Shown: positions 1 through 40,654 of the stretch, piece after piece
How the letters are laid out: each line of letters starts with the position of its first letter
How positions within the stretch are numbered: position 1 is the stretch's first letter
IMG/VR virus record: IMGVR_UViG_3300028864_000048
Coordinates: 1 to 40,654 of that record
Reading direction: 5' to 3' (one strand)
Origin: a virus
DNA: 40,654 nt
Translations under genes and position numbers: made by a program
Notes under the pieces: model-generated
Seen by the model: only the letters and a program-made list of their open reading frames with translations
The model's database searches: none
Told to the model about the DNA's origin: nothing

Positions 1-73
1 GTACCCATACAGGGCTCGAACCTGTGACTCCTCCCTTACTTTGGAGTACTCTACCAACTGAGTTAATGGGAAC
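1..73 (-). tRNA. tRNA-like gene, isotype unclear
   Basis: Read on the minus strand this has a near-complete acceptor stem (TTCCCAT with ATGGGTA, one T-T mismatch), a good D arm (ACTC/GAGT around AGTTGGTA) and a perfect T arm (ACAGG TTCGAGC CCTGT). The anticodon arm is irregular: only CTCC/GGAG pair, leaving an 8-base loop AAAGTAAG with no T at the usual position 33, so I do not assign an anticodon. The 3' end lies at the window edge, so an encoded CCA cannot be checked. It may be a divergent phage tRNA or a decaying one. Confidence 0.55.
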
Positions 74-106
74 TTTGATTTAATTGGAAATTGCCTAAGT
101 AAATTT

Positions 107-183
107 TGGCAGGGGAGGCGGGACTTTGACCCACAACCTCCTTGGCTTTCACCAAGGTGCTCTGACAATTGAGCTACACCTCT
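107..183 (-). tRNA. tRNA-like gene, possibly tRNA-Phe(GAA)
   Basis: The minus strand shows D arm GCTC/GAGC, a T stem GTGGG/CCCGC, and an encoded CCA at 107-109 after a G discriminator. The anticodon stem can be drawn as CCTTG/CAAGG with an 8-base loop GTGAAAGC, which puts GAA after a T and suggests Phe. The acceptor stem has two mismatches and the T loop reads TCAAAGT instead of the usual TTCAA start. The irregular loop and mismatches suggest a divergent or decaying gene. It directly follows the first tRNA-like gene. Confidence 0.5.
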
Positions 184-185
184 AA

Positions 186-240
186 TTAGAAGTAACTAAC
201 TCATGGCCCCCAAAGTAAGCTGAAGAGATATCAATCTCTC
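186..240. other. Non-coding stretch with hairpin and AGAAGTAACT repeat
   Basis: AGAAGTAACT near 187 is followed by a short gap and ATGGCC; similar strings recur near 3090 and 3177. A hairpin follows: GCTG-A-AGAGAT-ATCA-ATCTCT-C-CAGC, ten base pairs with one A-C mismatch, just downstream of the GIY-YIG gene on the minus strand. It could end that transcript, but the T tract after it is weak. Function unknown. Confidence 0.35.
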
Positions 241-254
241 CAGCCTGTATATTT

Positions 255-866
255 TTAATATTGCCAAATAAAACCGTAGACTGTTGGGCAATTTTTTCTA
301 GCACAAGCTGCTATTGTTTTTCTTCCATTAACTCCAAGAAATTGACAAGCTTCAGTAATAGTATTCCACTGCTTTAAGAAATGCATTTCTAAACTGTATT
401 GCTTCACTGGTTTAGATCGTAAAATTTTTACTTGTAACATTTTTTCTATAGTTAAATTATGTTTTATACCTATTTTACTATCAGAAATATGTTTTTTATG
501 TAGTTCTGAAAATATTCTTCCCTTTTGGGCATGTTTCATTTTTTGTATAGTTTCTTTAGCATGACTCCCATTTTTACCTCCTCCTTGTAAATTATATCCA
601 TTTAAATTACTTTTAAATAATTTAATAAAATGAATTTCTAATTTATCCAGTATAGTCTGTATAAATGGAGAATATTCTGAAAAAGAAACTAAAGTAATTA
701 CTTTAAAAGAGTCAAAACTATACTTTTGTAAGGCATGATATAAATGGACTTGTCCTTTACAATGTAATCTTTTGTACCTTTGAAATCTTACTTTAAGATT
801 TTTACTTTGTCCTATATACACTTTTCCAGAAGGACTAATTAATTTATAAATTCCCACATTTTTCAT
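255..866 (-). CDS. GIY-YIG homing endonuclease
   Basis: A 203-residue GIY-YIG nuclease. The N-terminus has GIYKL followed by KVYIGQS, the two signature strands of the fold, with a likely catalytic Arg in the following KVRFQRY segment. The middle (HAKETIQKM, HKKHISDSKIG) resembles NUMOD DNA-binding repeats, and the C-terminus (KQYSLEMHFLKQWNT) matches a NUMOD1-type helix-turn-helix, so this is a free-standing homing enzyme. I chose the ATG at 866 rather than 881 because a TAnnTTTG promoter at 887-894 would start transcription about where the upstream ATG lies. It sits next to the tRNA-like genes, a common landing place. The cleavage target cannot be told from the sequence. Confidence 0.87.
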   Translation of the reverse strand: MKNVGIYKLISPSGKVYIGQSKNLKVRFQRYKRLHCKGQVHLYHALQKYSFDSFKVITLVSFSEYSPFIQTILDKLEIHFIKLFKSNLNGYNLQGGGKNGSHAKETIQKMKHAQKGRIFSELHKKHISDSKIGIKHNLTIEKMLQVKILRSKPVKQYSLEMHFLKQWNTITEACQFLGVNGRKTIAACARKNCPTVYGFIWQY

Positions 867-886
867 ATCATATGTTTTCATTAAAA

Positions 887-894
887 CAAAGATA
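887..894 (-). promoter_or_regulatory. Bacteroidota-type promoter (-7 TATCTTTG)
   Basis: Minus strand TATCTTTG matches the TAnnTTTG -7 consensus; ATTG (915-918), 20 bases upstream, approximates the -33 TTTG. It lies between the TerD-like gene and the endonuclease, giving the endonuclease its own start. Confidence 0.55.
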
Positions 895-917
895 CAAAAA
901 ATGCGAGAAATTTACAA

Positions 918-3014
918 TTAGATTCCCATGTATTTGAGAGTTTCTATGTAACTTGTACTAAAATCCTCATAAAGGAAGTGTTTATTAGCAGTCTCTTTAC
1001 TTACCAATCTACCTCTAGCTTCGCAATGCCATTGGAGGAGATCATAGACCGATAACTTTGGAAACTCAGAATACTGAGCAATGACTTTCTCGATATCTTG
1101 CGAAGAGATATTGTTAAGTTTCGATCCATTTCCTTCACCATCTTCGTCGAGCAAGATATAGTCAAGATTGACTAAATCTATTAATAGAAGATTTACTTTA
1201 TGGGGAATCTTAGGCTTCATCGAGAGGATGATAGTTTCAGGTTGCCATTTAGCATTAGCGTTAGGAAATTCAACTTCACAAAATCCAAAGATAGTACCTG
1301 TGACTAATTCCGGAGAACTGCTATAGTTGTTTACTTGGATCAATGCCCATTTAAACCCAGTTTCTCTCAATTTAACGAGATCAAAGTCAATATATTCGGA
1401 CACATTTCCAACCCTACCATAAGAATCTCCTGAATGTAGAATCATTCCGGTTCTCTCTTTTAAATTATGCCAATCTACTGTAACAGTTTTATCATTGCCA
1501 ACTACAATTGTAGAGAGGTCAATAGTTATTCCACTACGTGATTTATTAGGAATATGGACAAAAGCTCTTAAGGTTTTAGTTACATCACCTATAGGAACTC
1601 TTTGACCTCTAATTACCGGAACAATAGCTTCACTCATACTACGCATATTAGTTGGAAGAGGGATTCTTTTCAGATCCGGATCAACCCAACAATCACCAAT
1701 TGGTTCAAGTTGTTTAATCTTTTCTTTTAAAGCTAAAAACATAGTATCCTGAATAGCAGCAATCACATCAGCAGGCAATGCACTTAAATTTGGTAAAGGA
1801 GTTTTCTTCCTTGCGCCTTTAATGAATATTGTGCGATTAACCAAGGGAACATTTCTTCCTTCAAAATGAGTAAACACTTCGAAGATTACTTTGTTTGAGG
1901 CTTTTACAGCAATATCAAAAAGTGATGCTAAGATTAAAGGTAGATTTGCTTTTCCACCTGTTCTCACCCACCAATCAAGTCTCCTAAGAAACTCACCAGG
2001 ACGTTCAGCAGTCTTACGTAAACCTTCTCCAAAGCCTATTTTAAAGGCTTCTTCTACTTGGCCATACCAAGAGGTTACTTTATGATTTCTGATCCTCTCA
2101 AAGGCTGCATATGCCCTAGGAAACTCAGATTTGTATTCCCCTGGGTGAATAATTTCACCCAAACGAAGCCATCTCTGAACTTTCAGTTTCATGTCACGTA
2201 CATCGCAATTGGTCTTCTCAAGAAGACCAAGGATATGCTTTCTTTCGCTTCTCTTGAATTTCTTGAACATAAAAGCTTCCCTCTCAGGATTCTTTACAGT
2301 CTCAATAGTACGGCGATAACGAACAGTAGTTCTTTGCTTTTTCATGGCTTTAGGGACAGCAGGTAATGAGATGTCACCTCCCGACATAAATACAGCAATA
2401 CGAAGAACATCAGTGGTAGTTTTTACAGGGACATCAAGTCCCATACCAGCAAGGGTACAAAGATTTTCCTTAAAAGGAATGCTCGATGGAAAAACTAACT
2501 TTTGATCAGTACTCACAAACCATTTGATGGTGGCAAGATCAGTTGGTGTTAATGATTGACTCACACTACAAAGATCTGTGAAAATACCTAAGAATTTCTC
2601 AGGAGTTCCTGGGGTAATTTCCTTATATTTTACAGTTTCAAAAGCAGTTGGAAACTCTTTTGTCCAATCAGATGGAGTCCATTTTCCATAGGTATGGTAA
2701 TTATGAATTTGATCCCACCACATTTGTGTGGCATTCATATCCATAACTTGGGCGGGAAAACCGGGATAAAAAGATCTGTATGTTTTACCTCCACCAGTCA
2801 TATCATTGAGGTAATCAATGATTTGATTGTGAAAATCAACAATATCAGCCTTATCAGCTTTACCAAGCATAACAAATGCATCGTCATCTAGCATATAGCC
2901 AAAATGCATTAACTCTGCTTGTACAGTCATAGCAACTGAACGATTGTCTACTCCAGCATCATTAAACTGGATAAACCCTTTTTGAAAACAGATAACATTT
3001 TTTGAAAGTTTCAT
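918..3014 (-). CDS. Large protein with TerD-like C-terminal domain
   Basis: A 698-residue protein. The C-terminal part (about 460-640) has features of the TerD/tellurium-stress superfamily as used in the MXAN_6230/SCO0854-type proteins: an RGQR segment, a predicted strand with ITIDLS, then ILHSGDS followed by EYIDFDL, and further on FGFCEVE and a long hydrophobic strand before LLDEDGEG. The region 350-460 (FIKGARKK, WVDPDLKRIPLPTNMRS) also fits that architecture. The N-terminal 300 residues are unrecognised. TerD domains bind calcium and act in stress and possibly phage-defence contexts; a role here in countering or sensing the host is inference. G+C is higher than the neighbours (26 of 60 bases at 2341-2400), hinting at acquisition. 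It is transcribed alone, flanked by endonuclease genes and hairpins. Confidence 0.6.
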   Translation of the reverse strand: MKLSKNVICFQKGFIQFNDAGVDNRSVAMTVQAELMHFGYMLDDDAFVMLGKADKADIVDFHNQIIDYLNDMTGGGKTYRSFYPGFPAQVMDMNATQMWWDQIHNYHTYGKWTPSDWTKEFPTAFETVKYKEITPGTPEKFLGIFTDLCSVSQSLTPTDLATIKWFVSTDQKLVFPSSIPFKENLCTLAGMGLDVPVKTTTDVLRIAVFMSGGDISLPAVPKAMKKQRTTVRYRRTIETVKNPEREAFMFKKFKRSERKHILGLLEKTNCDVRDMKLKVQRWLRLGEIIHPGEYKSEFPRAYAAFERIRNHKVTSWYGQVEEAFKIGFGEGLRKTAERPGEFLRRLDWWVRTGGKANLPLILASLFDIAVKASNKVIFEVFTHFEGRNVPLVNRTIFIKGARKKTPLPNLSALPADVIAAIQDTMFLALKEKIKQLEPIGDCWVDPDLKRIPLPTNMRSMSEAIVPVIRGQRVPIGDVTKTLRAFVHIPNKSRSGITIDLSTIVVGNDKTVTVDWHNLKERTGMILHSGDSYGRVGNVSEYIDFDLVKLRETGFKWALIQVNNYSSSPELVTGTIFGFCEVEFPNANAKWQPETIILSMKPKIPHKVNLLLIDLVNLDYILLDEDGEGNGSKLNNISSQDIEKVIAQYSEFPKLSVYDLLQWHCEARGRLVSKETANKHFLYEDFSTSYIETLKYMGI

Positions 3015-3040
3015 GTTTATTTTTTTTAAAATGAGAAATT

Positions 3041-3102
3041 GTGATAGTAATAACTGGCGGGCCCGTTAACGGGGCTCAAATGTTTGTAGAAGTAACTATC
3101 AC
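3041..3102. ncRNA. Structured element 1, mini-tRNA-like
   Basis: Perfect 8-base closing stem GTGATAGT/ACTATCAC encloses a G+C-rich hairpin with a 7-base loop: GGCCC GTTAACG GGGCT (plus-strand reading). In tRNA terms that would be an acceptor stem plus an anticodon arm with TAA after T, but D and T arms are missing. The 3' part holds AGAAGTAACT, shared with the next element. The strand of transcription is unknown. Confidence 0.4.
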
Positions 3103-3129
3103 GTAGCCACTTTGTGATGATCAAGGAAT

Positions 3130-3190
3130 TTTATCAGTAGTTAATCTCAGGTTTCGAAGCCTAAGTTATATCGTAGAAGTAACTGATAAA
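3130..3190. ncRNA. Structured element 2, related to element 1
   Basis: Nine-base closing stem TTTATCAGT/ACTGATAAA around a central hairpin (CTCAGG/CCTAAG with one mismatch, loop TTTCGAAG). The 3' strand again begins with GTAGAAGTAACT, as in element 1, and is followed by ATGGCC. Two neighbouring copies with different sequence but the same plan suggest a functional RNA or a duplicated tRNA relic. Confidence 0.4.
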
Positions 3191-3211
3191 TGGCCTAAAT
3201 ATATATTTAAT

Positions 3212-3916
3212 TCATTTTTGTGCAAATTTCCAATAGAATCCTTGGAACAATTGATTAGCTTTAATAGCTTTAGTTAATAAACTCTTTTTTCTTTTAAAGA
3301 AGAAAAGTTCCACAGAACCAATAGATTCCCAAGTTTTTATAAAATTCATATCAATATCATATTGATCTATAGATTTATTCTTACCTTTAGTAATATTTTG
3401 TCCTATCTTTTGAATTTCATTTTTTGTTTTTTTTGCCCATTTCTTAACTAAAGTTTCTGATTGAGTTTCATAAGAATCCTTAGATCTTTTTTTGTACACT
3501 AATGTTCCATCATTCCAACGGTTTTGTGTACTTTTTGATAACTTTGCTCTCGTTTTTTCAGAAAATTGTTGTGGATTTGCCTTTTTAGTGGCTTTCATTT
3601 TTTCAACAATTTCTGGAATTGACATTGGACAAAATTTTCCACCATCAATCATATTAGTAAGGTTATCAAATTGACTAATCCAATAGTTTTCTTTTTCTCC
3701 CCAAACATCAATAGAAACTTCTTCTAAAATTTGTAAAATAGGCTTTTGATTCAATTTCCATAAGCTATTAATCCAGGCTAATCTATGACAATTTGTTTTA
3801 GTCTTAGCATCATTTATATGATGACTTAATCTAGATTTTGGATGATCAGATTTTCCTACATATCTTGTTTCTAGAGTATTAGGATCAATTAAAGCGTAAA
3901 TAAAAGTTGTATTCAT
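3212..3916 (-). CDS. GIY-YIG homing endonuclease
   Basis: A 234-residue endonuclease. The N-terminus FIYALIDP followed by TRYVGKS is a GIY-YIG variant; the next segment SRLSHHI holds the likely catalytic Arg. A lysine-rich middle (SEKTRAKLSKSTQNRW) looks like NUMOD3-type DNA contacts, and IDQYDIDMNFIKTWES near the end resembles NUMOD1. Composition is very AT-rich, more than the TerD-like gene upstream. A TAnnTTTG promoter lies 20 bases upstream of the start, so it is expressed independently. It is not inside a recognisable host gene; it probably sits in an intergenic spot beside the structured elements. Not closely similar in sequence to the enzyme at 255-866. Confidence 0.85.
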   Translation of the reverse strand: MNTTFIYALIDPNTLETRYVGKSDHPKSRLSHHINDAKTKTNCHRLAWINSLWKLNQKPILQILEEVSIDVWGEKENYWISQFDNLTNMIDGGKFCPMSIPEIVEKMKATKKANPQQFSEKTRAKLSKSTQNRWNDGTLVYKKRSKDSYETQSETLVKKWAKKTKNEIQKIGQNITKGKNKSIDQYDIDMNFIKTWESIGSVELFFFKRKKSLLTKAIKANQLFQGFYWKFAQK

Positions 3917-3935
3917 ATCAAAATAATTATTTCTA

Positions 3936-3943
3936 CAAAGGTA
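3936..3943 (-). promoter_or_regulatory. Promoter (-7 TACCTTTG) for GIY-YIG gene
   Basis: Minus-strand TACCTTTG fits TAnnTTTG. No clear -33 TTTG; GTTG occurs at about the right distance (3963-3966). Confidence 0.45.
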
Positions 3944-3972
3944 GTTATTATTAGATAATATGCAACTAATAT

Positions 3973-4206
3973 TTAATTATTTTTTCTGTATTTTACAATC
4001 TGTTCAAGATTTTTTATAAAAGATTTACGGCCAGAAATATGACCCTCAGCCATATAAATTGATAGCCTATTCTTTACTCGATCTCCTTCAAGAGCTGTTA
4101 ATTCTCTTTCATATTGATCGAGTTCTACCTGTGTATCAGCTATATCCCGCTCTATATCAGAGAGCGGGATATGGTCGAATTTTGAGAGGTCACTTACAAT
4201 AGCCAT
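3973..4206 (-). CDS. Small coiled-coil protein, unknown
   Basis: A 77-residue protein, charged, with a central helix (DTQVELDQYERELTALEGD) likely to form a coiled coil. No membrane segment and no known family recognised. Its ATG overlaps the stop codon of the upstream gene by one base, so the two are probably translated as a coupled pair. Real by position and coupling; function unknown. Confidence 0.65.
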   Translation of the reverse strand: MAIVSDLSKFDHIPLSDIERDIADTQVELDQYERELTALEGDRVKNRLSIYMAEGHISGRKSFIKNLEQIVKYRKNN

Positions 4207-4721
4207 TACTTAATGCTCTTTGCTTTAGGTAAAGAAGCAAGGATATCTGGTTCTGATTTCGGAATTTGCACACCTATTGATTCTTTAAAACGATCCGGAT
4301 CAACTCCTAACATAGACAATATTTTTGTAATTTTATTGCGAATTCCTTCTATTACTTGAGGATTACCTTTTAATCCAGCAAGTTTTTTATCTCGCAATTT
4401 AACGGCAATTTCCATATAATCTTCATTTGGATCAATAGCTCTACGTTTAGCAATAAACTTTTGCAAATCACCTTGTTTGAGTTCCATTTCAATTTCCAGG
4501 GCAAGTTCAGCAGTATTTATACTACCTTCACATACTCCGATCAGAAGCACGGTAACATCTTTACCATAAATTCCTAATTCATCCAAATTATTAAACATTG
4601 GAATACATTTTGGACCCATAGATAATGCTGCTGCAATAATAGAGGCCTTTACATTTTCATCACCTTCACACAAAATATTAATCTTTGCGGATAAGGACAT
4701 ACCATCAGTAAATTTTTTCAT
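4206..4721 (-). CDS. Unknown protein, first gene of a coupled pair
   Basis: A 171-residue, mostly helical soluble protein. Visible features are a small hydrophobic segment around 60-65 (VTVLLIGVCEG), acidic and basic helices in the middle, and a proline/lysine-rich tail ending KAKSIK. No catalytic motif recognised. It is followed with a one-base overlap by the coiled-coil gene, which suggests that the two products act together. Start chosen at the ATG giving MKKFTDG. Confidence 0.65.
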   Translation of the reverse strand: MKKFTDGMSLSAKINILCEGDENVKASIIAAALSMGPKCIPMFNNLDELGIYGKDVTVLLIGVCEGSINTAELALEIEMELKQGDLQKFIAKRRAIDPNEDYMEIAVKLRDKKLAGLKGNPQVIEGIRNKITKILSMLGVDPDRFKESIGVQIPKSEPDILASLPKAKSIK

Positions 4722-4762
4722 CTTTTTTATTAATTTTTTACGCGTAAGTAAAATTATTTTAA

Positions 4763-5011
4763 TTATTTCTTTTCAAGTTTTATTATTCCACCTTCAACCA
4801 CATATAAATATTCAACACCATCTACAGAGATGATATAATAAACATGATTTCTAAGTTCAGTTCTTTCTACAAGTTTAATCCGAGAATTTACTGTAGGATC
4901 AAAATGTTTAGGAGATTCAGGGGCTATCCTACAACTTGCTATTACTACAGCAAGAAAAAAACTTATTGAAATCATTAGGAGAATACTCCATTTTTGTCTT
5001 TTTGTAAGCAT
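4763..5011 (-). CDS. Small predicted lipoprotein
   Basis: An 82-residue protein with a lipoprotein signal: positive MLTKRQK, a hydrophobic stretch (about 9-24) and the lipobox IASC with Cys27. The mature part of about 55 residues is predicted to lie outside the inner membrane and contains a short beta-rich segment (YYIISVDGVEYLYVV). Phage lipoproteins made early often block re-infection or receptor access; that role here is inference. One of three lipoproteins in this arm. Confidence 0.7.
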   Translation of the reverse strand: MLTKRQKWSILLMISISFFLAVVIASCRIAPESPKHFDPTVNSRIKLVERTELRNHVYYIISVDGVEYLYVVEGGIIKLEKK

Positions 5012-5055
5012 AAGATTTTATTTTAATGATTTAAATTTTTTGATCCTCCTGTATT

Positions 5056-5120
5056 CAATTAGAACAATGTGACATTGCCCTAGACATATAGTCTAGTATG
5101 GTCTAACATTGCTCTAATTG
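5056..5120. ncRNA. Long hairpin element
   Basis: CAATTAGA-A-CAATGT at 5056-5070 pairs with ACATTG-C-TCTAATTG at 5107-5120: fourteen pairs with one A-C mismatch. Inside, CTAGAC-ATATA-GTCTAG forms a second hairpin. No T tract follows on either strand, so it is not an ordinary terminator. Function unknown. Confidence 0.45.
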
Positions 5121-5340
5121 TCAGTCCTTAGGAAACTGAAATGATACATTCATCTTTGGGACACCGCCTTCCCACGTCCAGCCATTATATTATCAACGGC
5201 TGCAAATTACTTACTATTAGTTTTATTTGTGTTGAGTAAGATTCTATAACATGTACAGAATTATTGGATCAGAATTTTCGTCAAAGGTGCTTTTTCATAG
5301 CCGATCCTCCTTTTAGTTAATACTCAGTCAAGTATAGTCG

Positions 5341-5414
5341 CATAAGTGGGCCTCGAACCTTCAACCTTTTCCCTGCGAGGAACAGCACCATCCAGTTGTG
5401 CTTTGTGATTCATG
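5341..5414 (-). other. tRNA-like remnant
   Basis: The minus strand has a good D arm (AGCAC AACTGGATG GTGCT) and a T-loop string GGTTCGAGGCC, and ends CATGAAT/ACTTATG pair in six of seven positions. The T stem is poorly paired, the anticodon arm has only four clean pairs (TTCC/GGAA), and extra bases lie between acceptor and D arm. Probably a decayed tRNA gene or unusual tRNA-like RNA. Confidence 0.35.
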
Positions 5415-5509
5415 TTGAAACTCTTTATTTTATGATTACATCTTCATGGGAATCAGGCCTAACCTTCATCAGTAATCTACCATTATTTTTAAATCCAGAG
5501 TTTTAGGAT

Positions 5510-5719
5510 TTACATACTCCTTACAAATGGAGTAGTACACAGTAGTGTAAAAATTATTACACACACTAAAATAGTCTCCAGTACCATTAAAGATCCTATG
5601 AAAAAGTAATCTTCAGAAGTCTTTGTTTTACTATACCACCAGTAAGAGAAATTATGAATTAATGCATGAATGATAAAAATTAATAAAACCATCCAAATAG
5701 TATGAGGTGCAATTTCCAT
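5510..5719 (-). CDS. Small two-helix membrane protein
   Basis: A 69-residue protein with two predicted membrane helices (about 7-22 and 40-60) joined by a short polar loop with aromatic residues (FSYWWYSKTKTSED). No family recognised. Small two-helix membrane proteins in phages can be holins, superinfection-exclusion factors or inhibitors of host enzymes; position in the small-gene left arm, away from the lysozyme, argues against holin. Confidence 0.6.
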   Translation of the reverse strand: MEIAPHTIWMVLLIFIIHALIHNFSYWWYSKTKTSEDYFFIGSLMVLETILVCVIIFTLLCTTPFVRSM

Positions 5720-5734
5720 TGTTTTTAAATGAGT

Positions 5735-5860
5735 TTAATTAAAGTTTGCAATTATATGCTTTCTAAATAAATCTAAGATTTCGGTATTACTCAAAACTAA
5801 TATTTCTCTATTATTTCTGAGAAACTCAATGAGTAAATTAGTTTGTTTTTCAGGTGTCAT
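5735..5860 (-). CDS. Small unknown protein (41 aa)
   Basis: A short ORF starting MTPEKQTNLLIEF and ending in ANFN, mostly helical and amphipathic. It lies 15 bases upstream of the membrane-protein gene in the same direction, and downstream of the hairpin terminator at 5889-5929. No Shine-Dalgarno, as expected for this genome. Supported only by position, clean start and amphipathic pattern. Confidence 0.45.
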   Translation of the reverse strand: MTPEKQTNLLIEFLRNNREILVLSNTEILDLFRKHIIANFN

Positions 5861-5888
5861 TATATATGTATTGTTGATTTCATTTAAA

Positions 5889-5929
5889 AACACCACATGT
5901 TATCCAGTGATCTTCTGGCATGTGGTGTT
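5889..5929 (-). terminator. Strong hairpin terminator, leftward
   Basis: AACACCACATG pairs with CATGTGGTGTT (11 perfect pairs), with an inner CCAG/CTGG. On the minus strand the hairpin is followed by TTTTTAAA, typical of an intrinsic terminator. It would end leftward transcripts that cover 6131-7206 and further right. Confidence 0.65.
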
Positions 5930-6084
5930 CGTGTTATTTTGGGTACCTAACCCATCGCCCCTTATAAACTAAGGAAGAGTCTTTGATATACGTGCAAAGA
6001 TACTACAGCGCCCGTTTACATTTGAAACGAGGAAAGGTTGAATGAATACACTCATTTACTGCCCAGGTAGGCAATATTGTTAAA

Positions 6085-6134
6085 GTAACACTGTCACTAT
6101 ACTTTACCTAAGTAAAGCTTGGTTTAAGTGTTAC
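6085..6134. other. Nested hairpin at the 3' end of the 6131-6475 gene
   Basis: GTAACACT (6085-6092) pairs with AGTGTTAC (6127-6134), enclosing CTTTAC-CTAA-GTAAAG (6102-6117). The outer arm overlaps the stop codon of the gene at 6131. It may protect or process the 3' end of the message; the T tract after it on the minus strand is short (TTTAAC). Confidence 0.4.
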
Positions 6135-6475
6135 CTATTTCTTTTGTCTCGTCCCTTTTGATACTTATTGTAAGTATTTTTAGGTTCGCGATAGTATGTT
6201 GTATCCTGTATTAATGGTTCAAAAGTATTGCTTATCAGAAAAGGTTCAACATTTCTTATAGGCTCTCTTACTTGAACCATCCCAGGTATTACTTCATGTG
6301 GCAAATCATCAGCTATAATCACTGCTTCAGGATGTTCTAGAATTGCTGTTTTTAATTCTTGAGCAAATTCTAATATACTTGACCCTACTGTTCTGGTAAC
6401 AATATGAGCATTATCAAATTTTTCAGCAATTTGGATAGATCCAAAACCAGAGGTCCCAACAAGAATAACAGACAT
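6131..6475 (-). CDS. Unknown protein with Rossmann-like start
   Basis: A 114-residue protein. The N-terminus MSVILVGTSGFGS is a hydrophobic strand followed by a glycine-rich turn, as in a nucleotide-binding Rossmann or P-loop-like start, but no complete Walker motif is present. The middle VIIADDLPHE is another buried strand with acidic residues after it; the C-terminal 30 residues are charged and probably disordered (KYQKGRDKRNR). It follows the coiled-coil gene by about ten bases in one operon. Function unknown. Confidence 0.6.
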   Translation of the reverse strand: MSVILVGTSGFGSIQIAEKFDNAHIVTRTVGSSILEFAQELKTAILEHPEAVIIADDLPHEVIPGMVQVREPIRNVEPFLISNTFEPLIQDTTYYREPKNTYNKYQKGRDKRNR

Positions 6476-6486
6476 ATAGTTAAGTT

Positions 6487-7206
6487 TTAAAATTTATACC
6501 ATTTCTTAGCTTTCAATTCCGCAATTGTTTTAATTGCTTCAGCTAATTGTTGTTCAAGAGTTAAACGTTTCTTATCAGCTTTAAAATCTTCAAATTCTTG
6601 TGAGAGAGTTTTAAGTTGTTCTCCCATATATGATGTAGCTGTTTCAGCATTTTTAGTTAATTTAGCTACATGCTCTTGATGGTCTTTGTTAATTCCATCA
6701 ACTAAATCTTTATGAGCTTCTCTAATAGAGATTATTTGTTTAGTGCATTTATCTTCTACAGTAGTTGTATACTGTTCTGCAATTGATGCACGTAATTGAG
6801 CTTTTGATAATTCTATCTCAACTTTAGCTAATTCTTCTTCACGAATATCTTTAACGATTTCAGAGAGATTCTCATAGTCTTTAGTTGTTTTAGTAGAATC
6901 TTCTTTGATGTCTATTTCTAACCATCCTCTTCTTACAGCATCAGCTAAATCTATATCATGAGTTTGGTATTCATTAAATATACCTCCATTAAAAGCACGA
7001 TCATAATCAAATTTTCTGGCAACTCCTGAAACAGAGAATGGTTGTCCAGCTTTAGCACTTCTATTAATAACAACAGTGCCATTAAAGTGTTTATGGTACA
7101 CAACCACTTGTTTCTGCTTGCTGATTAAATCAGCTTTATCTGCCTGTAATTTAGCAATTTTGTCCTCTAAAGCTTTGAATTCGAGGACATCCATTTTGAC
7201 TTCCAT
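6487..7206 (-). CDS. Coiled-coil protein, unknown
   Basis: A 239-residue protein built of an N-terminal coiled coil (about 5-35, EDKIAKLQADKADL), a small globular part (about 35-100, with VVVYHKHFNGTVVI and a WLEIDI strand) and a long C-terminal coiled coil (about 105-235). No enzyme motif. The start could be MEVKMD or the second Met four residues on. It heads the operon that continues into 6131-6475 and lies after a hairpin at 7263-7311. Could be a structural or scaffold-like small protein; unassigned. Confidence 0.6.
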   Translation of the reverse strand: MEVKMDVLEFKALEDKIAKLQADKADLISKQKQVVVYHKHFNGTVVINRSAKAGQPFSVSGVARKFDYDRAFNGGIFNEYQTHDIDLADAVRRGWLEIDIKEDSTKTTKDYENLSEIVKDIREEELAKVEIELSKAQLRASIAEQYTTTVEDKCTKQIISIREAHKDLVDGINKDHQEHVAKLTKNAETATSYMGEQLKTLSQEFEDFKADKKRLTLEQQLAEAIKTIAELKAKKWYKF

Positions 7207-7262
7207 TATATATTGGTTTTTGATATTAATTGGAAAGGCTCTTAGTAAACTAATAGCCTTTA

Positions 7263-7311
7263 AAAGAATAGTTCAGTGATATAGGGATTTGCTTCCTATA
7301 TCTATTCTTTA
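7263..7311. other. Nested hairpin upstream of 6487-7206
   Basis: AAAGAATA (7263-7270) and TATTCTTT (7303-7310) flank GATATAGG (7278-7285) paired with CCTATATC (7295-7302). The plan, an outer stem, an asymmetric bulge and an inner stem, resembles other elements of this arm. It may be a leader structure or a terminator. Confidence 0.4.
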
Positions 7312-7737
7312 TTATACTGAGATAGAGGAATTGAACCTCTGTAAGCAGACTCCTAAGAGGTAAGCTATTTATCTCTCCACTCTGTGCACTTGTGGATTAG
7401 TCCAGTTCTCAATGGGTCCGACTGTAACGGATAGTACCAAGTCCTTAAAGGCTACCAGGTAAAAGTTTTGAATTACACGCCCAGGGTTTCCTTAGAAACC
7501 TAACTCTATAAAGAGTTATAAGGTAAAAATGTACGTTGCTATCAGAGTTGAAATGTGCGTTCCCTGGCTTTTGGTGATTGCTCCCAAAAAGTTACAAGCT
7601 ACATCTATAGACTAAACTATACTAGTACATTTTATATGGCCAACTATACGGCTAACAATTCACATTCGCCGGACGGCAGATGAATCGGAAGTTCTGAATT
7701 TCACAAAGCTAATAGTGCAAACCAATAGCCTGTATTT
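7312..7737. other. Non-coding region with tRNA-like and hairpin sequences
   Basis: No gene seen. On the minus strand, AGAGG-TTCAATT-CCTCT (about 7322-7338) is a perfect T arm followed by ATCTC, which can pair with GAGAT about 45 bases upstream; the rest of a tRNA is not recognisable. Further right, GGTTTC-CTTA-GAAACC and AACTCT-ATAA-AGAGTT form tandem hairpins near 7485-7517, and CTTTTGG pairs with CCAAAAAG near 7568-7591. Probably decayed tRNA genes or structural RNA. Confidence 0.4.
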
Positions 7738-7908
7738 TTACCACCAAAATATTCCTCCCCAAATGAGGATAAATGAAATAGTGATTATTATCCAAAAGAT
7801 ACTTATTAATGGACCAAAGATATTGAAATCCTTTACGTAATTTTTGGAACTAAGATACAGCAACACTAATAGTATTACTATAAATATAACGAGTTGAATA
7901 CTTACCAT
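7738..7908 (-). CDS. Small two-helix membrane protein
   Basis: A 56-residue hydrophobic protein with two membrane helices (about 5-20 and 31-50) and a Trp-rich end (GGIFWW). I chose the ATG at 7908 (MVSIQLV) because it overlaps the end of the upstream gene by seven bases, giving a coupled start; the longer version from 7929 adds residues out of character. Last gene of a five-gene overlapping cluster. Function unknown. Confidence 0.6.
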   Translation of the reverse strand: MVSIQLVIFIVILLVLLYLSSKNYVKDFNIFGPLISIFWIIITISFILIWGGIFWW

Positions 7909-8141
7909 ACAAAGTTTCCCTTCCACCATGGTTTAGAAGCTTTAATATTTAGTTGAGTAATAGTTTCCTGACAATCAACAAGTTGTTGAGTGTAATAGGC
8001 ATCTCGTTTAATTTGTGCTTCTTTGAAATCTCTACGCATTTCTGCAACAAGATTATCATGCTCTTTACGCAAAGATGTAATTGTTAAAGCATGTGACCAT
8101 GTGACTTCAGCTAGTTTCCTTAAATGATCAGCCTGTTTCAT
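7902..8141 (-). CDS. Small coiled-coil protein
   Basis: A 79-residue, charged helical protein with a long coiled coil (about 20-65) and a C-terminal KPWWKGNFVW. Its ATG overlaps the TGA of the upstream gene, and its stop overlaps the next start, so it is part of a tightly coupled cluster. It may pair with the small membrane protein encoded next. No family recognised. Confidence 0.6.
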   Translation of the reverse strand: MKQADHLRKLAEVTWSHALTITSLRKEHDNLVAEMRRDFKEAQIKRDAYYTQQLVDCQETITQLNIKASKPWWKGNFVW

Positions 8142-8317
8142 CGGTATTTATCGTTGTTACGTCTTTGTACTTTCTTTGCCTTATAAGAATCACGATGTTC
8201 GAGAAATCTTTCAAATTGTGCTTGTTTTTTCTTAGAAATTTGTTGATTTCTTTTTCCTTCTAACTCATCATCATAGATAAGTTCCACTTCTCTTTCGTTA
8301 CCTCTGTAAATAGCCAT
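8138..8317 (-). CDS. Small basic protein (59 aa)
   Basis: A 59-residue ORF starting MAIYRGNEREVELIY, ending in QRRNNDKYR. The second half is rich in Lys, Arg and Gln (KRNQQISKKKQAQF), suggesting a nucleic-acid-binding or disordered tail. It starts inside the end of the upstream gene (20-base overlap) and ends in an ATGA overlap with the next. Placement in the cluster makes it credible. Confidence 0.55.
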   Translation of the reverse strand: MAIYRGNEREVELIYDDELEGKRNQQISKKKQAQFERFLEHRDSYKAKKVQRRNNDKYR

Positions 8318-8651
8318 TACGTACTTTTATTAAATAAGTTAATGAATCACTTTCGCTCATCAATGGAAAGTCTTTTTTAAAAAGATTCTCAAAATTACTT
8401 ACCATTTTACTACAAGAAGACAATTGTTTCGTAGTTACACAAGAATTAATCGATTTAATAATCTTAGTGAAAGCAGCATTTTTTGCAGAAGAATCTTTAA
8501 CAAACATTGGATCTTCAGTAATTAGCATTACCACATAAGTACAAGCGGCACTAAAGCCAATAAATCCTATAAAAACAGATACAGACGTATTAGCTCCAGC
8601 TAACATAAGTCCTGTGAATAGGACTAAAATACCAGTCAATAAAAATTTCAT
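8298..8651 (-). CDS. Small membrane protein with soluble C-terminus
   Basis: A 117-residue protein: two membrane helices (about 4-21 and 24-44), then about 70 soluble residues with two Cys (INSC..., LSSCSK). The start overlaps the TGA of the upstream gene (ATGA). No known family. The topology would put the soluble domain on the same side as the N-terminus, probably the cytoplasm. Confidence 0.6.
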   Translation of the reverse strand: MKFLLTGILVLFTGLMLAGANTSVSVFIGFIGFSAACTYVVMLITEDPMFVKDSSAKNAAFTKIIKSINSCVTTKQLSSCSKMVSNFENLFKKDFPLMSESDSLTYLIKVRNGYLQR

Positions 8652-9202
8652 TTCTTTTTCTTTTTTATTAATTTAATCAGACGATTTTGTTCATTTATTA
8701 TTTGATAATCAGCAATTTGCTTTGTAGGATCTAATCCTATACTAATAGTCCTTGTAACTGCACCTTTTTGATTCTTTGTAAGATCATTAAAGTTAGTAAA
8801 ATCATATACAGGAGGTTGAAACTTTGGTGAAATAATTTCTTTTTTTAGCTTTGCAATCAGTTTATTAGATTCAATTAATTTAGCTTCTAACTTTGCAATT
8901 TTATCGTTTTGAAGAACAGATTGTTTGAATTCATATCCTTTTACTACTACCATCCATGTTTCTAAAAATACTCTTAACGAAGTATAAGAATCATGTATGT
9001 ATAATTTACCCATCAACACTACAATGTACTGTTTCTTAGAATTCTCTGGTAAAAGAATTGAAAGTTGATCAGGGATATTACTAGAAGTTAAATGATTAGG
9101 TACTCTGATTCTTCTGTCAGATATTTGGTAATATGAGGAACCACTCTCATTTTCCTTGAGCACACTTCCGTGTAACTCAAGGAATTTGGATAGTTTACTC
9201 AT
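8648..9202 (-). CDS. Unknown protein, helical with basic tail
   Basis: A 184-residue protein. I use the ATG at 9202 (MSKLSKFLELHG), one base after the stop of the lipoprotein gene; the longer form from 9235 would overlap the lipoprotein reading frame. A beta-rich N-terminal half (YYQISDRRIRVPN, KKQYIVVLMGKLYI) leads to a coiled coil (KIAKLEAKLIESNKLIAKL) and a basic tail (LIKKKKK). No family recognised. Confidence 0.6.
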   Translation of the reverse strand: MSKLSKFLELHGSVLKENESGSSYYQISDRRIRVPNHLTSSNIPDQLSILLPENSKKQYIVVLMGKLYIHDSYTSLRVFLETWMVVVKGYEFKQSVLQNDKIAKLEAKLIESNKLIAKLKKEIISPKFQPPVYDFTNFNDLTKNQKGAVTRTISIGLDPTKQIADYQIINEQNRLIKLIKKKKK

Positions 9203-9203
9203 T

Positions 9204-9350
9204 TTAAGCGTACTGATTATGAACATAACACCCACGATTATAATTCTCTTGGATCATGTTGTTACGTTTCCTATCGAGTTTAGTAGCTTTACAAGAACTC
9301 ATGACTATTACAACTAATAATATCATGATGACACAATAAAGTTTTTTCAT
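9204..9350 (-). CDS. Very small predicted lipoprotein (48 aa)
   Basis: Starts MKKLYCVIMILLVVIVMSSC: basic start, hydrophobic core and a lipobox-like MSSC with Cys20, then 28 mature residues rich in Lys, Arg and Asn. The next gene begins one base after its stop. The signal is convincing despite the short length. Possible role at the membrane or cell surface, for example in excluding other phages, is inference. Confidence 0.6.
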   Translation of the reverse strand: MKKLYCVIMILLVVIVMSSCKATKLDRKRNNMIQENYNRGCYVHNQYA

Positions 9351-9352
9351 TT

Positions 9353-9571
9353 TTACTTTGATTCTTTAACAAGCGTTGATAAATGATTTTTCAACATAAC
9401 CATTGGTAGGCTATCTTGTTTCATAGTGGCTTCACAACCAAGATGTGTATCACTACCTGAATGAATCAGCGTGAAATTTTCCGCAGATAATCCTACTGTC
9501 TTAATCACATCATCAAGTGTGGGCACTGTCAATTTAGTAACATTGTACACAAAAATTGAAATACGTTTCAT
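9353..9571 (-). CDS. Small unknown protein (72 aa)
   Basis: A 72-residue soluble protein, starting MKRISIFVYN; a strand, a helix (TLDDVIKTVGL), a second strand (FTLIHSGSD) and a C-terminal helix suggest a compact alpha-beta fold. It lies two bases upstream of the lipoprotein gene in the same operon, which appears to begin here. No family recognised. Confidence 0.55.
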   Translation of the reverse strand: MKRISIFVYNVTKLTVPTLDDVIKTVGLSAENFTLIHSGSDTHLGCEATMKQDSLPMVMLKNHLSTLVKESK

Positions 9572-9645
9572 AATCTTTTTTTTAGAGTTTGAGCTTTATA
9601 TATTTAAATAATTAGTAAAATTGCATTTAAACTCCAAATAATTAT

Positions 9646-9653
9646 TATCTTTG
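9646..9653 (+). promoter_or_regulatory. Promoter (-7 TATCTTTG)
   Basis: TATCTTTG fits TAnnTTTG; ATTG at 9620-9623 is a near -33 element. The ATG of the T5orf172-type gene lies 24 bases downstream of the box. Confidence 0.55.
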
Positions 9654-9676
9654 TAAATTACTAAATAAATAATTAC

Positions 9677-10276
9677 ATGGTATATTTTATAAAAATTAAA
9701 GAACAAGATTACATCAAAATTGGTTACACTAAATACAAAGACCCTATAAAAAGAATTTCTGCAATAACACGTGGAATGCCATTTGATGTTGAACTAATAT
9801 TATTACTTGAAGGAGACGAAACTTTAGAATCAGCTCTACACATTAAGTTTATTAATTTACTGCATCGAAATGAATGGTTTAACTATTCCTTAGAAATTAA
9901 AGAATTTATTAAAAGTAATTTACATTTGAATATTGTAATTACTAAAAAAGAACAAACTCGATTTAAAGTGTTTCCACAACACTTAATTGATCAAGTTAAT
10001 ATTTTATATGTACAGAAATTATCTTATAAAGAGATTTCAAAATACATTGATTTAACTGAAGCCCAAATCAAAAGGCTTATTATTGATAATCATTTATATA
10101 CTTTAAGAAATGATTCAAAAAGTATTAATTATGAGTATTACACAGGAAAACGACTCCGTAAAAATGCATTACGAGATTATCGTAAAAATTTAATAACTAG
10201 ATTAGAATTACAACAAGTTTACTTAAAATATCCAGTTAAAAAAATGCGTAAAGAAATAGCTTTATTAGTAAATTGA
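9677..10276 (+). CDS. T5orf172/MUG113-type GIY-YIG protein
   Basis: A 199-residue protein on the plus strand within a leftward gene block. The N-terminal 90 residues fit the T5orf172/MUG113 branch of GIY-YIG nucleases: VYFIKI, then YIKIGYTK, an Arg in KRISAI, ESALHIKF and the end motif NEWFNYS. The C-terminal half looks like a DNA-binding part, with a helix-turn-helix-like stretch (SYKEISKYIDLTEAQIKRLI). Opposite orientation, own promoter and a hairpin terminator after it mark it as an independently inserted selfish or mobile gene. Cleavage target unknown. Confidence 0.8.
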   Translation: MVYFIKIKEQDYIKIGYTKYKDPIKRISAITRGMPFDVELILLLEGDETLESALHIKFINLLHRNEWFNYSLEIKEFIKSNLHLNIVITKKEQTRFKVFPQHLIDQVNILYVQKLSYKEISKYIDLTEAQIKRLIIDNHLYTLRNDSKSINYEYYTGKRLRKNALRDYRKNLITRLELQQVYLKYPVKKMRKEIALLVN

Positions 10277-10328
10277 TACTCGGAACTTTTACGAGTAAAC
10301 TCCCAACATTAGTACTTGCTGGGAGTTT
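10277..10328. terminator. Tandem hairpins between converging genes
   Basis: TACTCG/CGAGTA (10277-10282 with 10292-10297) is followed by AAACTCCCA/TGGGAGTTT (10297-10305 with 10320-10328). They share a base at 10297 so may alternate. The position between converging genes suggests a two-way terminator, although T tracts are short. Confidence 0.5.
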
Positions 10329-10352
10329 GGTGTTTGTATTCTTTACTAATTT

Positions 10353-10658
10353 TTACTTATTAAATCTCCACATAATTGTGTCTTTAGGGAGATAAGGCTC
10401 ACTTGACTTAATTTGAATAAAAGTCACTGTATTGTTTGCAATCCTCTTAATCTTATAAGTGTACAGATTGGGGGAAGTTGCAAAGAATGTTTCACGTTTA
10501 ACAGTCAACATCACCACTTTTTCCTCAACAATTGAGGGATCAGTAGGAATTTGAAATGTTACTTCAGTAGTCCTTTCAATACTTCTTCGTCCAGACTTTG
10601 ATCCACACGATGCCAATATCAGACATAGCATGATGATAACAAAACTAATTCTCTTCAT
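10353..10658 (-). CDS. Predicted lipoprotein (101 aa)
   Basis: N-terminus MKRISFVIIMLCLILASCGS gives a signal with lipobox LASC and Cys18, followed by GSKSGRRS, a flexible linker. The mature part of about 80 residues is beta-rich (KVVMLTVKRETF, NTVTFIQIKSS) and ends DTIMWRFNK. The downstream half of a two-gene unit with 10679-11146. Its site of action is the periplasm or outer surface; function unknown. Confidence 0.7.
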   Translation of the reverse strand: MKRISFVIIMLCLILASCGSKSGRRSIERTTEVTFQIPTDPSIVEEKVVMLTVKRETFFATSPNLYTYKIKRIANNTVTFIQIKSSEPYLPKDTIMWRFNK

Positions 10659-10678
10659 TGGATTAAATGTTTCAAGCG

Positions 10679-11146
10679 TTATAAAAATTTCTTATTTTCT
10701 TTAGCTGTCCATGAATCAGGTTGCCAAATTCCTAAACCAATTGAAATAATTCCATCTTTGTAACCGATAAATAGATTAGAATTGTTGGAATTTTTCATGT
10801 GGTCAATTAAAGCAATTTCACAAACAACCTTATTATCCCAAGGGCATTTAAGATCCTCAGCTTTCATTTTAATTGCTGATCCAAATTCTTCTACAAAATC
10901 ATGTTCAGGAGTTTTGTGATTATGTCCCTGACTTAATATCCGATTTGTAACAATACTTGTATATGGGTAAAAACCCACAACTTTGAAATTCTCCGGCTTT
11001 AGCCAAAGCATAATTTCACGGGAAAGATAAACCTTAGAAGGAAATGAATCAACTTCTTCAAGTTTTTTTTGTGGTGCTTTTGCAAAAACAAGTATAATTA
11101 AAACACCAAATGCTAATCCTATTCCAAAAATTATTATATCTAACAT
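10679..11146 (-). CDS. Membrane-anchored protein, unknown
   Basis: A 155-residue protein with one N-terminal membrane helix (about 2-22) and a soluble domain of about 130 residues. The domain contains an HNHKTPEHDF stretch with three His and several acidic residues, which might bind metal, and two Cys (KCPWDNKVVCE). I do not recognise a family. It precedes the lipoprotein gene by 20 bases, so the two may work together at the envelope. Confidence 0.6.
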   Translation of the reverse strand: MLDIIIFGIGLAFGVLIILVFAKAPQKKLEEVDSFPSKVYLSREIMLWLKPENFKVVGFYPYTSIVTNRILSQGHNHKTPEHDFVEEFGSAIKMKAEDLKCPWDNKVVCEIALIDHMKNSNNSNLFIGYKDGIISIGLGIWQPDSWTAKENKKFL

Positions 11147-11162
11147 GTGTTTGAGTTTTTAA

Positions 11163-11199
11163 AGTTTCCTACTCACCCTTTACAAGGCTTTCGGAAACT
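11163..11199. other. Hairpin upstream of 10679-11146
   Basis: AGTTTCC (11163-11169) pairs with GGAAACT (11193-11199), with an inner CCTT/AAGG. It lies just in front of the membrane-protein start, in a leader position on the minus strand. Confidence 0.35.
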
Positions 11200-11207
11200 C
11201 AAGATTT

Positions 11208-11318
11208 TTAGTATATGTCCTCTTTCATGAACTTTTCAGCTTCTTTAATCAAAACATCAGCATTCAATAATTGATTAATCTTACGTAATGTTCAATCGAT
11301 ATCTTTCTCATCTTTAAA
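11208..11318 (-). pseudogene. Broken reading frame, remnant of a small gene
   Basis: In one minus-strand frame FKDEKDID, then an in-frame TGA (11292-11294), then TLRKINQLLNADVLIKEA and further helical sequence up to a TAA at 11208. No start codon lies in this frame. A one-base shift at the end of the 33-residue ORF just upstream would join the two into a membrane-helix plus amphipathic-helix protein of about 70 residues. Either two lesions or sequencing errors. Confidence 0.35.
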
Positions 11319-11415
11319 ATATTACACAAGTTATAATAATGATAATTAATCCAGCTGCAGGTATTTCCATCCCAACAGCTTGTAATTCACGATAAAACGC
11401 TATTAATGCTTTCAT
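11314..11415 (-). CDS. Very small membrane protein (33 aa), perhaps truncated
   Basis: Starts MKALIAFYRELQAVGMEI, followed by a hydrophobic helix (AAGLIIIIITCVIF) and stop. Lies nine bases after the preceding gene. It may be complete as a single-helix peptide, or be the 5' part of the broken gene that continues at 11318. Confidence 0.4.
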   Translation of the reverse strand: MKALIAFYRELQAVGMEIPAAGLIIIIITCVIF

Positions 11416-11424
11416 TGCTGAAAT

Positions 11425-11691
11425 TTAAAAGGTTAATACTTTAACTACAGTTTGTCCTGGTAATATAGAATAAAACCAGTCTAAAGACATAGAATACTCA
11501 GTGTCTAAACATGCTTCAATCATATTCTTTACGCTGTCTAGATCGTTAGACCTCAACATAGCTAATAAAGTGACATACAAATTAGGATCAATTTGATCCT
11601 GAATCATCTGGAGATTCTTAATCAATTCATTCATATATAAGTTGTTTTGAGTTCTTTCGTTCTTTTCAGGGGTTATTCTTATTCGTACCAT
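11425..11691 (-). CDS. Small helical protein, unknown
   Basis: An 88-residue protein: basic start (MVRIRITPEK), then amphipathic helices (NELIKNLQMIQDQI, VTLLAMLRSNDLDSVKNM). No motif recognised. Start codon overlaps the end of the upstream gene by 13 bases, so it belongs to that unit. A start at MNELIKNLQ (20 residues in) is also possible. Confidence 0.55.
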   Translation of the reverse strand: MVRIRITPEKNERTQNNLYMNELIKNLQMIQDQIDPNLYVTLLAMLRSNDLDSVKNMIEACLDTEYSMSLDWFYSILPGQTVVKVLTF

Positions 11692-12035
11692 GGTTGAAAA
11701 TCATTCCATAGTCTGTCTTCTTCATCATGTATTTGCTTCCATGTAGCCTTATCATCGTATTGAGGAATACCTCCAAACTTTTCTACTGCCTTTTGAGAGC
11801 AATAGGTTTCTTTGGCAGACTTGTAAAATTCCTCAAACTGTTTATCAGAGCCCATGAGAGCAAAGATTTCCAATGAGTTTGGCTTTAGAGTTGGATGCAA
11901 ATATATGGAAGGTAAAGCTTTTACTTGTTCTACTGAAATTGTAGCAGGATTAAAAATAACTGCTTTCATTCCATGAGAATAATTATTACTACCAAAATTG
12001 ACGGCAATATGACCATTAATGTCTATCTTTTCCAT
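11679..12035 (-). CDS. Unknown soluble protein
   Basis: A 118-residue protein starting MEKIDINGH; the longer frame to 12071 would need a GTG start and has no support. Acidic and aromatic C-terminus (EEDRLWNDFQPWYE). No family recognised. First gene of the unit that includes 11425-11691 and 11314-11415, preceded by a non-coding stretch. Confidence 0.55.
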   Translation of the reverse strand: MEKIDINGHIAVNFGSNNYSHGMKAVIFNPATISVEQVKALPSIYLHPTLKPNSLEIFALMGSDKQFEEFYKSAKETYCSQKAVEKFGGIPQYDDKATWKQIHDEEDRLWNDFQPWYE

Positions 12036-12515
12036 GAGAATTGTGTTTTTTGAGTTTGAGCTACCATGCACTCCGAGTATTTAGGGATATTTATACTCAT
12101 CCCAAGGAACATTTTGAGTTAGATTTACATCTATATTCACATACTAATGATTTATAGTAGTGATAATTGATTAAATCTGTGAATTCCCCTACTTGCATAA
12201 TTAGGGCTTAGAGAGATTCTGGAAATAGTGGAAATATAGGGAGTGGGAGAGTGGCAGAGGCATCTCCCAACCCTTAATCCTTAATTACTTATAGAAGATA
12301 TATCGTGGTAAATCTCTCTAGAATAAGTACTAAAATAAGTACTAATCCCCAAGTATATCAATAGATTTTCTTGGGAATTTTATCATTATAAGAACGAATA
12401 ATAACCATAATAAATATAATAAATATAACCCCGAAGTTCTCACTCTCCGGGATTACACATTTTGAAATTTACCATGATTAAAGTGACCATTATTAGAATC
12501 GAACTAACCCTCCAC
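12036..12515. other. Non-coding region with long-range stem
   Basis: Mostly non-coding. TAGAGAGATT (12209-12218) and AATCTCTCTA (12311-12320) form a 10-base stem closing about 110 bases; inside, GGGAGA pairs with TCTCCC near 12239-12272. After it, AATAAGTACT occurs twice (about 12322-12342), then CCCAAG/CTTGGG forms a hairpin near 12347-12376. A T-loop-like GTTAG-TTCGATT-CTAAT occurs on the minus strand near 12493-12509 without a full tRNA. Possibly a structured RNA. Confidence 0.35.
12097..12198 (-). CDS. Possible very small protein (33 aa)
   Basis: ORF starting MQVGEFTDLINYHYYKSL, ending KCSLG, with three Cys (VCEYRC, KCS). It lies upstream of the 11679-12035 gene in the same direction. 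Short length and no other support; could be chance. Confidence 0.25.
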   Translation of the reverse strand: MQVGEFTDLINYHYYKSLVCEYRCKSNSKCSLG

Positions 12516-12767
12516 TTATGGCCATAACCAATCAACTAAGAATCTACTATCTCCATTCTCAGCTAAGGTTAAAAATATCTCTGTATTCAAAGGCAAGTCT
12601 GTGTAACTATTTGGAGCTATCCATCCCTCTCCTTCTATGAACATTCTATAGCTCTCCAAGATAGTTACCTTGGATAATACTGTCACTAAAGATGTTCCTC
12701 TTCCATAGGATCTATTATCCCTCCTTGTGTTGTCTTGCCAATACATAGTATACGTAACCTGATTCAC
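12516..12767 (-). CDS. Small unknown protein (83 aa)
   Basis: Begins MNQVTYTMYWQDN; aromatic-rich, beta-type sequence with a mid helix (LVTVLSKVTILESY) and a C-terminal DSRFLVDWLWP. Its stop region is the palindrome TTATGGCCATAA. No family recognised. Likely a single-gene unit flanked by hairpins. Confidence 0.5.
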   Translation of the reverse strand: MNQVTYTMYWQDNTRRDNRSYGRGTSLVTVLSKVTILESYRMFIEGEGWIAPNSYTDLPLNTEIFLTLAENGDSRFLVDWLWP

Positions 12768-12914
12768 TACTTTAGCTCAGGTTGGGCTTAGTCATTACAT
12801 TCTACCTAATTCTTTATGACGAATTCCAATAGGCATAGCCACGGCTTCCCCTCGCGTAGCCAGAGCAAAGAGGCGAATTTCGCCTAATGTCTTTTGAGTT
12901 TAATTAATACATAA

Positions 12915-12952
12915 ATTAATGCTTAAGCTCCGTTAGGAGCTCAAGCGTTAAT
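12915..12952 (-). terminator. Long hairpin terminator after 12963-13472
   Basis: ATTAATGCTTAAGCTCC pairs with GGAGCTCAAGCGTTAAT in 16 of 17 positions around a GTTA loop. It lies ten bases downstream of the stop of the leftward gene. A second short stem AGGCGA/TCGCCT lies further left near 12870-12885. Confidence 0.6.
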
Positions 12953-12962
12953 TTTTGGGGAG

Positions 12963-13472
12963 TTATGCAACTTCCCATGCGTAATGTTTCTGATCACGCA
13001 TTACCGGTTGACCTTTTTCGTCAAGTGCAGGTTTACGGTCAGTACCGAAGGTTGGAGTTTTGAAGCTTCCAACAGCTACGCATTTAATCGTTTTCCCATC
13101 GATCTCGTCAAGTATCTCAGCTATGCTGATGCTTGTTGGAAGATCTTTGGATTGCGGATGAAATTTACCTTCACGGTCGCGCCTTAGTAACGTTCCTAGG
13201 CTCAACAGTTTACCACCTTCGACTTTGATGTACTTAAAGGTAGTCTTAGTAGCCTTCTTCTCCTGAGCTGGAGTCAACGCAGTTGTTACGCGTTTGCCAT
13301 CTACCATCGTTGCTTCGGCTTCATCGTAATTAGCCTTGTCGATTACCAACTCATCTCCTTCATTAAATGACCAGATGTTTCCGCCAGGGACAACACCAAG
13401 TTCTGCGGTAGCAATATCAATTGCTTTAGGAGTACCAACCATTCTTTCGATTACTTCTGAATTTAACAGCAT
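12963..13472 (-). CDS. Unknown conserved-looking protein
   Basis: A 169-residue soluble protein with higher G+C than its AT-rich surroundings, and codon use that suggests strong expression or recent transfer. It is rich in Thr, Lys and short beta strands (FKYIKVEGGKLLSLGTLLRR), with a helix SIAEILDEIDGK and C-terminal KHYAWEVA. No cysteine pairs, no catalytic motif. Fold could be an OB-type nucleic-acid binder, but this is a guess. It has a dedicated strong terminator, fitting an abundant single-gene product. Confidence 0.65.
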   Translation of the reverse strand: MLLNSEVIERMVGTPKAIDIATAELGVVPGGNIWSFNEGDELVIDKANYDEAEATMVDGKRVTTALTPAQEKKATKTTFKYIKVEGGKLLSLGTLLRRDREGKFHPQSKDLPTSISIAEILDEIDGKTIKCVAVGSFKTPTFGTDRKPALDEKGQPVMRDQKHYAWEVA

Positions 13473-13616
13473 GTCTTTTTATTTTTTAGTTTACCACTAA
13501 CTCACGGCAGGGGGCTTGAGAGTATAGACCCTTCGCGTTAATATACTATATATCAATTTTTTAAAAAATTTTTAAAATTTTATTTAAAAATAATAACCCC
13601 CTACGAAAATAATACG

Positions 13617-13624
13617 TATATTTG
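13617..13624 (+). promoter_or_regulatory. Promoter (-7 TATATTTG)
   Basis: TATATTTG fits TAnnTTTG, followed by GCATAC. The ATG of the HNH gene lies 21 bases downstream of the box. No clear -33 TTTG. Confidence 0.55.
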
Positions 13625-13645
13625 CATACATCAAAATTATTAAAA

Positions 13646-14560
13646 ATGAACAATCGAGAATTATTAACAATCCTAGCATTAAGAACTATAGTAGGAGACG
13701 ACAAAACTGCAGAAGAATTATCAAAACTTATGAGTTGTAATGATGATACTTTAAGAAAATGTATTAAAGAATTAGAAAACAAAAAGTATATTGAAGTACA
13801 TAGATTAACTGGGTATGTATATCAATATAAAGTGTTATTAAATTTGGAACTATCTCCTCCTAAATTTCTTAGTTTACCTTTACCTAGAATTACTAAAGAA
13901 TATTTAAGTAGGATTTATCTTAACTATAATGAATTCAATCTTTTATTTACTAAAACTAAACAAATGAAATTACTTAATTGCCCAACTTGGTTAGGATATA
14001 ATAATTTTTTAAAATCCTTAGAACCTTATGGAGGTATTACAGATAAATTATTTAATGAAAACTATATAAATAGAACTATATCAAATACTGTTAGAGATAC
14101 AAATGGTTATTTAAAATATATATATCATGATACTGGGAGACCAAAAAATTATTTATGTAAAGTATGTGGAACTACAGATCCAACTATGTTTAATAAGAAA
14201 AGTAAAAGTTGTTGTACTCATTGTACTTCTGGAATACATGATTCAAAAATTATAGATATTGCCAAATATTTTAAATATAAATTTAGTTGTATTAGAGGAT
14301 CTGCTACTAAAAGAGATTTAGCATTTAATTTAACTGTGGAGGATTTAATTTCTCAATATTTGAAACAGAATAAAGTATGTGCTTTTAGTAAGAAAGAATT
14401 TATTATGGGAGATGAAAATTACATGCTCTCTATAGATAGAATAGACTCCACTAAAGGGTACGTCAAAAATAATTTTCAATTTATTAGAATGGTATACAAT
14501 AGGATGAAAGGCACTTTACCTAATGAAGAATTTTTAACAATACTAAAAGATGCTTCTTAA
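13646..14560 (+). CDS. Winged-helix / zinc / HNH homing-type endonuclease
   Basis: A 304-residue protein. N-terminal 60 residues look like a winged helix (TAEELSKLMSCNDDTLRKCI then KKYIEVHR). The middle carries a four-Cys zinc site: CKVC (about 171-174) and CCTHC (about 194-198). The C-terminus has the phage HNH variant LSIDRIDSTKGYVKNNFQFI followed by NRMKG. Start chosen at ATG 13646; the TTG at 13622 lies inside the promoter. Such enzymes are homing nucleases, but the wHTH at the front is unusual and could let it regulate its own promoter. First gene rightward after the leftward block. Confidence 0.8.
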   Translation: MNNRELLTILALRTIVGDDKTAEELSKLMSCNDDTLRKCIKELENKKYIEVHRLTGYVYQYKVLLNLELSPPKFLSLPLPRITKEYLSRIYLNYNEFNLLFTKTKQMKLLNCPTWLGYNNFLKSLEPYGGITDKLFNENYINRTISNTVRDTNGYLKYIYHDTGRPKNYLCKVCGTTDPTMFNKKSKSCCTHCTSGIHDSKIIDIAKYFKYKFSCIRGSATKRDLAFNLTVEDLISQYLKQNKVCAFSKKEFIMGDENYMLSIDRIDSTKGYVKNNFQFIRMVYNRMKGTLPNEEFLTILKDAS

Positions 14561-14615
14561 TTCCCTCTCATCTAAAAAATATAAAAATTTTTTTCCTCAT
14601 CATTATAATTATTCG

Positions 14616-14623
14616 TATCTTTG
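14616..14623 (+). promoter_or_regulatory. Promoter (-7 TATCTTTG)
   Basis: TATCTTTG fits TAnnTTTG. It drives the 14657-15525 pair. The leader holds ATG-AAC-TAA at 14647-14655 just before the start codon. Confidence 0.55.
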
Positions 14624-14656
14624 TTGGCTCAATAATGAGAAATTAAATGAACTAAT

Positions 14657-15172
14657 ATGGAAAAATTAATTGATGACTTGTTTCGAATCAACAAGGATCT
14701 ATCTCTAAAACTAGAGATAACAGGAAAGTACTCAGAGTCCTATAAACTATCTGTCCTCATGTATAATAGACCTATCTTACATACAGGTCAAAGAACTTTA
14801 GAAGAAGCAGTAAAGTATTTTTATCTTCCTGAGACTATCGAGAAACTTGCTTTAGCAATAACTCAAACAGAACCTATTAAAGAACTATGGAGAAAAGCCG
14901 CAGAGTTTGATCCTACTTTAACTATTGTTTTAAAAGAAACTATTTATGGGGGATTTAAATTACGGAGAAGTACTCTAAACTCTGAGGAAGATTTTACTCT
15001 AAACTTTAATGAACTTCCTGGTTTAGCTAAAATTTTAGAGATTAAAATAGAAGAGAATAGAATAGCTAGTATAGTACGTTCCTTTGGGAAGAACTTTAAA
15101 GATAATGGCATCTATAAAGGTGGTTGGAAGAATGTTGGGACTCTTGATGATTTATATAACAACATAGAGTAA
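14657..15172 (+). CDS. Unknown protein coupled to acetyltransferase
   Basis: A 171-residue mixed alpha-beta protein starting MEKLIDDLFRINKD. Visible: beta segments (SLKLEITGKY, LTIVLKETIYGGFKLRR) and a C-terminal WKNVGTLDDLYNNIE. No known family. Its stop overlaps the start of the acetyltransferase gene by one base (TAATG), so the two are co-made; it may be the substrate or partner of the acetyltransferase, which is inference. Confidence 0.65.
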   Translation: MEKLIDDLFRINKDLSLKLEITGKYSESYKLSVLMYNRPILHTGQRTLEEAVKYFYLPETIEKLALAITQTEPIKELWRKAAEFDPTLTIVLKETIYGGFKLRRSTLNSEEDFTLNFNELPGLAKILEIKIEENRIASIVRSFGKNFKDNGIYKGGWKNVGTLDDLYNNIE

Positions 15173-15525
15173 TGCAACTATTTAATATTCCAACTAAGTT
15201 CTCCGCTAATCTATCCCCCGATAATGTACAAGACACTCTCACAATAATAGAGAAAGAAGGCAAGAGCTTTGTTCAAGTATACTGGTATCATGATGACCCT
15301 CTATCTTTTTATATAGCAAGTCTATATGTAACAGATACTAAGAAAGGTTTAGGAAATAATCTCTTAGATTTATGTGAGGATCTTGGAAGAGAATTAAGTA
15401 AAAAAGACTCTTATCTTTGGGTAGAAAAAAACTCATGGATGCATGAGTGGTATTTAAGAAGAGGCTACACAGACTACAAAGATCATGAGAAAGAAAATTA
15501 TATATGGATGAGAAAACTCTTATAA
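15172..15525 (+). CDS. GNAT-family acetyltransferase
   Basis: A 117-residue protein with the GNAT core: strand ASLYVTDTKKGLG followed by helix NNLLDLCEDLGREL (acetyl-CoA loop around residues 52-60), then a strand YLWVEKNS, and WYLRRGY in the C-terminal motif region. Shorter than typical GNAT domains (about 140), with a reduced N-terminus. Likely transfers an acetyl group from acetyl-CoA to an amine on a protein or small molecule; the substrate is unknown. Followed by a clear terminator. Confidence 0.75.
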   Translation: MQLFNIPTKFSANLSPDNVQDTLTIIEKEGKSFVQVYWYHDDPLSFYIASLYVTDTKKGLGNNLLDLCEDLGRELSKKDSYLWVEKNSWMHEWYLRRGYTDYKDHEKENYIWMRKLL

Positions 15526-15529
15526 AATA

Positions 15530-15568
15530 AAAACCCCAAGTACTCTTAGTACCTGGGGTTTTCTTTTT
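15530..15568 (+). terminator. Intrinsic terminator
   Basis: AAAACCCC (15530-15537) pairs with GGGGTTTT (15555-15562), with inner GTAC/GTAC, followed by CTTTTT. Ends the 14657-15525 unit; the A-rich left arm also gives a T tract for leftward transcripts. Confidence 0.8.
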
Positions 15569-15572
15569 CCTA

Positions 15573-15632
15573 TTACCATTTAACAGGAGGTAAAGTAGGA
15601 GTAGGACAACAACTCTTTGAAATAGTTTCCAT
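15573..15632 (-). CDS. Possible peptide (19 aa), Cys-Pro rich
   Basis: Minus-strand ORF METISKSCCPTPTLPPVKW. Too short for certainty, but the Cys-Cys-Pro composition is unusual in this AT-rich background and it lies downstream of the 15703-17658 gene in the same direction. Could be chance. Confidence 0.25.
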   Translation of the reverse strand: METISKSCCPTPTLPPVKW

Positions 15633-15702
15633 AATAAATATATTTAGTTAATCACAAACTTATGTATTACTACACAAACTTAAAACAATATTTCTGTAGT
15701 TA

Positions 15703-17658
15703 CTACTTTTTAATTATTCTCTTGGCAGTAACACTAGCCTCTGGCAACATAATTGAACCAGGCACTTGTAGATAATCCTGTAATCTCTGGAAGGATTCTT
15801 TTAACTTAGGGTCTGCCAGCCATTCCTGTGGTTTGTCATAGTACCTAAACTTTTTATAGTCTCCTTTAAATAAAAGATTTCTCAATCCTCCATCTACTTC
15901 ATTCTGTATCAACTCATCTTTACTATCTTTATAATCTCCTTGCTGTTCATTAAATCTTTTTGTTCCCCAATAAGTAGCATCTTTACCCGCAGGACTTGCT
16001 AAGAAATTCTTTTTAAACTCTTCCTTATGATAGTTGAATGCTGGATCTTCTTTAGAGAGACCATGAGATACAAAATCTAAAGCTAAAGTTTGTGGAGTCT
16101 CTGTCTCAGGATTATAAATATCAGCATGTTTACCAGGTTGAGGATGGGGTATCTTTACAGAATCTGAATAGTTAATAGATGGAGTATCAGGTCCTATATA
16201 CTCTACACCATGCACACCTTTACTATTAGGTTGTAGAACTATCTTTCCTTGCATAGCCTTAAGTCCAGGAAATTGTCCTAATACTTGTTGTTCTGTTATT
16301 TTACTCCCAGTCTGATGTTTAGGAATTAATCTACCACCTCTTCTTTTAAAAATTATTTCTTTTGGAAGTTCTTTTAAATAATTTGGTACAATATCTTGAA
16401 AATGGTTAAGATTAAATCTATTAGTTGATTTAGGGGTACCTTGACCAACCTCAACTATAGGATTGTTTTGTAATAGATAAAATGGATTACCTACTTTATC
16501 TAACATACCTGCTTCCTTCTCTGCTTTTAATCTCAAAAAAGGATTTGATTCTCCTCCCCATCCTCCCCATCTACCTGAATAATCTTTTGGGTTAAATTTC
16601 CATAAGTCTTGTGTGATTAAAGTAGGCTTCCCATTAATTATTTTATTCTGAATCATGTGGCCTCCAATATCATCTATAGGACTTGCTGGGGACCTGGTTC
16701 TTCCTACTGCACCCTGTTCAACAGTAGGTAGGGCATAAGCGTCTGAATACACTGGTTCTCCATGTTTTATACTAGAATTCATCATATAAGTCTTAGCTTT
16801 AGGGTATAGTTTATCAAATCTCTCACCTAAAGGAATATTAGCAACATCTTTCCCAGCTTCAACCATAGAACCTGGTTCTCCATATAAATATGTCCTAATT
16901 AAATTGCGATTTATATCTGTCTCACCACCAAGTGATCCGGCGTATTTACCAAATTCAGGAGTTGCATATGATATATTTTTAAGTTTACTTAAGGACATTG
17001 TAGGAGACCCCCCTGAAATATTCATTACTTTTTCTGCTAGCTTTTTTATAGGAGTACTTAAAGGAGTCCTCATTAATGGAGACATAATTCTATTTCCCGC
17101 AGCTTCTCCATATAGTAATAACTTATCTTTTAAAGGAACTGCTACTTCAGAGTCAACTACCTTTTCTACTAGTTTGCCTGGATGTAAAGCCCAGTGATCC
17201 AAATTTAATGCATGGTATCCTTTCTCAGGGGCATCTGCAGTTACTCCAGGAATATTCATTAACTTCTTAGTAATATTTGGTAGTGCATCTTCAATTCCCC
17301 CAACTACTTTACCTATACCTTCAGCTGTTTTATAAGCTGTTCCACCCATTAATTCATTACCTAATCCATAAGTAATTGCTTGTGCTAGTAAAGGAACTCT
17401 ACCTTTCCAACCTGCTCTACCTTTCTCTAGTTCATCTTGAGAGGGAAATCTAAATTGGCTACCCATAGTTAAAGCACCAGTACCCATATCAGTAATAAAA
17501 TTAGTAGTCTTCTCATCAGTTCTAGCATCATTCTCAACTTTCTTTAACTCTGGAGTTTTAAAAGTAGAAGGATTTAAATAAGTACGATTTTTATCAGCTT
17601 GATCTATTTGGTCTTGTGTAATTTTATTACCAGTTTGATATTTTGGAGTTACTTTCAT
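15703..17658 (-). CDS. Large protein with repeated PK-x-Q-x-G motif
   Basis: A 651-residue protein, start taken at ATG 17658 (MKVTPKYQTGNKITQ) because the promoter box at 17684-17691 is too close to the ATG at 17682. The N-terminal motif TPKYQTGNKITQ recurs at about residue 444 as IPKHQTGSKITEQQ, so the protein looks like two modules with the same leader. The C-terminal module (about 445-651) is mixed alpha-beta (ETPQTLALDFVSHGLSKEDP) with a conserved-looking DALDFVSH-type segment and acidic helices. Related leaders start the proteins at 18864-19145 and 19157-19534. Possibly a virion cargo protein ejected with DNA, by analogy with large internal proteins of crAss-like phages; this is inference. 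Confidence 0.65.
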   Translation of the reverse strand: MKVTPKYQTGNKITQDQIDQADKNRTYLNPSTFKTPELKKVENDARTDEKTTNFITDMGTGALTMGSQFRFPSQDELEKGRAGWKGRVPLLAQAITYGLGNELMGGTAYKTAEGIGKVVGGIEDALPNITKKLMNIPGVTADAPEKGYHALNLDHWALHPGKLVEKVVDSEVAVPLKDKLLLYGEAAGNRIMSPLMRTPLSTPIKKLAEKVMNISGGSPTMSLSKLKNISYATPEFGKYAGSLGGETDINRNLIRTYLYGEPGSMVEAGKDVANIPLGERFDKLYPKAKTYMMNSSIKHGEPVYSDAYALPTVEQGAVGRTRSPASPIDDIGGHMIQNKIINGKPTLITQDLWKFNPKDYSGRWGGWGGESNPFLRLKAEKEAGMLDKVGNPFYLLQNNPIVEVGQGTPKSTNRFNLNHFQDIVPNYLKELPKEIIFKRRGGRLIPKHQTGSKITEQQVLGQFPGLKAMQGKIVLQPNSKGVHGVEYIGPDTPSINYSDSVKIPHPQPGKHADIYNPETETPQTLALDFVSHGLSKEDPAFNYHKEEFKKNFLASPAGKDATYWGTKRFNEQQGDYKDSKDELIQNEVDGGLRNLLFKGDYKKFRYYDKPQEWLADPKLKESFQRLQDYLQVPGSIMLPEASVTAKRIIKK

Positions 17659-17683
17659 ATAAAATTTATTTTGATTTACCATA

Positions 17684-17691
17684 CAAAAGTA
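17684..17691 (-). promoter_or_regulatory. Promoter (-7 TACTTTTG)
   Basis: Minus-strand TACTTTTG fits TAnnTTTG and sits in the short gap between two divergent genes. No clear -33 element. Confidence 0.45.
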
Positions 17692-17731
17692 CAAATATTT
17701 TAATTAACTTCGCAGTTTTAAACTATATAAT

Positions 17732-18127
17732 ATGGGTACACAAGCAAAAATAGGTTTCTTTCAAGAAGTACAAGCAAATGGTTCTGTAGCAAATAGTTTT
17801 ATGAGGTTATTAGAACTTCTATTCTTCATATTATTATGTGCCTATACTTTCTTTTCCTTTGTGGCATACAATGCTCAACTAATAGAATACACAACTTTAT
17901 TAAAAACAAACTGTATAACAGAACAAAGTTACAATATGTTAGTCTCTCAACTTAAAAGAATAGATTGGGATATCTTTGTAATTTTAGTAATTGCCTCGGT
18001 AGTTCCTAAAGCAATACAGAAATTTGCAGAAGCAAAGACTGGAGTAAAAGATACAACTGAAAGTTCAGTAACAACTACCACAATAGATAAATCACAAACA
18101 ACAACTCCGTTGCCACCAATACAATAA
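17732..18127 (+). CDS. Holin-like membrane protein
   Basis: A 131-residue protein with two membrane helices (about 26-46 and 79-92) and a Thr/Ser/Pro-rich tail (KSQTTTPLPPIQ). Size, topology and position directly in front of an Rz-like gene suggest a holin that permeabilises the inner membrane at lysis. No named holin family recognised; the tail resembles the flexible end of several Bacteroidota phage holins. The start is preceded by AT-rich sequence with no Shine-Dalgarno. Confidence 0.55.
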   Translation: MGTQAKIGFFQEVQANGSVANSFMRLLELLFFILLCAYTFFSFVAYNAQLIEYTTLLKTNCITEQSYNMLVSQLKRIDWDIFVILVIASVVPKAIQKFAEAKTGVKDTTESSVTTTTIDKSQTTTPLPPIQ

Positions 18128-18132
18128 ATAAT

Positions 18133-18837
18133 ATGGACACACAAGTAATACAGGATAAAGCCCTGATAGTTAAAACAACACTACAAAAATGGTTGGGATA
18201 TGGTAAATATATATTAGTAGGGATTCTATTAATTACTGTAATAGTTTTATATTACCAGAATAAAAGTTTAGATAAGAAGAATCAAATACAAGCAGTCTCA
18301 CTTATGGCACAGACAGATTCTGCAGTAATGTATAAAACTAAAGCTGGGGAAGCTTATTTCCAAACTCAATCTATAGAAGTAGAAAGAAATGCTCTAAAGA
18401 AATCATTAGAAGCCCAAGGATTTGATTTAAAACAATTGAAAGCGGAAAAAGTAGCATGGAGAGATGTAGTCTCAACTTTAAAGATGGAATTAGCTGCTGC
18501 TGGAGAAATACATACAAATGTTAAAGACTCTATTATACATGACACAATTGTTGGACCGATTCTTTTACAAAAGATATTTTGGAGTAATAAATTTTTAACT
18601 TTAAATGGTCAAATAAAAAATAAAGAATTTGATGCCACATATATGTATCAAACTAAAATTAATTCAGTCACAGAGAAACAAGGAAAATCATATATAGTAA
18701 CCACTTCTCTTTCAGATCCACTTGCTAAAATAACTAATGGATCTCAAATTATAATCACACCCACTTCTAAATGGTATATGAAACCCTGGTTATGGGGAAC
18801 AGTTGCTTTTATTGGTGGAGTATTTATAGCCAAATAA
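18133..18837 (+). CDS. Rz-like spanin-type protein
   Basis: A 234-residue protein: cytoplasmic start, membrane helix (about 26-41), coiled coil (about 75-120, RNALKKSLEAQGFDLKQL), a beta-rich part (140-205) and a C-terminal WYMKPWLWG followed by a second hydrophobic helix (219-233). N-terminal anchor plus coiled coil is the plan of i-spanins; the second C-terminal helix with the WYMKPW pattern is common in Bacteroidota phage Rz-like proteins. With the upstream holin-like protein this makes a lysis pair; the lysozyme itself is at 29345-29875. Terminator directly follows. Confidence 0.6.
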   Translation: MDTQVIQDKALIVKTTLQKWLGYGKYILVGILLITVIVLYYQNKSLDKKNQIQAVSLMAQTDSAVMYKTKAGEAYFQTQSIEVERNALKKSLEAQGFDLKQLKAEKVAWRDVVSTLKMELAAAGEIHTNVKDSIIHDTIVGPILLQKIFWSNKFLTLNGQIKNKEFDATYMYQTKINSVTEKQGKSYIVTTSLSDPLAKITNGSQIIITPTSKWYMKPWLWGTVAFIGGVFIAK

Positions 18838-18838
18838 G

Positions 18839-18865
18839 AAAAGCCCACATTTAGTGGGCTTTTTT
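18839..18865 (+). terminator. Intrinsic terminator
   Basis: GCCCAC-ATTTA-GTGGGC followed by six T. Separates the lysis pair from the converging leftward genes; the right arm touches the stop of 18864-19145. Confidence 0.85.
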
Positions 18866-19145
18866 AATGCTGTAGCATTTTTTCTAACATAGGACTATAA
18901 AGTACTCCGCCGTTTTTCTCTACAATAACTTTCCTAGGACCTTTCCCACCAGTAGTAGTCATCTCAATTTCTCCCCCATCTTCTTTCTTATGAAAACCAT
19001 GATGTTTCTTCATAGTCATCGCAAAGGCCTTTCTCCTAGGAGTACAGGTGGGCTTAGTCATTGGTGTACAGTACCCCTCATGCTTTGGGTTTACTGCCCC
19101 CTTAAGCCAACCTCCTTTTTTATTTTTAGGAATTAGTAAGATCAT
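18864..19145 (-). CDS. Small basic phage protein with GYCTPMTK motif
   Basis: A 93-residue Lys- and His-rich protein. N-terminus LLIPKNKKGGWLKG is followed by NPKHEGYCTPMTKPTCTPRR and KAFAMTMKKHHGFHKK; a pattern like GYCTPMTK...TCTPRRKA is familiar from small proteins of many large phages, function unknown. The C-terminal 35 residues hold GG pairs and acidic groups. The N-terminal IPK...GG links it to 19157-19534 and 15703-17658. It may be a DNA-associated virion protein. Confidence 0.65.
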   Translation of the reverse strand: MILLIPKNKKGGWLKGAVNPKHEGYCTPMTKPTCTPRRKAFAMTMKKHHGFHKKEDGGEIEMTTTGGKGPRKVIVEKNGGVLYSPMLEKMLQH

Positions 19146-19156
19146 GGCAGATTAAA

Positions 19157-19534
19157 TTAATATCCTCTTTCTTTCCTACTAGATGCCAATTGTCTAGATT
19201 CAAATGCTCTAGCTTCTTTGTCTTTCTTTTCTTTAGCAGCGATCTCAGCATTTGATTTGTCCAAATCTTCTCTCTGAGATTTTGTAGTATTCATAATAGG
19301 AGTCTTTAGATTTGCAGTAGAGTCATTTCTAAATTGTTGTACATTAGTCATTTGTTTAGGATCATTTAAAGGTGGTCTTTTTTTAACAACCTCTATTTTA
19401 TTTCCATCTTGATTTTTCTTTACTTTAGCTAAAGATATGGCTTCTTGTACTTTTGATTTACCTGTTTGTTTTTCAGGATTTTTTTCCTCAAATTTTCCAC
19501 CCTTTTGATTCTTTGGTATTAATTTTACACTCAT
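19157..19534 (-). CDS. Disordered basic protein with IPK-x-Q-K-G leader
   Basis: A 125-residue, very Lys-, Glu- and Gln-rich protein, predicted disordered. Starts MSVKLIPKNQKGGKF, the same leader type as neighbours on this strand. No fold recognised. First gene after the divergent promoter at 19563-19598 on the minus strand; forms a unit with 18864-19145. Low complexity and leader suggest an internal virion or cargo component. Confidence 0.6.
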   Translation of the reverse strand: MSVKLIPKNQKGGKFEEKNPEKQTGKSKVQEAISLAKVKKNQDGNKIEVVKKRPPLNDPKQMTNVQQFRNDSTANLKTPIMNTTKSQREDLDKSNAEIAAKEKKDKEARAFESRQLASSRKERGY

Positions 19535-19562
19535 AATATTTTAAAATTTAACGTTAAACTTA

Positions 19563-19598
19563 TTTGCAAAGTTAAAGTATTTTTTATACATTTGCAAA
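19563..19598. promoter_or_regulatory. Interlocked divergent promoters
   Basis: Plus strand: TTTG (19563-19566), 20-base spacer, TACATTTG (19587-19594). Minus strand: TTTG (19598-19595), 20-base spacer, TAACTTTG (19574-19567). Two TTTGCAAA palindromes (19563-19570 and 19591-19598) each provide the -33 of one promoter and the end of the -7 of the other. Drives 19635 rightward and 19534 leftward. Confidence 0.7.
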
Positions 19599-19634
19599 CG
19601 ATAAAGATTATTAATTCACACTAAATATAGATAA

Positions 19635-20003
19635 ATGGAATTACACGAACTTAAGGATTACCTAGATTTGAAATTTGACATGAACAATGAAGTGTTAACC
19701 GAAAAATTTTCAAACGTGAATCTACAATTAGGAGCTATAAAAGAGCAAACTACTAAAACAAATGGTAGAGTAAATAAACTAGAAGCAAAGATGGAAGAAA
19801 CCGAACTTCGTAATAGTACACATATTTTATCGTGTCCTATTAAAAAGGAACTTGATGACTATAAACTACAAATGGGAGAAGATTTATTTCTCTTTACTTT
19901 TATGAGAAAGTACCCAAAGACAAGTACAATTATAGGAATGATTTTAATCTCATTAATTGCAGCAGGTGGAGTAGGAAAAGTAATTACACTTTTCGGATTA
20001 TAA
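19635..20003 (+). CDS. XhlA-like coiled-coil, C-terminal membrane helix
   Basis: A 122-residue protein with an N-terminal coiled coil (about 5-60, with repeated heptads and KLEAKMEETELRN) and a C-terminal membrane helix (about 97-120, TSTIIGMILISLIAAGG). The plan matches hemolysin XhlA-type phage proteins that assist holins. No sequence family confirmed by eye. It is the first gene of the rightward nuclease/packaging block, expressed from the divergent promoter. Confidence 0.6.
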   Translation: MELHELKDYLDLKFDMNNEVLTEKFSNVNLQLGAIKEQTTKTNGRVNKLEAKMEETELRNSTHILSCPIKKELDDYKLQMGEDLFLFTFMRKYPKTSTIIGMILISLIAAGGVGKVITLFGL

Positions 20004-20032
20004 AAAGAATAAAAAGAATAAAAAATAAATAA

Positions 20033-20941
20033 ATGAATGAATTAATATATGATAAGAGAAATGGTAATGTAGCCTTCAGAGATTCTGATCACACATACTT
20101 TGATCTCAGAGACCCAAAGAAAAAATATGTATCAGTAACAACTTGTATCGCTGATTATTATGAACCATTTGATGACTTATTTTGGTCACACTATAAAGCT
20201 TTAGAAGCTTTATATGGTATAGATAATTTTAAAGGAACAAGAATTAAAACTGAATTACTTAAAACTAAAGTGTGGAAAGACTCTTACTGTACACAATTAG
20301 GAATTGATCCTATAGATGTGGAAGAAAATGCTAGAACTATAGCAGAGGGGTACAAGAAAAATAGTAAGGAAGCATGTGACTATGGTACTGCATACCATCT
20401 CCAACAAGAACTTAAATTTTATAATGCCCCCACAATTAATCTTCATCAATACGATAAGAGATTTCAAGGAGACTTTGTTTGTAGAAGAGATAATTATGAG
20501 TTGGATTTAGAGTATGGAGTTTACCCAGAGTATCTTATCTCATGGGAAGAAGAAGATTTACGTATCTCAGGACAAATAGATCTACTTATAAAAGAAGGAA
20601 ATAACATTTATCTTATAGATTACAAGACAAATGCTAAAGGAGTTGAAGAAAAATCTTACTTCAATAACTTCACTAAGACTTATAAGATGATGAAGTATCC
20701 AGTAAACACTATAATGGATTGCGATAAAGGTCATTATATTCTTCAACTTAGTTTTTATGCTAGACTTCTACAAAAAATTAACCCAAACTTCAACATTAAA
20801 TTACTTTTAATTAAGCATTGTGATAGAGATGGGAAACAAACTGATATAGAACTTCCTTATATGCCTGGAGAAATTGATAAAATAATCAAGGACATTAAAA
20901 AGAAAAACTATATCGAGAGAGAAAGGAGTAAATCAAGATGA
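20033..20941 (+). CDS. PD-(D/E)XK nuclease (RecB/Cas4-like)
   Basis: A 302-residue nuclease. Motifs in order: GTAYHLQQE near 115 (the motif H), ISGQIDLLI at about 179-187 (catalytic Asp), IYLIDYKTN at about 192-200 (the DxK part), and LQLSFYARLLQ near 237 (motif with Gln and Tyr). This is the arrangement of RecB-family and Cas4-type exonucleases acting on DNA ends. No Fe-S cysteines in this chain, but a Cys-rich protein follows with an ATGA overlap. Likely role in recombination or genome processing before packaging. Confidence 0.8.
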   Translation: MNELIYDKRNGNVAFRDSDHTYFDLRDPKKKYVSVTTCIADYYEPFDDLFWSHYKALEALYGIDNFKGTRIKTELLKTKVWKDSYCTQLGIDPIDVEENARTIAEGYKKNSKEACDYGTAYHLQQELKFYNAPTINLHQYDKRFQGDFVCRRDNYELDLEYGVYPEYLISWEEEDLRISGQIDLLIKEGNNIYLIDYKTNAKGVEEKSYFNNFTKTYKMMKYPVNTIMDCDKGHYILQLSFYARLLQKINPNFNIKLLLIKHCDRDGKQTDIELPYMPGEIDKIIKDIKKKNYIERERSKSR

Positions 20942-21213
20942 AATTGAAACAAATTAAGGACATAGTAGAGGGGCATATCAACGAACTTCTAGGTAATCAT
21001 AAAGATCTAAGTGAGCATCGTTTAACAATCTGTATGAACTGCCCAATCTATAAGAGTACAATAGCTGGACCATTATGTGATCCAGACAAATGGATAAACA
21101 AGGAGAATGAAAGTTCTAATGTATTTTTTGAAGGAGCTATTCGCGGTTGTGGTTGTAGATTAAATGCCAAAACTGCACTAAGACATGCTAGATGCATTGT
21201 AAATAAATGGTAA
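20938..21213 (+). CDS. Small Cys-rich metal-binding protein
   Basis: A 91-residue protein with six to seven Cys in the pattern CMNCP, GPLCDP, RGCGCRL and ARCIVNKW, suitable for one zinc or iron-sulfur site. It overlaps the nuclease gene (ATGA), so the two are synthesised together. Conserved-looking C-terminal GCGCRLNAKTALRHARC. Inference: metal-binding partner of the nuclease. Confidence 0.65.
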   Translation: MKLKQIKDIVEGHINELLGNHKDLSEHRLTICMNCPIYKSTIAGPLCDPDKWINKENESSNVFFEGAIRGCGCRLNAKTALRHARCIVNKW

Positions 21214-22052
21214 TGAATAGATTATATACAGTAGATGAGAATTACTTCTCTGTAATAGATACAGAGTATAAAGCATATTTTTTAGGATTATTATATGCAG
21301 ATGGTACAAATTATTTAGGAAAAAGAAATAGATTTGAAATTCAAATATTAGAATCGGATAAAGAAATAATAGAAAGATTTAAAGAAGATATTCATTATAC
21401 TGGGCCTTTACATAATATTCCTGAAAGAATAATGTATAGTAAACTAAAAAATAAAACCTATATATGTAAACCTTTAGTTAGATTAAATATATCTTCTAAA
21501 AAGATTTGTGAAGATTTAGAAAAATTAGGAATGTCTAATAATAAAACTTTCACTTTAAAATTTCCGACTGCAGAACAAGTCCCTATTAAATTTATTTGGC
21601 ATTTCTTAAGAGGGTACAGTGATGGAGATGGCTATATAAGAAATACAGAGTGGTCAATAATTAGTACAGAAGAATTTTGTAATTCTGCAGCCAATTTAAT
21701 AACTAATGATTTATCTTTAAAGAAAACTATTAGAAAAAGAGGAAGTGTGTATGAAACCCACATAAGTGGAAATTTAAATACAGAGCTATTCCTTATAAAA
21801 TTATATAAGGAATCTTCTATATATTTAAATAGAAAATATAAAACATTTACTAAACTTCAAGAACAAAATAAAATAGTTAGTATCTCTACCTTACAAAGTA
21901 GAGATACTAAGAAAATAGCACAAGAAAATAAAATTATAATCATTAATAGGATAAAAAATGGTGAAAATATTATTAACTTAGCAAACGAATTAAATATCCA
22001 CTATACTACTCTATATAGATGGATGATAAAAAGTAATAGAGTAATAAATTAA
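21213..22052 (+). CDS. LAGLIDADG homing endonuclease
   Basis: A 279-residue protein with two LAGLIDADG motifs: YFLGLLYADG (about 21-30) and HFLRGYSDGDG (about 130-140), so a single chain can form the two-domain active site. A C-terminal helix-turn-helix (ENIINLANELNIHYTTLYRW) adds DNA binding. Start taken at ATG 21213, which overlaps the stop of the Cys-rich gene (TAATG); ATG 21207 is possible. More AT-rich than its neighbours and placed inside the nuclease-GroES operon, i.e. an insertion that kept the operon intact. Unlike the other nuclease genes, no promoter of its own seen. Confidence 0.87.
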   Translation: MNRLYTVDENYFSVIDTEYKAYFLGLLYADGTNYLGKRNRFEIQILESDKEIIERFKEDIHYTGPLHNIPERIMYSKLKNKTYICKPLVRLNISSKKICEDLEKLGMSNNKTFTLKFPTAEQVPIKFIWHFLRGYSDGDGYIRNTEWSIISTEEFCNSAANLITNDLSLKKTIRKRGSVYETHISGNLNTELFLIKLYKESSIYLNRKYKTFTKLQEQNKIVSISTLQSRDTKKIAQENKIIIINRIKNGENIINLANELNIHYTTLYRWMIKSNRVIN

Positions 22053-22063
22053 AATAATGAATT

Positions 22064-22387
22064 ATGAGTAATGAAAGAACGTTAAAAGTTAATCACTCCA
22101 ATATAGTGATTAAAGTAGTCGACAACAAGTACAGAAAAAAAGTAACCGCTAGTGGTCTTATTCTTCCCGAGGATGGTTTACATTTCTCACAAGAGACTGG
22201 GCAAGTTGAAAAAAATTTAGAAGAAATTATAGCACTCGCAGAAATTATTGCTGTAGGACCAGAGTGTAAGTATTATGTAACCGGAGATGATGTTTATGTT
22301 GATACTAGAAGTTTACGCCCAATTCCATTTGATGGTAGAGGTTACTTCTGTACAAACGAACAGAATGTCCTATGTGGAGTTGAGTAA
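22064..22387 (+). CDS. GroES-like co-chaperonin
   Basis: A 107-residue protein matching the Cpn10 fold pattern: NIVIKVVDN, then TASGLILPED, a mobile-loop region with EKNLEEI, AEIIAVGPECKYYVTGDDVYVD and a C-terminal EQNVLCGVE. GroES-like proteins of phages (T4 gp31 is the model) fit the host GroEL to fold the major capsid protein; here it may serve the same for the capsid protein at 37397-38821. Follows the homing gene by 11 bases; overlaps the next gene by one base. Confidence 0.75.
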   Translation: MSNERTLKVNHSNIVIKVVDNKYRKKVTASGLILPEDGLHFSQETGQVEKNLEEIIALAEIIAVGPECKYYVTGDDVYVDTRSLRPIPFDGRGYFCTNEQNVLCGVE

Positions 22388-22614
22388 TGGAAATAGTTAA
22401 AGTATATTATCTCCCAGGAGATATTTGCGAAATCAAACAAGACATTCCTAATAAACCACTTATGGTGGTTAAAAAGAAATACTCTAAAACGATTCGCCCT
22501 AACCCATTAGATTTAAAGAAAGATTTTCTCTTAGGTATTGTCTGTTATTGGTTTACCACAACAGGAGAATATCAAGAAAATGTTTTCTCCACAAAAGATT
22601 TGAGAAAAGTATAA
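22387..22614 (+). CDS. Small SH3-like protein (YodC/DUF2158-like pattern)
   Basis: A 75-residue protein. YLPGDICEIKQ, KPLMVVKKK, GIVCYWFTTTG and VFSTKDLRKV follow the plan of the YodC/DUF2158 group: a GD start, MxV strand, CxWF and a final F...L. Function of that group is unknown. Translation is coupled to the GroES-like gene (TAATG). Confidence 0.5.
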   Translation: MEIVKVYYLPGDICEIKQDIPNKPLMVVKKKYSKTIRPNPLDLKKDFLLGIVCYWFTTTGEYQENVFSTKDLRKV

Positions 22615-22626
22615 ACAAGATATAAA

Positions 22627-22658
22627 AAGAAAGGTTTGGATTCATCTAGGCCTTTCTT
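22627..22658 (+). terminator. Hairpin terminator
   Basis: AAGAAAGG pairs with CCTTTCTT around a 16-base loop with inner pairing; followed by GTCATTTT. Located between 22614 and 22682. Confidence 0.55.
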
Positions 22659-22681
22659 GTCATTTTAAATAAACAATTATT

Positions 22682-23401
22682 ATGGAAAAACAAGAGAGTG
22701 CTGAATTTCTACAGTACATGGCTAAGAAATTGAAAGTGAGTTCACAAAAAGATTTAGAAGCAGCCCTCACAGGTATGGGACCTGATAAACTAAAAGCCGC
22801 TTACCAAGAATTTAAAAACCAAAGTGGAGGTGTAGAAGATTCTAATTATTCAAGTGAAACATCTGAGTATAAAGATGGTGGAGTTTTAGATTACTTTAAA
22901 TGTCTTAATCTTTTAAAGAAAGGTGGAGTTGTAAACTGTGGTTGTGGAAAGAAAATGGAAAAAGGTGGAGCAGTCCCTAAAGCTTTCTTAGGGTCAATAC
23001 TTTCTGGTGCTAAAGCAATTTTTGCTGGTGCTAATACAGCAGGCAAACTTGCACAGGGTGCCTCAACTGCTATGAAGATAGGTAAAGGTATACAACAAGC
23101 TGGTAATATAATTAATACAGGATCTCAAATTCTTGGGACTGCTAAATCTTTAATGGCCCCAACAACTACTGCACAGACTATGCCGACTGCACAAGTTGGA
23201 ATAAATCCACAAGTTCCACAAGCAATGAATCCAGTAACTGCGCAAAATACTCCTACACTAGGTAAGCAAAGTATCCCAACATTTACTCCAACAGGTACTC
23301 AACCAGGAGTTACTCCTGGGCAACCTAAACCAATGTACTCTGAGGATGGAGGTAAATTAAAAAAGTTGAAAGACTTAAAGAAATCAGCAAAAAAAAAGTG
23401 A
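22682..23401 (+). CDS. Hydrophobic-core protein with GG motifs, possible virion cargo
   Basis: A 239-residue protein. An N-terminal helical part, a Cys-rich KKGGVVNCGCGKKMEKGG (about 79-97), then about 60 small-residue, Ala/Gly-rich residues (KAFLGSILSGAKAIFAGA...) like a membrane-active or ejected segment, a Pro/Thr/Gln-rich linker and a basic KLKKLKDLKKSAKKK end. The GG/K motifs recall the leaders at 18864 and 19157. Probably a virion or ejection protein; not recognised as a named family. Followed by a TGATG overlap. Confidence 0.6.
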   Translation: MEKQESAEFLQYMAKKLKVSSQKDLEAALTGMGPDKLKAAYQEFKNQSGGVEDSNYSSETSEYKDGGVLDYFKCLNLLKKGGVVNCGCGKKMEKGGAVPKAFLGSILSGAKAIFAGANTAGKLAQGASTAMKIGKGIQQAGNIINTGSQILGTAKSLMAPTTTAQTMPTAQVGINPQVPQAMNPVTAQNTPTLGKQSIPTFTPTGTQPGVTPGQPKPMYSEDGGKLKKLKDLKKSAKKK

Positions 23402-23577
23402 TGCAACAAGGAGGAAAGTTTAGTATGAAACCTGAGGAAGAACCCTCAAATAATCAACTATCTTATCCTCAAGCATTACTCAAAAATAAATTAAAGGGAG
23501 TTCGGAAATTTAATTGGAGAGGTAGACAATTTCGTACCGTCCAAGATGCATTAAGTGCAACTCGTATCCCTAAATAG
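23401..23577 (+). CDS. Small basic protein (58 aa)
   Basis: MQQGGKFSMKPEEEPSNNQL, then SYPQALLKNKLKGVRKFNW and RGRQFRTVQDALSATRIPK. The start overlaps the stop of the upstream gene by one base. The MQQGGKF opening resembles the G-G motifs of neighbours. Ends with TAG. Likely expressed; function unknown. Confidence 0.55.
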   Translation: MQQGGKFSMKPEEEPSNNQLSYPQALLKNKLKGVRKFNWRGRQFRTVQDALSATRIPK

Positions 23578-23600
23578 AGAAATAAAATAAATGAATTAAT

Positions 23601-24170
23601 ATGGAATTATTTACAATAAATGAAAATATGCAACCAGTAATCAACAAACCTGATGTCTTTTTAATTAAAGAGTTTAAGGCTTTGTTTGAGACACAACGTT
23701 GTAAGATGCCAGGGGACACCAAAGGAGTTGATAAAATTCGGGCACAAAGAGAGTTAGCATATATCTTTTTAGTATATGATTGGAAAACTCCTTACTCTGA
23801 GTATTCTTTAAAGGAAAGACAAGAGGCTGCTGTATTAGATAGTCAAATAAAACCTGAGTGGGCAAATGATCCCTTGGTTAAAGTAGCAATAGAAAAATAT
23901 GAATCTCTGCAAGACACAAGAATTTTAAGGTTGCTCAACTCTGCATACAAGGCCGTAGATGAACTTAGACTTTACTTTGATACCTTGGATCTAACTGAGA
24001 GAGATCTTGCGGGAAAACCGATATTTCAGACCAAGAATGTCATGGCAGAGATAGCCGGATTAGGTAAGACTGTTGAGGGACTCCAACAATTACAATACAT
24101 GGTTATGAAGGAGAGAGAAAAATCTAAGGATTTACGTGGGGATGCGGTTCCCGGATTATTTGATTATTAA
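23601..24170 (+). CDS. Candidate terminase small subunit
   Basis: A 189-residue helical protein directly in front of the large terminase (two-base gap). Helices (RILRLLNSAYKAVDELRLYF, EIAGLGKTVEGLQQLQYMVM) would suit a DNA-binding oligomer, but the classic helix-turn-helix is not evident. Position is the main evidence; the small-subunit role is inference. The leader contains ATG-AAT-TAA at 23591-23599, one base before the start. Confidence 0.5.
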   Translation: MELFTINENMQPVINKPDVFLIKEFKALFETQRCKMPGDTKGVDKIRAQRELAYIFLVYDWKTPYSEYSLKERQEAAVLDSQIKPEWANDPLVKVAIEKYESLQDTRILRLLNSAYKAVDELRLYFDTLDLTERDLAGKPIFQTKNVMAEIAGLGKTVEGLQQLQYMVMKEREKSKDLRGDAVPGLFDY

Positions 24171-24172
24171 TT

Positions 24173-26296
24173 ATGGCTACTAAAATAAAATGGGATATAA
24201 CCACTGAAGAAATATTAAAACTTCATAAGGAAGGAAATGCATTTTTTGACGCTTCTCTTTCCTATCAAATTACTGGTTACCGTCCCATCACAGCAACACA
24301 AGGATTAGATTTTGATCCATCACCTTTCACAGAAGTAGGTAGAACATATGATTCAACTAAAAGATTCACAACACTACCAACACAATCTAAAGCACATAGA
24401 GATTGGTGGCTGAATCAACATAAGATCTCAGATGAAGGTCTAATAATAAATGGATATAGAGTAACAGGAGACCATTATTTCTTCTTAAACTTTTACACTA
24501 TGCCAAAATCGAAAGACACTAAGAAAGCTGGTGCTGGTAGAGCTGAGGGACGTCCAGATTTCTGGGCAAGTCACTATGAGTTTTTTCACTACATAGAACT
24601 TTGTGAAGTACTTGGCTACGATGCAGTTGTTTTAAAAGCTCGTGGAGTTGGAGCCTCTGAGGTTGCAGCTTCTTTAGGGGTACGCCCATATACAACTACT
24701 AAAGGTTACTCTGCTCTATATGTAGCTTATGCTGATAGTTTCCTTGAACCACCTAAGGGTATTTTAGGAAAATGTTGGAAACAATTAGACTGGTTAAACT
24801 TAAATACAAATGGTGGGATGAGAAGAGTTCGTATGGGACCTGATACAACCTATCAAAAACAAGCAGCTTTAAAAGATAGAAACGGTGAACTTCATGGACA
24901 TATGTCTCTACTCTCAGGGCAGATTGTAGATAAACCTGATAAGTTGAGAGGGGATCGTGTCGATAGATTGTTTTATGAGGAATCTGGTAGTAATAAATAT
25001 CTTACAGATTCTTGGACTGTAGGAGAAGCTCTTGTAATTATTAATGGTAGGCGACATGGTATTCGTGTAGCTTATGGAACTGGAGGTTCTGAAGGTCCAA
25101 ATTTAGAGGGATTAGAAAGAATGTTTCTTGATCCTAAAGCATACAGTGTACTTCCATATAGACATCATTTCTCAAAGAAAGGAGAGGAAGCATACACTGG
25201 TTACTTTATACCAGCTTGGGCCACTGTAATGGATGCTATGGATAGTAGAGGAGTAGCTAATGAAGAACAAGGAAAAGCATATTATCAGAGAACACGTGAT
25301 CTTAAAATAAAGAATTTTAATGACTACTCAAAATATTGTGCAGAATATTGTTTCTATCCTGAAGAAGCTCTATCTCGTCAAGGAAATAATAACTTTGATC
25401 AGGAAAAATTAGCAGATCAATATACTGAAATAGTATTTAATAAGTCTACTCCTAAAGTAAAACGCGGTTATACTAAATGGACCTATGAGAAAGATGCTAA
25501 AAATATGGCAACTACTAAAATAATCGGAGTTGAATTTATAGAACATCCCACAGGAACTACCTATATAGTAGAGGAACCTGTTAAAGATAAGAAGGGAAAT
25601 CATATACATGATTTATATGTTGCTGGGATTGACTCTATTGATAAAGGTACAGGAGATTCTATAGTAACAAATGGATCTAAGTTTTGTATTACCATAAAGA
25701 AAAGAACATTTGGTATGAATGGGGGTAATCAATATGTTGCTTTTTATATGGATAGACCCTTTGACGTTAGAGAAGCATATGTTAAAGCAGCACAATTACT
25801 TATAATGTATGATTGTAAAGCTAATGTAGAGGATACAAAGATTGGAATTGTTGGATATTTTAGAGAAAAACATTGGATACATCTCTTAATGAAACGTCCT
25901 CAATATGCTCTACAAGGTGACATAAAAAATCCACCTAATGCATTTGGTACACAAGGTACTGAAAAAATGATTATGCATGGGATAGAATTAATAGAAAACT
26001 ATATTATTGATTATTGTCATACTATAGATTTTATCCAGATAATTGAACAACTACAAAATTGGAGTTGGGAAAAGAAAGGAGACTATGATATTGTTTCCTC
26101 TATGGTTATGTGTGAGATTGGAGATGAAGAGATGATGGGAATTGCCCCTAAACAAGAAAAGATAGAAGAAGATGTATGGCACGACATAGGTTATTATACT
26201 GATGAATATGGAAAACGCCAATACGGAATTATACAAAAAAGTAAACAAGCAGAAGATGCTATAAAATCAGCACTATATGGACACAACACCTTTTAA
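24173..26296 (+). CDS. terL: Terminase large subunit
   Basis: A 707-residue packaging motor. Walker A-type loop KARGVGAS at about 154-162 (Arg-rich, atypical for the P-loop but usual for large terminases), Walker B DRLFYEESG at about 263-270, and a C-terminal nuclease: VAGIDSIDKGT (about 482-492, first metal-binding Asp), a mid-region Asp/Glu, and DYDIVSS (about 637). It joins the empty capsid at the portal, translocates DNA with ATP, and cuts it. Length is within that of crAss-like phages (about 700+). The next gene starts 20 bases before its end. Confidence 0.9.
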   Translation: MATKIKWDITTEEILKLHKEGNAFFDASLSYQITGYRPITATQGLDFDPSPFTEVGRTYDSTKRFTTLPTQSKAHRDWWLNQHKISDEGLIINGYRVTGDHYFFLNFYTMPKSKDTKKAGAGRAEGRPDFWASHYEFFHYIELCEVLGYDAVVLKARGVGASEVAASLGVRPYTTTKGYSALYVAYADSFLEPPKGILGKCWKQLDWLNLNTNGGMRRVRMGPDTTYQKQAALKDRNGELHGHMSLLSGQIVDKPDKLRGDRVDRLFYEESGSNKYLTDSWTVGEALVIINGRRHGIRVAYGTGGSEGPNLEGLERMFLDPKAYSVLPYRHHFSKKGEEAYTGYFIPAWATVMDAMDSRGVANEEQGKAYYQRTRDLKIKNFNDYSKYCAEYCFYPEEALSRQGNNNFDQEKLADQYTEIVFNKSTPKVKRGYTKWTYEKDAKNMATTKIIGVEFIEHPTGTTYIVEEPVKDKKGNHIHDLYVAGIDSIDKGTGDSIVTNGSKFCITIKKRTFGMNGGNQYVAFYMDRPFDVREAYVKAAQLLIMYDCKANVEDTKIGIVGYFREKHWIHLLMKRPQYALQGDIKNPPNAFGTQGTEKMIMHGIELIENYIIDYCHTIDFIQIIEQLQNWSWEKKGDYDIVSSMVMCEIGDEEMMGIAPKQEKIEEDVWHDIGYYTDEYGKRQYGIIQKSKQAEDAIKSALYGHNTF

Positions 26297-26588
26297 AGAC
26301 TCAATTAGACAGTTCTATAAAGATACTTTTAATGTAGATTATATCTCAGATTTTACCATAGACTATTATGATGATGGAGATATCTTTAGATTTACAAGTA
26401 AATTTGTATTAAACCAAGAAAATAAACCTATTACTATCTCAGGACAATTCTTAACTCTAACAGAATTTACTAACTTTGCAATTAGAGAATTAAAACAAAG
26501 AAGATTTCCCACAATAGATTATTTTAAACTAGTTCATGCAGAAAGTTCCGAGGAAAAAGAAGCTAAAGAAAAACTAGAACAACACTAA
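26277..26588 (+). CDS. Small protein overlapping TerL
   Basis: A 103-residue protein overlapping the terminase end by 20 bases. Acidic, with a beta-rich part (YYDDGDIFRFTSKFVL, ITISGQFLTLTEF) and a C-terminal charged helix (ESSEEKEAKEKLEQH). No named family. Overlap implies translation with TerL; maybe a packaging or head-assembly accessory. Confidence 0.6.
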   Translation: MDTTPFKDSIRQFYKDTFNVDYISDFTIDYYDDGDIFRFTSKFVLNQENKPITISGQFLTLTEFTNFAIRELKQRRFPTIDYFKLVHAESSEEKEAKEKLEQH

Positions 26589-26601
26589 AACATTAAATGA
26601 T

Positions 26602-28839
26602 ATGGGTTTACAAGTTATATCCTACAATAATAATGATAATCCAGCAGGGTTGTTAACTGCTATTTTACCATTACTTATAAATATTGAGACGAAAGAAATC
26701 TCTTTAACAATAGACCCATCTTTAATAATTAAAGAAGGAAAACTATCTATAGTTACACCTATCCCCTCAATTGAGGGACATGTAGGAAAATCACTATTAA
26801 CAGATGGTCTTACTGTATATTGGGGTAATTTAGAAGGTCCATCCTCATATACTCAAAAGGAAATTGATAATTTTTTCTCAGGCATTACTCCTATTGTAGG
26901 ATACAATAATACCTATTGGGATGCTGCTTATAAACACTCAATTATAACATTTGGAGATGTACATGGTATATCCGTAGATGATTTAATATATGGTTTAAAG
27001 GATAACTTATTTACAGGTCTAAATGATTTTCAAGGTGAAACCCATATGATATCACTTGATTTTCAAACTCAAGTAGAAAACCCTAATGCTATTCCATTAG
27101 TTTATATACTACCAACTTATATGGAAGGTAGAGTATTTTATAATAAAGAGGAAGATTCTCTATCTTTATATAATAGCGATATCACTAAACCACAAGTAAT
27201 TTCTCTAAAAGGACATAAGCATTATCAACTATACCAACCAGACGGGACTAATCCTTTTGTCTACACTAGCAACGACGGAAAACTTCATATTGACGGAAGT
27301 ATAGTTCAATCAGGGGTTAATTACGAAACTCATGCCGAACAGGTTTACACACAAAAGGATTATATAATTCTCAGGGATGGTGCAATAGCAGGTTTAGCAA
27401 ACGGGGCATATGCTGGATTTCTTGCGAAACTGTATGATGGTGTCAATGACGGGCACCTTGTATTTGATAATGCCGGCATCGCGCGAGTTGGTGATGTAGG
27501 CAATGAGCAACCGATCGCGACGCGAATTGAAACCCCGACAAATGGCCAATTTGCATACTGGGATTCAGCTAATACAAGATTAAATTTTAAAGCATTATTA
27601 AGTTCTGATATACCAGCATTGAATTATTTACCATTGTCAGGTGGTACTTTAACAGGTGCATTAACTGTTAATGGAGAAATAAAAAGTTCTGTGACATCTG
27701 CATCTGTAAGTTATACAGCATATAGTCCAGGGAATGGTTATCCAAGGGGGCAAATGCTGATTGACTATAATAATCTTCAAGCTGTAAATATAGGATTTTC
27801 AATTGCGCCTGCTTTTGGGGCACCCAGTACCTTTACACGAACCTTAATGCAAATTGATAATAATAAGGTATCAACAAATGCGGGTTATAGGTCATTAGTT
27901 TTAGTTCAAGATTCTATAACATTTGCTTCAATAGCAACAGTTGGAGGCAATAACGGAAATGGTGGAGGAACTCCATTAAAGTTTTCAACAAAAACATATA
28001 TAGGAAACAATTCAGGATTAGTTATTAATAACGATACTAATCAAACTGTGAATATAGGTACCGATGTATTAAGTTCTACAAATCAATTAAATGTAATTGC
28101 TCGTACTGGAATGTCTGCTGCATATTTTGAAGGAAATGTATCAGTATTAGGTAATTTAACTACTTCCTCATTTATAAAAACGGGAGGTACAGCAGCACAA
28201 TTTTTAAAAGCTGATGGTTCAAGTGATGCAACAGTTTATTCAGTTACAACACATACGCATCAAGATTTAGTAACAACTCAACAACAACCTGATTTAAACA
28301 CATATACAGTTGCTTTAACCTTAAATTATAAACAGATATTACAAGCATCTTTAAATATATTTCCTGTTGATAATAATGCAAATAGTGTGTTAACAATTTC
28401 TACATACACTGATTCTAATTATGCGCATCAATTAGGATTTTCAGGGTATGGAGATATTTATCAGAGATATAAGAGCGCAGGAAATTGGTCACCATCTTGG
28501 TATAAGGTTTTTACTGAAAAGAATTTTAATTTAACATCAGTTCCTATTACTGCAAGTACTGTAACATCAGCTAATGGATTTTATATTGGAGCTAATAACA
28601 TAAATACAGCCAATATATTAACTAATGTATGCTACAAAAATCAGAACAACAATTTTTCAACAAGTCAATCAATTTCTGGTATGATTACCGCAACACAACA
28701 CAATATAAGTGCTTTAAATACAGCACCAGCATCAGCAACAGCAACAGGAGTATTAGGTGAAATAAGAGTAACAGCAACTTACATTTATGTTTGTACAAAT
28801 GCTAATACTTGGGTAAGAAGTGCTTTAACAACTTGGTAA
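26602..28839 (+). CDS. Phage fibre protein, mosaic
   Basis: A 745-residue fibre. The N-terminal 200 residues (attachment part) are AT-rich as the neighbours. From about 209 to 314 the DNA is distinctly richer in G+C (62 of 120 bases at 27421-27540) and encodes a module seen in many Bacteroidota phage fibres (ETHAEQVYTQKDYI, LRDGAIAGLANG, ARVGDVGNEQPIATR). Then the LPLSGGTLTGALTVNGE repeat typical of fibre shafts, and a C-terminal ATGVLGEIRVTATYIYVC end. It probably binds the cell surface. The composition step indicates modular exchange. Confidence 0.75.
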   Translation: MGLQVISYNNNDNPAGLLTAILPLLINIETKEISLTIDPSLIIKEGKLSIVTPIPSIEGHVGKSLLTDGLTVYWGNLEGPSSYTQKEIDNFFSGITPIVGYNNTYWDAAYKHSIITFGDVHGISVDDLIYGLKDNLFTGLNDFQGETHMISLDFQTQVENPNAIPLVYILPTYMEGRVFYNKEEDSLSLYNSDITKPQVISLKGHKHYQLYQPDGTNPFVYTSNDGKLHIDGSIVQSGVNYETHAEQVYTQKDYIILRDGAIAGLANGAYAGFLAKLYDGVNDGHLVFDNAGIARVGDVGNEQPIATRIETPTNGQFAYWDSANTRLNFKALLSSDIPALNYLPLSGGTLTGALTVNGEIKSSVTSASVSYTAYSPGNGYPRGQMLIDYNNLQAVNIGFSIAPAFGAPSTFTRTLMQIDNNKVSTNAGYRSLVLVQDSITFASIATVGGNNGNGGGTPLKFSTKTYIGNNSGLVINNDTNQTVNIGTDVLSSTNQLNVIARTGMSAAYFEGNVSVLGNLTTSSFIKTGGTAAQFLKADGSSDATVYSVTTHTHQDLVTTQQQPDLNTYTVALTLNYKQILQASLNIFPVDNNANSVLTISTYTDSNYAHQLGFSGYGDIYQRYKSAGNWSPSWYKVFTEKNFNLTSVPITASTVTSANGFYIGANNINTANILTNVCYKNQNNNFSTSQSISGMITATQHNISALNTAPASATATGVLGEIRVTATYIYVCTNANTWVRSALTTW

Positions 28840-28855
28840 TTATAAAATTATTTTG

Positions 28856-28863
28856 TATTTTTG
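28856..28863 (+). promoter_or_regulatory. Promoter (-7 TATTTTTG)
   Basis: TATTTTTG fits TAnnTTTG; CTTG at 28832-28835, 20 bases upstream, approximates the -33. Leader holds ATG-AAT-TAA at 28868-28876. Drives 28889 and the lysozyme/portal block. Confidence 0.5.
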
Positions 28864-28888
28864 TAAAATGAATTAATAAATTTTTAAT

Positions 28889-29317
28889 ATGAAACACATT
28901 GAAGTTAAAAACCTATGGGAAGGTTTGAATATCCTAGTTGAGTATATTTCAAAAAACAAGATAAAAAATACTTATCTTAATTATGGCTTAAAGAAAAATG
29001 CTCGTATATTGGAAAGAGCAACTAAACTTATTCAAGATAGTATTTCTGAAGAACTGATTGCTTTGGAAAAGAAAGCATATAGTGCTGGAGAAGACTTAGT
29101 TAAAGATTTGGAAGATAAAACCAATGCTTATCAACTTGGCTTTGCAACTCTAACAGAAGAAGAAAAAGAATTACATACAACATTAGCAAAAGAATATAAT
29201 GAATTCTTACAGAAAGAAAGTGACGTTACTCTATATATGTTAGACCTTGAAGAAGTTAAACATACAGAGATGGAATTTCAACCTTCTAGTATCTTAGAAA
29301 ATTTTATAAAAGAATAA
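28889..29317 (+). CDS. Helical protein upstream of lysozyme
   Basis: A 142-residue helical, acidic protein: LWEGLNILVEY, then coiled-coil-like helices and a C-terminal QPSSILENFIKE. No family recognised with certainty. It is the first gene after the promoter at 28856 and precedes the lysozyme, so it may be a lysis accessory or a head protein; the sequence does not decide. Confidence 0.6.
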   Translation: MKHIEVKNLWEGLNILVEYISKNKIKNTYLNYGLKKNARILERATKLIQDSISEELIALEKKAYSAGEDLVKDLEDKTNAYQLGFATLTEEEKELHTTLAKEYNEFLQKESDVTLYMLDLEEVKHTEMEFQPSSILENFIKE

Positions 29318-29344
29318 ATTTTAATAACCTAATACTAATCAATA

Positions 29345-29875
29345 ATGAGACAATTTGATGATTACTTTGCAGTTATATTAGGACATGAGGGAGGTTATGT
29401 AGACCATCCTAGTGATCCAGGTGGTAAAACCAATTATGGCATCTCACTTTTATTTTTAAAAGGATTAGTATTAGCAGAGGGCGATATAGATCATGATGGT
29501 GATATAGATGGTGATGATATCAAAGCACTTACAGTAAATGATTCCAAAGGACTTTATAAAAAGTTCTTTTGGGATCCTTTGCATTTTGAGGGACTTGTGA
29601 ATGAAGAACTTAAATTACATATATTTGATCATGGCGTAAATGCTGGTGTAAAAACTGGTGTAAAACTTCTACAAAGAATCCTAGGATTAACTGAGGATGG
29701 AACTATAGGACCTATTACTATTAAAACAACTAATAATTATCCTGGAGATATTATTGCAAAATATAAAGAAGCTAGACAAGGATATTATCTTTCAATCATA
29801 GCAAAAAATCCAAGACTAACAGTATTTCAAAAAGGCTGGTTCAACAGAATTAATACAACAATATTTAAAGTATGA
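29345..29875 (+). CDS. GH108-family phage lysozyme
   Basis: A 176-residue endolysin. N-terminal GHEGGYVDHPSDPGGKTNYG is the GH108 signature with catalytic Glu at about 15. Residues 50-62 (GDIDHDGDIDGDDIKAL) form a dockerin/EF-hand-like loop that may bind calcium, an insertion found in other GH108 enzymes. The end (LGLTEDGTIGPITIK) fits the associated peptidoglycan-binding part. It cuts the glycan strands of peptidoglycan. Overlaps the portal gene (ATGA). No signal peptide, so release via a holin is expected. Confidence 0.87.
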   Translation: MRQFDDYFAVILGHEGGYVDHPSDPGGKTNYGISLLFLKGLVLAEGDIDHDGDIDGDDIKALTVNDSKGLYKKFFWDPLHFEGLVNEELKLHIFDHGVNAGVKTGVKLLQRILGLTEDGTIGPITIKTTNNYPGDIIAKYKEARQGYYLSIIAKNPRLTVFQKGWFNRINTTIFKV

Positions 29876-32127
29876 ATATATTCAACTACAATTCCTCAGA
29901 ATTATTATCTGAGAAGGACAAACAATCTGAAGAATACTTAAAAAGTACTATAGATAAAGCTATTACTGAACTAGTTATGGATAAAGACTATTTAAGAAAA
30001 GCATATAACTACTATAATTGTATTAGAGATAAGGATCAGTTTCGTCATCTAGAAGAAAACTTTGGTATAGGAACACCAACTGCTATAGAGTTTGTACCTT
30101 TAGTTAAAAGACATGTGGATGCTTTAATAGGAGAACTACTATTATCAAAACTTAAACCTAAAATTACTTGTAAAGATTCTGAGACTCTTTCTAAAATAGA
30201 AATAGAAAGTCAAAAAGCAATATATCAAGCAGAATTAGGAAGACTAAAACAACAATTATCTGTAAATATTCAAGGTATATTTGGTCAAGGACCTCAAGAT
30301 CCTAATAATCCTACACCACCTCCAGAAGATAATGCTACAGAAGATGAGATTACTAAATTAAAAGAAGTTACTAAGAGAGATTTTGTTTCTGAATTTGAGA
30401 TTGCGGCTCAAAATATGATTGAGTTCTTCCTACAATCTAGAGAAATCAATTTAAATTTAAAAAGAGAGTATCTTTTTAAAGATTTACTTATTGGAGGGCA
30501 GTGTTACTATAAAACAGTTAAAAGAAAAGGATCTCCTATTCCAACTGTTGATGTATTAAGTCCCTTTGATGTATTCCCTGAAATTAATTCCAACTCTCCC
30601 TATATAAATAAATCTCGTAGAATAGTGTATGTAAAATACATGTCTAAAGAAGAAATTATTTTTGAATTTGGAGATAAAATGAGCAAGGATGAATTAGAAA
30701 TGTTACAAGGAGTAAACCTTGAAGCGTTTTCTCATAATGTTTATTATATACGAGCAGAATCGGGAGGTATTGTTTCTAATGTAGAAGCAACTATTCCAGG
30801 AACTTACCCTTATTATAATGATAATTTTTCAAGTAACAATAGGTATCCTGTATATTATGTGGAATGGTTAGAAAATAATAAGATTGAGGTAGGAGATGAA
30901 GAGTATTATCAATTAGATAGATATAAAGGAGCTAGAATTGGTTCAGAAATCTATTTAGATATGGGCAAAGATGAGGATGTAGTACGTAGTATGGAAGATC
31001 CTTATAGTTGTACATTGACTATTAATGGAATACAAATGACTTCACGTTCTGGTAAACCATTCTCCATGGTATTATCCACAGCTAACTTACAAGATAGATA
31101 TGATTTATTACATTGGTATCGTGATACTTTAATTGCTAATTCTGGTGTTAAAGGGGACTTTATGGATGTCTCTACTCTCCCAATGTTTCTAGGAACATCT
31201 CCAGAAGAAAGACTTTTAAAATATAAAGCTTATAAAAAATCTGGTACAGCATTATTTAATTCGGCTCAAGAAGGTAGAGGCCAACCAATGAACACTACAT
31301 TTGCTGGATTTGATGACACTGTTTCAGGACAATCTATTCAGGCTATACAATTAGCTATAACTCAAACAGAAGATATATGTTCAGCTATTACCGGAGTCTT
31401 TAGAGAAAAACTTGGTGATATAGAACAAAGAGATGCTGTAACAAATGTTGCAGTAGGTATGAAAAATTCTGCAGTTATTACTAAGCAATACTTTAATACA
31501 TTAGATGGAGTTGTAAAAGAACTTCTTACAGATATGTTGAATGTGGCTAAAAAATCTTTAAAGGGAGAATTTAAAGGCTCTTTAATATTAGGTTCTCGTC
31601 TCTCTAAAATTTTTACAGTGCTTCCAGAACACTTATCTTTTACTGATCATGATATCCATATTGGAGATAGTGAACAAATTACAAGAGATATAGAGTTAAT
31701 TAAGAGTATGACTATGGAACTAATGAAAGGTGGTTTAGTACAACCTGAACTTCTCTTTGAAACTATTACTACAGAGAGTTTAACTGAATTTAAAGAGTCT
31801 GGTCTTAATGCTATTAAGAAACAAAAAGAAGAACAAGGTGTTACACAACAACTTCAACAACAAGTTGCACAACAAACACAACAACTGAAAGAAGCTCAAA
31901 GTCAAATTCAACAACTTACTACTAAACTTCAAAGTCAAGATCAAACAGACATTCAAGTTAAGCAAGGAGAATTGCAAATGAAGACTGAACAAGGGGCTAC
32001 TAAACTTAAAGATGATAGAGAATACAAAACTAGAGAACTTGCTTTAAAAGAAAAACAAATTCAAGCAGAGGTTCTACAATTAGGAGATAGTAATAATAAA
32101 AATGATGAAATTAAAAATATAGCATGA
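29872..32127 (+). CDS. Portal protein
   Basis: A 751-residue protein, the second large structural protein downstream of TerL; length and sequence pattern (PLVKRHVDALIGELLLSKL; EEIIFEFGDKMSK; and a Gln-rich coiled coil at the end, TQQLQQQVAQQTQQLKEAQ) fit crAss-like portals. It forms the ring through which DNA enters and to which the tail attaches; the C-terminal coiled coil probably extends into the capsid. Translation is coupled to the lysozyme and to the next gene (ATGA overlaps on both sides). Confidence 0.85.
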   Translation: MNIFNYNSSELLSEKDKQSEEYLKSTIDKAITELVMDKDYLRKAYNYYNCIRDKDQFRHLEENFGIGTPTAIEFVPLVKRHVDALIGELLLSKLKPKITCKDSETLSKIEIESQKAIYQAELGRLKQQLSVNIQGIFGQGPQDPNNPTPPPEDNATEDEITKLKEVTKRDFVSEFEIAAQNMIEFFLQSREINLNLKREYLFKDLLIGGQCYYKTVKRKGSPIPTVDVLSPFDVFPEINSNSPYINKSRRIVYVKYMSKEEIIFEFGDKMSKDELEMLQGVNLEAFSHNVYYIRAESGGIVSNVEATIPGTYPYYNDNFSSNNRYPVYYVEWLENNKIEVGDEEYYQLDRYKGARIGSEIYLDMGKDEDVVRSMEDPYSCTLTINGIQMTSRSGKPFSMVLSTANLQDRYDLLHWYRDTLIANSGVKGDFMDVSTLPMFLGTSPEERLLKYKAYKKSGTALFNSAQEGRGQPMNTTFAGFDDTVSGQSIQAIQLAITQTEDICSAITGVFREKLGDIEQRDAVTNVAVGMKNSAVITKQYFNTLDGVVKELLTDMLNVAKKSLKGEFKGSLILGSRLSKIFTVLPEHLSFTDHDIHIGDSEQITRDIELIKSMTMELMKGGLVQPELLFETITTESLTEFKESGLNAIKKQKEEQGVTQQLQQQVAQQTQQLKEAQSQIQQLTTKLQSQDQTDIQVKQGELQMKTEQGATKLKDDREYKTRELALKEKQIQAEVLQLGDSNNKNDEIKNIA

Positions 32128-32705
32128 ACATAACAAATTATAAAACGGGATTTACCATAAATGCTTCTACTTTGGTAGATCAGATAGTACTTACTACGGT
32201 AAGTTATTTAGGTCTAGATAAAACTGTATTAGTACAATCATTTCTAACTAATGCCAGTAGCACTTATGATTTTTTACAAGATGGTGTATTTCAAATAGAT
32301 CAAATGATACTCTCCACTATTGTAGGCCCAACAGGATATTATTCTACAGCAGGTAAAGTATACTATAATACTGTATTAGTTACAGATTATACTACTATGT
32401 TGACTAATACTGCACTAACTAAAGATTCATTAAAGATTATAGTAATTACTGATATAGAACGTTGTTATCAAGAGATTCTTCAGAAACTCTTAGATGACAA
32501 ATTATATAGAAAATGTACTACTACTGCTTATGAGAAGGAAGTATGTGATCTATTGCAGATGGCTCTCTCTTCTATTAAATTCTCAGCTGAACTAGGTTTA
32601 GTTTATCAAGCTCAAAGGATTATAGAATCTATTAAAGCTTCTTGTAGTATATGTAATTTCTCTGGAGTAAGTGTTTACAATGTAAACTGCGGATGCCATG
32701 AATGA
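32124..32705 (+). CDS. Unknown structural-block protein with Cys-rich end
   Basis: A 193-residue protein. Beta-rich first half (STYDFLQDGVFQIDQMIL), helical second half (EKEVCDLLQMALSSIKFSAE), and a C-terminal tail with CSICNF and NCGCHE. Four Cys close together could bind zinc. Position directly after the portal suggests a capsid- or neck-associated part. Starts within the portal stop (ATGA). Confidence 0.6.
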   Translation: MNITNYKTGFTINASTLVDQIVLTTVSYLGLDKTVLVQSFLTNASSTYDFLQDGVFQIDQMILSTIVGPTGYYSTAGKVYYNTVLVTDYTTMLTNTALTKDSLKIIVITDIERCYQEILQKLLDDKLYRKCTTTAYEKEVCDLLQMALSSIKFSAELGLVYQAQRIIESIKASCSICNFSGVSVYNVNCGCHE

Positions 32706-32865
32706 ACTACAACTTAAATTAATTATGAGTTTCATTAAATTATTAGAATCTTATGAGGTGGGTAATCCCCTACCTTATAAGGATCTAAAGTTCTCAATAG
32801 AAACTTTTGAGATGAATTTACTCTCACCACAAAAATATTACGAACTCATATGGGACAACCTATAA
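32698..32865 (+). CDS. Small helical protein (55 aa)
   Basis: MNELQLKLIMSFIKLLESYE and further to YYELIWDNL. Starts by overlapping the previous stop and ends 16 bases inside the next gene, filling an otherwise empty gap; no other frame is open there. Function unknown. Confidence 0.6.
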   Translation: MNELQLKLIMSFIKLLESYEVGNPLPYKDLKFSIETFEMNLLSPQKYYELIWDNL

Positions 32866-33929
32866 TTTTAAATGGAGAGATAATTACCCAAGATGAAAAT
32901 ACTCCTACTAGAAATACTGATACTGTACTCATAGTACCTACTGCAATAAATGTATCTCCTTCTCATTTTGATGATCCTATCATCATTTATGAAGATAATA
33001 TATCTCCAATTGATTTTGCTGCAAAAGAAATAGTGTTAATTCCGAGGCAGACTTCTCCGATATTAAATATAGCTATACAAGATATAATTAACTGGAATTT
33101 ATCATATAGTTGGGGTGATCACTCAGGTTTATACAAACCTTTATCTTATGTACCTACATGGAGTGAAATATTATTAAAACCTACTTTTGCTACTGTAGCA
33201 ACTTCAGGAAGCTACGCAGATTTACTCAACAAACCAGCTTTATTTTCAGGCAATTATTCTGATTTAATAAATAAACCATCAATATTTGATGGAAATTATA
33301 ATTCTTTAAGTAATAAACCTTCTTTATTTGATGGTACTTGGACATCATTGAATGGTAAACCTACATCATTAAGTTCATTTACAAATGATCCTGGTTTTAT
33401 TACAACCTTTATTGAAACTGATCCTACTGTACCATCATGGGTTAAATCTATTACTCAATCTTCAATTACTGCTTGGGATGGAGCTGTTAATAGTGCACAT
33501 GCTCATGCAAATAAAAGTGTGTTGGATGGTATTTCATCCTCTGATATTATTAATTGGAATTCTAAACAACCGGCTGGTTCTTATCTAACTTCTTTTGCTG
33601 GACTTATTGAGGAAATAGCATTTGAATTTAGAGATATAACTCCAGGAGTTGCACAGATTTATATCTTAGATATTAAAGCATCTTTTGGTTATACTATAGA
33701 AGCATTAATTGCAGAAACAGATACAGGTACTTTAACCGGAGTTTCCATAAAAATAGATTCAACTTCAGTAACTTCACTTTCTTCTGTCACAATTACAACT
33801 ATAACAGAAACTACAAGTACAGCATTAAAAACTGTTGTCACTGGTAATCAAATTACTATTAATACTTCTACAGGATTTACAGGTGCACCAACTACTTTAC
33901 GAGGTAAACTTAAACTTATAAGAACATGA
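32850..33929 (+). CDS. Fibre-like protein with NKP repeats
   Basis: A 359-residue protein. Residues about 125-180 hold four imperfect repeats of the form L-x-N-K-P-x-x-F-x-G-x-Y (LLNKPALFSGNYSDLINKPS, SLSNKPSLFDGTW), typical of trimeric fibres, with an SYSWGDHSGLYKP motif before it. C-terminal Ser/Thr-rich beta domain. In ΦcrAss001 the gene after the portal encodes a head fibre, so a head-fibre role is plausible. Overlaps the next gene (ATGA). Confidence 0.65.
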   Translation: MGQPIILNGEIITQDENTPTRNTDTVLIVPTAINVSPSHFDDPIIIYEDNISPIDFAAKEIVLIPRQTSPILNIAIQDIINWNLSYSWGDHSGLYKPLSYVPTWSEILLKPTFATVATSGSYADLLNKPALFSGNYSDLINKPSIFDGNYNSLSNKPSLFDGTWTSLNGKPTSLSSFTNDPGFITTFIETDPTVPSWVKSITQSSITAWDGAVNSAHAHANKSVLDGISSSDIINWNSKQPAGSYLTSFAGLIEEIAFEFRDITPGVAQIYILDIKASFGYTIEALIAETDTGTLTGVSIKIDSTSVTSLSSVTITTITETTSTALKTVVTGNQITINTSTGFTGAPTTLRGKLKLIRT

Positions 33930-35302
33930 GATTACTTTATATAATGGCTAAAAAAATAATAGGTGGTTATGGAAGACTTTATAATTGGTTCTGTACGCAA
34001 CCGCAAACGAAGGTTAAGTATGGGTATTTGTATAATTGGTATGCGGCAACTGATGTAAGGGATATCACGGCGAGTAATGCTCATGTTCCAAGTCGTACAG
34101 AGTGGGAAACTCTTTTAAATTACGTTGACGTCTATGATGCCGACGGTGGATATTGGCCGAACGCGGGTGGAGAGCTTAAAGAAGTTGGATTAACTCATTG
34201 GAACAATCCTAATACAGGAGTAACTAATCAATATGGGTTTAGTTCTCGTGGGTCTGGAGATAGGTCTGAATGGTCAGATATAGAATGGGGTTTTGGAGGC
34301 AAGAATGAATGGTCTAATTATATCGCATTAGAAATGTACGATGCGACCAATTCTTACGGGTATGGCTTCTCCAATAATTCTACGTGGGGTCTATTACAAC
34401 CTATTGATATAAAAATGGGAAACGCCATTCGCCTAATAGTTGATTCCCCTACTGAAATAAACGGAAATTCAGCTATTTACGTTGGCAACAACCTTCGACG
34501 TTATAAATGCTGTCTAATCAATGGGATATGGTACACTGCCGAGAACCTTGCCGAAACAAAATATCGCAATGGTGATTTAATCCCCAAAGTAACCGACAAT
34601 GCAGCTTGGAGTGCATTAACAACAGGTGGTTATTGCGCCTATAACAATGACGAGGCAAACGCATTTGAAACGGCAAGTATCGCACCTGTGGGATTTCACA
34701 TTGCAAACGTAATTTATGATTTTCCAGTTGTTTCTGAGTGGATGGACTTAATACACGCAATTGAGCCGACTGGGACAGGGGCGGTAAATACGGCGGGTGG
34801 CAAACTAAAAGAGGTGGGTTTAACTCATTGGGATAGTCCAAATACAGGAGCAACAAATGAGGTTTACTTCAATGCGGTAGGTTCAGGGTATAGGCTTATG
34901 GATGGGTTATTTTCATCATTAAAACTTTATTCTATATTTTGGAGCAGAGGGGAATATTGGGCGGATTTAAACTACGCACCCGCCGCACTATTATACCACA
35001 ACGATGCTACAATGGCGGCAACAGACGATACTAACGGGTATGAAATAGACAAGCGAATAGGTGCATCACTCCGAATGATTAAGGATGATTCGGAGTGGAC
35101 TGCCGGAGATACGGTAACCGATGCAGATGGGAATGTTTATCCTTTGGTTAAAATTGGAACTCAGGTATGGACTGCATTGAATTGGAAATGCACCAAATTA
35201 AATGATGGAACACCAATTCCAAATGTCACAGATAATACTACATGGGCAGCAATGACTACTATGGCTCAATGTATTTACAATAATGATATTAAAAATTTAT
35301 AG
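33926..35302 (+). CDS. Fibre or receptor-binding protein with permuted FISUMP domains
   Basis: A 458-residue protein with two full copies plus parts of the FISUMP (Fib_succ_major) C-type-lectin-like domain: YGYLYNWYAATDV near 30-42 and GELKEVGLTHW (second half); then a complete domain about 180-385 (IWYTAENLAETKYRNGDLIP, GGKLKEVGLTHW, IGASLRMIKDD); and the first half of a third (VYPLVKIGTQVWTALNWK, IPNVTDN) ending abruptly in IYNNDIKNL. DNA is about half G+C (30 of 60 bases at 34141-34200), unlike neighbours, so acquired. Start at 33926 (ATGA overlap); ATG 33944 is an alternative. Likely binds sugars or receptors on the host. Confidence 0.75.
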   Translation: MRLLYIMAKKIIGGYGRLYNWFCTQPQTKVKYGYLYNWYAATDVRDITASNAHVPSRTEWETLLNYVDVYDADGGYWPNAGGELKEVGLTHWNNPNTGVTNQYGFSSRGSGDRSEWSDIEWGFGGKNEWSNYIALEMYDATNSYGYGFSNNSTWGLLQPIDIKMGNAIRLIVDSPTEINGNSAIYVGNNLRRYKCCLINGIWYTAENLAETKYRNGDLIPKVTDNAAWSALTTGGYCAYNNDEANAFETASIAPVGFHIANVIYDFPVVSEWMDLIHAIEPTGTGAVNTAGGKLKEVGLTHWDSPNTGATNEVYFNAVGSGYRLMDGLFSSLKLYSIFWSRGEYWADLNYAPAALLYHNDATMAATDDTNGYEIDKRIGASLRMIKDDSEWTAGDTVTDADGNVYPLVKIGTQVWTALNWKCTKLNDGTPIPNVTDNTTWAAMTTMAQCIYNNDIKNL

Positions 35303-35381
35303 TTATCAACAAAGAAAATTATAATTATTTAGTTTAATAAAAATGTAACTTTAGGGTTAACTAATTTTAAACTAAATAATT

Positions 35382-35623
35382 ATGGAAACTCTTTTAATCA
35401 ACGCTTTAACATTACCCAATATATTAAATATTGGAAATATACTTCAAGTTAATTCTGATTGGAATGCAACTTCTGGTCTGCACAAATTTTAAATAAACCT
35501 ATTATTTCTACAAAGACTTCACAATTAACGAATGATTCAGGATTTATAACAAAAGATCAATGTAAATGTAGTTGCAAATGTTGTAACTCCGAACATATAA
35601 CAAATGATTTAATACCAACTTAA
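35382..35623 (+). pseudogene. Fibre-type gene broken by a one-base deletion
   Basis: ATG 35382 opens METLLINALTLPNILNIGN and continues to SDWNATSG, then stops at 35490-35492. In the -1 frame from 35477, SAQILNKPIISTKTSQLT and NDSGFITK follow, typical fibre repeats, then DQCKCSCKCC and a stop at 35621-35623. A T missing in GGT-TCT (GGTCTGCA at 35475-35482) restores one 80-residue gene. No slippery site seen. Confidence 0.65.
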
Positions 35624-36184
35624 ATGGATTTAAACAAAGTAGTTAAATTAGAAACAGTTCAAAATAAACAGCAACTAATATTAGGTTCTGCTGAGTATGA
35701 CACCATTATACAATCAAAAGGTAAAGTAGCAATACAGGTGGGAAGAAAATTTACGGATATAACTAATTTAGTTGCTCAACCTATAGGAGTGCCAAGAGTA
35801 TTTCCAATTTCTTCTATGGACTTTATCTCAGGAATTACAGATTATTCATATGATATTGATATGCAAAAATTTGATTGTATCTCATGTAATTGGAAACTTT
35901 CACAATTAGATTCAACTATATCAGCTTATAATTTAACTATTAGATTAGTTTCTGCTTACCCCTATAAATTAAATACAATACATCTTAATATTATTAATGA
36001 TACCGAAGAAATTTCTAGTATACCTATTAATATTAACTTTACTACAATTGATGGAGAAGCTTCCTTTGGTTTTGAAACAATGCCTATAGTTATTGCTTTT
36101 TCTGAGAATCAAAAAGTTAGGAGTCGATTTTTAATTTTTTACTATGATCCTGAAATAAAATATTGGTTTAATCCATTATTTTAG
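35624..36184 (+). CDS. Beta-rich unknown structural-block protein
   Basis: A 186-residue protein with many beta segments (KVAIQVGRKFTDITNL, LTIRLVSAYPYKLNTIHLNI). Starts directly after the broken fibre gene. The fold could be a virion beta-sandwich; no family recognised. Ends before the promoter that drives the scaffold and capsid genes. Confidence 0.6.
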   Translation: MDLNKVVKLETVQNKQQLILGSAEYDTIIQSKGKVAIQVGRKFTDITNLVAQPIGVPRVFPISSMDFISGITDYSYDIDMQKFDCISCNWKLSQLDSTISAYNLTIRLVSAYPYKLNTIHLNIINDTEEISSIPININFTTIDGEASFGFETMPIVIAFSENQKVRSRFLIFYYDPEIKYWFNPLF

Positions 36185-36192
36185 TAAAAAAA

Positions 36193-36224
36193 TTTGTATT
36201 TGTAAATTAAAAAATATACATTTG
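36193..36224 (+). promoter_or_regulatory. Capsid-block promoter (TTTG-20-TACATTTG)
   Basis: TTTG (36193-36196) then a 20-base spacer and TACATTTG (36217-36224), a full match to the -33/-7 pattern. Leader has ATG-AAA-TAA at 36239-36247, one base before the start codon of 36249. Confidence 0.65.
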
Positions 36225-36248
36225 CGGAATTAATTAATATGAAATAAT

Positions 36249-37376
36249 ATGGAAAATGCAAATATGCACATAGTAGACCCATCATACTTTGATAATGATG
36301 GAGATAATGAAGAAATTAACGGAGAACTAATACCTATAGAAGGTATGGAGGATCCTAATGCGGATGGCTTAGGAGATCTCACAGATCTCACAGTAAAACA
36401 AATTATACCTGAACAGGTAGAATTACAATCCCAACAATTACAATCACAAACACAAGAGACAGATGTAGTAGAACTCTTATTGAAAAATAAGGGAATTATT
36501 GACTCACATGCTATTCTTTTTGAAGATGAGGATGGATTAGAAATTACTAAAGATTTTTATGAACTTACTCGTGAGGAACAATTAGAAATATTAGAATCTA
36601 ATGAGAGTGATCTTAACTACGGTTTGGAAAGTGATGAAATTGAAACTATTAATTTTTTAAGAGAGAATAATGTTACTCTAGACGAATTAATTCAATATTA
36701 TAAAAAAGAGGCAATTGATGAGTACCAAAGTGCAAATCAAACTGATTTTGAAATAGATAATTATACCGACGAAGAACTTTACGTTTTAGATTTAAAAGCC
36801 AAGTATGATGAACTGACTAATGAAGAATTAGAAATTGAATTGACAAAAGCTCTAGAAAGTCCAGATTTATTTAAGAAAAAAACAGATAAAATAAGGAGTG
36901 AATATAAAACCTTAGAGGAAAATAGTAGAATAGCTGATAAAGAAGAACAAATTGCTTCACAAGATGCAGCATTCTCACAGATAATTAATGTTCTAGCAGA
37001 TGTAGCCGCTAATACAGAGGAGATGTTTGGGATAACATTAGAAGATCAGGATAAAGAAGATATTATAAATCTAATTGTAGATAGAGATTTAAACGGTGTA
37101 ACTCCGTTAGTAAAAGCGTTAGATGACCCAGCTCAATTATTCAAAGCTGCTTGGTTTATTTCTAAAGGAGAGGAGGCCTTTAATATTCTGCATAGTTACT
37201 ACAAACAAGAAATTGAAAATGTAGGAAAATCAGCATATCAAAAGGGAAAACTCGAAGGTGTTAAAGGCTTACCAAGTAAACCTATTAATAGAATCCCCGT
37301 AGGAGATCAACCTAGACAACAAACTGGAAATAAGCCACTTCATCTAGATGACCTTTACCGCAATATAAATGATTAA
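36249..37376 (+). CDS. Probable scaffold protein
   Basis: A 375-residue, very acidic protein (many Glu, Asp; N-terminal DNDGDNEEING) with helical middle and coiled coils (about 100-300) directly in front of the major capsid gene, 20 bases away. Acidic, helical and upstream of MCP is the typical profile of a capsid scaffold, which guides assembly and leaves before packaging. C-terminal basic/Pro-Gly-rich end (PINRIPVGDQPRQQ) may touch the capsid protein. No protease next to it seen. Confidence 0.65.
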   Translation: MENANMHIVDPSYFDNDGDNEEINGELIPIEGMEDPNADGLGDLTDLTVKQIIPEQVELQSQQLQSQTQETDVVELLLKNKGIIDSHAILFEDEDGLEITKDFYELTREEQLEILESNESDLNYGLESDEIETINFLRENNVTLDELIQYYKKEAIDEYQSANQTDFEIDNYTDEELYVLDLKAKYDELTNEELEIELTKALESPDLFKKKTDKIRSEYKTLEENSRIADKEEQIASQDAAFSQIINVLADVAANTEEMFGITLEDQDKEDIINLIVDRDLNGVTPLVKALDDPAQLFKAAWFISKGEEAFNILHSYYKQEIENVGKSAYQKGKLEGVKGLPSKPINRIPVGDQPRQQTGNKPLHLDDLYRNIND

Positions 37377-37396
37377 TTCACCAATAATTTAAAATT

Positions 37397-38821
37397 ATGG
37401 CTTTAGTAACAAATTTTACGAGTCAACAGTCCTCAATGGGACAGACTAAAACGTACGAAGATTTCGGAAAGTTTTTGGGGTTACGCCCACATAGACTTGG
37501 TATCGTCTCAAAAATGTACCCTAATTTAACAGCATCATTCTTAACTGAATCTCTGTTGAATGTTTATTACAATGAAAACAAAGCTTCTAAATTTCAAAGC
37601 ATTGATGCAATGGTATTTGAATGGGAGATTGATGTTAATTTCATTAAACGTGTAGAATTCGCAGCTGTTCCAGTTGGTGTTGGTGCTAATGGTGCCGATA
37701 TTATTATGGCCTTCAAAGAAAGATACTACGAAAAATATGATACCTTCCGTATTGAAGGATCTCGTCAACAGTGTTTTGTAAAAAGTTCTCCAATTCGTAG
37801 ATCTGATAATTACTGGGAAGTAATTGTTCAATTGATTGATGCAGATTTCTCTAGTATCTTAGATACAACTGCAACACAAGTAGGTTCTACTACTCGTTGG
37901 ATCTCTAATTATCACCCTGAACTTTCAGAAGAAGGTTTTACAAAATATCAAAGCAACATTGAACGTCATAGAAATCACATCTCTCTTCATAGAAATGATG
38001 TATCTTTCTCTAGTCAGTTCGCAGCTCTAGAAGATGTATTTATTTCAATTGGTCAACCTGATGGTGCCAATAATGGTAACTTCAAAGAGGTTGTTTATAA
38101 GATGAAGAAAAAAGAACAGGAATGTCTTGAATCATTCATGTTGGCTAGAAACCAAGGATTACTTTTTGGTAAATCTAACTTTGACAAGAATGGTAAATGT
38201 ACTATTACTGATCCTAAAACTGGTCGTGCAATCCCAATGGGAGATGGTCTTATTGCTCAAGTTGAAAGATATGCAAATATCTATGCTTATGCTAGATTAA
38301 CTATCAACGCTTTCGATACTATGATCGAAACAATGCGTGAACGTGCAAAAGAACCAACTGGTAACCAATGGGTATTCGTTTGTAATGAAAAAATGTGGTC
38401 ACAAATCCAAAGAACTCTAAGAGAATATCTTAAAGACTGGAAAACAAATGGTGTATTCTTCTATTCGAAGAAAGCTGGTGGTATGGTAGAAGTAGGGGCA
38501 ACCTTCGATACTTATAACTTCGGTGGTAACCAATTAACTTTCCATGTTGATAGAAGTTTAACTTATGAGTACCCTGACAAAGGATATGGAATTTGTGTTG
38601 ACTTAACTTCAGATGCTTCTACAGGAACTCCTGCAGCTCAGATGTTCACACTTAAGGGTGGTGAATTCATCAGAGGCGTACTAAAAGGAGTTGGTGGTAT
38701 GGATGGTGTAACTTCAGGTGATGTAAATACTTCTGTAGCAGGTAGTAAGATAATTCATATGGGTTATGCAGGGATAGGACTCTACAACCCGTATAGAAGT
38801 TTCATTATGAAAGAGCAGTAA
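37397..38821 (+). CDS. Major capsid protein
   Basis: A 474-residue protein, close to the ~490 of crAss-like MCPs. Recognisable pieces: LGLRPHRLGIVSKMYPN, VEFAAVPVGVG, RWISNYHPELSEEGF and YRNHISLHR-like ERHRNHISLH, plus a C-terminal NPYRSFIMKEQ. HK97 fold expected. Highest codon regularity in the window, fitting abundant product. Preceded by scaffold and followed by a strong terminator and then the next unit. Confidence 0.87.
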   Translation: MALVTNFTSQQSSMGQTKTYEDFGKFLGLRPHRLGIVSKMYPNLTASFLTESLLNVYYNENKASKFQSIDAMVFEWEIDVNFIKRVEFAAVPVGVGANGADIIMAFKERYYEKYDTFRIEGSRQQCFVKSSPIRRSDNYWEVIVQLIDADFSSILDTTATQVGSTTRWISNYHPELSEEGFTKYQSNIERHRNHISLHRNDVSFSSQFAALEDVFISIGQPDGANNGNFKEVVYKMKKKEQECLESFMLARNQGLLFGKSNFDKNGKCTITDPKTGRAIPMGDGLIAQVERYANIYAYARLTINAFDTMIETMRERAKEPTGNQWVFVCNEKMWSQIQRTLREYLKDWKTNGVFFYSKKAGGMVEVGATFDTYNFGGNQLTFHVDRSLTYEYPDKGYGICVDLTSDASTGTPAAQMFTLKGGEFIRGVLKGVGGMDGVTSGDVNTSVAGSKIIHMGYAGIGLYNPYRSFIMKEQ

Positions 38822-38840
38822 TCGTTAGATAACTATATAA

Positions 38841-38872
38841 AATAAGGAGTAGAAATACTCCTTATTTTTTTT
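38841..38872 (+). terminator. Strong terminator after MCP
   Basis: AATAAGGAGTA-GAAA-TACTCCTTATT followed by six T. Perfect 11-base stem with GAAA loop. Ends the scaffold/MCP unit. Confidence 0.9.
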
Positions 38873-38918
38873 GTCAAAAATTTTTAACAAAACATGCAAC
38901 TAATTGAAAAAGATTTCA

Positions 38919-38926
38919 TATATTTG
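38919..38926 (+). promoter_or_regulatory. Promoter (-7 TATATTTG)
   Basis: TATATTTGCGAA closely resembles the capsid-block box TACATTTGCGGAA. Leader has ATG-AAT-TAA at 38942-38950, one base before the start of 38952. Confidence 0.6.
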
Positions 38927-38951
38927 CGAAATAATCAATTAATGAATTAAT

Positions 38952-39806
38952 ATGGAAAATATAATTATTATTAGGGCGGTAATGAAAATTACTAGATGCC
39001 ACATGGAACCTGCTAAGGATCCTAAAACCAATCGCTTTGGCCCAACAGTTAGGGAAATTGATTCTAAAGGAGATATGATTCTCTCAGATGAAGACAAAAA
39101 AAGCAATAAATTTTTTATCAAGGCAAATGATGTTATTGACATCTATGATGGTAAGGAATTTAATTTAAACGACGAAGTAGATTTTGCTTGGTGGGAAGCT
39201 ATTAAAAATAGTCCTTCTATTGCAAAAGATAGAGCTGAGAAAGATGCTTTAGGAAATTTAACTGTTGATGGAAATGGTTTACGTTACGGAAATGCAACAT
39301 TTTATATAGAACATCCAGGATTAGAAACAAAACATCGTGTTAATAGAAAACAATTAGTTCATACTGCTGAAGGTTTTATTTGGGGAGATTCTGCTGAAGG
39401 AACTTATCAAAAAGTAAGAATTTTAGGACATGAAATGAAGGGTGTTCCTTTAAGTGATGTACAAGATTATCTATTAATTATTGCGGGCAAAGATCCTGAA
39501 AAAGTTATTGATCTATATACTGGTGGTGACACCCAATTAAGAATTTTCCTTTTAGATGCTACAGATAAACATATAATTGTAAATAGAAATTCTCTATTTT
39601 ATTACGGAGAAACTATTTTAGGAAGTGCTGAAGCAGCTGTAGTTAATTGGTTTAAACAACCTGTTAATAAAATTATCTTTGACACAATCAAAGCAGAAAC
39701 ATACCCAGAATTAATAGTTTCCACATATCAAAAACCAGTTTTTCAAGCAGAAAAAGCTGACGCAGTAGAAACTAAACCATCAGTAAATAAACCACTTAAA
39801 AAATAA
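38952..39806 (+). CDS. Capsid-associated structural protein
   Basis: A 284-residue protein directly downstream of MCP in its own unit. Mixed alpha-beta with YGNATFYIEHPGLE, HRVNRKQLVHTAEG and a long C-terminal Lys-rich tail (KPSVNKPLKK). In crAss-like phages a capsid decoration/auxiliary protein or head-protein gene follows MCP, so this role fits, though the sequence alone does not prove it. Start codon in the ATG-AAT-TAA-T-ATG leader. Confidence 0.6.
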   Translation: MENIIIIRAVMKITRCHMEPAKDPKTNRFGPTVREIDSKGDMILSDEDKKSNKFFIKANDVIDIYDGKEFNLNDEVDFAWWEAIKNSPSIAKDRAEKDALGNLTVDGNGLRYGNATFYIEHPGLETKHRVNRKQLVHTAEGFIWGDSAEGTYQKVRILGHEMKGVPLSDVQDYLLIIAGKDPEKVIDLYTGGDTQLRIFLLDATDKHIIVNRNSLFYYGETILGSAEAAVVNWFKQPVNKIIFDTIKAETYPELIVSTYQKPVFQAEKADAVETKPSVNKPLKK

Positions 39807-39811
39807 ATAGT

Positions 39812-40609
39812 ATGACAGTAAGAGAAGTATATGATTATCTTTTGACGGAAACTAATAAAGTTGAAGCACCCTCTCTTTTACTAGAATCCTTTAATTATTT
39901 ATTTGGTAAAACTATAAATGAAACCTGTAATCAATGGTGGTCCTTATATGAACAAAACCAATTAACTACAGATAACTTAAGAGTGCTGACTCGCACTGCA
40001 ACACTAACAAATGCCAATCTTGTAGATAATACTGGTAAATCTTTAGGAAATTTTTATAAACTTCCTGAAGATTACTGGCATATGTTACCAAGTAATACTG
40101 TTACTTTAACAAAAGTAACTTCTGCATCTTTCCCATGTAAAGCCACTTTAGAATATCCAGCTATTAAACTAGATAGCCCAATGTACTCAGGCATCATGAT
40201 AGATTACTACACAAGACCTTCTTATAAAAGACCTTATCTTTATATGCATGAGTTCCAACATAGTGTTACCACTGGAGGTACCACAGTAATTACTACATAT
40301 GAAGTTGAAATTAAAAGTGGAGATGATTCAATTTATAAACCCACTACATTAAAAATAGATTACTTAAAAAAACCTTATCTTCCTAATAAGACTGATAAGG
40401 TTGGGAACGCAAAAAATATCTATCTCACTTACGAGGAGTTAGATTCAGATACAGATATTTCACAAACTTTAGAATTTCCAGAAAATTATTGTTATGAAAT
40501 AATCAATAAATTAACAGCACTTGTCTTGGAACAAACAGGAGATCCTAGAGTACAAAGTGTCATTCCATTGAATCAATCAATGACACCACCAGTAACACAA
40601 TCAAGATAA
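39812..40609 (+). CDS. Probable head-tail connector (ring) protein
   Basis: A 265-residue protein: helical start (VYDYLLTETNKVEAPSLLLE), FYKLPEDYWHMLPSN, beta-rich middle with YYTRPSYKRPYLYM, and a C-terminal helix EIINKLTALVLEQTGDPRVQS. The pattern of a helical start, a LPEDYW-like segment and a DPR-containing end fits connector/adaptor proteins of crAss-like phages (ring proteins); exact assignment uncertain. Five bases after 39806. Confidence 0.55.
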   Translation: MTVREVYDYLLTETNKVEAPSLLLESFNYLFGKTINETCNQWWSLYEQNQLTTDNLRVLTRTATLTNANLVDNTGKSLGNFYKLPEDYWHMLPSNTVTLTKVTSASFPCKATLEYPAIKLDSPMYSGIMIDYYTRPSYKRPYLYMHEFQHSVTTGGTTVITTYEVEIKSGDDSIYKPTTLKIDYLKKPYLPNKTDKVGNAKNIYLTYEELDSDTDISQTLEFPENYCYEIINKLTALVLEQTGDPRVQSVIPLNQSMTPPVTQSR

Positions 40610-40616
40610 GGATAGA

Positions 40617-40654
40617 TATTGCTTTATTAATTTTAAAAAATTAATAAAGCAATA
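40617..40654. repeat. Perfect inverted repeat at the window end
   Basis: TATTGCTTTATTAATTTT pairs exactly with the next 18 bases around a two-base AA centre, and its last base is the last base of the window. Could be a terminator for the connector gene (no T tract visible beyond), or an artefact of a sequence end. Confidence 0.6.

What the first reader, a model, noticed from the sequence alone, without database searches (positions are those of the whole stretch)
33926..35302. Permuted tandem FISUMP (lectin-like) fibre of foreign composition
Half domain, full domain, half domain, with repeated KEVGLTHW and YGYLYNW pieces, and base composition near 50 percent G+C versus about 30 around it. FISUMP is similar in fold to C-type lectins used in variable phage tail proteins. 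Placed between portal and MCP among head-fibre-like genes.
Basis: partly seen in the sequence, partly recalled or inferred. Interest (0 to 1): 0.6.

Follow-up and report, generated by a model that had tools for sequence, protein, structure and literature searches.

The report
Circularly permuted lectin-like phage fibre tip
A crAss-like phage carries, at the end of a fibre, a swappable lectin-like adhesin whose domain has been cut and rejoined in a different order from the bacterial version; the same rearranged adhesin, with a matching socket on the fibre, is shared by unrelated phages and is probably how they exchange host-recognition tips.

Summary
The ORF 33926-35302 is real: 458 aa, Pfam FISUMP (PF09603, E 4e-28) matched as C-half, full domain, N-half. 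G+C is 41%, not 50%, but still above codon-usage expectation (z about 6). The order is not a broken gene. Nine other viral contigs carry relatives, six of them intact with this architecture. With one query, phage proteins are overwhelmingly C-half-first and bacterial proteins N-half-first (units: viral 79 CN/12 NC; genomes 2 CN/118 NC). One C-N unit is predicted as a compact domain (pLDDT 96, pTM 0.92). So phages use a circularly permuted FISUMP domain, twice in tandem here.

The gene overlaps the stop codon of a chimeric fibre gene. That fibre's shaft matches sister crassviruses, but its last 113 aa form an 'adaptor' that, in 13 distinct phages, is always followed at 1- or 4-nt overlap by a tip gene starting with a short similar peptide: 11 permuted FISUMP, 2 leucine-rich-repeat tips. 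Sister phages with 92-93% identical capsid protein have other fibres here.

No reverse transcriptase occurs in 67 records, and strain pairs show no excess change in the tip, so a diversity-generating retroelement is not supported. Best reading: an exchangeable adhesin plugged onto a fibre end.

The parts
32850..33929 (+). Fibre gene (359 aa); shaft part (aa ~70-248) homologous to the fibre at the same locus of sister crassviruses
   Evidence: phmmer match aa 70-134 and 148-248 to the 868-870 aa fibre of L014-L017
33588..33926 (+). C-terminal 'adaptor' (socket) domain of the fibre, aa 247-359, shared with fibre genes directly upstream of tip genes in unrelated phages
   Evidence: phmmer/HMM matches in L059, L008, L083, L006, L085; 7 further distinct loci found by the adaptor sequence alone
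33926..35302 (+). Tandem circularly permuted FISUMP tip adhesin, 458 aa, starts within the fibre stop codon (ATGA overlap)
   Evidence: PF09603 E 4.2e-28; overlap; relatives with the same architecture
33926..33967 (+). N-terminal 'plug' peptide MRLLYIMAKKIIGG, proposed to dock in the adaptor (inference)
   Evidence: similar M-(G/R)-x-(I/L)-x-Y start in most adaptor-coupled tips, both FISUMP and LRR
34016..34441 (+). Permuted unit 1, C-half (FISUMP profile ~43-187)
34493..34651 (+). Permuted unit 1, N-half (FISUMP profile 1-46); most conserved part of the protein
   Evidence: unit 34007-34654 is predicted with pLDDT 96.3, pTM 0.92
34652..35083 (+). Permuted unit 2, C-half
35129..35302 (+). Permuted unit 2, N-half, ends the protein (..YNNDIKNL*)
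34262..34414 (+). Divergent tip segment of unit 1 (proposed binding face)
   Evidence: mean majority fraction 0.29 against 0.53-0.73 in the rest of the unit
34892..35053 (+). Divergent tip segment of unit 2 (proposed binding face)
   Evidence: mean majority fraction 0.28

Best explanation
The ORF encodes a receptor-binding tip protein made of two tandem, circularly permuted FISUMP (C-type-lectin-like) domains. It is translated in overlap with the fibre gene before it and docks, probably through its N-terminal peptide, on a socket domain at the fibre's C-terminus. The conserved N-halves and scaffold hold the fold, while the divergent loops of each C-half bind a ligand, most likely a surface glycan or protein of a Bacteroidota host. 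Socket and tip are shared between unrelated phages, so host recognition is changed by exchanging the tip and not by a retroelement. Shown by computation: permuted architecture, its phage bias, autonomous predicted fold, socket-tip gene linkage, segment swap in sister phages. Inferred: docking through the N-terminal peptide, ligand binding, host-range role.
For: Permutation: Pfam order 43-159, 3-187, 1-46; the same order in relatives at 45-54% identity; one query in two collections gives viral CN 57 and CNCN 21 against NC 11 ORFs, and genomes NC 91 against CN 2, or 79/12 against 2/118 units. A single C-N unit is predicted as one compact domain, pLDDT 96.3, pTM 0.92, 70 sequences; its best structural matches are all C-type-lectin-like, and most venom lectins align from their residue ~16-17 on, i.e. 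without the first strand. Tip position: in 38 of 61 complete permuted ORFs the last N-half ends within 12 aa of the C-terminus, including long fibres. Socket-tip pairing: 13 of 13 adaptor genes overlap the next gene by 1 or 4 nt; of 7 distinct loci found by adaptor sequence alone, 5 have a permuted FISUMP tip and 2 an LRR-type tip. Exchange: sister phages share 73-76% identical DNA on both sides but other fibres in between; fibre chimeric at aa ~247; relatives sit in crassviruses (PF23898 present) and in a phage with a tape-measure gene.
Against: No experiment. No coordinates were available, so contacts between C- and N-half are inferred from pTM and from the existence of single-unit proteins. 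Fold matches to the PDB are weak (Z about 5 or less, no Foldseek E below 0.13). No ligand-binding residues are known. Composition changes at the tip ORF and not at the adaptor junction, so adaptor and tip may have arrived separately. Adaptor members L006 and L085 were recruited at lower similarity.
Confidence: 0.72

Rival explanations
1. Target of a diversity-generating retroelement: the lectin-like tips are mutated at template adenines by a reverse transcriptase encoded outside the window.
For: FISUMP and DUF1566 domains are known retroelement targets, including in Bacteroides phages (PMC4159848, PMC8143477); tips are divergent between relatives.
Against: No RVT_1 match in 67 viral records including a 115-kb sister record; near-identical permuted strain pairs show 1 change in all C-halves together, and in L080/L102 none in 381 nt while flanks differ by 8%. 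In the known phage case the variable repeat is at the 3' end of the gene; here the permutation puts a conserved N-half there.
Confidence: 0.04
2. The half-full-half pattern is accidental: a canonical N-C FISUMP array that lost its ends, i.e. a decaying or mis-assembled gene.
For: A permuted array could arise from an N-C tandem by loss of its ends; the following small reading frame (35383-35623) looks disrupted.
Against: The pattern is conserved over full length at 45-54% identity in other phages, and single C-N proteins of 210-250 aa are common; frame open, scaffold conserved.
Confidence: 0.03
3. The protein is not a host-receptor-binding tip but a fibre assembly chaperone, a capsid decoration without binding role, or binds something other than the host (for example mucus or particles).
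For: Position between portal and capsid genes, where PhicrAss001 encodes head fibres of unproven ligand (PMC10172136); T4 gp38 encoded after the fibre gene is an assembly factor (PMC6851490).
Against: A chaperone would not need two lectin-like domains with divergent loops; the same unit is fused to the C-terminus of long fibres in other phages; a bacterial permuted relative is a surface lipoprotein (L130).
Confidence: 0.2

Closest known systems
FISUMP / Fib_succ_major domain (PF09603)
   Same: Sequence family met well above the cut-off; same halves, same motifs
   Different: Order of the halves is circularly permuted, often tandem or terminal in phage fibres; bacterial members sampled here are almost all N-half first
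gp38 adhesins of T2/S16-type phages (PMC6851490)
   Same: Separate tip protein capping the fibre end, with an N-terminal attachment part and divergent binding loops on a conserved frame
   Different: Different fold (polyglycine sandwich), no sequence relation found; attachment there by a helical bundle, here by a short peptide (proposed)
DGR variable proteins with C-type-lectin fold (Mtd, TvpA; Bacuni phage targets, PMC8143477)
   Same: C-type-lectin-like domain linked to host recognition; Fib_succ_major/DUF1566 motifs
   Different: No reverse transcriptase found; variable part is internal, not at the 3' end; no strain-level hypervariation
Crassvirus head fibres gp21/gp29 of PhicrAss001 (PMC10172136)
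   Same: Fibre genes in the portal-to-capsid interval; modular C-terminal domains
   Different: No FISUMP domain described there; whether the window's fibre sits on head or tail is unknown

Membership tests
FISUMP (PF09603) domain family | Match above Pfam's gathering score | tested here: met
   99.3 bits against 33.9
FISUMP (PF09603) domain family | Both parts of the domain present | tested here: met
   N-half twice and C-half twice, but in permuted order
C-type-lectin-like fold | Structural match to solved C-type-lectin-like domains | tested here: inconclusive
   Top 7 rows all C-type-lectin-like (Bd2740, Lcl, snake-venom lectins), but Z 3.3-5.1, 78-89 residues
Diversity-generating retroelement target | Reverse transcriptase in the same genome | tested here: inconclusive
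   None in 67 records, but most records, the window's included, may be fragments
Diversity-generating retroelement target | Excess of A-specific substitutions between close strains | tested here: not met
   No excess in near-identical pairs of permuted homologues; no close strain of the window's own gene was available
gp38-type fibre tip adhesin (works like) | Separate gene directly after the fibre gene, with a conserved partner on the fibre C-terminus | tested here: met
   13 of 13 overlapping gene pairs; physical attachment not testable here
gp38-type fibre tip adhesin (homology) | Homology to a gp38 family | tested here: not met
   No Pfam family other than Fib_succ_major even at E 10
Crassvirales (the phage) | Crassvirus major capsid protein | tested here: met
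   PF23898 54.7 bits against 27

The most novel reading that the evidence does not exclude
Phages, probably of Bacteroidota, share a plug-and-socket system for fibre tips: a socket domain at the fibre C-terminus and a short N-terminal plug peptide let them exchange whole adhesin bodies, either a phage-typical circularly permuted lectin-like domain or a leucine-rich-repeat protein, across crassviruses and long-tailed phages.
Probability: 0.5. Interest if true: 0.72.

Novelty: new variant of a known kind. Interest (0 to 1): 0.6.

Why it matters
Crassviruses are the most abundant viruses of the human gut (PMC10172136), yet their receptor-binding proteins are poorly known. A recognisable adaptor plus tip gives a sequence signature for such proteins in many uncultured phages, makes the docking directly testable with two small proteins, and would be a rare natural circular permutation of a lectin-like fold tied to one way of life. 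It also argues that tip exchange, not only retroelement mutagenesis, diversifies FISUMP adhesins.

Tried and rejected
Retroelement: rejected as above. Phage GenBank collection: only one weak relative (Rhodobacteraceae phage, 37%), so close named phages are lacking. PDB by sequence: nothing. Foldseek against PDB: no match below E 0.1 for either model; BFVD gave only two named FISUMP phage proteins and one unnamed entry as strong hits. The whole-tandem model had pTM 0.58, so relative placement of the two units is not interpreted. Adaptor search with all six members or with the window copy alone found nothing usable; closer subsets worked. Single origin of the permutation: labels cluster strongly on the trees (3 changes against 64 shuffled; 5 against 23) but inner branches are weak, so one origin is possible, not shown. 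Literature: the word FISUMP has no hit, and the Fib_succ_major papers touching phages concern retroelements; no paper on a permuted form was found in the open-access library, which does not prove absence.

Full report
Observation. The window is a 40,654-nt viral record (IMG/VR) of a crAss-like phage: portal at 29872-32127 (PHROG 6547, E 5e-37) and major capsid protein at 37397-38821 (PF23898, E 8e-15). The reported ORF is exactly 33926-35302, 458 aa. Pfam finds only Fib_succ_major (FISUMP), E 4e-28. Three stretches match: profile 43-159, then 3-187, then 1-46. The G+C claim is not: 40.7% against about 31% in the flanks; with the window's own codon usage 36.8% would be expected for this protein, and GC3 is 0.33 against 0.22 expected (z about 6).

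A conserved architecture. Nine viral contigs hold relatives; six of the loci (L004, L005, L007, L008, L009, L010; L007 and L009 are alike) are intact and of the same C-N-C-N architecture at 45-54% identity, L006 is interrupted by a frame change, L011 is more distant (26%) and L012 is a fragment. An alignment of eight was used to search viral contigs and bacterial genomes with nearly the same patterns. Separate profiles for the N-half (about profile 1-46) and the C-half (about 47-187) were scanned over all reading frames. Viral frames read CN (57), CNCN (21), CNC (4) and similar, with NC 11; genome frames read NC (91), NCNC (7), NCNCNC (3), with CN 2. Counted as units the table is viral 79 CN and 12 NC, genomes 2 CN and 118 NC. 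Of the two CN cases in genomes, one lies among phage portal- and capsid-like genes (L131) and one is in a Bacteroidales lipoprotein next to housekeeping genes (L130). Both scans kept only the best 80 loci, but the same query produced opposite orders in the two collections, so ranking alone cannot explain it. Many phage proteins are a single C-N unit of about 210-250 aa, so C-N is the self-standing unit and the window protein is two of them, [C-N][C-N].

Structure. The window's first C-N unit (34007-34654, 216 aa) with 69 relatives is predicted at pLDDT 96.3 and pTM 0.92, five models agreeing, as expected for a circular permutation with one compact core. The whole tandem has pLDDT 82 and pTM 0.58 with 15 sequences, so the arrangement of the two units is open. 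Structural matches are weak but consistent: for the unit, the first seven rows are all C-type-lectin-like domains (Bd2740 Z 5.1, Legionella Lcl Z 4.7, five snake-venom lectins Z 3.3-4.0), and several venom chains align from residue 16 or 17 to their end, i.e. without the first strand. That is what a permuted lectin-like domain would give; it is an inference, because coordinates were not at hand.

Neighbour and socket. The fibre gene 32850-33929 ends inside the tip gene's start (ATGA). Its aa 70-248 match the fibre at the same place in sister phages L014-L017; its aa 246-359 instead match the C-termini of fibres in L059, L008 and L083, and with a profile also L006 and L085. In all of these the next gene is a permuted FISUMP gene. 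To test this without circularity the adaptor sequence alone was searched: ten loci, of which two were known and two are near-identical, leaving seven new distinct ones. Five have a permuted FISUMP gene next; two have another body: a BspA-type leucine-rich-repeat protein in L214 (E 1e-48) and a PKD/LRR-like protein in L208 (weak, below cut-off). In all 13 pairs the stop of the adaptor gene overlaps the start of the tip gene by 4 nt (ATGA) or 1 nt (TAATG), and most tips begin with a similar short peptide (MRLLYI, MRRLLYI, MGRILYI, MGRNFYI, MRILHH, MSSLIYI ...), whatever follows. I propose that this peptide is the plug for the adaptor socket; this is inference.

Exchange. Five records with 92-93% identical capsid protein (L013-L017) align with the window at 73-76% DNA identity on both sides, but the stretch about 32.9-36.2 kb is replaced by other, longer fibres without FISUMP. 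A more distant crassvirus (L025, capsid 52% identical) again holds a permuted FISUMP at this place, readable when TGA is read as W. Permuted FISUMP genes also occur beside a tape-measure gene (L010) and in at least four further records with a crassvirus capsid gene (L006, L061, L083, L104). So this locus is a hotspot for fibre exchange, and the tip is shared across phage types. The composition step lies at the tip gene and not at the adaptor (adaptor GC3 0.06), so adaptor and tip may have been acquired at different times.

Retroelement test. No RVT_1 match in 17 plus 50 records. In near-identical pairs of permuted homologues the C-halves hold one substitution in total; in L080/L102 they hold none although the flanks differ at 8%, which looks like recent sharing of the tip. 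In the Bacuni phages, whose retroelement targets carry Fib_succ_major motifs, the variable repeat is at the gene's 3' end (PMC8143477); here a conserved N-half is there.

Verdict. A real, conserved and, as far as the open-access library shows, undescribed variant of a known domain family: a circularly permuted, tandem FISUMP fibre tip, paired with a fibre adaptor. It works most like the gp38 tip adhesins of T2/S16-type phages (PMC6851490) but no homology to them was found. Head or tail location is not decided: PhicrAss001 has head fibres encoded in this interval (PMC10172136), while the same tip in L010 lies among tail genes.

Noticed in passing
window 35383-35623: A short fibre-like reading frame (METLLINALTLPNILN...) stops early and a fibre-like continuation lies in another frame: a disrupted gene or an assembly error.
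   Followed up: no
L025 6889-7992: A crAss-like relative has a permuted FISUMP protein between fibre and capsid genes that is open only if TGA is read as an amino acid; six TGA codons; read as W it matches the family (E 6e-26).
   Followed up: partly
L130 6354-7778: A Bacteroidales chromosomal lipoprotein ends in a permuted (phage-type) FISUMP unit: possible transfer from phage to host surface.
   Followed up: partly
L080 and L102: FISUMP C-half identical in two records whose flanking DNA differs by 8%: likely recent exchange of the tip gene.
   Followed up: partly
L005, L007, L010, L004, L051: Tips without the adaptor found here begin with other conserved peptides (MKILRGVSGN.LT..SGG.R.LLYV; NFFWSHTLLKA), suggesting further plug/socket types.
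   Followed up: no
window 255-881: ORF on the minus strand that reads like a GIY-YIG homing endonuclease; similar-looking small endonuclease-like ORFs occur elsewhere in the left half.
   Followed up: no
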